The translations under genes were made by a program, and so were the position numbers. The notes under the pieces are model-generated. The model did no database searches. It had not been told where the DNA came from and saw only the letters and a program-made list of their open reading frames with translations. A stretch of 34,886 bases of DNA from Candidatus Methanoperedens sp. (GTDB lineage Archaea; Halobacteriota; Methanosarcinia; Methanosarcinales; Methanoperedenaceae): the NCBI GenBank assembly GCA_026552855.1, contig JAPMTX010000160.1, positions 1-34,886 on the forward strand, read 5' to 3'. Positions 1-34,886 of the stretch are shown one piece after another (the stretch's first letter is position 1; each line of letters opens with the position of its first letter).

Positions 1-435
1 TTTTCTCTCGTCCCACGCCTGGTTAGGGTCGAATTCGATACCCAGCGTCGTTGCAAGCATGGTGGCTGCAAGGTCCTCGGCATACTCGCCTGCTTTTTTA
101 CCTACCTCGCCGAACGAATGGTGCTCGGAAAGGTATCCATAGATACTTATGTCTTTAGGTATCGCGATACCTACAGCCGCTGAAATCAACCGGTTCGGCT
201 CATTGGTCTCGTTCCTGGCAAAAACACAGAAAGTTACCTGACCCGGGCTCAGGAGCTTTAACCCCTCGTCCTTCGGTATTATTTTACAGCGAGGCGGCAG
301 GATGCTTGATACAGATACAAGATTGCATTTCTCTATGCCTGCATCCCTTAATGCAAGCTCAAAGGATGCAAGTTTATCTTTGTGTATCCCCACTCCCTTT
401 GTCAGGAGCACTTTTTTTGGGATGATCAAATCCAT
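1..435 (-). CDS. pdaD: Pyruvoyl-dependent arginine decarboxylase, 3' end outside window
   Basis: The reverse strand opens at ATG 435 and stays open for 145 codons to the window edge, so the last roughly 20 residues of a usual 160-165 aa protein are missing. The N-terminal [20 protein letters not shown] stretch and the SVSSILPP motif (residues 41-48) match the archaeal PdaD family. In that family the proenzyme cleaves itself between two serines, here Ser43 and Ser44, and the new N-terminus becomes the pyruvoyl cofactor. The enzyme turns arginine into agmatine, the first step of archaeal polyamine synthesis and of agmatidine modification of tRNA-Ile. The gene is divergent from the secreted protein at 596. 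Identification is from remembered family motifs and is firm. Confidence 0.93.
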
Positions 436-452
436 AATACGTCCGGTAATTT

Positions 453-473
453 CTCAATCAAATAAGGATTGAG
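453..473 (-). repeat. Small inverted repeat upstream of pdaD
   Basis: CTCAAT at 453-458 and ATTGAG at 468-473 form a 6-bp perfect inverted repeat with a 9-nt loop, about 20 nt upstream of the pdaD start. It overlaps an AT-rich stretch that could be the pdaD TATA region, so it may be an operator or a small leader hairpin. At this length it could also be chance. Confidence 0.3.
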
Positions 474-563
474 CTAACTCCTCCTGATATATAGTACTGT
501 CGTACGGTCACTTATTTGTTTTCATAGGCTTAATCATCGGTACATCCATAAGTATAGCAAAAA

Positions 564-573
564 GATATATTTA
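564..573 (+). promoter_or_regulatory. TATA box for the secreted protein at 596
   Basis: GATATATTTA lies 23-32 nt before ATG 596, the spacing expected if transcription starts at or next to the start codon. No Shine-Dalgarno sequence precedes the ATG, so a leaderless transcript is inferred. Confidence 0.6.
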
Positions 574-595
574 CATAACGTGTAATACTCTATAC

Positions 596-1306
596 ATGAA
601 AAGTTTGATACTGGTGCTTTTCACAGTACTTGTTCTCACAGCAATCCTTACTGAAGGGAAAACAGAAAGGCAGTCCCCGCACATCACCTCGCTCACTATT
701 AAATTCGACAGGACTGATGCCGTATTCACAGTAGATTATGATATTGATAACCTGCCAAAGATGTACCTTCTCCTTATCGGAAGCAAGAGCCTTGAGCCCA
801 AGATAAAATCCATATTCTCGAATTTTGATTACAGGATAATTAAAATGGACCAGAACAGGGCAATACTGAGCGTAAAAAATATCTCAAGACTGGATAAGGG
901 TTATTACTTGTACGATTCGCACATGAGGTTCGGGGAGGGTATAGATGCGATATACGTCTATACACCTGATTCGCCTAACCGGAAGGAATATTCAAACCCC
1001 TATCTGTTTAGCTGGGATAATGTCCCGGGGAATGAGAGCTTAAAACTCCTGACGTTCTTAAAAGAGGATCTTAATATCGATGTTGCTAATAATACAAAAT
1101 TACTGAAACTCGATAAGGGCATGACCATCAGCATCACTACAGAAGATGGAACCGCAGACGTTACGCTTGATAAAAACAAGAAAAAAGCCCTTCTGAATAT
1201 CAATGGTGTCAAAGCATATGAGCTGCAGGTTAAAGAGGACAGCGGAAGGCTTGATATATACTCTCCTTACATGTACTCAATACCCAATATATTCTACCGT
1301 TCCTGA
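596..1306 (+). CDS. Secreted or membrane-anchored protein of unknown function
   Basis: This 236-aa protein begins with a typical signal peptide (KSLILVLFTVLVLTAILTEG, residues 2-21) and has no later hydrophobic segment, so it is probably exported. I do not recognise a family. The body is rich in beta-type alternation, and a basic DKNKKKALLN stretch sits near residue 194. The start is supported by a TATA box about 28 nt upstream and by the signal peptide beginning right at Met1. The gene stands alone: it is divergent from pdaD, and its last 13 nt overlap the end of the convergent zinc-ribbon gene (arvC) at 1294-1306. No function is proposed. Confidence 0.75.
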   Translation: MKSLILVLFTVLVLTAILTEGKTERQSPHITSLTIKFDRTDAVFTVDYDIDNLPKMYLLLIGSKSLEPKIKSIFSNFDYRIIKMDQNRAILSVKNISRLDKGYYLYDSHMRFGEGIDAIYVYTPDSPNRKEYSNPYLFSWDNVPGNESLKLLTFLKEDLNIDVANNTKLLKLDKGMTISITTEDGTADVTLDKNKKKALLNINGVKAYELQVKEDSGRLDIYSPYMYSIPNIFYRS

Positions 1307-1722
1307 TGTTTCTTTTTCTGGAATACGGATGGCAGGTGGACAATGTATGTACCGTCCTCCTTAAGCGCCATAACAATCTCATCCCGTTTCATAATCGAGT
1401 CCAGGTTCAATTCGTACGAGCCCGGGGATAATATCCTTACTGATTCCACCCTGTCTCCGACCTCTTCAGGCTTTGTCTCATCCTTAGTTTTAACCGGTTC
1501 AGAGGTGGTCGGTTTTTTCGCCAGTAGCTCATCTACTTCCTTGATGAACCTGGAGGCTGCAGGGGGAATAGAGCCTTCGTGTGTTCCTGCTTTTTCAGCA
1601 TGTGCAGGTGCATCGTCCCTGACGTAGAGGAATTTATTCCAGCCGCATTTCGGACAGCCGTTCAATATAATAGCTGCGCCGTCCCGGAATACGCTTTCGC
1701 ATTTTGTGCATTTATGTGGCAT
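1294..1722 (-). CDS. arvC: Zinc-ribbon protein of the archaeal vesiculation operon (ArvC/OapC, DUF2072)
   Basis: This 142-aa protein has an N-terminal zinc ribbon with Cys5, Cys8, Cys23 and Cys26 (CxxC-x14-CxxC), a low-complexity charged linker rich in Lys, Glu, Thr and Pro (about residues 65-90), and a conserved C-terminal beta-rich segment from about residue 92 (SVRILSPGSYELNLD). That layout matches the archaeal OapC/ArvC family (DUF2072). It is the third gene of a minus-strand operon after the GTPase and DUF2073 protein, starting 3 nt after the DUF2073 stop. In Haloferax this trio is linked to extracellular vesicle formation by the GTPase; the role of ArvC itself is unknown to me. The ribbon suggests binding to nucleic acid or protein. 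Confidence 0.82.
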   Translation of the reverse strand: MPHKCTKCESVFRDGAAIILNGCPKCGWNKFLYVRDDAPAHAEKAGTHEGSIPPAASRFIKEVDELLAKKPTTSEPVKTKDETKPEEVGDRVESVRILSPGSYELNLDSIMKRDEIVMALKEDGTYIVHLPSVFQKKKHQER

Positions 1723-1725
1723 AAT

Positions 1726-2082
1726 CTATGGCGAGACAAGGGCACTTATCAGATCCCTGTCCTTTTTTATGGTCTTCAACTGCGCGGCAGGACCGATAAC
1801 GGTGAGCCTTGTTTTGAGTGAGTTCTTCCCGAGCAGTTTATTAAAGAAAGTCTCGTTCTGCTTGACAGGATAGCTTTCTATCTCGATACCTGAGAAATCG
1901 TCCTGCGCTATCTCGGTCATTGTAAGCTCAATGAGCTTGGTCTGCTCGCTCGGGGTAAGACCTTTTTCAAGTACGAGAATCTTCCCGTTCCGTACCTCGT
2001 CCAGGATCAATCTCACCTTTTCCATCGAGGTCATACCGTCAAGCTTATCTTCTGATATCAAATCCAATTGAATTCCTTTCAT
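1726..2082 (-). CDS. arvB: ArvB/OapB-family protein (DUF2073)
   Basis: The protein is 118 aa from ATG 2082. A GTG at 2091 overlapping the GTPase stop would add three residues, but ATG 2082 has GGTGA five nt upstream and is preferred. The sequence begins MKGIQLDLISEDKL and contains a predicted helix (SMEKVRLILDEVRNGKILVL) and a conserved GIEIESYP region near residues 65-72. Order and size match DUF2073, which in many euryarchaea sits between an Era-like GTPase and a DUF2072 zinc-ribbon protein. I infer that it works with the ArvA GTPase, as adaptor or regulator. No catalytic residues are obvious and there is no membrane segment. Confidence 0.8.
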   Translation of the reverse strand: MKGIQLDLISEDKLDGMTSMEKVRLILDEVRNGKILVLEKGLTPSEQTKLIELTMTEIAQDDFSGIEIESYPVKQNETFFNKLLGKNSLKTRLTVIGPAAQLKTIKKDRDLISALVSP

Positions 2083-2087
2083 TGTGA

Positions 2088-2720
2088 TCACCCGAAATGT
2101 TCTGCTATCTCTTTATACAGCAGGTCTATGTTCTGTCCTTCAAGAGCAGATATTGGTACGATGGGATGCTGAGGGAAAGCGCTATGTATCCTCGCAGGCG
2201 AGGAATTATGGAGGTCTATCTTGTTCGCCGCTATCAGGAGAGGAAGTTTTCGCGCCTCCATGTTGCCTATGACGGTCACGTTCACCTGCGTGTACGGGTC
2301 TTCGGTTGCGTCCATCACGAGTATCACGCCGTCAAGCTCGTCCAGCCACTTCACAGCCTCTATCACGCCTTCGGTCGCTTCTTTGGCGCGCCTCTTCGAT
2401 TCCTCCTCTGAGAGACCGAACTGCATGAAGTCGTGGAAATCGATCTTTGTCGCAAGCCCGGGGGTATCGATGATGTCCAGCATCACGGAGGAGCCGTTGG
2501 ATTCTATAGTCACGCCCTCGCGTCGCCGCGCCCGCCGCGTCTCATGCGGTATGTGCGACACCGAGCCCATCGCATCGCCTGTCCAGTCGCGCAAAATCCT
2601 GTTCGCAAGCGTTGTCTTGCCAGCGTTGGGAGGTCCATAAATCCCTATCCGAGCGGTCTTTTTCTTAAATAATTTTTTTAACCAGGAAAAATTTATCCCC
2701 AGCCGTTTTATTATGCCCAT
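2088..2720 (-). CDS. arvA: Era-like small GTPase, archaeal vesiculating GTPase (ArvA/OapA)
   Basis: This 210-aa protein has all GTPase boxes: P-loop GPPNAGKT at 29-36, DTPGLAT at 85-91, NKID at 166-169 and SALEG at 191-195. The IPHETRRARR region (57-66) takes the switch I position and is typical of the archaeal OapA family, not bacterial Era; there is no KH RNA-binding domain. The family was recently shown in Haloferax volcanii to drive extracellular vesicle formation and named ArvA (established knowledge, recalled). Residues 1-22 form a basic helix with Ile, Leu, Phe and Trp on one side, which could bind the membrane. It is first in an operon with arvB and arvC; a TATA box lies about 25 nt upstream, so the transcript is probably leaderless. 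Confidence 0.87.
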   Translation of the reverse strand: MGIIKRLGINFSWLKKLFKKKTARIGIYGPPNAGKTTLANRILRDWTGDAMGSVSHIPHETRRARRREGVTIESNGSSVMLDIIDTPGLATKIDFHDFMQFGLSEEESKRRAKEATEGVIEAVKWLDELDGVILVMDATEDPYTQVNVTVIGNMEARKLPLLIAANKIDLHNSSPARIHSAFPQHPIVPISALEGQNIDLLYKEIAEHFG

Positions 2721-2740
2721 AGTTATGCCTCAGTCTCTTT

Positions 2741-2757
2741 TAATATATGTTCCACCT
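2741..2757 (-). promoter_or_regulatory. BRE and TATA box of the arvABC operon
   Basis: On the minus strand AGGTGGA (2757-2751) is followed by ACATATATTA (2750-2741). The TATA centre is about 25 nt from ATG 2720, which fits leaderless transcription of arvA. Confidence 0.6.
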
Positions 2758-2794
2758 ATTTTAGTTTTCTGTTAATTTTTTAGAATCTTTTCCC

Positions 2795-3019
2795 TTATTG
2801 TATGTCTACAGATGAAATGTTGTACTTCTCTTTTAAAAACTGCTTTATAGTCTTTAGAATAGTTATTGCTTTCCTGTATGCATCATCTGCATCGTGCTCA
2901 GTATATTCATGAGAGGGAATCCAGATAGGTCTCTCTGGGTTGGTGAATAACGGATACCTTGATTTTATCGCCTGTCGCTCTAAAATTAGAGCATCAAAAA
3001 TATCCTTTGTCTCAACCAC
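2795..3019 (-). CDS. Short HEPN-like protein, partner of a nucleotidyltransferase
   Basis: This 74-aa product starts at GTG 3019, overlapping the end of the nucleotidyltransferase gene by 8 nt. Its middle and end (SRYPLFTN, then HEYTEHDADDAYRKAITILK) resemble the C-terminal part of HEPN domains, where an RYP motif is followed by a helix with EDA-type residues. A usual HEPN protein is 110-140 aa with two more N-terminal helices, and there is no coding space for them here. The R-x(4-6)-H ribonuclease motif is not clearly present; RPIWIPSH is the nearest string. It could be a natural short form, or a deleted antitoxin/toxin partner of an MNT-HEPN pair. Confidence 0.6.
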   Translation of the reverse strand: MVETKDIFDALILERQAIKSRYPLFTNPERPIWIPSHEYTEHDADDAYRKAITILKTIKQFLKEKYNISSVDIQ

Positions 3020-3461
3020 TTTCTATCACTGCTAAACCCGGGATTCTCCAGACACCTTTACTAATTTTTTTCGCACGCCATCGTCCGAGATTTTTCTCAA
3101 ACTCAACCAGCAATCGTTTAAAGAAATTATCTTTATCATAAACTATCTTGTTTGTATCATAAATCTCCAGCATCAATGGATAGGCTGATTCTATAGCATG
3201 CGAAATTTCATTTTTGCTAATAAGAACCATGTGGATTGGGATGGTATGTTTTATTTCGATATCTTCTGTGAGTTCAAGAGCCATTCTATCGCGCTCTCTC
3301 CAATCTTTTGGGAGATTATTGCAGATTATAAGAACGTCTATATCTGAAGTACTGGTGAAAGTGCCTTTGACGAAGGAACCGAATAGGACAACAGATAAAA
3401 GGTCATGGCTGAACTTTTGTTTGAAGATGCTTACCAGTTCTGGAACGATTTTATTTATCAT
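3012..3461 (-). CDS. MNT-type nucleotidyltransferase
   Basis: This 149-aa protein has the minimal nucleotidyltransferase signature GSFVKGTFTSTSDIDVLI (residues 28-45): the G-S pair that binds nucleotide, then the D-x-D metal ligands. The rest (IYDTNKIVYDKD, then a basic C-terminus) fits the usual archaeal MNT layout, and the length is normal. MNT proteins paired with HEPN proteins form toxin-antitoxin modules in which the MNT enzyme nucleotidylates the HEPN partner; that role is inferred from the following HEPN-like gene, which overlaps it. An AT-rich stretch near 3488-3500 (minus strand AAAATATAATAA) may be its TATA region. Confidence 0.83.
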   Translation of the reverse strand: MINKIVPELVSIFKQKFSHDLLSVVLFGSFVKGTFTSTSDIDVLIICNNLPKDWRERDRMALELTEDIEIKHTIPIHMVLISKNEISHAIESAYPLMLEIYDTNKIVYDKDNFFKRLLVEFEKNLGRWRAKKISKGVWRIPGLAVIESG

Positions 3462-3647
3462 TTAGACCTTACAGAGGATTAATCCATTATTATATTTTAC
3501 ACTATCCTATAATATCATACTATTATATTGAGTTTTGCAGTGGTATCTACTTCTTAAAGGTATATAATTCAGATAATCAGGGCACAAATCACTATAATCA
3601 GTATTTATCTAGCCTATGCTCTATCAATCTGTCTACAGCCCAAAATC

Positions 3648-5048
3648 TCAAAACTCCGACAGCTTCAACTGTCTCCTCGTGCACCGCTCGCCGGGTATCT
3701 CAACAGGATACTCTCCAGTCAGGCACCCCACGCACAGGTCGTCCAGAGGAATCCCTATCGACCTTACAAGCCCGTCGATGCTTACATACCCCAGCGAATC
3801 CGCGTTTATCACCGCCTCCACGCCCTTCACCGCCTTGTGCGCAGCCACAAGCTCTTCCCTCGTCGCCATGTCGATGCCGAGGTAGCACGGCGAGATGATG
3901 GGCGGGCTTGCCACTCTCATGTGCACCTCCCTTGCGCCAGATTTGCGCATCAGGTCTATTATGCGCCTCGAAGTCGTCCCGCGCACGATACTGTCATCCA
4001 CAAGCACTGTGCTTTTACCTTCGATATTCGGTTTTATGGTATTGAGCTTGAGCCTGACAGCGGTCTCCCTCATATCCTGCCCAGGCATGATGAACGTCCT
4101 GCCTATGTACCTGTTCTTCATCAGCCCTTCCATATAATCTATCCCCGAACACTTGGAGAAACCTATTGCGTACGTTATACCCGAGTCCGGGACAGGAGAA
4201 ACTATATCCGCCTCAGCAGGATGCTCCTCAAAAAGCGTCTTACCGATCTGCATCCTCACGCTATAAACAAGCCTTCCGTCGATGATCGAGTCGGGGCGCG
4301 CGAAATAGATATATTCGAACACGCAGTGGGCGCGGTTCTTTGACTTGACCAGTTGTTTGCTCTCATAGGACCCGTTGCTGAATACGAGCATCTCGCCGGG
4401 AGCCACGTCGCGGATAAGCTGCCCGTTCAGGATATCGATGGCTGCACTTTCTGAAGTCACGACATAGCCGTTATCTATCTGCCCCAGGCACAGCGGCTTT
4501 ATACCCAGCGGATCGCGGATGACAATGAGCTTATTATCTATAAGAACAACGAGCGAATAGGACCCGACGAGCCGTTTCATCAATTCCCTGACGGCATCTT
4601 CCAGTTCGTAGTGTATCAGTTCTTTTACCAGGAGATGGGCTATGACCTCGGTATCCGAATCAGAAAGGAATATCCTTCCTTCCTTTACAAGTTCCTCCCT
4701 CAGCTCCCTGGAATTGACAAGATTGCCGTTATGGGCTATTGCGATCGTCCCACTCTTAAAACTAACAAGGAGCGGCTGGCAGTTCTCGATCTTTGAGCCT
4801 CCGGTGGTCGAATACCTGACATGCCCTATACCCACATGACCTTTTAATTTCTGGATATCCTGCCTGTTAAAAACCTCGGGCACCAGTCCCATGCCTTTCA
4901 GGGTACGGACCTGGATGCCGTCGTGGACAGTTATGCCTGCGGATTCCTGTCCCCTGTGCTGAAGAGCGTAAAGCGCATAATAGATCGACAGCGCGGCGGG
5001 TGCCTCGTCCTTAAAAGACACTCCCACCACACCGCATTCTTCATGCAA
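3648..5048 (-). CDS. purF: Amidophosphoribosyltransferase
   Basis: PurF makes phosphoribosylamine from PRPP and glutamine, the first step of purine synthesis. The protein (466 aa) has the Ntn glutaminase half with nucleophile Cys5 preceded by a four-residue propeptide (MHEE), the HRGQESAG motif at 31-38, and the PRPP loop VLVDDSIVRGTTS at 348-360. Cys242, Cys388, Cys439 and Cys442 match the four [4Fe-4S] ligands of the Bacillus-type enzyme, so an oxygen-sensitive cluster is expected. The start is TTG 5048: an in-frame stop lies just upstream, AGGTGA sits six nt before the TTG, and the overlapping ATG is out of frame. It follows L37e by 23 nt and is probably cotranscribed with it. Confidence 0.96.
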   Translation of the reverse strand: MHEECGVVGVSFKDEAPAALSIYYALYALQHRGQESAGITVHDGIQVRTLKGMGLVPEVFNRQDIQKLKGHVGIGHVRYSTTGGSKIENCQPLLVSFKSGTIAIAHNGNLVNSRELREELVKEGRIFLSDSDTEVIAHLLVKELIHYELEDAVRELMKRLVGSYSLVVLIDNKLIVIRDPLGIKPLCLGQIDNGYVVTSESAAIDILNGQLIRDVAPGEMLVFSNGSYESKQLVKSKNRAHCVFEYIYFARPDSIIDGRLVYSVRMQIGKTLFEEHPAEADIVSPVPDSGITYAIGFSKCSGIDYMEGLMKNRYIGRTFIMPGQDMRETAVRLKLNTIKPNIEGKSTVLVDDSIVRGTTSRRIIDLMRKSGAREVHMRVASPPIISPCYLGIDMATREELVAAHKAVKGVEAVINADSLGYVSIDGLVRSIGIPLDDLCVGCLTGEYPVEIPGERCTRRQLKLSEF

Positions 5049-5071
5049 CAGGGGTCACCTTAATAATCTTA

Positions 5072-5242
5072 TCAATATCCGCTTTTCTCTTGCCACTTAT
5101 ATGATCTCATGCGCGCGGTCTTACCGAACCCGCACGATGCGCACATCTTTGTATGGGCATTGAATGACACCTTTCCGCATCTTCTGCATTTTACATGCGT
5201 CTTATGCTGGTGTTTACCCATTGAGGGCGTACCTTTTGACAT
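5072..5242 (-). CDS. rpl37e: Large subunit ribosomal protein L37e
   Basis: This 56-aa protein starts [16 protein letters not shown] and carries a zinc finger with Cys19, Cys22, Cys34 and Cys37. It continues [13 protein letters not shown], which is diagnostic of L37e. The length is normal. It lies 16 nt after the Lsm gene and just before purF. Lsm and L37e are adjacent in many archaea, so this is a conserved pair; purF as third gene is also common in methanogens. Confidence 0.96.
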
Positions 5243-5258
5243 TTATTATCACCTACCG

Positions 5259-5474
5259 TTAAGGGGAAATGAATACGATGTTATCTCCGCGAACCACAAC
5301 GGTTCCGAGTTTTTTTGTCTCGCTTTCTTTTATTTCCTCGGCATTTGCCAGTACGAGGTTCATATGCATGTCGTATCCCTGAAGCTCTCCTCTGAACTCT
5401 CTGGCTCCTTTTAACCGTACCAGTACTGATTTGTTTAACGCATTGTTTAGAATGTCGAGGGGTCTGTTTCCCAT
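5259..5474 (-). CDS. Sm-like RNA-binding protein
   Basis: The product is a 71-aa Lsm protein. Its two motifs are visible: Sm1 ([22 protein letters not shown]) and Sm2 ([14 protein letters not shown]). Sm proteins form heptameric rings that bind U-rich RNA. An ORF reading continues 17 codons upstream to 5525, but ATG 5474 is preceded by GGAG at the right distance and gives the standard length, so that start is used. It is first in the Lsm-L37e-purF series. Confidence 0.95.
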
Positions 5475-5495
5475 AAAATGCTCCTTAATAAAGTT

Positions 5496-5547
5496 TATTA
5501 AACCATTAACACAATAGTGCACCAAAGTAGTCAGTTGAATATTTAAA
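5496..5547. promoter_or_regulatory. Divergent promoter region, Lsm operon and PUA gene
   Basis: The short gap between the two operons holds two AT-rich TATA-like elements. ATATTTAAA (5539-5547) is too near the PUA start (5562) to serve it, but would place the minus-strand start about 43 nt before the Lsm ATG. TTTATTAA (5496-5503) would suit the plus-strand gene with a leader near 35 nt. Both genes have Shine-Dalgarno sites, which agrees with led transcripts. The assignment is inferred from spacing only. Confidence 0.4.
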
Positions 5548-5561
5548 ACTATTGGTGGTAA

Positions 5562-6044
5562 ATGAAGATAAAATCCAGGAATGTGATAAGGAAGGCGGAT
5601 GAAAAGGCTCTCATCAGCGATATTACAGAGGCTTTCGGGGATGCATCGTCCTTTTCAAGCAAAAAGCTTGAATACGTTATTACTGACGAGGGAGATTTCA
5701 TCTTCGTGGACGGTGAACCGCTGCTGTTCAAATTCGACGGGAAGATATTCCCCACGGTGAAAGGTGCGCTCAAACTGAACCCGGCGAGAAGAAGGGTTGT
5801 AGTAGATCCCGGGGCGGTGAAGTTCCTCATTAACGGGGCGGATGTGATGGGACCGGGAATAATTGAGGCTGACCCGTCCATAAAAGAAGGCGACCTTGTC
5901 ATAATCGTCGAGAAGGCGCACGGTAAAGCGCTGGCTATCGGAAGAGCTCTTATACCGGGCAGCGAGATGCCTGGAAAAAAAGGCAAGGCTGTAAGATCCA
6001 TCCATTACGTTGGTGACAAGCTCTGGAAGTTTGAACAGAAATAG
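5562..6044 (+). CDS. PUA-domain RNA-binding protein (MCT-1/Tma20-like)
   Basis: This 160-aa protein has an N-terminal domain of about 75 residues ([18 protein letters not shown]) and a C-terminal PUA domain (about 80-158) marked by [20 protein letters not shown] and a [10 protein letters not shown] strand. The archaeal group (COG2016) resembles eukaryotic MCT-1 and the N-terminal half of eIF2D, linked to translation re-initiation and ribosome recycling. RNA binding is well supported by the domain; the cellular role is by homology. GGTGG precedes the ATG closely. It is followed 43 nt later by sepF. Confidence 0.88.
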
Positions 6045-6087
6045 ATAAATAGAAACTACACATTAAAAAGGGGCAGGAGATGATTTC

Positions 6088-6456
6088 ATGGCTAAGTTTT
6101 TAGAGAAGCTCATAGGAAGCGGGAAAAAGGCAAAATCCGAGGCTGAGGAATATCAGGAACTTGATCTTTCAGAGTTCGAAGAGGGTTTTAAGGACGAACC
6201 CACCAGCATGTTCATACGCGTGGCAGAACTCTCGGGACTTGATATAATGCCGCAACTGAAAAAAGAGATCTACGAGGGAAATGTTGTTATTATCGACGTG
6301 TCGCCGGCAAAACATGACAAGCTGCTGTTCGACAGGGCTGTCAAGGACCTAAAACAGGTGGTCAACGACGTCCACGGCGATATCGCCCTGGTGAAGGAGG
6401 ACCAGGTCATCGTGACGCCGCGCAGTATCCGCATCGACAGGCAGAAGTTAAAGTGA
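6088..6456 (+). CDS. sepF: Archaeal cell division protein SepF
   Basis: This 122-aa protein begins MAKFLEKLIGSGKK, a short amphipathic helix of the kind that tethers SepF to the membrane. An acidic linker (about 18-40) leads to the conserved SepF/DUF552 domain (MFIRVAELSGLDIMPQLKKE, then VVIIDVSP and DIALVKEDQVIVTP). In Haloferax and Methanobrevibacter SepF anchors FtsZ at midcell and is essential for FtsZ-based division. GGAGA lies seven nt before the ATG. ZPR1 overlaps its stop codon, so the two are translationally coupled. No ftsZ is present in the window. Confidence 0.92.
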   Translation: MAKFLEKLIGSGKKAKSEAEEYQELDLSEFEEGFKDEPTSMFIRVAELSGLDIMPQLKKEIYEGNVVIIDVSPAKHDKLLFDRAVKDLKQVVNDVHGDIALVKEDQVIVTPRSIRIDRQKLK

Positions 6457-7040
6457 GCCCGGAAAAACCGTCACTGACCGTTACAAGGAATACCTGCCCG
6501 GTGTGCGGCAGGGAACTCCTGACTATGTGGGTTCCCGACGACATCCCTTACTTCGGAGAGGTGATGCACATCACCTCCCAGTGCGAATGCGGGTTCAAGT
6601 ACTCGGACACGCTGATACTGACGCAGCACGAGCCAGTGCATTACGAACTGAAAGTGAAGACCCAGGATGACCTGGACGCGCGCTTTGTTCGCTCCACATC
6701 CGGGACGATACGGATACCTGAACTGGGAGTGGATATAGAGCCTGGACCTGCCTCTGAGTCATTCGTCTCGAACGTGGAAGGGGTGCTTGAAAGGATATCG
6801 GATATCCTGGAAATGGTGAAGCGATGGGACGAGGAAGGGAAGACCGAGCGTGCGCATGAGCTTCTGTGTACTATTGATGATATAAAGGCAGGGAAATGCG
6901 AGGTCACGGTCATCCTGGAAGATCCGCTGGGCAACAGCGCCATAATCGCTAAGAACGCTACGAGAAGGAAGCTTACGGATGAAGAGATTGAGCGGCTGAA
7001 GACAGGGATGGTGATGTTTGAGAAGGGGGAGGTTGAGTGA
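6453..7040 (+). CDS. ZPR1 zinc-finger domain protein
   Basis: This 195-aa protein has one ZPR1 module: Cys15, Cys18, Cys44 and Cys46 form the zinc site (CPVC, then CEC), followed by the beta-sandwich domain with VRSTSGTIRIPELGVDIEPG (about 79-98). Eukaryotic ZPR1 has two such modules and assists eEF1A folding; archaeal proteins have one, and their role is less certain. The start is GTG 6453, whose TGA overlaps the sepF stop (GTGA), so translation is coupled. The next Met is residue 25, past the first zinc ligands, which rules it out as the start. Confidence 0.9.
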   Translation: MSPEKPSLTVTRNTCPVCGRELLTMWVPDDIPYFGEVMHITSQCECGFKYSDTLILTQHEPVHYELKVKTQDDLDARFVRSTSGTIRIPELGVDIEPGPASESFVSNVEGVLERISDILEMVKRWDEEGKTERAHELLCTIDDIKAGKCEVTVILEDPLGNSAIIAKNATRRKLTDEEIERLKTGMVMFEKGEVE

Positions 7041-7041
7041 T

Positions 7042-7164
7042 ATGGGAATAAAGAGATACGAAGCAAAAGATGAGGACGAGCTTCTCAGGCTTATAGATGA
7101 GGACTTGGGTAAATTTAAAGGCTGGGAGGGCCCGGTTGAGGCGAATTTGAGGTCTGTTCACTAA
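7042..7164 (+). CDS. Small 40-aa ORF after ZPR1
   Basis: MGIKRYEAKDEDELLRLIDE begins this 40-aa ORF, which ends RSVH. A GGAGG sequence about nine nt upstream of its ATG, and its position one nt after the ZPR1 stop, suggest it is translated as the last gene of the sepF operon. It is highly charged, with a predicted helix over residues 9-24. I do not recognise the family. It could also be the front piece of a longer gene lost by deletion. Confidence 0.5.
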   Translation: MGIKRYEAKDEDELLRLIDEDLGKFKGWEGPVEANLRSVH

Positions 7165-7174
7165 TGAAAAAAGT

Positions 7175-7312
7175 TTAATCTCCAAAAGTCTCCTTGTAGA
7201 GTTGTCGTCTGACCTTGCGAATATCTTTTAAGATTTTATCTTTTGTGATTTGCTTATCTTTTGCCTGAGATCGCAACCTGAGAAACAGTTCATGTATTTC
7301 TTTGGACTCCAT
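7175..7312 (-). CDS. Small 45-aa charged protein
   Basis: The minus strand encodes MESKEIHELFLRLRSQAKDK followed by a basic helix (ITKDKILKDIRKVRRQLYKE) and ends GD. A TATA-like element (7337-7344) lies about 28 nt upstream of the ATG, which supports a leaderless transcript and makes the ORF credible. Size, charge and helix content resemble small antitoxin-like proteins, but no toxin gene is adjacent and I cannot assign a family. It is convergent with the 40-aa ORF ending at 7164. Confidence 0.55.
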   Translation of the reverse strand: MESKEIHELFLRLRSQAKDKQITKDKILKDIRKVRRQLYKETFGD

Positions 7313-7336
7313 ATTGTATCATTACTTGTATTATTA

Positions 7337-7344
7337 CATATAGA
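7337..7344 (-). promoter_or_regulatory. TATA box for the 45-aa ORF
   Basis: TCTATATG on the minus strand is centred about 28 nt before ATG 7312. It sits in the 46-nt gap downstream of purL, so the small gene has its own promoter. Confidence 0.45.
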
Positions 7345-7358
7345 ATCATTACCCTGCT

Positions 7359-10289
7359 TTACCACCGCAAGGTCCTCTGCCACGCTTCCTTAAGCTCATC
7401 GATCCCAGCGCTCAGGATAACTTTCTCCCCGTCCATGACCATAAAGTTCTGTTGCGACGTAACCGCGCCTATGTCCGCAAATACATTGCCTCTCATGATC
7501 TCCTCGAACCTCTTCACTTTGTTCGGCGCCACTGTCACCACGAAGCGGCTCTGCGATTCGGAGAACAGTATTGTGTCGGCGCGCTTTATGTTCTCGACCG
7601 GCACTTTCGTGAGTTCGACTGTCATCCCCAGATCGCCTGAGAACGCGCTCTCAGCCAGCGCCACCCCGAGACCGCCGTCGGAGCAATCATGGCATGATGC
7701 TACTACGCCTTCGCTGATGGCTTTTCCAAGCGCAATATAGAGCTTTTTCGCCGCCATGGCGTCAACTTTCGGCACATCATTTCCGACGAACCCGAGCGAT
7801 GCAAAGTATTCCGAGCCGCCGAGTTCATCTTTCGTCATACCCAGGACGTAAACCCTGTCGCCCTGCCGTTTAACGTCCATTGTCACCGCTTTGCGAACAT
7901 CCTCTATCTTGCCTATTGTTGAGAAGAGGACGGTGGGCGGTATCGATATCTTCCTTCCGCCTATCTGGTAATCGTTCTTCATGCTGTCCTTGCCTGAGAT
8001 GCAGGGCACTCCGTAGGCTTTCGTGTAATCATACAGAGCCATGTTCGCCCGCACAAGCTGCGCCAGCTTGAACTCCCCGTCAGGATTTTTCTCGGATTTA
8101 ACAGGGTCGCACCAGCAGAAGTTATCAAGACCTGCCACATGGTCTAACGAACCCCCGACCGAAACATGGTTCCTGACAGCCTCGTCGATTGCGCATGCGG
8201 TCATGTGGTATGTATCGATATCGCCGTACCTGGGGCAGATGCCGTTAGCAACGACAACGCCTTCCATGCTGTCAAGAAGCGGACGGATGACCGCGGCATC
8301 GCTTGGTCCATCGCATGTAAGGGGTTTGACCACAGAGCCAGCCTGAACTTCGTGGTCGTACTGTCGGATGACATATTCCTTGGAGCAGATGTTAAGACGA
8401 GAGAGAAGGGTTTTAAGGGTAGATGTCAGGTCTACGACCCCAAGAACGGGCTCTTCGTATTTCCTGGGCTCCCAGCGTGCATTGAGCCTCATGGTAGGAA
8501 GACCTTTATGCAGGAAATCCATATCCATGTAAGCCACTGTCCTGTCGCCGTGCTTTACATGGAACTTCCCGCTGTCAGTGAACGTCCCGATGACCGTAGC
8601 CTCAACATCCCTGAGCTTTGAAAGAGCAAGGAAATCATCTATCTTCTCAGGCGGGACTGCAAGCGTCATCCTCTCCTGGGATTCTGAGAGCAGTATTTCC
8701 CAGGGGTCAAGACCAGTGTATTTCAGCGGGCATTTTTCAAGGTTAATGAGACATCCTCCCGATAGCTGCGCCATCTCCCCCACAGAGGAGGATAATCCTC
8801 CTGCGCCGTTGTCAGTTATGGCGTTATACAGCCCCTTATCCCTGGCTTCGAGCAGGAGATCCAGCATCTTCTTCTGGGTTATAGGGTCTCCTATCTGGAC
8901 AGCAGTTACGGGAGAATCCTCATCCAGCTCCAGGGATGAGAACGTGGCGCCGTGGATGCCGTCTTTCCCTATCCTGCCGCCAGTCATTACTATCAGATCT
9001 CCGGGATGGATCTCTTTGATGTGCGATGGCTTTCCGTTTATCACAGCAGGCATTATACCGCCTGTGCCGCAGTACACAAGAGGCTTGCCCAGGTAGCGCT
9101 CATCAAAGACGATGCAGCCGTTCACCGTGGGTATGCCGCTCTTGTTGCCTCCGTGCTCAACGCCGCGCCGCACGCCTTCAAATATCCTCTTGGGATGGAG
9201 GAGGCGCGGGGGCAGCTCCTTATCGTAGAACGGCGAGGCGAAGCAGAAAACATCCGTATTAAATATCAACCGCGCGCCCATGCCTGTACCCAGCGGGTCG
9301 CGGTTCACTCCAACTATGCCTGTTATTGCCCCGCCGTAAGGGTCAAGTGCGGACGGTGTATTGTGCGTTTCCACCTTCATCACGAGGTTATAGTCATCGT
9401 TGAATTTTATTACACCCGCATTGTCCGTAAAAACAGAGACAAGCCAGGGTTTATTTATCTCTTTAGTTGACCGTTTTATAAAAGTATTAAACAGGGAATT
9501 AATGGTCCTGGCTCCATTCCCGTCAGTATAAGTTATCAGGCTGTTGAATATCTTATGTTTGCAGTGCTCAGACCACGTCTGCGCCAGCACCTCTATCTCA
9601 ACATCCGAAGGCAGCGAGAGGTTAAGCGTCCCACGCTCTCTTTGTACAGCGGGGTCGTTGAAATATTCCCGGATAGCTTTCATCTCTGAGAGATCAAGGG
9701 CAAGAAGCCGGCTCCTGCTTATTTCTTTTAATTCGCTATCGCTTACATCCAGGTTCAGCGTCATGACCGAGGGTATGTGTTTTCCCCTGACAACGGGAAG
9801 GGGAAGGTGTACGCCCTTTTCCCTGTCCCAATCTTTGATCCCCACGATTTTCCACCTCTCGATAAGGCTGTTGGCAAGGAGACCGCCTGCGATCCTTTCG
9901 GCATCCTTTTCTGGGATTTCCCCTCTGATAAGGTATTGCTTTGAGGAATACACACCGTTTAATTGAGTTCCAAGTACATCTTCGGATGCTTTTTTCGCAG
10001 TAGCACCGACGTTATCTGTCACTCCGGGCTTGAATCCCACCTCGATCAGCCATGAGAAATCCTTCGCAAGAGGTCTGTCAGAAAAAACCTGTATCACAGG
10101 GTCGGCAAATACCTTTTCTCCGAGGAGCTTTATCTGCATCCCGGAAAGATCGGCGTCGAACATGTAGACATCTATTGTTCTGACAGATTCAACTTCGATA
10201 TGGAGGTCATCGATTATCCTCTTCTTAATGCCCTCTCCAAGGGCATCCCTCATTCCGTCTTTAAAACAGGTTTCGATTCTGCTGACCAT
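7359..10289 (-). CDS. purL: Phosphoribosylformylglycinamidine synthase, PurS-PurL fusion
   Basis: The protein (976 aa) converts FGAR to FGAM in purine synthesis, using ammonia from a separate glutaminase. Residues 1-150 look like two PurS-type repeats (about 1-70 and 78-150, the second with VGFKPGVTDNVG). A linker follows, then the synthetase core with QTWSEHCKHKIF (237-248), the nucleotide motif VMKVETHNTPSALDPYGGA and a repeated AIR-synthase-type half with SGKDSM and CHDCSDGGLG. There is no C-terminal glutaminase domain, so PurQ must be encoded elsewhere. It is longer than the usual archaeal PurL (about 700-770 aa) and shorter than the 1300-aa type. AGGAAAG precedes the ATG and a TATA box lies about 32 nt upstream. 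Confidence 0.94.
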   Translation of the reverse strand: MVSRIETCFKDGMRDALGEGIKKRIIDDLHIEVESVRTIDVYMFDADLSGMQIKLLGEKVFADPVIQVFSDRPLAKDFSWLIEVGFKPGVTDNVGATAKKASEDVLGTQLNGVYSSKQYLIRGEIPEKDAERIAGGLLANSLIERWKIVGIKDWDREKGVHLPLPVVRGKHIPSVMTLNLDVSDSELKEISRSRLLALDLSEMKAIREYFNDPAVQRERGTLNLSLPSDVEIEVLAQTWSEHCKHKIFNSLITYTDGNGARTINSLFNTFIKRSTKEINKPWLVSVFTDNAGVIKFNDDYNLVMKVETHNTPSALDPYGGAITGIVGVNRDPLGTGMGARLIFNTDVFCFASPFYDKELPPRLLHPKRIFEGVRRGVEHGGNKSGIPTVNGCIVFDERYLGKPLVYCGTGGIMPAVINGKPSHIKEIHPGDLIVMTGGRIGKDGIHGATFSSLELDEDSPVTAVQIGDPITQKKMLDLLLEARDKGLYNAITDNGAGGLSSSVGEMAQLSGGCLINLEKCPLKYTGLDPWEILLSESQERMTLAVPPEKIDDFLALSKLRDVEATVIGTFTDSGKFHVKHGDRTVAYMDMDFLHKGLPTMRLNARWEPRKYEEPVLGVVDLTSTLKTLLSRLNICSKEYVIRQYDHEVQAGSVVKPLTCDGPSDAAVIRPLLDSMEGVVVANGICPRYGDIDTYHMTACAIDEAVRNHVSVGGSLDHVAGLDNFCWCDPVKSEKNPDGEFKLAQLVRANMALYDYTKAYGVPCISGKDSMKNDYQIGGRKISIPPTVLFSTIGKIEDVRKAVTMDVKRQGDRVYVLGMTKDELGGSEYFASLGFVGNDVPKVDAMAAKKLYIALGKAISEGVVASCHDCSDGGLGVALAESAFSGDLGMTVELTKVPVENIKRADTILFSESQSRFVVTVAPNKVKRFEEIMRGNVFADIGAVTSQQNFMVMDGEKVILSAGIDELKEAWQRTLRW

Positions 10290-10316
10290 TGTTCTTTCCT
10301 TTTTAATGAACCCTGG

Positions 10317-10326
10317 ATTTATATCC
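10317..10326 (-). promoter_or_regulatory. TATA box of purL
   Basis: GGATATAAAT on the minus strand is centred about 32 nt before the purL ATG, which implies a very short leader containing the AGGAAAG ribosome site. Confidence 0.55.
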
Positions 10327-10417
10327 GTTTTGATAGGCTCGTTAGACGGTCATATTACGCTGTAGATGGTATAAAATAATATGTAGCCGGAGAAAGGGAG
10401 AATAACTTTTAGAAAAA

Positions 10418-10481
10418 GGATGATGATACCACCCCACTCCCTAACCTGCCTATTTTCCTCCTTAACTAATCATCATCATCC
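10418..10481. repeat. Inverted repeat enclosing a strand-biased 44-nt loop
   Basis: GGATGATGAT (10418-10427) and ATCATCATCC (10472-10481) are perfectly complementary. The 44-nt loop is C/T-rich on the plus strand and G-rich on the minus strand, with GG, GGG and GGGG runs. It lies about 130 nt upstream of purL and 230 nt upstream of the regulator gene, outside both inferred transcripts. It could be a small RNA, a protein-binding site or chance. Confidence 0.4.
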
Positions 10482-10584
10482 ATCTATAACATAGTAGCAC
10501 AGGTAAATATTCAGTTGTGAATTTGGTAATATTGAAATAGCACTCGGCTGGATTAAATAAGAAAAAATAACCAGAGATAGAATT

Positions 10585-10601
10585 CAGTGACACTATAGTA
10601 G
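10585..10601 (+). promoter_or_regulatory. Candidate operator, copy 1
   Basis: CAGTGACACTATAGTAG contains the perfect palindrome ACTATAGT and matches the second copy at 10691-10707 at 14 of 17 positions. It lies about 110 nt upstream of the RHH regulator gene and probably serves as a distal operator. Confidence 0.4.
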
Positions 10602-10671
10602 CATAGGATCGTTGAAGAGTATCTTTTCGCCGGGAACAGAAGACCGGAAATACCTGAAGTTTGTGTAAAAA

Positions 10672-10680
10672 GATTTATTA
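10672..10680 (+). promoter_or_regulatory. TATA box of the RHH regulator gene
   Basis: GATTTATTA is about 35 nt upstream of ATG 10711, placing the transcription start near 10702, inside the second operator copy. Confidence 0.45.
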
Positions 10681-10690
10681 GATACTAAGT

Positions 10691-10707
10691 CAGTGATACT
10701 CTGGTAG
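10691..10707 (+). promoter_or_regulatory. Candidate operator, copy 2
   Basis: CAGTGATACTCTGGTAG overlaps the dyad ATACT-ctggt-AGTAT (10696-10710), which ends right at the start codon of the regulator gene. Binding here would block its promoter, so autorepression is inferred. Confidence 0.45.
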
Positions 10708-10710
10708 TAT

Positions 10711-11757
10711 ATGGTAGTCAGGAAAAACATATCCCTGGAGAACAGCCATCTAAAAAAACTTGAGCCGCTGACCAAAAAACACAATGGTAACCTGAGCGCT
10801 GCAATCAGGGATGCCATTGATATTACCGAGACTGCACTCCATCGCTACGGTACTATCGAAAAAGCGGTCTCAGGTATTGCTGTTGACAGGAAGGAGCCGA
10901 CCGCGAGAGAAAAATCCATAGAGACAGGGAAAAATATACTGCTCAGCAGCCCTATTTTCATATGGATGATCAGGTACACCAGCGGTATACTGCTCGATAA
11001 AGAGATACTCGACGAGCTGCTTGATCCGCTGAAAATAAAAACGATCTCAGAACTGGATAAGCAGATAAATGATATCAGCAGCGAATCAGGGTGGAACTGC
11101 AAGATCTCCATATTCAGCATGGAGAACATAAATCCGTCATCAGCGACTGTTACGGTCGCAGGCGATAATGAGCATTACCGGGAATTTTTAGCCCAGCTTG
11201 TGGTAATGTTCCTTGTCTACAACAAAGGTCTTGATATTGATATTGTCCACAAAAGAGCCAGTATGATCCGCATCGATCTCAGGTTGAGGGAGGAAGGAAC
11301 GCAGCCGCTCGCTGCAAGGAAACATTTCGGTTACTTAAAAGAAGCAATGTGTGAATTCAGGGGAAAACAGGATTTCTGGAAGAGCCTTGTTGAGATTTAC
11401 AGTTCCCTTGATTATAATATCGTATCCATGTCCCGCGATCACTACGAAGAGCTGCTTGCAGGCAACAGGACCAATGATGCGGGTATGTTAGAATCCCTGT
11501 CAAAGAGACATATCTCAAGCGTACCTCACCCCGAGTTCTTAAAGTTGCTAAAGAAAACCCACGAATCCCTGCAGATCGTTGATAAAATCGAGATATCTGG
11601 CAGGAGTATTAACATATACCACAGCTATAAAAATGAAAAAGCCATACAGAAAATCCAGGACTATTATTTATCGCTGCTCAAAGCAAACGGACACGAATAC
11701 GAAGCGAAGTATTCTTCAAGCCTGATAGTACTGAACCACGTATGCTGCAAAGATTAG
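10711..11757 (+). CDS. Ribbon-helix-helix regulator with a large unknown sensor-like domain
   Basis: Residues 1-40 (VVRKNISLENSHLKKLEPLT, then LSAAIRDAIDI) have the strand-helix-helix pattern of RHH DNA-binding domains. The remaining 300 residues form an alpha/beta region I do not recognise; it includes SIFSMENINPSSATVTVAGD, a hydrophobic LVVMFLVYNKGLDIDIVH segment, a KHFGYLKEAMCEF stretch and a C-terminal HVCC. The protein is soluble by inspection. A fused effector-binding domain is likely, with DNA binding at the two similar sites upstream of its own promoter. Its only neighbours are divergent purL and the convergent methyltransferase-like gene, which ends 9 nt away, so its targets are unknown apart from itself. 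Confidence 0.7.
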   Translation: MVVRKNISLENSHLKKLEPLTKKHNGNLSAAIRDAIDITETALHRYGTIEKAVSGIAVDRKEPTAREKSIETGKNILLSSPIFIWMIRYTSGILLDKEILDELLDPLKIKTISELDKQINDISSESGWNCKISIFSMENINPSSATVTVAGDNEHYREFLAQLVVMFLVYNKGLDIDIVHKRASMIRIDLRLREEGTQPLAARKHFGYLKEAMCEFRGKQDFWKSLVEIYSSLDYNIVSMSRDHYEELLAGNRTNDAGMLESLSKRHISSVPHPEFLKLLKKTHESLQIVDKIEISGRSINIYHSYKNEKAIQKIQDYYLSLLKANGHEYEAKYSSSLIVLNHVCCKD

Positions 11758-11765
11758 ATTATTGA

Positions 11766-12806
11766 TTAGATTATCACAACCTTCCTGGCAAAATCCCTGC
11801 ACAGAGCCGCATGCTCAGCCGGATTCACTGATGGGAACGTATCGACCAGGCAGATGTCGCATCCTTTTACCTCTTTTCCAAGCGCCCTGATGTCGCCGTG
11901 GTATACAAAGATCTCAGTCCGTCCTTTAGCTTTTGCCACAAGCACAGGCTCACCACCGATAAGCTTACTTCGATCCGCCTCCTCAGCCTCCTCAGCCTCC
12001 TCAGCCTCCTCAGTCTCTATTCTCACGCCAAGAGCGCCTGAGTTCATCCTGATGTTCAGGATGGCGTTCTGAATCGCGGGAAGCCAGGCATCGTTGAGGA
12101 TAACCTTCTTTGCCCCGCCGAGCGTGCTTAAAAGACCGAGCATGCCCGGACCGCAGAGCCCGTCCACTATTACGGCATTATCAAGCTCTCCGTTAAGGTA
12201 CAGGGCTTCGATCTTATTTATTTTTGTGTTGTTGAATTCGATATGTACCTTTGACTGGTTCTTGTAAATGCAGAGTTCGCCGAACGTTGAAAATACCACG
12301 TCGCACCTCATATCGCATCCCGAGAGTAGCTCGTAAGTATGCGGCGCGCTGTCGGTATCCAGTATACCGATGCTCTTTGAGGGTGGACCAGTCCTTTTTA
12401 CAACCCCTTTTACCTCCGGGACATCGGATATTATTTTATCAGCCAGTTCACGCGTCACAGAATCCATAATGAGGACAAGGCTTTTATCTCCCAAACGGGG
12501 AGGGTACGGTATCTGGTAACCGAATGCTATAAGCGGCGTTCCGACCTCTCTCAGTGCAGCATCGCGGGGGAAGAGCCCGCTTTCTTTCAGTATTGCAAGG
12601 ACGTTCCCTATAACAAGATCAAGGTGCCTTTTGCCGCATTTTGTGCATCTTCCTGTACTGCTCTCAATATTCTCGTAAAAGGGGGCGCTCTTGTTGAACA
12701 AAGGGTCAGGGGGACACGAGCCGCATGCCATGTACATCTGGAAGAGTTCATTCAGTATCTCTTCAGCCGGGCGTACGCAATCCCCGCTGCATGTGGGACA
12801 GTTCAT
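11766..12806 (-). CDS. Zinc-ribbon protein with a methyltransferase-like domain
   Basis: This 346-aa protein starts with a cysteine-rich region: Cys3, Cys6, Cys10, then Cys28 and Cys31 (CGSC) and Cys54 and Cys57 (CTKC). The second half has a Rossmann-type motif AVIVDGLCGPGMLGLLSTLG (211-230), followed by KKVILNDAW, where Asp in NDA fits the acidic residue that binds the SAM ribose. It resembles an uncharacterised archaeal family predicted to methylate RNA or protein; the canonical catalytic NPPY-type motif is not seen (VDTFPS takes that place), so activity is uncertain. Residues 266-277 are an acidic repeat encoded by four perfect 9-nt units. The start is ATG 12806. Confidence 0.68.
   Translation of the reverse strand: MNCPTCSGDCVRPAEEILNELFQMYMACGSCPPDPLFNKSAPFYENIESSTGRCTKCGKRHLDLVIGNVLAILKESGLFPRDAALREVGTPLIAFGYQIPYPPRLGDKSLVLIMDSVTRELADKIISDVPEVKGVVKRTGPPSKSIGILDTDSAPHTYELLSGCDMRCDVVFSTFGELCIYKNQSKVHIEFNNTKINKIEALYLNGELDNAVIVDGLCGPGMLGLLSTLGGAKKVILNDAWLPAIQNAILNIRMNSGALGVRIETEEAEEAEEAEEADRSKLIGGEPVLVAKAKGRTEIFVYHGDIRALGKEVKGCDICLVDTFPSVNPAEHAALCRDFARKVVII
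11978..12013 (-). repeat. 9-nt tandem repeat inside the methyltransferase-like gene
   Basis: Four perfect copies of CCTCCTCAG (plus strand) are read on the minus strand as EEA repeats, giving EEAEEAEEAEEA. Copy-number change would alter protein length by three residues per unit without shifting the frame. It lies between the SAM-motif region and the following beta strand, probably in a surface loop. Confidence 0.8.
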
Positions 12807-12861
12807 AGGAGCATATTTTTTTGTTGATGTTAAATATGTATCGTGTAAAATTTCTATGGGC

Positions 12862-15207
12862 TTATTTCGCGCTTAAAACTTCGTGTATGGTTTTTAGCAA
12901 TCTCTCAGCAGTGTAAGGCTTTGGCAGGAAAGCATTTGTATACTCTGCTACGTTTTTAAGTTTATCTTTCTCTGCTAATCCGCTGACTGCTATAATTTTG
13001 ACTCCCGGGTTAATTTTACGAATCGCCCGGATGCTCGCATGACCATCCATAACAGGCATCATCATATCCATAAGAATAACTCTGATTTTGTCACTGTTTT
13101 GAGCATACACTGCTACCGCATCCGCGCCATCATTGGCTGTAAGTACATTATACCCGTATTTTTCCAGTGTCGAGATAGTAATCTCACGAACGGAATCCTC
13201 ATCTTCAGCAACAAGAACCGGTTCTCCATGCCCGCTGAGCAACTCAAGCTGCTGTTCCTCAACATTTTGTATCTCGGCTTTAATCGCCGGCAAATATACA
13301 CTGAATATCGCTCCCTTCCCAACTTCACTGTGCACGTCTATGAATCCGCCGTGGCTTTTCACAATAGCAATGGATGTTGAAAGACCGAGCCCTGTGCCTT
13401 TGCCAAATTCTTTTGTCGTGAAGAATGGTTCAAAAATCCTATCCAGTACTTTAGGAGGAATACCGATACCGGTATCCGAGACTGCAATGACAGCGTAAGA
13501 ACCGGCTATAGCTTCAGTATGCATACGTGCGTAATTTTCATCAATGAAAAAATTCTCAGCAGAAATTCTCAAGATGCCACCATCCGGCATTGCGTCGCGG
13601 GCATTCACGCACAGGTTCATTATAACCTGGTGCAGTTGTGTGACATCTCCTGAGATGGTAAAGAGATCTTTCTGTATATCGGTTCGGATTTCAATGTTTC
13701 TTGGAAATGTCTCTTTTGCGATCTTCTCAATTTCTGTGATAATATGCACTACCTGGAGGGGATTGCGTTCGCCCTCGATGCCCCGTGAAAATGAAAGAAC
13801 CTGCTTTATTAAATCAGCTCCGCGCTGTGAATTATGTTCAAGAATCGTAAGCAATTTCTGGCTCTGCTCATCTTTGAATTTTCCTTTTAACATTTGCAGG
13901 GACAGCATCATTGGCGTCAGCATATTATTAAGATTATGCGCTATGCCGCCTGCAAGAATGCCGATGCTTTCCATCCGCTGTGCTCGTAATAAGTGCGCTT
14001 CAAACATTTTCTTCTCAGTGATATTCTTGGCGATAACAGAGAGACCGGTCTTAGTTGGGTAAGCATTAATTTCAAAAATGAATTTCTTGCCACCAATCTG
14101 GAACGGATTCTCGAAACGCTGAGGTTGCTGCGTTTTTAATAATTTGATATAGAGCTGCTCCACTTTTGTTCCCTTCACATCAGGGAAAAGCTCGTAGAGA
14201 GATTTTCCAATAGCATCTTTCGCCAGAATCCCTGTTAGAGCTTCAGATGCCTTATTCCAATAGGTGTATCTTAAATCTCTATCCATCGCATAGAACAGGT
14301 CGTCAATGCTTTCAGTAAGCTCCCTGTAGCTTGCTTCGCTCTCCATCAATGCTTTGTTGGCTTCTTTAAGTTCTGCTGTCCGTTCCTGAACACGCAGTTC
14401 TAACTTATCGTGCGCTTTCTGCAGCGCCTCTTCGGCCCGCTTGCGCTCGGTAATTTCCTTTTCCAACTCCGTTTTGGAGGCGGTCACTTCTTTCAAATTG
14501 GCTGTCATCTGGTTGAAGGCGTGGGATAATTCGCCGATTTCATCCTGCCTTTTTGTTTCGATGGCATAATCAAGGTTTCCAGAACCGATGATTCCAATTC
14601 CAGTCTGTAGATCTGATATCGATTTTAGAGTGCGGCGATAAACTATCAGGTAGTTGGTGACAAAGTATGCACCGAATATTCCCAGCAGGGCAAAAATGAG
14701 TGTGAGATTTGTTTGCTCCAATTTATGTACCTGATCACGTGACATCTGCGCCAACCGTTCAGCATCAAAAGCCATTCCCTGGTTTTGAATTGCCATCCGG
14801 CTCCATGAGATCTGAAATAATGCCGGGTCGGCGCCCTGATTCTGGGATGTATTCTCAAGAGTCGATACCACATCGGCAAAGACTGCTTTCAACCGTTGCT
14901 GATTTGCCTTCATATTATTGACAAGCGTTTGTTGTTCCGGACTATTCGGGTTCAGATTTGACAGATGATCGGAAATCTGAGAAAATTTTGCCTCCCAGCG
15001 GGTAAGCTGCGAGCTTTCGTGATAAAGAAGATAATCGTTCGTGAGATAACTGAGCTCGCTGGCGTCACGCTCAATATTCTTGGCAATCTCTTCCTGCTTA
15101 TTAAGCCGCTCTACCTGCTGATTTGTGACAATTAAAGATGTGGCAATAATGAGCAATATTATACCGAAGATGACCATGCTGTTGATAAACTGGGTTTTGA
15201 TTTTCAT
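12862..15207 (-). CDS. Hybrid sensor histidine kinase with HAMP, PAS and receiver domains
   Basis: The protein (781 aa) has two membrane segments (about 8-28 and 168-188) flanking an extracytoplasmic helical sensor region, then HAMP (about 190-243), a coiled coil, a PAS domain (about 290-400), HisKA with the phospho-acceptor in GGIAHNLNN (His424), HATPase_c (NARDAM 535-540, DTGIG 578-582, GTGLGL 604-609) and a C-terminal receiver with phospho-acceptor Asp714 and Lys763. It starts 11 nt after the solute-binding protein gene, preceded by GCGAGG. The architecture is typical of bacteria (Desulfo- and delta-type kinases) and is probably transferred. No separate output regulator is present; the receiver has no DNA-binding domain. 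Confidence 0.93.
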   Translation of the reverse strand: MKIKTQFINSMVIFGIILLIIATSLIVTNQQVERLNKQEEIAKNIERDASELSYLTNDYLLYHESSQLTRWEAKFSQISDHLSNLNPNSPEQQTLVNNMKANQQRLKAVFADVVSTLENTSQNQGADPALFQISWSRMAIQNQGMAFDAERLAQMSRDQVHKLEQTNLTLIFALLGIFGAYFVTNYLIVYRRTLKSISDLQTGIGIIGSGNLDYAIETKRQDEIGELSHAFNQMTANLKEVTASKTELEKEITERKRAEEALQKAHDKLELRVQERTAELKEANKALMESEASYRELTESIDDLFYAMDRDLRYTYWNKASEALTGILAKDAIGKSLYELFPDVKGTKVEQLYIKLLKTQQPQRFENPFQIGGKKFIFEINAYPTKTGLSVIAKNITEKKMFEAHLLRAQRMESIGILAGGIAHNLNNMLTPMMLSLQMLKGKFKDEQSQKLLTILEHNSQRGADLIKQVLSFSRGIEGERNPLQVVHIITEIEKIAKETFPRNIEIRTDIQKDLFTISGDVTQLHQVIMNLCVNARDAMPDGGILRISAENFFIDENYARMHTEAIAGSYAVIAVSDTGIGIPPKVLDRIFEPFFTTKEFGKGTGLGLSTSIAIVKSHGGFIDVHSEVGKGAIFSVYLPAIKAEIQNVEEQQLELLSGHGEPVLVAEDEDSVREITISTLEKYGYNVLTANDGADAVAVYAQNSDKIRVILMDMMMPVMDGHASIRAIRKINPGVKIIAVSGLAEKDKLKNVAEYTNAFLPKPYTAERLLKTIHEVLSAK

Positions 15208-15218
15208 TTATCCTCGCC

Positions 15219-16223
15219 TCAGCGGATGATATTCACCGATCCGGGCTTTATCGCCTTCAGCCCATCCACGTATATATAATCCAGGAAATTGGGAACGGCC
15301 TTTTCGGTGGTAAGGTTGTTCTTTATCATCCACCGTGCTTCGTCTTCCATCGCGAGAATGAGCGATTGGTCGAGGGAGAGGGAGAATTGATTCTCGGACC
15401 AGATTATTTCAGTAAAGATGTCATCGTAATTCAACTGCTTTCTCACAATGGTCTTGGCTTGCGCAGGATTGCGGATTAGATAGTCCTCTGCCTGAGCCAG
15501 GGATTTTAAGAAACGGTTAACAACTTCCGGATGATCAGCTATCCAATTGTTCCTGCCGGCGACGACACCATATCCAGGCTGGTTATTTTGTACCGGCAGA
15601 GCAACTACCTTATCAGCCAATTGCACCCTGATTTTACTGGAATAAGGTTCCCAGACAATGACTCCGTCTACTCTTCCGCTTACGATGGCGTCAACGGATT
15701 CTTGCGCCGGGATATCAACGACGGTTACGTCTTGCGCGGTCATGCCGTGCAGTTCAAGGAATCTCCCCAGATAAAATTCGGCTATGGTATTTCGGGGAAT
15801 ACCTATTTTTTTCCCTTTAAGGTCAGCAATGGTGTTGATTCCCCGGTCTTTGCGTCCAAAGAGATACTGCTCACTAAATCTGCCTACAACAGTGATAATG
15901 CTGATTTCTTCTTTTGTAAACGCCCTCCTGACGAATGGAAACTCAGCCACCCACGCAATATCCGTTTCACCTTTCAATAAAGCTTCGGTTGTAGCTGCAC
16001 CGGTATTGTAATCCTTAATGTTAACATCAAGGCCATTGGCAGCGAAAAAGTGCTGATCCTGCGCTATATAAATAAGAGCAGAGGCTGCAGTTGGCACGGT
16101 CCCGATGTTGATTGATTCCATCTTCCCCGTATATGTGTCCGGGGGATTCGCGAAATACCACAGGCTGAATCCCAAGAGCACTACCGCAACGGTGACAGCT
16201 ATCACAGCAACAATTTTTTTCAT
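15219..16223 (-). CDS. ABC-type solute-binding protein, NMT1/SsuA/TauA-like
   Basis: This 334-aa protein has an N-terminal hydrophobic segment (VAVIAVTVAVVLLGFSLWYF, about 5-24) with no lipobox cysteine, so it is probably anchored outside the membrane by an uncleaved helix. The fold motifs INIGTVPTAASALIYIAQDQ, AWVAEFPFVRR, IADLKGKKIGIPRNT and SGRVDGVIVWEPY match the periplasmic family that binds sulfonates, nitrate, taurine or pyrimidine precursors. No permease or ATPase gene is nearby. Instead the next gene is a membrane histidine kinase, so the protein probably presents a ligand to the kinase. The ligand cannot be told from sequence alone. Confidence 0.88.
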   Translation of the reverse strand: MKKIVAVIAVTVAVVLLGFSLWYFANPPDTYTGKMESINIGTVPTAASALIYIAQDQHFFAANGLDVNIKDYNTGAATTEALLKGETDIAWVAEFPFVRRAFTKEEISIITVVGRFSEQYLFGRKDRGINTIADLKGKKIGIPRNTIAEFYLGRFLELHGMTAQDVTVVDIPAQESVDAIVSGRVDGVIVWEPYSSKIRVQLADKVVALPVQNNQPGYGVVAGRNNWIADHPEVVNRFLKSLAQAEDYLIRNPAQAKTIVRKQLNYDDIFTEIIWSENQFSLSLDQSLILAMEDEARWMIKNNLTTEKAVPNFLDYIYVDGLKAIKPGSVNIIR

Positions 16224-16232
16224 CTCATCATC

Positions 16233-16397
16233 CTACCCGTAGTGAGATATGTGAAGCGGTCTTGGATCGCCTTTGGGATTGGGCGAGTCTCTCTTTAGCT
16301 TAGATGTACCGGCCACCAGCCGGAATCGTTCCTCGCTCAAAGCCGCCTCCGCCTGCTTGCGTAGAGTTTCTGATTTTTCTGGTTTCATTTTTCTCAT
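16233..16397 (-). pseudogene. 54-aa ORF, likely remnant of a PAS-kinase signalling helix
   Basis: The ORF reads MRKMKPEKSETLRKQAEAAL then SEERFRLVA, very like the signalling helix that precedes PAS domains (RKQAEEALRESEERFR). After LVA the similarity stops and the sequence runs 24 residues of Ser, Pro and basic residues to a stop. It ends 9 nt before the solute-binding protein gene, in the same direction. It may be the broken start of an old sensor-kinase gene, or a small protein of its own; coding is plausible but unproven. Confidence 0.45.
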
Positions 16398-16677
16398 AAT
16401 GCCAAATAGCAGCGATTTATCTGACTATTCCGCATCTTAATGCGGTTCGGGCATTCCATTCTGGCTGTATATCCAACATAGATGCCTGTCTATACATCCT
16501 TTCTTGAATCCAATTTTTGATTGAATTTACACTTGCAGGTATTATTATCTCGTAAATGAGATGAAGCCATATATTAACATGATGGCTTATATATATTAAA
16601 TTACTTAAATAATAGTTTTTCAGCAGCATGTGGAGAGAAGATTTTAATCTAAGGGCTTGCAGGGTTAAACCGATGTT
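16398..16677. other. AT-rich gap with two adjacent hairpins
   Basis: This 280-bp gap holds no convincing gene. Two inverted repeats stand side by side: ATCTC/GAGAT (16547-16551, 16558-16562) and AAGCCAT/ATGGCTT (16564-16570, 16582-16588). They lie about 90-130 nt downstream of aIF6 and upstream of the sensory operon on the same strand, so they could mark the 3' end of one or the promoter of the other. Confidence 0.4.
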
Positions 16678-17337
16678 TTACACATACCCCAGCGCATCCT
16701 CGATCCTGCTTATCTCAGGGCTGGTAGTATCTTCCCCTGCCACATACCCTTTGCTGTTCGCAAGAATACCTGAGCCGATAAGCGGCGACCCGAAATTGAC
16801 AGTCCCGATATCCACAGGTAAATTGAAAAGCTCCTCCAGAACAGCGATCTCAGCCTCTGTGGCTTTCGGATGCACAAGCACACCCTTGTTCGTGGCAAGC
16901 GCAGCCATGCCAACGGTCTTTAAGCCTCCGACAGTACCCCTTATCGCCTCGACCCCGAGGGTCTTTTTGATAGTAACGAGGGCTTTATCCGAGAGGTCGG
17001 GATGCACCAGCGCGGCTGTATCGTTCGCCAGTATGAGGTTCCCGGCTGCGTTCAGTTCCCCGGATAACCTTGCAGCTTTTGTGTGCTTCCTCAGCTTTCG
17101 CAGTTCCCTGTCGAGAACAAGACCTGCGACCATGATGCCGTTTGAGTTCCCGCGTACCATCGAGCCCACGATCGTACTTCCGCCGACGGAGGAGCGGATG
17201 GCGCTCACCCCCAGCGAATTTTCAAAATCTGCGATAATCTCGTCTGAAGTATCGTACGGGACAAAAATAAATTCCTCAGTGCAGGTCGCGAACACACCGA
17301 GCACGGAGGTCCCGGAAATATTTAGTTTGCGCTTAAT
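16678..17337 (-). CDS. eif6: Translation initiation factor aIF6, apparent AUU start
   Basis: aIF6 binds the large ribosomal subunit and blocks joining with the small one. The body matches the pentein-fold family, with internal repeats such as IRSSVGGSTIVGSMVRGN and LAND. The first usual start codon is GTG 17304 (208 aa), but the frame continues upstream as KRKLNISGTSVLGVF, which matches the conserved first strand of aIF6. The only sensible start that includes it is ATT 17337 (219 aa, normal length), because an in-frame stop lies four codons before it and no ATG, GTG or TTG intervenes. It follows L31e by 21 nt in the L39e-L31e-aIF6 operon. A sequencing error at the start codon is the alternative. 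Confidence 0.93.
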   Translation of the reverse strand: MKRKLNISGTSVLGVFATCTEEFIFVPYDTSDEIIADFENSLGVSAIRSSVGGSTIVGSMVRGNSNGIMVAGLVLDRELRKLRKHTKAARLSGELNAAGNLILANDTAALVHPDLSDKALVTIKKTLGVEAIRGTVGGLKTVGMAALATNKGVLVHPKATEAEIAVLEELFNLPVDIGTVNFGSPLIGSGILANSKGYVAGEDTTSPEISRIEDALGYV

Positions 17338-17358
17338 CTCTACCGTCTATTCCCCCGC

Positions 17359-17622
17359 TTATTCCTGCGCGAGTTCGGCTTCCACGCCGCCAGCCTCGAA
17401 TTTGACAGCCCTTACGCGGACTTTCAGGGGCGGCTTCATGGAGCCTCTCTCCCACAGTTTTTCGTTGATAGTTTTATCTATCTTAATCTCAGTCGGCTCA
17501 GTTTTTAAATGTTTCGCAAGGAATGCCCTTACCTTTCTCGCCGCGCTCTCAGCCCTTTTCCAGCGCGGAACCTTCCTCGCATCCGAAAGCGGGATGGTAT
17601 AAACCCTTTCAATATCTGCCAT
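17359..17622 (-). CDS. rpl31e: Large subunit ribosomal protein L31e
   Basis: This 87-aa protein begins [20 protein letters not shown], followed by [19 protein letters not shown], the L31e core. L31e sits at the peptide exit tunnel of the archaeal and eukaryotic large subunit. AGGTGA lies six nt before the ATG and overlaps the L39e stop region, so the two genes are coupled. The order L39e-L31e-aIF6 is conserved across euryarchaea. Confidence 0.97.
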
Positions 17623-17633
17623 ACTGTATCACC

Positions 17634-17786
17634 TTAAACATCCAGTGTGCTGCGTCTCCAGTGGCGTCTCTTCGGATGGGTCATCACATGCCTGTTGGTC
17701 TTCACAATAACCCATGCCGGGACGCGCTGGTTCTGGTTTTGCGCTTTTGCCAGTCGTTTCTTCTTTCCCTTTGTCTTCTGTGTCAT
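17634..17786 (-). CDS. rpl39e: Large subunit ribosomal protein L39e
   Basis: This 50-aa, very basic protein starts [20 protein letters not shown] and ends with [11 protein letters not shown]. The RVPAWV and RRHWRR elements are diagnostic of L39e, which lines the exit tunnel. GGTGGA sits five nt before the ATG. It is first gene of the operon and is divergent from the antiporter gene. Confidence 0.96.
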
Positions 17787-17860
17787 AAAAATCCACCGGG
17801 TAATCTTAAATGGGAGTATCCTAAAAGTATCGGCTCATTGATAAAGCTTTTGGAGAATTA

Positions 17861-17870
17861 TTTATATTTA
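17861..17870 (+). promoter_or_regulatory. TATA box of the antiporter gene
   Basis: TTTATATTTA is centred 27 nt before ATG 17893, which decides that start against the in-frame ATG 17872. Confidence 0.55.
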
Positions 17871-17892
17871 TATGATATATAAGTATGATTCT

Positions 17893-19884
17893 ATGACCGA
17901 GCTTTTTCTTCTGAGGGATTTCGTCACCATTTTCGGCGTTGCAGTCGGCATTGCATTTCTTTTCCACCACCTCAAAATGGCTCCTCTTGCGGGTTACCTG
18001 ATAGCAGGCGTGCTGCTCGGTCCTTCGATGCTTGGCATCGTAAAGGACACCGGGCTGATAGAGGTGCTGGCAGAGGTCGGCGTGATTTTACTGCTGTTCC
18101 TCATCGGCGTTGAATTCTCGCTCGATGAGCTTATCAGGATGAACCGCACTGCATTCGCGGGCGGAGTCCTCCAGGTCGTGCTGACAAGTGCGGCTGTCCT
18201 GCTGGTAGCGCTTTCATCGGGCCTTCAGTTCGAGAAGGGACTATTTGCCGGTTTTTTAGTGGCTATGAGCAGTACTGCTATCGTTTTCAAGCTGCTCTCA
18301 GACCGGGGCGAGATCGATTCCCCGAAGGGACGTCTCTCAGCCGGCATCCTTATCTTCCAGGACCTGAGCGTCGTAGCTATAGTGCTGCTATTGCCTGTAC
18401 TGGGAGGGAAATCCGGTCTATCCGCAGCGGATGTGGCGCTGAACATATTCCTTGCGCTTGTGTTCGTTGGCATCGCTATCGTGGTAGCGCGGTATGTAGT
18501 TCCCCTTATGCTATACCGGGTCGTCAGGACCCACAGCCGTGAGTTATTCCTTATCAGTATCGTGTTGATATGCTTCGGGACAGCATATCTCACATCGTTC
18601 GTAGGCCTGTCTCTGGCTCTCGGCGCGTTCCTTGCAGGTCTTGTGGTCTCAGAATCCGAGTACGGGCACCAGGCATTCAGCGAGATCCTGCCGCTTAAGG
18701 ATGTTTTCAGCATCCTTTTCTTCGTATCCATCGGCATGCTCCTGGACGTGGGCTCAGTGCTTCGCTACCCCGGCATCATACTCCTGGCTGTGCTCTTTAT
18801 CATTGCAGTCAAATTCGCTATCGGGGCGCTTGTACCCATGGTGCTTGGCTATCCGCTCCGCGTGGCTGTGCCTGTTGGGGTCGCACTGGCTCAGATAGGC
18901 GAATTCTCTTTCGTGCTGTCTAAGGAGGGACTGGGCTCAGGGTTGATATCCTTCGACGACTACCAGGTGTTCCTTGCTTCGTCCATCATCACAATGGTCT
19001 TCACACCGTTCATGATACAGGGAAGCGGCAGGCTCTCAGAATTTATCGAGCGGCTGCCGGTGCCTGATGAATTAAAGATGGGGCGCCTGCATGAGGATGT
19101 TCCCGGCAGGGAAGACCTGAACAATCACGTTATAGTCGTGGGCTTCGGTCTGAACGGCAGGAACGTTTCAAGAGTTCTTTCTGCGTCAGGTATCCCTTTT
19201 GTGGTGCTTGAGCTGAACCCGGAAACCGTGAGGAGCGAGAAAAAGCGCGGGGTCCCCGTGTTCTACGGCGACGCCTCAAAGGAGGCGGTGCTTGAGCAGG
19301 CTAATATCATGACAGCGCGCTCTATCGTGATCGCCATCTCGGATGCCTCTGCAACGCGCAGGGTCGTGGAACTGGCACGGAGGCTTAACCCCTCGGTATA
19401 CATTATCGCCCGGACGCGGTACACGAGCGAGGTCACTCCCCTTTATTCTCTGGGTGCGAACGAAGTGATACCCGAGGAGTTTGAGACATCTATCGAAATC
19501 GTCTCAAGGGTGCTGCAACGCTATTTTATCCCGGCTGATGAGATAGACAGGCATATCGGCGACATCAGGAAGGACGGATACGAGATGTTCAGGAACATAC
19601 ATCACAGGTATACCGTGTTCCCGGAGCTGAAGGAGCATCTTCCCGATATTGAGATAGAGACAATCAGGATAGGGGATGCCTCACCGCTGGCAGGAAAGAC
19701 ACTGGCTGAGGCAGGACTGCGAAGGGGCTTTGGCGTGACAGTGCTGGCTGTCCAGCGCGGGAAGCAGACGATATCCAATCCCTCAGGCGATACTCAGGTG
19801 CTGGCGCAGGATGTCATTGTTTTGATCGGTACAAAGGACAGCATCGCCAGGGCGGCTTCCCAGATCATGCCTCCTGCCAAATAG
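17893..19884 (+). CDS. Kef-type monovalent cation/proton antiporter with RCK domains
   Basis: The protein (663 aa from ATG 17893; an ATG at 17872 would add seven residues but lies inside the promoter spacing) has about 12 membrane segments over the first 375 residues. It carries CPA2 features: LAGYLIAGVLLGPSMLG, the FQD motif at 155-157 and ALAQIGEFSFVL. A cytoplasmic RCK_N/TrkA-N domain follows (VIVVGFGLNGRN, Rossmann GxGxxG at 417-422), then an RCK_C domain (about 570-655). This is the KefB/KefC type, which exchanges K+ or Na+ for protons and is gated by nucleotide binding to RCK. Substrate is not decided by sequence. It is divergent from L39e. Confidence 0.92.
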   Translation: MTELFLLRDFVTIFGVAVGIAFLFHHLKMAPLAGYLIAGVLLGPSMLGIVKDTGLIEVLAEVGVILLLFLIGVEFSLDELIRMNRTAFAGGVLQVVLTSAAVLLVALSSGLQFEKGLFAGFLVAMSSTAIVFKLLSDRGEIDSPKGRLSAGILIFQDLSVVAIVLLLPVLGGKSGLSAADVALNIFLALVFVGIAIVVARYVVPLMLYRVVRTHSRELFLISIVLICFGTAYLTSFVGLSLALGAFLAGLVVSESEYGHQAFSEILPLKDVFSILFFVSIGMLLDVGSVLRYPGIILLAVLFIIAVKFAIGALVPMVLGYPLRVAVPVGVALAQIGEFSFVLSKEGLGSGLISFDDYQVFLASSIITMVFTPFMIQGSGRLSEFIERLPVPDELKMGRLHEDVPGREDLNNHVIVVGFGLNGRNVSRVLSASGIPFVVLELNPETVRSEKKRGVPVFYGDASKEAVLEQANIMTARSIVIAISDASATRRVVELARRLNPSVYIIARTRYTSEVTPLYSLGANEVIPEEFETSIEIVSRVLQRYFIPADEIDRHIGDIRKDGYEMFRNIHHRYTVFPELKEHLPDIEIETIRIGDASPLAGKTLAEAGLRRGFGVTVLAVQRGKQTISNPSGDTQVLAQDVIVLIGTKDSIARAASQIMPPAK

Positions 19885-19892
19885 CAGAACCC

Positions 19893-20069
19893 ATTAAGAA
19901 GCCTGAGAAAGAGCACTTAGCCGGAGTTAGCGAAAAGGAACAGCTCCAGTACGAGCGCATCAAGGAATCAGCCGAGGAATCAGGGCGCTGCGGAGAGCGG
20001 GCGGAAGAGGTAGCGGCGCGGACGGTGCTGAAAAGGCACAGGGAGAAAGGGCATAAGAAGGGAGAATAA
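19893..20069 (+). CDS. Small basic protein, 'plasmid stabilization'-like, without a normal start
   Basis: A frame of 58 codons reads KKPEKEHLAGVSEKEQLQYE, then RIKESAEESGRCGERAEEVA and AARTVLKRHREKGHKKGE. It resembles a widespread family of short charged proteins sometimes named plasmid stabilization protein, in which QYEHIKES and ERAEEVAARTV are conserved. No ATG, GTG or TTG is available in frame upstream of the conserved region; ATT 19893 is the first plausible codon and there is no ribosome site. It begins 9 nt after the antiporter stop. The gene may have lost its 5' end, or may be read by reinitiation at AUU. Confidence 0.5.
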   Translation: MKKPEKEHLAGVSEKEQLQYERIKESAEESGRCGERAEEVAARTVLKRHREKGHKKGE

Positions 20070-20090
20070 CTGGTGACTGTTCTTAAGAAC

Positions 20091-20117
20091 CGCAGATGAA
20101 CGCGGATGAACGCAGAT
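20091..20117. repeat. Three tandem decamers
   Basis: CGCAGATGAA, CGCGGATGAA and the partial CGCAGAT follow one another between the small ORF and the convergent UPF0210 gene. It looks like an intergenic repeat; similar GATGAACGC repeats are seen in many archaeal and bacterial genomes. No function is assigned. Confidence 0.65.
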
Positions 20118-20124
20118 TATGCTA

Positions 20125-21480
20125 TTAGTTCCTCATGCTCGTGATCGGGCTCGGCATCCTGCCGCCCCTCAGGATGAAATCGCGGGGACTGAATCTGTTC
20201 ACTTCCATCACGTATGTCTCACCAAGCAGACCGCCGAAGTTCACGTAATCGCCTGCTTTTTTGCCCGGAACCGGGATGAGCCGCACGCCCGTGGTCTTGC
20301 CGTTCACCACGCCTATGGAGAGTTCATCAGCGATTATGGCTGAGATGGTCTCGGCAGGCGTATCGCCGGGGATGGCTATCATATCAAGCCCGACAGAGCA
20401 TACGGCAGTCAAAGCCTCAAGCTTCTCGATGGAGAGGGCGCGGCATTTCACGGCATCGTTCATGCATGAATCCTCGCTCACGGGTATGAACGTGCCGCTT
20501 AAGCCCCCGACATTGCCTGACGCCATGGCTCCGCCTTTCTTGACCGCGTCGATGAGGAGCGCAAGCGCTGCTGTGCTCCCGGGCGCGCCCATCCTCTCGA
20601 TGCCCATCATCTCCACTATCCCTGCTACCGAATCGCCCACCTTCGTGGTCGAAGCTAGGGAGATGTCCACTATACCGAAGGGAACACCCATGTTCACCGC
20701 GAGCTCCCTGCCTATCAGTTCTCCGGCTCTTGTTATCTTGAAGGCTGTGCGCTTGATGATCTCCGAGAGCGCGGTCAGGTCGCATTCCCTGTTCTTCTCG
20801 ACCACGCTCCTCACCACCCCGGGACCGCTTATACCTATGTTGAGCGAGAAATCCGGCTCTCCGACACCGTGGAAAGCCCCTGCCATGAAAGGGTTGTCCT
20901 CAGGGGCGTTTGAGAATGCCACGAACCTGGCGCATCCCACGCCGTTCTCGGTACGCTTTGATATCTCTTTAAGTATGCTTCCGAGCCGCACAACTGCGTC
21001 CATGTTCATGCCCGAAGGGGTCGAGGCGACGTTCAGGAAGGCGCATACCCTCTCCGTACATGAGAGAGCCTCTGGAAGCGAATCGATAATACGGGCGTCC
21101 GCCTTCGTCATCCCCTTCTGGACGAGCGCGCCGTAGCCGCCGATAAAATCGATGCCTGCATCGCGGGCTGCCCTGTCAAGCGTCTTTGCTATCTCAAGCG
21201 GGGCAGAGGAGGGGCACGACTCCACTATCAGGGAGACCGGGGTCACGGATATCCTTTTGTTGATTATCGGGATGCCGTACTTATCCTCAAGTTTCCCTGC
21301 TTCCAAGACGAGCGTTTTCCCGCAATCCGCGATCCTGTCATATACTTTTGATTTGAAGACCTCAAGGTCGGAATCGATGCAGTCCTTCAGGTTGACACCG
21401 AGCGTGACCGTCCTTATGTCGAAGTTGTGATAGAGGGTCATGTTGACAGTTTCCATGACCTCTTCAAGCGAGTATTCCAT
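20125..21480 (-). CDS. UPF0210/DUF711 family protein (PFL family)
   Basis: This 451-aa protein matches the UPF0210 family, with EYSLEEVMETVNMTLYHNFD at the start, RTVTLGVNLKDC, the FIGGYGALVQKG motif (about 112-123), AFHGVGEPDFSLNIGISGPG and a C-terminal GGRMPSPITS. Structures show a fold related to pyruvate formate-lyase type barrels, without a glycyl radical motif; the enzymatic role is not established. It starts 2 nt after the ACT-domain gene, a pairing conserved in bacteria and archaea, so the ACT protein probably senses an amino acid and regulates it. Confidence 0.9.
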   Translation of the reverse strand: MEYSLEEVMETVNMTLYHNFDIRTVTLGVNLKDCIDSDLEVFKSKVYDRIADCGKTLVLEAGKLEDKYGIPIINKRISVTPVSLIVESCPSSAPLEIAKTLDRAARDAGIDFIGGYGALVQKGMTKADARIIDSLPEALSCTERVCAFLNVASTPSGMNMDAVVRLGSILKEISKRTENGVGCARFVAFSNAPEDNPFMAGAFHGVGEPDFSLNIGISGPGVVRSVVEKNRECDLTALSEIIKRTAFKITRAGELIGRELAVNMGVPFGIVDISLASTTKVGDSVAGIVEMMGIERMGAPGSTAALALLIDAVKKGGAMASGNVGGLSGTFIPVSEDSCMNDAVKCRALSIEKLEALTAVCSVGLDMIAIPGDTPAETISAIIADELSIGVVNGKTTGVRLIPVPGKKAGDYVNFGGLLGETYVMEVNRFSPRDFILRGGRMPSPITSMRN

Positions 21481-21482
21481 AC

Positions 21483-21761
21483 CTACACCCTGTGCATGGT
21501 CTTGAAGATGTTCTCGTGCTGCACCTGTATATTGAGCCCCATCTCAGCTTCTATCGCTGCCAGCTCTTTTTTCAGTTCTCCTATCGAGAGCCGGGAATCC
21601 GACATATCGACAGCCATGGTCATTACGAAATACCCCTCCATGACCTTCTGGTTCAGGTCCTCGATATTGATATTGTGCTGGTAGACAGCGTTTGATATCC
21701 TGGCGATTATTCCTTTCTGGTCTTTGCCTATCACAGTGATGAATACAAGGTATTTGGTCAT
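21483..21761 (-). CDS. ACT-domain protein (UPF0237 family)
   Basis: The 92-aa protein is a single ACT domain: FITVIGKDQKGIIARISNAV is the beta-alpha start with the GxxxRI ligand loop, and INIEDLNQKVMEGYFVMTMA follows. ACT domains dimerise and bind amino acids. It is translated just ahead of the UPF0210 gene. A TATA box centred about 25 nt upstream implies a leaderless transcript. Confidence 0.92.
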   Translation of the reverse strand: MTKYLVFITVIGKDQKGIIARISNAVYQHNINIEDLNQKVMEGYFVMTMAVDMSDSRLSIGELKKELAAIEAEMGLNIQVQHENIFKTMHRV

Positions 21762-21780
21762 CTTATGCCTCTTTCAGGGT

Positions 21781-21792
21781 TTAATTAATATC
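21781..21792 (-). promoter_or_regulatory. TATA box of the ACT-UPF0210 operon
   Basis: GATATTAATTAA on the minus strand is centred about 25 nt before ATG 21761. Confidence 0.55.
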
Positions 21793-21829
21793 TGATGGGG
21801 AATTAAATATTATTGTTCCAGCAACCCGT

Positions 21830-23053
21830 CTACCTCAGGGCATAGCCCCCGTACCGCCTGTTAATAGTTATCACGCTCGCAAGAAGCGCAAGGAAGGTCG
21901 CTATCTGCACCGCTATTATCTGACCTACGGTATCATGGAACACCAGGAACAGGAATACCTCTAACAACGTGAATAACACCAGGGGATACCTGAATGCAGT
22001 CCTCTTTGCCGAGACATCGTAGAACATGAAGATAATGGAAAGGGAGAGGAGGCTCATAGCCAGGGCATACCATACAAGATAGCCTGCGATAGAAGCGTAG
22101 TTCTTCCCGAAGAGGACAGTCATTATCAAACCGGGCGCGAGGGCGTAGGCAGAGAGGACGGCAGCCAGGAAAAGCCCGAAATAGATAAGAGCCTTTCTCA
22201 ACAGGAACCCGTGCGTCCTGTTAAGGGCGGACAGCTCGCTCACCTTGGGGAGAATCACATTACCGAAGGCTATGGCTGAGAAGTAGATGACCTCGCCGAT
22301 CATTTTCATGGCTGTAAAGTAGCCCGATACCTCGCCCGGGAAGTATCTCCTGACAAAAAGGATATCAATGCTGCTCATTACAGTTATGCAAAGCACGAGC
22401 ACGAATATGGGTGAAGCGTACCTGTAGACGGATATCTCGACCTGTTCGCTCTTTTCCCGCAGAACTGGCACGAGCGGTATGAGAGCAAGCACCAGGATGA
22501 CGAATGCGCCCGCGCCGTAGGACAGTATTGCGCCGTTCACTCCGGCGCCCAGATAGACAAAGAGAGCGCCGAACAGCAAAAGCGCAGGCTTTTCCACGGC
22601 AATATTGAAACCGAGACTGTTGAATTCCTGCATTCCCTGAAGCGTACCCCTCGGAGAAGTGAGAAGCGTGATGAATATAAGGGAAAACCCCAGGATAATG
22701 ACCGGAATCGCCGAAGGAAGGTTCAGGACGCTTTTGAGGAGGGGGCTCAATGCGAGCAGCACAACGAAAATAATTATGCCGATATATACAAGCTTCTTTG
22801 CAGATGCCAGAAGTATCGACCTTATTTTCCCCCTATCGCTTTTTTGCTCTGAGACTACGTGAGCCAGCGTTGTGGTGATGACAGTGGCTGGCACGGAGAA
22901 TATATAGAGAAGGGAGAGCATCGAGCCGAGGATGCCGTAGCCCTCAGGACCGAGCGCACGCGCCATGTAGAAATAGAAGACGTAGGCGAAAAAGAATGAG
23001 ATGACGTAGGCGAAGAGGATTATGGCTCCATGCCTCAGCAGTTTATCTTTCAT
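21830..23053 (-). CDS. Polysaccharide-type flippase (MOP superfamily, Wzx-like)
   Basis: The protein is 407 aa from ATG 23053 (residue 15 of the longer reading from 23095). It has about 12 membrane segments and the N-terminal motif YMARALGPEGYGILGSMLSL, typical of O-antigen and teichoic-acid type flippases, which move lipid-linked glycans across the membrane. The internal start is chosen because a TATA-like GTGTATATGG lies about 30 nt before it and the first 14 codons of the longer reading are not conserved-looking. It is divergent from the sulfate-activation operon, with about 125 bp between starts, so the two may share regulation. Confidence 0.85.
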   Translation of the reverse strand: MKDKLLRHGAIILFAYVISFFFAYVFYFYMARALGPEGYGILGSMLSLLYIFSVPATVITTTLAHVVSEQKSDRGKIRSILLASAKKLVYIGIIIFVVLLALSPLLKSVLNLPSAIPVIILGFSLIFITLLTSPRGTLQGMQEFNSLGFNIAVEKPALLLFGALFVYLGAGVNGAILSYGAGAFVILVLALIPLVPVLREKSEQVEISVYRYASPIFVLVLCITVMSSIDILFVRRYFPGEVSGYFTAMKMIGEVIYFSAIAFGNVILPKVSELSALNRTHGFLLRKALIYFGLFLAAVLSAYALAPGLIMTVLFGKNYASIAGYLVWYALAMSLLSLSIIFMFYDVSAKRTAFRYPLVLFTLLEVFLFLVFHDTVGQIIAVQIATFLALLASVITINRRYGGYALR

Positions 23054-23127
23054 AATATCTTCGGTTCTAATTGTAAGAGCTACCATATACACCAAATATC
23101 TGATATACCCTCCTACAGGTTAAGAAA

Positions 23128-23137
23128 AATATATATA
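23128..23137 (+). promoter_or_regulatory. TATA box of the sulfate-activation operon
   Basis: AATATATATA is about 45 nt before ATG 23178, giving a transcription start near 23159 and a leader of roughly 19 nt. It abuts the inverted repeat beginning at 23138. Confidence 0.6.
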
Positions 23138-23175
23138 CACTCTGATTGTACTATGATAGCACTACAATCAGAGTG
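23138..23175 (+). promoter_or_regulatory. Perfect 12-bp inverted repeat, candidate operator
   Basis: CACTCTGATTGT (23138-23149) and ACAATCAGAGTG (23164-23175) are perfectly complementary with a 14-nt spacer. The element fills the space between the TATA box and the first start codon and covers the predicted transcription start. It is a good site for repression, most simply by the RHH protein encoded by the first gene. Confidence 0.7.
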
Positions 23176-23177
23176 TT

Positions 23178-23390
23178 ATGCAGGACAAAGTCACCATCAA
23201 AATCCCAAGGAAATTGTACGAGACCTTGCAGGAGATGATAGAAGGGACAGGTTTCTCCAGCACAACGGAGTTCATCGTTTTTATCCTGCGGACGCTGGCT
23301 TCCACCGGCAAGATTAAAGAGGATGATAAGCTCACGGAACAGGAAGTCCAGGTCATAAAAGAAAGGCTCAAAAGACTCGGATATTTATAG
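23178..23390 (+). CDS. Small ribbon-helix-helix protein (RHH1), first gene of the sulfate operon
   Basis: This 70-aa protein has a strand VTIKIPR (5-11), helix LYETLQEMIEGT and a second helix SSTTEFIVFILRTL (27-40), the RHH fold pattern of MetJ/Arc/CopG regulators. A charged C-terminal helix follows and ends KERLKRLGYL. It is encoded immediately downstream of a perfect inverted repeat and 11 nt before the CysD-like gene, so it probably represses its own operon. It shares the tail motif and overall layout with the last gene of the operon (27010-27231), so the two could form heterodimers. Confidence 0.75.
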   Translation: MQDKVTIKIPRKLYETLQEMIEGTGFSSTTEFIVFILRTLASTGKIKEDDKLTEQEVQVIKERLKRLGYL

Positions 23391-23401
23391 GAGAATAAAA
23401 A

Positions 23402-24205
23402 ATGGACCATCTGGACAAACTGGAAAGTCAGAGTATCTATATAATACGGGAAGCATACAAGCAGTTCAAGGACATAGCTGTACTCTGGAGCATAGGAAAA
23501 GATTCCACAACGCTGGTGTGGCTTGTAAGAAAAGCGTTCTACGGCAGGGTACCGTTCCCTGCGCTTCACATAGATACAGGCTACAAGTTCAAGGAAATAT
23601 ATGACTTCAGGGACGAATGGTCAAAAAAATGGGGAATGAGGCTTGTTGTGGGCAGTAATGAAGTGTCGCGCAAATGCGGCATGGGACCCAATGCAGGGGA
23701 TAAACTTTCGTGCTGCGGGCAGTTGAAGACCGAGGCTTTAAAGCAGACGATAGAGAAATACAAATACAAGGCTATACTGCTGGGTATTCGCAGGGATGAG
23801 CACGGCATAAGGGCAAAAGAGCGCATTTTCTCGCCCAGGAACAGGCAGTTTGAGTGGGACTACAAAGACCAGCCTCCTGAGCTGTGGGACCAGTTCAAGA
23901 ACAAACAGCAGGGTGAACAGCATATCAGGGTGCATCCTCTGCTGCACTGGACAGAACTGGATATCTGGATGTACATTCAGAGGGAGCATATTCCTATCGT
24001 AGACCTTTACTTTGCGAAAAACGGCAAAAGATACAGGAGCATAGGATGCGAACCCTGCTGCAACCCCGTGGATTCAGAGGCTGATACTGTCGATAAGATC
24101 GTGGAGGAACTCAGGACAACAAAAGTGGCTGAACGCAGCGGCAGAGCGCAGGACAAGGAAAGGGCGTACATGATGCAGAAATTAAGAGCCCTTGGCTACA
24201 TGTGA
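23402..24205 (+). CDS. cysD: CysD-like sulfate adenylyltransferase subunit with extra Fe-S-type cysteines
   Basis: This 267-aa protein has the PP-loop SIGKDST (30-36), HIDTGYKFKEIYDFRDEW, GIRRDEHGIRAKERI and a C-terminal AERSGRAQDKERA segment, all CysD features. CysD with CysN makes APS from ATP and sulfate. Unlike the CysD proteins I know, it has Cys104-Cys105 (SCCGQLKTEAL) and Cys216-Cys219 with Cys220 (RSIGCEPCC). The CC and CxxC pairs stand where APS reductases hold a [4Fe-4S] cluster. The C-terminal catalytic Cys of reductases is absent: no Cys follows 220. The call is therefore a sulfurylase subunit that may bind Fe-S. GGAG precedes the ATG and cysN is two genes downstream. The last residues are QKLRALGYM. 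Confidence 0.82.
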   Translation: MDHLDKLESQSIYIIREAYKQFKDIAVLWSIGKDSTTLVWLVRKAFYGRVPFPALHIDTGYKFKEIYDFRDEWSKKWGMRLVVGSNEVSRKCGMGPNAGDKLSCCGQLKTEALKQTIEKYKYKAILLGIRRDEHGIRAKERIFSPRNRQFEWDYKDQPPELWDQFKNKQQGEQHIRVHPLLHWTELDIWMYIQREHIPIVDLYFAKNGKRYRSIGCEPCCNPVDSEADTVDKIVEELRTTKVAERSGRAQDKERAYMMQKLRALGYM

Positions 24206-24211
24206 TCTTGC

Positions 24212-25039
24212 ATGGAGATTGAGTCTGTTTTCATCGGGGTTTTCATCGTATCTCTGCTGGCTGAATACATGGATGCCACTATCGGGATGGGATACGGCAC
24301 AACACTGACTCCGCTTCTCCTTCTGATAGGTTTCTCACCCCTGCAGGTAGTGCCCGCTATTTTGCTCTCCCAGTTCCTTTCCGGTATATTCGCTGCAACG
24401 CTGCACCAGGGAGCTGGCAATGTATCCTTTGATTTCAAGAACGATACCGAGCATAAAATCGTTAAGAGATTAGGGAAACTGGGTTATATCCCTAAATCCG
24501 CAGCCGCAAAGGTGGCGATGGTACTTGTCATGTCCAGCATCGTTGGAGTGTTTGCTGCAGTTTTGATCGCATTGATGCTGCCTGTATTTTACCTTAAACT
24601 CTACATAGGGCTTCTTGTTGTCGCAATGGGGGTTATCATAATCGCCAGGCATAAGAGCCGGAATGAATTCTCATGGAAAAAGATCATGGGACTTGGCGTT
24701 CTTGCATCTTTTAACAAGGGCATTTCCGGCGGGGGATACGGTCCGCTCATCGTCTCGGGACAGATCCTTTCCGGGGTGGAGACAAAGAATTCGATCGGCA
24801 TAACCGCGCTGTCTGAAGGGGCTACCTGCTTTATCGGCGTTATAACATATTTCATCGTCGGTACAGGTGTGGACTGGCTGCTGGCTCCGTATCTCGTTCT
24901 AGGTTCTCTGATCTCAGTACCCCTGTCCGTATACACCGTGAAGAGGATGCCGGTAAAGCAGTTCACATTGATCATAGGAGCAGCGACAACATTGCTCGGT
25001 CTATTTTCGCTATATAAACTATTGGGACCCCTGAATTAA
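24212..25039 (+). CDS. TauE/SafE-family membrane permease
   Basis: The 275-aa protein has about eight membrane segments in the two-repeat layout of the TauE/SafE family, with [20 protein letters not shown] (20-39) and the second-repeat match [18 protein letters not shown]. Family members move sulfite, sulfonates or sulfoacetate, and related proteins act as sulfate carriers. Placed between the two ATP sulfurylase subunit genes, the most likely role is sulfate uptake or export of a sulfur anion. The cytoplasmic loop contains [11 protein letters not shown] (84-94), similar to the C-termini of neighbouring products. It starts 6 nt after cysD. Confidence 0.88.
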
Positions 25040-25046
25040 TTCAGGG
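25029..25046 (+). repeat. 18-nt perfect palindrome at the permease-cysN junction
   Basis: CCCTGAATTAATTCAGGG spans the permease stop codon and is followed directly by ACTATAAAAAGAGG and the cysN start. It may form a hairpin just before the cysN ribosome site, or be a protein-binding site. The TATA-like CTATAAAAA is too near the ATG to drive a leaderless transcript. Confidence 0.7.
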
Positions 25047-25064
25047 ACTATAAAAAGAGGAAAA

Positions 25065-26294
25065 ATGAATAACGAAAAATTGAAATTCGTAATCGTGGGA
25101 CACGTTGACCACGGAAAGAGCACATTGATAGGAAGATTGTTATACGACACGAATTCCCTGCCTGAGGGGAAGCTTGAGGAGATAAAACAGCTCTGTGAGA
25201 GCCTCGGCAAGGATATCGAGTTCGGTTATATCATGGACCACCTTGAGGAAGAGCGCGACCAGGGAATTACAATAGATACTGCGCAGACATTCTTTAGTAC
25301 CGGAAAAAGGGATTATGTGATAATCGATGCTCCCGGTCACGTTGAGTTCGTGAAGAACATGATAAGCGGCGCTTCGCAGGCAGAGGCGGCTGTGCTCATC
25401 GTGGACGCAGAAGAGGGCATTAAGGAGCAGACAAAAAGACATGCCTACATCCTCGGGATGCTGGGATTGTCCCAGGTGATCGCGGTCATCAATAAGATGG
25501 ATCTGGTAGATTACGACAGGGAAAGGTTTGAGAGCGTGAAGAAAGACCTGCTGGATTTTCTATCGAATATCAATATAAGACCGTCCTACGTCATACCCAT
25601 CTCAGCAAAAAACGGGGATTTTATAGCTAATAGAACCGGGAATATGGACTGGTATAAGGGTCCCACTCTTCTTGAAGCGCTGGACACCTTCAGAACAAAA
25701 GAAAGCGCCAATAATAAGCCTCTTCGATATGTTGTCCAGGATGTTTACAGCTTCGATAAGCGCATCATTGCAGGAAGGGTTGAGAGCGGCATAATCAGGA
25801 AAGGGGATAAAATCAGGGTACTGCCGTCGGGTGAAGAGACAAAAGTAAAGAGTGTGGAGGAATATCTTAGAAATGTCACTGAAGCAGAAGCCGGGAAGAG
25901 TACAGGAATTACTACTGAGGATAAACTCTTCATCGACAGAGGAAATGTGATCGTGAGCCTGGGCGACCTTCCTGCGGTTACAAACAGGATAAAAGCCAAC
26001 GTTTTCTGGATGGACAGGGTACCGTTTAAGAAAGGGGAGAGCCTGAGGTTCCGCTGTGCAACGCAGGAAGTGAACTGCGAGATAGAGAATATAAGCAGGG
26101 TCATCAACTCTTCTACACTTGAGCTGATCGCCGAAGATGCGGATGAAATAAAAAACAGGGAGGTGGCAAGTATTACTATAAAAACCGACAAGCCTGTAGT
26201 GGTTGAGAACTTCAACAGGATGGAAGAACTCGGAAGGTTCGTGCTTGGAAGAGAGGATACCTGCGCAGGCGGGATAATCACGGAGATGGTATGA
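25065..26294 (+). CDS. cysN: Sulfate adenylyltransferase subunit 1 (GTPase)
   Basis: This 409-aa EF-Tu-like GTPase has G1 GHVDHGKS (12-19), G3 DAPGH (88-92) and G4 NKMD (143-146), then two beta-barrel domains. It has the CysN landmark [20 protein letters not shown] (58-77) that separates CysN from EF-1A. CysN couples GTP hydrolysis to APS formation by CysD. There is no fused APS kinase (CysC) domain, and none is encoded in the window, so APS is the expected product. GAGG precedes the ATG. Its stop overlaps the next start (ATGA), so the following gene is coupled. Confidence 0.93.
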
Positions 26295-27013
26295 TGATAA
26301 TCTTCGCCATCGATGCCCTGGAATACACACTGGTGGAGGAATTCAACTGCAATAACCTGAAGCAGAAGTTCTATGGGAAGACCAATATCAGGGAATTTTC
26401 AGAGCCAAAGACAATGGTTCTCTGGAGTTCCTTTATGACCGGGAGGAATATGGAAAAAGAGATAGTGGCTAAAGGCGACAGGGAGATGTGGAATACCAGA
26501 TTGGATTTTAATGACACGTTCTTCAAACAGTTTGAGAACCCGAAAATAATAGACCTGCCAGGGTTTAACTACATCAAAGAACAGCACGAGATGGAGAGAA
26601 AGCTGCTTAAGGAGTATTTTGATGCAAAAAACGAAGAGGAAAAAAAGAAGGTAAGAACAGCCTATAATAACCTTTCATTCGAACACCACAGGAAAATAAA
26701 ACAGGAGTTCAATGAGGCATTAAAGGGGGACTATGATTTTGTTCTCGGCTATTTCAGTGTGGCAGATGTCATCGGACACCTGAATTTCGGCAACAGGACC
26801 ATGATGAAGATGATATACAGGGATCTGGACGAGATCGCAGGTACTATCGGGGAACCCTATATCGTGCTGTCGGATCACGGTATGGAACCTGTTGGAATCT
26901 TCGGAGACCATTCGAACTACGGGTTCTGGAGCACGGGTTTTAAGGATCTGGGCAGTCCGAGGATAACTGATTTTGCAGGGATGATGAGAGGATTATCGGA
27001 TGTGAAATTATGA
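26291..27013 (+). CDS. Compact alkaline-phosphatase-superfamily enzyme
   Basis: This 240-aa protein has the metal-site pattern of type I phosphodiesterase/nucleotide pyrophosphatase relatives: Asp8 in IIFAIDALE, a nucleophile region [11 protein letters not shown] (41-51, with Thr41 or Ser46/47 as nucleophile), D159-x3-H163 in [14 protein letters not shown] at 194-197 and GDHS at 206-208/209. Most relatives are 400-500 aa, so this is a reduced form. It has no signal peptide and is cytosolic by inspection. Being coupled at both ends (4-nt overlaps) to cysN and the second RHH gene, it probably acts on APS or a nucleotide or sulfate ester made from it. The substrate is inferred. Confidence 0.78.
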
Positions 27014-27231
27014 GTGAAGAATATGGAGTTATAAAGGTACCAAAAGATCTTTTGGAAAAGGTAGAGAAACGCATACATGGAACAGAATTTAAATCGGTAG
27101 ATGAATATACTGCTTTTGTACTGGAGGAAGTCGTCAGAGAAGATGGAGACGAAGAAGCTGAAGAAGTGTTTTCAGAAGAAGATGAGAAAAAAGTAAAGGA
27201 AAGGTTAAGAGCGCTTGGGTATCTGGATTGA
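27010..27231 (+). CDS. Second small ribbon-helix-helix protein (RHH2), last gene of the sulfate operon
   Basis: The 73-aa protein has a strand GVIKVPK (6-12), helix KDLLEKVEKRIHGT and a second helix KSVDEYTAFVLEEVV, then an acidic linker (about 44-58) and a basic tail KKVKERLRALGYLD. It is a diverged partner of the first gene of the operon. Its second helix is more acidic, and the glycine-rich turn is less clear than in RHH1, so it could be an anti-repressor or dimer partner and not a DNA binder. Its ATG overlaps the phosphatase-like stop. Confidence 0.68.
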   Translation: MSEEYGVIKVPKDLLEKVEKRIHGTEFKSVDEYTAFVLEEVVREDGDEEAEEVFSEEDEKKVKERLRALGYLD

Positions 27232-27246
27232 AGAACTGCCGTTTTT
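27232..27246 (+). terminator. Short T-run after the sulfate operon
   Basis: TTTTT (27242-27246) follows RHH2 by about 10 nt, at the junction with the convergent subtilase gene. A run of T is the usual archaeal terminator signal; this one is short. Confidence 0.35.
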
Positions 27247-28461
27247 CTAACCATCCTGAGGATATGCATCCACCCTGCCGTAACCATAGTACTTATCCCA
27301 TCCGGGTGTGCCCAGATCATCGGCAAATTTAATGAGCATAGTGCCTACCTGCTTATTGGTGAAACTCAGGTTATACGACCAGTAGAGCGCTGCAACTCCG
27401 CTTGCATGGGGTGTTGCCATTGATGTACCTGCCATGTAAACATACCTGTTACCAGGATACGTGGAGACGATATCGTGCTCTGCAGTACCATCGCTGCTTC
27501 CGCCCGGCGCCATCAGATCCAGGAAGCTCCCGTACTGGCTGTACGAAGCTCTGGCACCGTTATAACCAAGTGATCCTATTGCAAGAACCCATGGGTATGC
27601 GCCGGGGTAGCTGGGCTGTTCCAATCCGTTATTTCCCGCGGCAGCGATTATGAGTGCTCCCTTGTTCAAAACCGCATATTTCGTGGCATCAGAGGTCAGT
27701 GGATCCGGTAAAGTTCCTCCAAGGCTAATGCTCAGTATCCTTGCACCGTGATCAGCAGCCCATCTTACACCATCTGCCATATCTGAGGTCCAGCACGAAC
27801 CAAATCTATTGCAGACCTTTACCGGCATTACAGTTACATTTGGCGCAACACCTGCCACCCCTTTGCCGTTATTCATCGTGGCTGCGATTATCCCTGCAAC
27901 ATGTGTGCCGTGTCCGTTATCGTCCATCGGGTCAGCATCATTATTGACAAAATCCCATCCCAGACTACTGTTCACTGCAGCGAGGTCTTCATGGGTATAA
28001 TCTACTCCGCTATCTATGACCGCAACAATTACCCGTGGATCGCCTCTGGTAGTATCCCACATTTTGTTCGCACCTATCACGGGCATGCCCCACTGCTGGG
28101 GATACAGGGGGTCGTTGGGCATAAGCTGAATTCTCCCGGTATCAGAAGCCTCTATTACATTCGGGGTCGGAATCTGGATCAGTACATCCTCCTCGATATA
28201 AGCTGCATCCGGTATAGTAAGAATGGATATCTTATTATTCAGAGATGCTGATGGTATATTGAAAATCAATTTCTTATCGAGCGTTTCTCTTACAAATGTT
28301 CCTCCATTACTCTCTACCGCTTTGATTGCATTTTCCTTAGCCGCCTGCGGGTCAAGAGTAATCACTATTCTTGTTGTCTTTCCATCAGTTCCGGGCTGCG
28401 CTGCTGCAAGCACAGTTCCTAAAACCAGTGCGATTATTATGTAAATTGATATTTTATTCAT
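27247..28461 (-). CDS. Secreted subtilisin-like serine protease
   Basis: The protein is 404 aa from ATG 28461, which has GGAGG four nt upstream; a longer reading to 28539 overlaps the previous gene and is rejected. It has a signal peptide (KISIYIIIALVLGTVLAAA), an inhibitor-type propeptide (about 30-95) and an S8 catalytic domain with Asp150 (VIDSGVDYTHEDL), His184 (NGHGTHVAG), oxyanion Asn277 (AAAGNNG) and Ser347 (AGTSMATPH). There is no C-terminal anchor or repeat domain, so it is released or held by surface contacts. It is in line after the gene at 28536 with a 74-nt gap and may be cotranscribed with it. Confidence 0.94.
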   Translation of the reverse strand: MNKISIYIIIALVLGTVLAAAQPGTDGKTTRIVITLDPQAAKENAIKAVESNGGTFVRETLDKKLIFNIPSASLNNKISILTIPDAAYIEEDVLIQIPTPNVIEASDTGRIQLMPNDPLYPQQWGMPVIGANKMWDTTRGDPRVIVAVIDSGVDYTHEDLAAVNSSLGWDFVNNDADPMDDNGHGTHVAGIIAATMNNGKGVAGVAPNVTVMPVKVCNRFGSCWTSDMADGVRWAADHGARILSISLGGTLPDPLTSDATKYAVLNKGALIIAAAGNNGLEQPSYPGAYPWVLAIGSLGYNGARASYSQYGSFLDLMAPGGSSDGTAEHDIVSTYPGNRYVYMAGTSMATPHASGVAALYWSYNLSFTNKQVGTMLIKFADDLGTPGWDKYYGYGRVDAYPQDG

Positions 28462-28535
28462 TTTTACCTCCGATAGATTATTGACTGTTTTATAAAAAAG
28501 AAAAAATGATGGGAATTCCGGATTGAAATTCCCGA

Positions 28536-29372
28536 TCACGATATTAAGTTGTCTATCATTCTTCCTGCACCCAGGTCGTTTAAGAGGGCATACTTAGAAT
28601 CGGGCGTTCCATAGCTTCCGCCGTATACCCATTCTAATGTCTGCACTGTTGCAAGAACTACACCTTTATTAAACTTATAGATAATGTAAACCGGTTTTGT
28701 TGGTGCACCAGCGACTGTCAGTGTGACCACTACGGATGAGGGTTTGATTGGGTCCCCACCTGCATACTTGAAGTAGCCATGCGTGGAAGACATCCAGTAA
28801 TCGAGATCTGCGTCCGTTATTGCTTTAACCGGCCCTTTTGCTGGCGGCAGTGGAACTGCTGGTCCAGTCACGTTGACATCATCCTGATATTCATTAACTG
28901 CGCTGATCCCTCCGGGCAGATTGAATGCCGCAGTCCAGTTGCTTCCCTGCCATCCCCAGGATGCAGCATGGAAGTTGAGCACGCCGCCTGCTGCAACCCA
29001 GTTATATAGTGCTCCTCTGGGGCTTATGTACGGTCCCAGTGCGTCGTAAAGATACTGGGGCTGATCTGAAGAAACAATTACCTGTGAGTAATCGTTCCAG
29101 ACAACATTAGGCAGACCTGCTGCTGTCACTATATCGTAGGGCAGACCCAGTGTTCTGAGCGCATCAGTGCTGGAATTAAATCCCCAGGGCATTTGGTCTT
29201 CTATCAATAAGATTTTCTTTACTCCCTGTGTACCTGGGTTGATTTGAGACGTGCTCGATACCGGCTTATAGCCAGACGGCGCGGTATTTGAACTTTCTGC
29301 TGCATATGCGATACTCATCATAGAGACGAGCACTAGCAATGCAACTCCTATTCTCATTCCTGCTTTTTTCAT
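28536..29372 (-). CDS. Secreted protein with a glutamine-amidotransferase-like fold
   Basis: This 278-aa protein has a signal peptide (RIGVALLVLVSMMSIAYAAE, 7-26) and then a Rossmann-like start VKKILLIEDQMPWGFNSSTD (about 51-70), YDIVTAAGLPNVVW, YSQVIVSSDQ and WVAAGGVLNFHAASWGW. This order resembles secreted ThuA or class I amidotransferase-like domains, but there is no nucleophile-elbow Cys: the protein has no Cys after the signal region. A binding or structural role is more likely than amidotransfer. AAGGAGGAAT precedes the ATG. It leads the subtilase gene, so the two may work together at the surface. Confidence 0.7.
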   Translation of the reverse strand: MKKAGMRIGVALLVLVSMMSIAYAAESSNTAPSGYKPVSSTSQINPGTQGVKKILLIEDQMPWGFNSSTDALRTLGLPYDIVTAAGLPNVVWNDYSQVIVSSDQPQYLYDALGPYISPRGALYNWVAAGGVLNFHAASWGWQGSNWTAAFNLPGGISAVNEYQDDVNVTGPAVPLPPAKGPVKAITDADLDYWMSSTHGYFKYAGGDPIKPSSVVVTLTVAGAPTKPVYIIYKFNKGVVLATVQTLEWVYGGSYGTPDSKYALLNDLGAGRMIDNLIS

Positions 29373-29720
29373 TTTATTCCTCCTTATTTAGAGACCGTTA
29401 TATTACATGCTGGTGCTAACTTCGTAAACTGCATTCTATGGTTATCGGTTATTATCGCAAAAACATAAAAACCTCAACAGGTCACCACATATTTAAACAG
29501 ACTCCGGCTGGTTAGTATTTAACTTATAGTATATCAAGCTTTCTATTTTTCAACTGTAGATTTGCTCATCCATCGTCAGCAGATACTTATGAATTTTGTT
29601 TTGATGAATATCCTTTATATTTTGTCTTTAAATGATGCCTGAGAAATAATTTAAAGATACTAGAATTAAATTTTTGAAGAGAAAGTTTATTAATACCTAG
29701 AAATCTTACTGAGTACGATT
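29373..29720. other. 348-bp divergent intergenic region
   Basis: No gene is seen. The minus-strand stretch GTTTAAATATG near 29486-29496 could be the TATA box of the gene starting at 29372, with a leader of about 90 nt; TTTATTAAT at 29686-29694 suits the plus-strand gene at 29721. The rest is AT-rich with no repeat I can support. Confidence 0.5.
29686..29694 (+). promoter_or_regulatory. TATA box of the COG1361 gene
   Basis: TTTATTAAT is centred about 31 nt before ATG 29721, giving a leader of only a few nucleotides. Confidence 0.5.
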
Positions 29721-30980
29721 ATGTTGAGTAAAAATGTCTTTATTATTATCTTATTAATGTATATTATTCAGCCAGCCATGGGTGCGTTCGAGCCTGGCGA
29801 GGTTGCACCTGCTCAATATCATCAGTTTGTAATTACAGGCGCATCATCCGTTGACTTCTATCCTTCAGACATTAAAACAATCAACGTAACTATACAGAAT
29901 ATTTATAATTATTCTGCATATGGTGTTTCCACGGTAATCGATCCCACCAAAGCAGACCCGATAAAATTTACGCAGCAATTACAGAAATATATCGGCAATG
30001 AGATAGGCCCAAAACGGAACTTTACGATTCAATATGAAGTTTACATCAAGGACACGGTTCCAAAAGGCACATACTATATTCCACTAAGCATCCTCTGGTC
30101 AACTGTCGCGGATGGAACGGTGAAACGCCAGGAGGATCTGTATATTGGGATTCAAGTAGCTGAGAACCCGGATGTTATTAAAATTGATACTGTGAATATT
30201 TCTACGATTCCAGAGGATATCAAGCCCGGAGATACGTTTAAACTGAAGGTTACACTAAAAAACATAGGCAATAGCAAGCTTAACCAGATAAGGGCTGCCC
30301 TGAATGTACAGATGCCGTTCTCAAGCGTTGGATCAAGTACAGAGCAGTATATTTCTGTATTGGAGCCAGGGCAGAGCGCAGAGGCATTATTTAACCTGCA
30401 GGTGGATAAGTCTGCAATCAGCAGGCTGTATAATTTCAATTTTACGCTTGAGTATAAAGATTATACAAACAGGCTGCAATCACAGCAGGGCAGTATAGGG
30501 ATCAATATAGTAGAGTCCTCCGAGGTATATATCCAGGACGTAACCCTTGATCCAACAACTCTTAACCCTGAGAGCGAAGGACTGCTCATGGTTCAGGTAG
30601 CCAATGCAGGGACAAATGAGGTCAAGAACGTGAGGGTCACGGTCTTCGGGGGAGAAAAGATCCTGACCCAGACGCAGAACTTTATAGGAATTATTCGCCC
30701 GGGTCCGAGCAACTCCGAAACCACGTCTTTTGGAGTGAGTGTTGACCCGGAGATAGAGATCGGCGAATATGGATTGAATATCCAGATAAACTATGATGAT
30801 GTGAACGGAGAGCACCGCTCCAGGTCGAACCTGTATATTGTTAAGGTAAATGAGAAAAGTTCGATAATACCTGTATCGGAAGAAACTCTCAATGACATAC
30901 TTTATGCATTTTTATTTGCAGCGATGAGCTATGGGATTTTCATCCTGGTCGGTTTTTTTCAGATAAATAAAAAGAAGTGA
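29721..30980 (+). CDS. COG1361-type surface protein with CARDB-like repeats
   Basis: This 419-aa protein has a signal peptide (NVFIIILLMYIIQPAMGAF), an extracytoplasmic body with repeated beta-sandwich segments (KTINVTIQNIYNYSAYGVST; DTFKLKVTLKNIGNSKLNQI; EGLLMVQVANAGTNEVKNVR) and a C-terminal membrane helix (AFLFAAMSYGIFILVGFF) with a KKK stop signal. These NxG-type repeats mark COG1361/CARDB proteins found at archaeal cell surfaces. Several N-x-S/T sequons are present, so it may be glycosylated. It is followed by a membrane protein and a flippase in the same direction. Confidence 0.8.
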   Translation: MLSKNVFIIILLMYIIQPAMGAFEPGEVAPAQYHQFVITGASSVDFYPSDIKTINVTIQNIYNYSAYGVSTVIDPTKADPIKFTQQLQKYIGNEIGPKRNFTIQYEVYIKDTVPKGTYYIPLSILWSTVADGTVKRQEDLYIGIQVAENPDVIKIDTVNISTIPEDIKPGDTFKLKVTLKNIGNSKLNQIRAALNVQMPFSSVGSSTEQYISVLEPGQSAEALFNLQVDKSAISRLYNFNFTLEYKDYTNRLQSQQGSIGINIVESSEVYIQDVTLDPTTLNPESEGLLMVQVANAGTNEVKNVRVTVFGGEKILTQTQNFIGIIRPGPSNSETTSFGVSVDPEIEIGEYGLNIQINYDDVNGEHRSRSNLYIVKVNEKSSIIPVSEETLNDILYAFLFAAMSYGIFILVGFFQINKKK

Positions 30981-30985
30981 GAATA

Positions 30986-31804
30986 ATGGCGCAGAACAAA
31001 AAATTAATATCAATTTTAATAATAATTATCTATTTGGTTTTATTGGTTCCCTATATCATCGCCTCGAACGCCGGGGAATCGGGCGTTGTTATAAGTAATC
31101 AAAGGATGGATAGGAGTTCACTGCCAAGCGATGTCCAGGACCTTCTGATCTATAAGAATGATTCATACAATGTTATTTTAATCGAAGATCCTGTCACGGA
31201 TGTGAGTAAATTAAAAGGGAAGACAGCAAAGGAACGGAAAGTTGTATTATCAAAAGCGACCCAGGATAAAGGAAGTTTCATCAGAGTTGACGATCTAACG
31301 ACCGATATATACGTAACATCATACAGCATCATCGACCAGCCGTTTGAAAAACTCATCATAGGCGATCCTGTGAGCGCTGAGTTTGGAGGGGTAATAGAAA
31401 CGATAAATAGCGAAATGGAGCAGTTGAACAGCTACATCTCAAGCGATATCTTTAATCTCTCTGAAATCGTGGCTGTTTCCAAGGTAGATTTTCTTGCGGG
31501 CGGTCTCCTTGTGGTGCTGGTTCTGACCATCTTATTCCACAGGATGGTCGCACTCTGGAATATACCTGCAATAGCAACGCTCTACTCGTTCCAGTCTTTC
31601 CTTGCAATTGTGGTTTCATTCCTGAATAAGCTGGAGGTAGAGGGAATAAGTCTTATGTTCGGATTTTTATTTATACTTACATTGCCTCTGACGCTATGGA
31701 TGAAAAAGTATGAGGAAACAGAAGAAGGCAGACAAAATATATATAAATTATATTTAAAACATAACAATATTTTATCAAAAATAAAACATAAGTTCGGGAT
31801 GTAA
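30986..31804 (+). CDS. Membrane protein of unknown function
   Basis: The 272-aa protein starts at ATG 30986, with GTGA five nt upstream; a GTG at 30977 overlapping the previous stop would add three residues. It has an N-terminal membrane segment (ILIIIIYLVLLVPYIIA), an external domain of about 140 residues with no known motif, and three further membrane segments in the C-terminal third (about 170-190, 200-215, 225-242). I do not recognise the family. Its place between a surface protein gene and a flippase gene suggests a role in surface assembly or glycan export. Confidence 0.65.
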   Translation: MAQNKKLISILIIIIYLVLLVPYIIASNAGESGVVISNQRMDRSSLPSDVQDLLIYKNDSYNVILIEDPVTDVSKLKGKTAKERKVVLSKATQDKGSFIRVDDLTTDIYVTSYSIIDQPFEKLIIGDPVSAEFGGVIETINSEMEQLNSYISSDIFNLSEIVAVSKVDFLAGGLLVVLVLTILFHRMVALWNIPAIATLYSFQSFLAIVVSFLNKLEVEGISLMFGFLFILTLPLTLWMKKYEETEEGRQNIYKLYLKHNNILSKIKHKFGM

Positions 31805-31818
31805 ATAAGAGCGCGGCG

Positions 31819-33333
31819 GTGGGAAATACGAGCGAATCGTTAGGGAAAATAGCAAAGGGTGCTGCTATTGCGTTTGTTGGGATGCTTGCCTTTACTTTTT
31901 TTGAGTTCGTCACAAGGGTGATCATTGCCAGGTATGCGACCCAGGGCGAATACGGTGCTTTCAGCATCGGGTTTGCTTTACTGAACATCTTTGTCATGAT
32001 ATCCTGTCTGGGGTTACAGGGAGGAGCCACGCGGTGCATTGCATATTTCAGAGGGAAGGGGGAGGATGAAAAAGTCGCAGGGATTGTATATTCGTCTTTG
32101 CAGCTTTCAGTTGTAGCAGGATTGTTTTTCTTTCTGGTTGTTTTCGTTTCATCTGACTTTCTAAACGAGATATTCCATCTGGAGCAATCGACGGTTTTAA
32201 AACTGTTTGCGGTAGCAATCCCGTTTCTCACTGTCATCGAAATTCTATCGTATATCTTCATTGGATTTAATAGAATAAAAGAAAAGGTATTTTTTAGGGA
32301 CATCCTGATGTATCTGTTAAGAGTTTCATGCATCGTATTTGCTTTTATTTTGGGATTCGGTTTTCTCGGAATGATGTATGCGTATCTACTTCCGACCGTG
32401 ATCGTTGCCGTTGTTTTTGCAGGCTATGCGGTTAAGAAGTTATCTATACAATTAAAAGATAATGTAGTAATAAGAAAAAAATTGTTCCGTTTTTCTATAC
32501 CATTACTCGTCACATTCCTCTCCACTGTGATAATCATAAGAGCGGATACGCTGATGCTTGGATACTTCAAAACTTCTGAAATCGTTGGTTTATATAACAC
32601 TGCTGTCCCCATCGCACAGCTTCTTCCTATTTTCCTTACTTCCATGGGTTTTATATATGTCCCTATTTCTTCGCAGTTGTATTCAAAAAATCTTGTTGAA
32701 GAGATGAGGAGAAATTACGCAGTATTAACAAAATGGGTCCTGATGGCTACGCTTCCTTTTTTCTTCACGATATTTCTCTTTCCAGAAGCTGTGCTAACTA
32801 TTATTTTTGGTCCTTCTTATGAGCATGCAGGTAGTGCATTGCGAATACTTTTGCTCGGTGCATTAGTTCAGGTGCTCACTGGGCCTAATGCCTTAACGCT
32901 GGTTGTAGCCGGAAAGACTAAACTTAACATGGTGGATGATTTGATTGGTCTGATAGTGAACATCTCTCTGAATTTCTTCCTCATACCAACAATGGGTATT
33001 ACTGGCGCTGCCATAGCATCTTCAATATCGCTTATCACAATAAATGTGTTAAAATCCACTCAAATTTTCTGGCTGCATAAGATACATCCGTTCACCTTAA
33101 ATTTTATAAAATCTATAGCAACATCAACTGTATTTATATCTGTTATATATCTGCTCTTTGTAAGTTTATCCAGCACTTCGATAACGATCTGGATGTTAAT
33201 CATATTCTTCTTTTTGTTCTTAACTGTACAAGTCGCAGGTTTAATCATTACAAAGAGTTTTGACAAAGAAGATATAATATTGCTTCAGGAAGCGAAAAAA
33301 ATTTTAAATAAGAATGTGAACTCCCCTGTTTGA
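31819..33333 (+). CDS. Polysaccharide-type flippase (MOP superfamily, Wzx-like)
   Basis: This 504-aa protein has about 14 membrane segments and the N-terminal motif VIIARYATQGEYGAFSIGFA of the same family as the flippase at 21830, but longer and not closely similar. It starts at GTG 31819, 14 nt after the previous gene; no ATG is available nearby and the first membrane helix begins soon after. It probably exports lipid-linked glycan units. The adjoining convergent gene (33364) is a phosphodiesterase-like enzyme often found with such transporters. Confidence 0.87.
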   Translation: MGNTSESLGKIAKGAAIAFVGMLAFTFFEFVTRVIIARYATQGEYGAFSIGFALLNIFVMISCLGLQGGATRCIAYFRGKGEDEKVAGIVYSSLQLSVVAGLFFFLVVFVSSDFLNEIFHLEQSTVLKLFAVAIPFLTVIEILSYIFIGFNRIKEKVFFRDILMYLLRVSCIVFAFILGFGFLGMMYAYLLPTVIVAVVFAGYAVKKLSIQLKDNVVIRKKLFRFSIPLLVTFLSTVIIIRADTLMLGYFKTSEIVGLYNTAVPIAQLLPIFLTSMGFIYVPISSQLYSKNLVEEMRRNYAVLTKWVLMATLPFFFTIFLFPEAVLTIIFGPSYEHAGSALRILLLGALVQVLTGPNALTLVVAGKTKLNMVDDLIGLIVNISLNFFLIPTMGITGAAIASSISLITINVLKSTQIFWLHKIHPFTLNFIKSIATSTVFISVIYLLFVSLSSTSITIWMLIIFFFLFLTVQVAGLIITKSFDKEDIILLQEAKKILNKNVNSPV

Positions 33334-33350
33334 AAAACTCTTTGTTTTTG
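33334..33350 (+). terminator. T-run after the flippase gene
   Basis: CTCTTTGTTTTTG follows the stop by a few nucleotides and lies between two convergent genes. It is a plausible archaeal T-rich terminator. Confidence 0.35.
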
Positions 33351-33363
33351 CTCGAATTTAATT

Positions 33364-34878
33364 CTATATCTTACCAAGCCGTTTCAATGTTGTTATTCTA
33401 TTTTTAATTCTCTCTCTATCATCGGCTTCGTTATATCTTATCTCCCTTTTCATTACTTGCGAATCGACCTTAAAAATCTCCTTTAAAACTCTTCCATCCA
33501 TATCTTTAGGAACTGGTATACCGAACATATGCAAAATCGTTGGCGCTACATCCCATATCTTCGCATTTATCTCAATGTTTTCCTTTATATCCGGTCCCCA
33601 AGCAATGAAAGTTCCATTGATCCTGTGTGATCCACCCTGCCATTCTACGAATTCGCTACCATAGCCAACTTTTGCAGTTATAGAGTTCACATAATCATCC
33701 GTATCGAGGATGATATCCGGTGCCAGATTTAAATATTTCCCACGATACACTTCTTCTCTTCTGTATGCCTTCACAGATATCTTTTCCAAGCCATCTATGA
33801 TTTCATCTCTCAATTTTTCATAATCTTCTTCTTTAACGATTCCCTGCGGCTCCCTGCCGGCTAAATTTATGTAAATAGTACCCCATGTAGCATAACTAAA
33901 AGCCTTCGTTCTATCCCACTGTATAGGAGTTCTTCCGGTCTGCTGGGTTACACTTCGATACAGGTGCCTTGTAAAAGAAAAGTTCAATAACGGGGTCAGA
34001 AATTTCAAGAGGATGGGCTTTCTAAGGATTGATACCATTGCCTTGATAGTGTTAAGTGTTGGTATCCTTTTTATTTCTAAGAGACCCTTATTTATCAGAT
34101 ATTCATTTACAAGGAAGGCTTTCTTATTTGGCCCAAAACCATGATCCGATACTATGAATATATTGGGCTTTTCACCTCCCTCCTCGATTTTATTGATTAT
34201 CTGCTTTAATTTATTATCTATATTTTGATAATGACTCAAAAGAATGTCTTTTTTATCCCAGAACTGATGCTGTACCCGGTCCAATTCTGTAAAGACGAAA
34301 AAACCAAAATCCCAGGGCTTGTCCAGGAATTTAAAAAGGACTTTGCAATGTTTCTCGGTTATCTCCTTGTGCCTTCTTGAAAATTCTTTATCATTAAGGC
34401 TTCCAAAAATATCTGGATCAGTCATATCCATTTCATAATTTAAATTTTGTAACTCTTCTCCCAATTCTTTCGGATAAGTCAATTTATCTTCATTTGTGCA
34501 CAGGCTCCCGGCGACCATATGCCCATTGATCCTGTATGCGCTAAGAATGTTTGGTGCGTTTAAGATAAAAACTTTGCTTCCGTTGTCGCTTAAGATATCC
34601 CATATATCTTCCTCTTTCTCAACCGTCTGGGAATATACCCTGAAGTCATAACTTCCAGAAGCTTTCTGTATAAAGCTAAAGCAGCCTATCCTGCCCGGGT
34701 TCTTACCAGTTGCAAGGCTGTTCCACGCGGGAATTGTAATCGCCGGTCTGGTGCTTTCCAGATTACCACAACAACTTTCAGACATTAACTTCTGAAACAT
34801 TGGCAGTTTACCTTCACGTGCCCAGGGTTTTATCAAATCCAGTGTTGCGCCATCCAGGCCTATTACTAGAACTTTCAT
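33364..34878 (-). CDS. Type I phosphodiesterase/AP-superfamily hydrolase
   Basis: This 504-aa protein has the alkaline-phosphatase-superfamily metal residues: Asp9 (VIGLDGATL), the nucleophile Thr48 in AITIPAWNSLATG, D200/H204 (ELDRVQHQFW), D245/H246 (VSDHGFGP) and H418 (GGSHRING). The size is normal for the archaeal and bacterial phosphodiesterase/nucleotide pyrophosphatase group that is common in surface-glycan clusters. It has no signal peptide or membrane segment. The C-terminus (RIKNRITTLKRLGKI) resembles the tails of products in the sulfate operon. The gene is complete, with its ATG eight nt from the window end; its upstream region is not seen. Confidence 0.85.
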   Translation of the reverse strand: MKVLVIGLDGATLDLIKPWAREGKLPMFQKLMSESCCGNLESTRPAITIPAWNSLATGKNPGRIGCFSFIQKASGSYDFRVYSQTVEKEEDIWDILSDNGSKVFILNAPNILSAYRINGHMVAGSLCTNEDKLTYPKELGEELQNLNYEMDMTDPDIFGSLNDKEFSRRHKEITEKHCKVLFKFLDKPWDFGFFVFTELDRVQHQFWDKKDILLSHYQNIDNKLKQIINKIEEGGEKPNIFIVSDHGFGPNKKAFLVNEYLINKGLLEIKRIPTLNTIKAMVSILRKPILLKFLTPLLNFSFTRHLYRSVTQQTGRTPIQWDRTKAFSYATWGTIYINLAGREPQGIVKEEDYEKLRDEIIDGLEKISVKAYRREEVYRGKYLNLAPDIILDTDDYVNSITAKVGYGSEFVEWQGGSHRINGTFIAWGPDIKENIEINAKIWDVAPTILHMFGIPVPKDMDGRVLKEIFKVDSQVMKREIRYNEADDRERIKNRITTLKRLGKI

Positions 34879-34886
34879 TGCGTAGT

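Follow-up and report, generated by a model that had tools for sequence, protein, structure and literature searches.

An archaeal CysD-CysN module with a compact AP-superfamily enzyme and its possible role in sulfation

Gene content of the module

The window, a stretch of 34,886 nucleotides from a Methanoperedens-like genome, carries six packed genes, preceded by an inverted repeat and flanked by polysaccharide flippase-like genes:

21830..23095, minus strand: polysaccharide flippase-like gene in the flank (PF01943)
23137..23176, plus strand: operator-like perfect 14-bp inverted repeat (arms 23137-23150 and 23163-23176)
23178..23390, plus strand: RHH1, ribbon-helix-helix (RHH) regulator (PF01402; alignment; C-terminal peptide IKERLKRLGYL)
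23402..24205, plus strand: CysD, catalytic subunit of sulfate adenylyltransferase, module type (NF003587; alignment; 1zun_A relative; tree; C-terminal peptide MQKLRALGYM)
24212..25039, plus strand: TauE/SafE-family membrane protein (PF01925; synteny)
25065..26294, plus strand: CysN, GTPase subunit (TIGR02034 above cut-off; alignment)
26291..27013, plus strand: compact AP-superfamily enzyme of the nucleotide pyrophosphatase/phosphodiesterase (NPP) type, 240 aa (PF01663; invariant residues; model and fold matches)
27010..27231, plus strand: RHH2, small RHH-like protein (alignment; C-terminal peptide VKERLRALGYLD)
31819..33333, plus strand: second polysaccharide flippase-like gene in the flank (PF01943; related to module-adjoining flippases of other archaea)

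The ORF calls gave gaps of 11, 6 and 25 nt followed by two 4-nt overlaps, in agreement with the positions and packing of the original prediction. Its family assignments were supported by profiles for RHH1 (24.9 bits against PF01402, cut-off 20.5), CysD (358 bits against NCBIfam NF003587, cut-off 195, with a further match to PF01507), TauE, CysN (368.5 against TIGR02034, cut-off 336.1) and the hydrolase (25.6 against PF01663, cut-off 23). CysD scored below the TIGR02039 cut-off (275 versus 396.6). RHH2 matched no Pfam or NCBIfam RHH model at E values up to 1, and it qualifies as a putative RHH protein only by its similarity to RHH1-type proteins.

The module resembles the assimilatory CysDN of the E. 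coli/Pseudomonas type (1zun) in the CysD and CysN families and in their motifs; the PP-loop and the RRDE and RAKER motifs are common to module CysD and 1zun_A. It differs in that module CysD lacks a counterpart to approximately residues 232-262 of 1zun_A and ends in LGYM, whereas classical CysD ends in EGYF. Furthermore, the module has no linked CysH or CysC, and the operon adds RHH and AP genes.

Conservation across archaea

Loci found through the hydrolase carried cysN in 25/25 and cysD in 22/25 cases, a co-occurrence above chance. The three loci without cysD (L012, L016 and L019) are truncated by contig ends and start within the module. In the first set of 17 AP loci CysN was present in all 17 and CysD in 14, and in a second phylum CysD, CysN and the AP enzyme occurred together in 8/8 further loci, drawn from 371 genomes with AP as the sole query. 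One stray AP homologue (G159) is broken into two frames, and the surrounding 10 kb that were read contain neither CysD nor CysN. The cysN and AP genes overlap by 4 nt in 9/17 loci, as judged by our own ORF starts; two glycosyltransferase genes lie between them in L025 and two other genes in L027.

The expected co-occurrence of all six families held for CysD, CysN and the AP enzyme and only in part for TauE and RHH. A TauE-like gene is present in 9/17 loci, DUF2061 in 4 and neither in 4. Since TauE is not essential, the sulfate import that had been ascribed to the module is conjectural. RHH genes are missing in L021, L025 and L205, L011 lacks the second one, and in ANME-1-like loci both precede the module. 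The bracket of two RHH genes, at first taken as a hallmark, is therefore one of several arrangements and was rejected as a defining trait. As judged from sequence, the association of CysD, CysN and the compact NPP-like AP enzyme extends over several archaeal phyla, and most loci add RHH genes.

In Archaeoglobi-like genomes RHH genes of the same type are found in clusters that also encode Sat, APS kinase, a DHH protein and an AP-superfamily protein longer than the module enzyme. A viral origin of the module was discarded, as the peptide patterns used retrieved 0 relatives in viral contigs. In line with the original remark that no described system of this make-up was known to its author, no description of the conserved module was found in the literature searched, a body of work with subscription journals mostly outside its scope.

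A shared C-terminal peptide and an operator-like palindrome

The same C-terminal peptide, L-x-x-L-G-Y-L/M/I, is found on CysD and on both small regulators. It occurs in 35 of 196 complete ORFs, namely 14 CysD and 21 RHH proteins and nothing else. The CysD tail was modelled at low confidence. Classical CysD proteins of the same phylum lack the module peptide and have an EGYF tail in 16/16 loci, with CysH nearby in 14 of these loci and RHH in none. A single branch with 100/100 support separates module from classical CysD in the tree.

The LGYL tail was rejected as a general trait of RHH proteins: in the genome of the window it is limited to the two that belong to the module. Nor is this tail confined to CysDN modules, because it is also present on RHH proteins beside Sat clusters elsewhere. 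LGYL-tailed RHH proteins further occur beside AP-superfamily genes (L133 and L136) and without a clear partner (L131, L132, L134 and L140).

The palindrome ends 1 nt before the start of RHH1, just downstream of a TATA-like stretch, and was equalled by 0/60 shuffles. A search of the window with its arm recovered both arms (0 and 1 mismatch) and nothing more at up to 3 mismatches; the count at three mismatches is no better than chance (1.5 expected). In other loci the conserved unit is the half-site. With a pattern composed after inspecting the sequences, it was found before RHH1 in 13/22 loci, the other 9 failing, and these 13 exact matches were the only ones in 417,382 bases, every one just before RHH1. 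Perfect palindromy as a general rule was rejected, since palindromes matched by at most 2/60 shuffles occur in only 4/21 upstream regions (the window, L011, L017 and L127). A scan for bacterial signals, which has little bearing on an archaeon, gave 9 sites resembling promoters, with 7.1 expected, and 6 resembling terminators, with 3.1 expected.

The palindrome and the half-site fit the earlier proposal that the small RHH proteins control the operon, and with DNA binding predicted from sequence they look like the module's own regulators. The shared tail and the palindrome are new here and were absent from the original prediction.

The compact AP-superfamily enzyme

Residues D8, T41, D159, H163, D195, H196 and H207 are invariant in 18/18 aligned AP sequences; we take them to be the nucleophile and metal pattern of NPP structures. 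The majority sequence at the site is EPRTMVLW, in which T41 and W45 are invariant. The formylglycine sulfatase motif C/S-x-P/A-S/A-R does not occur at this site of the alignment. It was also found in 0/12 presumed AP-superfamily neighbours, of which one (L017) was itself Pfam-scanned.

A fold search with the model of the enzyme returned 10 PDB matches at E ≤ 0.001, with NPP and sulfatases mixed and NPP structures with bound AMP among them. TM scores by query were 0.33-0.51 for the best ten. In a separate search the enzyme had no close solved relative (best E value 0.028). The enzyme shares PF01663 and the nucleophile/metal pattern with ENPP and bacterial NPP enzymes but it is much shorter, 240 aa versus 370-820 for the PDB matches. 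Furthermore, H196 and H207 are only 11 positions apart, and there is therefore no room for a cap. We know of no precedent for a sulfotransferase role of a 240-aa AP domain.

These features leave some room for a different chemistry. CysDN might work on an anion or substrate other than sulfate, or the target of the AP enzyme might be a glycan, a sugar nucleotide or a sulfate ester and not APS, so that the two would share a pathway and no intermediate. The distance to solved relatives would agree with this, as would the genes inserted between cysN and AP in L025 and L027, the recurrence of AP-superfamily-like neighbours without the formylglycine motif, and the lone copy in G159. We nevertheless consider it unlikely, as CysD keeps the three motifs of 1zun_A and the AP gene overlaps cysN in about half of the first-set loci.

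Sulfate assimilation genes elsewhere in the genomes

The original prediction saw none of the genes for APS kinase, APS/PAPS reductase and sulfite reductase in the window. The scans of 16 window genes did not contradict this, and in genome searches, which covered the families PF01507 and PF01583, the sole match in the window was CysD. No APS kinase was found within the module, and no CysH-like ORF was flagged beside CysD in the module loci.

Outside the module, its own genome encodes CysH with an adjoining sulfite-reductase-like gene, Sat and a divergent APS-kinase-family protein. Ordinary assimilation, in which module APS would feed CysH or an unrecognised APS reductase for cysteine, draws on this, since CysH could use module APS; Yu et al. 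(2018), in the excerpts available, read the CysDN of ANME archaea as assimilatory. However, Methanoperedens CysH goes with Sat in L217 and L218, where a sulfite-reductase-like gene, CysH (broken in L217) and Sat lie side by side. Sat was found in four Methanoperedens-type genomes, and this operon order was seen only in L217 and L218: Sat and CysH are ca. 195 kb apart in G306 and on separate contigs in the module's own genome.

Nine of the 18 host genomes (G301-G305 and G307-G310) yielded neither CysH nor Sat nor a full-length APS kinase; they are bins of 0.3-1.9 Mb, so that absences may be gaps. In these nine, one CysD was the only strong PF01507 match, with no CysH-like match of comparable strength. 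APS-kinase matches were absent or partial (E values of 3e-5 or worse), and the partial matches in G302, G303 and G310 exceed the Pfam cut-off inside longer frames. Assimilation as the main role was set aside on the basis of the gene order in L217 and L218 and of the nine bins. The missing CysH-like ORF beside module CysD, compared with 14/16 classical loci, also argues against it, and we judge it improbable. With CysH, full-length APS kinase and Sat not found in the nine bins, and with CysH, sulfite reductase and Sat encoded apart from the module in Methanoperedens, the module seems to be an additional source of APS that does not serve assimilation.

Glycan context and related systems

The flanks of the module are enriched in polysaccharide genes. 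Polysacc_synt was found in 8/109 flank ORFs versus at most 1/110 control ORFs, and glycan genes surround the module in 12/22 loci, or 13 with L026. We know of no sulfated glycan in module hosts. A search for sulfotransferases of the single family PF13469 gave 0/21 for archaeal genomes and 1/22 overall, the one being labelled Desulfobacteraceae. According to a review, another family, PF03567, detects proteins in Woesearchaeota.

The original prediction saw the purpose of the module in a regulated APS cycle, with the hydrolase splitting or resetting APS or a related sulfated nucleotide. In such a cycle the APS formed by CysDN would be hydrolyzed by the AP enzyme, giving AMP and sulfate, and this would act as a safety valve or a reset in regulation. 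The complete NPP-type residues, the AMP-bound structures among the fold matches, the 4-nt overlap with cysN and the nine bins without another detected APS consumer are all compatible with such a cycle. Yet ATP and GTP would be spent for nothing, which is hard to reconcile with retention of the module in bins of 0.3-1.9 Mb, and the flanks point to surface polysaccharide. Nor does the cycle account for the parallel cluster, in which APS kinase occurs with a DHH protein. It is therefore a rather unlikely purpose and ranks below glycan sulfation.

Bacterial loci for sulfated capsule or LOS share cysD, cysN, permease and glycan genes with the module. In cluster VI of Campylobacter jejuni HS:19 a glycosyltransferase gene adjoins cysD, cysN and an anion permease gene, and according to the available part of that report the proposed function is glycan sulfation and not cysteine synthesis (PMC8743553). 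This cluster also has cysC and a putative PAPS sulfotransferase, whereas the module has neither and includes an AP-superfamily enzyme. Archaeal sulfate activation with ATPS, APSK and a DHH PAP phosphatase was described for a methanogen by Jespersen et al. 2023 (PMC10322725). A DHH protein also occurs in the RHH-Sat clusters, while the accessible text of Jespersen et al. names no RHH or AP partners for the ATPS and APS kinase. It suggests that in other methanogens a non-canonical sulfotransferase may transfer sulfate to an acceptor.

Proposed role of the module

We tentatively favor, at somewhat less than even confidence, a dedicated and self-regulated archaeal module whose APS would go into sulfated surface glycans, or into some other sulfoconjugate, and not into sulfate reduction. 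CysDN would form APS at the cost of GTP, a cost stated by Yu et al. The AP enzyme, encoded by the gene overlapping cysN, would be the APS-consuming step: Thr41 and two metals may attack the AMP-sulfate anhydride and pass sulfate to an acceptor, and when an acceptor is missing the enzyme would hydrolyze APS. RHH1 and RHH2 would autorepress the operon. The LGYL tail of the RHH proteins and that of CysD may be competitors for a single docking site, on CysN or AP, and this competition would report enzyme assembly or load to the promoter.

A bolder form of the dedicated module, which we hold to be doubtful, is a PAPS-independent archaeal sulfation in which the compact AP enzyme uses APS as direct donor. 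CysD, RHH and in places AP-superfamily neighbours, although unrelated, would then share one C-terminal peptide for docking to the same partner, and through it the repressor on the DNA would sense how far the sulfate-activating enzyme is assembled.

Implications

A distinct CysDN clade, marked by its tail of ten residues and, at most loci, by RHH neighbours, would belong to something other than assimilation. The module AP enzyme is a candidate for the non-canonical archaeal sulfotransferase suggested in the part of Jespersen et al. 2023 cited above (PMC10322725). The module further offers a possible case of a regulator copying the tail of an enzyme whose genes it would control, and it may be an unrecognised way to make sulfated molecules.

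Conservation of the module

The six ORFs lie on the strand and with the spacing given in the original prediction. Five of them matched family models, whereas RHH2 had no RHH model match of its own and was placed through similarity alone.

Features of the module region
23137-23176: perfect 14-bp inverted repeat with a 12-nt spacer, 1 nt 5′ of the RHH1 start and downstream of a TATA-like stretch
23178..27231 (+): six-gene module, in the order below
RHH1: PF01402
CysD: PF01507 and NF003587
TauE: PF01925
CysN: TIGR02034
26291..27013 (+): compact 240-aa hydrolase of the AP superfamily, PF01663
RHH2: placed by similarity

With the hydrolase as query, 17 loci were recovered across species genomes. 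Their labelled hosts were Methanoperedens, ANME-2, Methanosarcinaceae, Methanothrix, Thermoplasmata, Altiarchaeales, Woesearchaeota, Aenigmatarchaeota, Thermoproteota, two 'uncultured archaeon' and one Desulfobacteraceae bin. CysN was present at all 17, as a fragment in L019 and in two frames in L024; it is separated from the hydrolase by two genes in L025 and L027, and by ~460 nt in L017. CysD was found at 14 of the 17 loci; L012, L016 and L019 start within the module. RHH-type proteins occurred at 13 loci, L012 and L019 being cut and L021 and L025 having none. A TauE-like gene was present at 9/17 loci (on the opposite strand in L019), DUF2061 at four (L018, L020, L022, L024) and neither of these at four. 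The nearest named relative is Candidatus Methanoperedens nitroreducens Mnv1 (L011), whose hydrolase is at 92% to that of the window, and the window's own host is thus most probably a Methanoperedens. In the Desulfobacteraceae-labelled bin (L016) the hydrolase is at 69% to that of the window, and this module may reflect either contamination or transfer.

In a second sample, a hydrolase profile was run against 371 genomes of the phylum of the host genome G303. It matched 11 genomes, and the eight new ones all had CysD, CysN and the hydrolase, with RHH in six (L199 is cut, L205 has none). As judged from these sequences the archaeal module is real and conserved. No description of it was found in the open-access papers searched. 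Few genomes of the window's phylum have the compact hydrolase (8 of 294 at E ≤ 0.001), and the matches are strong in two, the own genome and G159. The G159 copy (L138, contig C11) is in two frames with no CysD or CysN in the 10-kb stretch read around it, and is apparently a lone, broken copy, the sole exception to module linkage observed.

Two kinds of CysD and a shared C-terminal tail

At E ≤ 1e-30, CysD was matched in 33 of the 294 genomes. One is the own genome; the others belong to families f8 (13), f2 (18) and f14 (1). Gene content suggests that f8 corresponds to ANME-1 and f2 to Methanosarcinaceae. Among the 30 CysD loci retrieved for reading (own, f8 and f2), the tail KLRALGYM was found at 13 (own and 12 f8) and the classical EGYF tail at all 16 f2 loci. 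Within these ~3-kb f2 loci CysH (KECGLH tail) was present in 14 and RHH in none of the 16. The remaining locus, L154 (f8, G214:C128), has a broken CysD with internal stops and an adjoining damaged RHH. In a tree with rows of our choice and the own CysH as distant row, 27 module and 7 classical CysD sequences were separated by one branch of length 2.5 with 100/100 support. In 10 of 13 f8 genomes the contig that carries CysD also has a tailed RHH no more than 4 kb from it; of the other three, G214 has both genes damaged and G035 and G189 have CysD at a contig start. Three further f8 genomes (G103, G160, G249) gave RHH matches and no CysD at E ≤ 1e-30, and in L093 (G249) and L097 (G160) the stretch stops at the expected CysD position. 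One 707-aa CysD ORF, L201:6743-8866 (-), carries an intein, with a PF14890 match and a LAGLIDADG domain, directly after SIGKDS and so within the PP-loop of the ATP sulfurylase.

The module CysD shares its tail with the RHH proteins. In the window the C-termini are IKERLKRLGYL (RHH1), VKERLRALGYLD (RHH2) and MQKLRALGYM (CysD). Among 196 complete ORFs selected from L011-L027, ORFs reaching past contig ends being excluded, LGY[LIMVF] followed by up to three residues ended 35, namely 14 CysD and 21 RHH, and none of the other 161. An RHH profile search of the own genome (G000; 3.4 Mb, 211 contigs, completeness 99.86%, contamination 6.49%) returned three proteins at E ≤ 1; since the third matched only at 3-51 of 71, the two module proteins are its only tailed RHH. 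The CysD tail is predicted as a helix with pLDDT < 50, and stretches 135-152 and 154-171 are equally poor. A sulfatase-like neighbour in L205 ends in LSELGYIQ. At L133, L135, L136 and L137, LGY-tailed RHH occur beside AP-superfamily-like or glycosyltransferase-like genes with no ATP sulfurylase nearby.

Candidate operator

The inverted repeat 5′ of RHH1 was equalled by none of 60 shuffles. A search of the window with the right arm gave the two arms only (0 and 1 mismatch), a count that proves nothing alone because 1.5 matches are expected at three mismatches. The half-site CTACAAT[TC]NGAGT, a pattern fitted by eye and absent from 9 of 22 loci, had 13 matches in 417,382 bases (22 loci, both strands), all directly 5′ of RHH1. 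Its carriers are four Methanoperedens/ANME-2 loci and nine f8 loci, the latter related to each other. Another palindrome, ATACATA-N4-TATGTAT, precedes the first RHH at 6 of 13 other loci scanned (L020, L027, L200, L201, L203, L204).

The hydrolase and a parallel Sat system

D8, T41, D159, H163, D195, H196 and H207 are kept in an alignment of 18 hydrolase sequences, matching the two-metal and Thr nucleophile pattern of NPP enzymes. The AlphaFold model (pLDDT 87.8, poorer only around 202-205) had NPP family members and sulfatases as its best PDB matches, with TM by query of 0.33-0.51. The hydrolase has no formylglycine motif, and since H196 and H207 are 11 positions apart there would be no space for the usual cap. 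A 260-270-aa PF01663 protein takes its place at the ANME-1-like loci and a 457-aa protein at the Archaeoglobi-like locus L123. The window holds a second PF01663 protein of 504 aa (33364-34878, -) beside a flippase-like gene; its C-terminus, LKRLGKI, is near the module tail.

In genomes of f7, f28 and f32, which appear to be Archaeoglobi-like, an LGYLD-tailed RHH has neighbours from a set made up of Sat, a DHH protein, an AP-superfamily protein, APS kinase and TauE. The set is complete in L123, L124 and L125, lacks Sat in L126 and is smaller in L121 and L122; the L123 proteins were assigned by Pfam scan and those of L121, L122 and L124-L126 by length, order and sequence. On these assignments two unrelated ATP sulfurylases have an RHH and an AP-superfamily partner in common. 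This parallel system is the strongest hint that the AP enzyme is part of activated-sulfate chemistry.

APS consumers and a predicted second APS source

The PF01507 profile was searched against 18 host genomes. In nine of them (G301, G302, G303, G304, G305, G307, G308, G309, G310), metagenome bins between 0.3 and 1.9 Mb in size whose absences hold as far as the bins allow, one CysD was the only strong match. Weaker matches (8e-8 and worse) were seen once in G304 (a 320-aa frame) and twice in G310; such ~300-aa frames, also present in Methanoperedens, look like tRNA-thiolation enzymes. APS kinase was absent from these bins or partial at E 3e-5 or worse (a whole one gives 1e-58), the partial matches over the Pfam cut-off lying within 370-457-aa frames of G302, G303 and G310. 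Sat did not pass the cut-off in any of the nine, G303 falling below it at 7e-4. The original prediction had left it to be seen whether apsK and cysH occur elsewhere in the genomes; the nine bins have no CysH-like strong match or whole APS kinase, but Methanoperedens does have CysH.

On contig C106 of the own genome CysH adjoins a gene that resembles sulfite reductase in sequence, and in L217 and L218 such a gene, CysH and Sat are contiguous. At L217:5721-6439 (Mnv1) CysH is split into two ORFs. The own Sat is alone on a separate 4.2-kb contig, and Sat and CysH of G306 are ~195 kb apart. Given this gene order, Methanoperedens is predicted to have two APS sources, with CysH accompanying Sat wherever the order is known. 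The own APS-kinase-family protein is without the DGD and RDPKGLY stretches of the L123 enzyme, presumably APS-kinase motifs.

Surface-glycan context and proposed role

The flanks of 22 module loci, taken as the 109 ORFs of ≥150 aa up to 6 kb away, were set against a control of 110 ORFs drawn from elsewhere in the host genomes, G308 and four f8 genomes being left out; the 17 control stretches, two too short to yield ORFs, were mostly contig starts. Flank families included Polysacc_synt (8), NTP_transferase (4), Glycos_transf_2 (3), Epimerase (3) and Sulfatase (3), and no such glycan-type family reached two members in the control. The fairer test, Polysacc_synt at 8/109 versus at most 1/110, gave p 0.019. 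Flippase, glycosyltransferase, sugar nucleotidyltransferase, UDP-sugar dehydrogenase or epimerase genes were found at 12/22 module and 0/15 control loci with queries drawn from the flanks; with L026 added (13/22) the Fisher p was 0.0002, the queries being circular and the control small. The window module has a flippase-like gene on each side, and L025 has two glycosyltransferases between cysN and the hydrolase. A ComA-like coenzyme M synthesis gene lies within 6 kb of the module at two loci (L024:11539-12312 and L129:9014-10424), adjoined in L129 by what we take for ComB.

Yu et al. 2018 noted CysDN in ANME and took its role to be assimilatory; their main text contains none of the words operon, TauE and phosphatase. 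In the relevant part of Jespersen et al. 2023 (PMC10322725) it is proposed that methanogens may employ a non-canonical sulfotransferase, for which that part names no gene.

At the sequence level the evidence at hand shows synteny, absences within the limits of the bins, context, tail and palindrome. The six-gene arrangement of the original prediction is confirmed and its interpretation supported in part; its APS cycle, in which the AP enzyme merely hydrolyses APS, is the less preferred reading: a futile cycle would hardly persist in small genomes, and the glycan flanks favour transfer to an acceptor. We therefore tentatively prefer sulfate transfer over plain hydrolysis. CysDN would make APS, the AP enzyme would consume it by passing sulfate to an acceptor, the RHH proteins would autorepress and the shared tails may compete.
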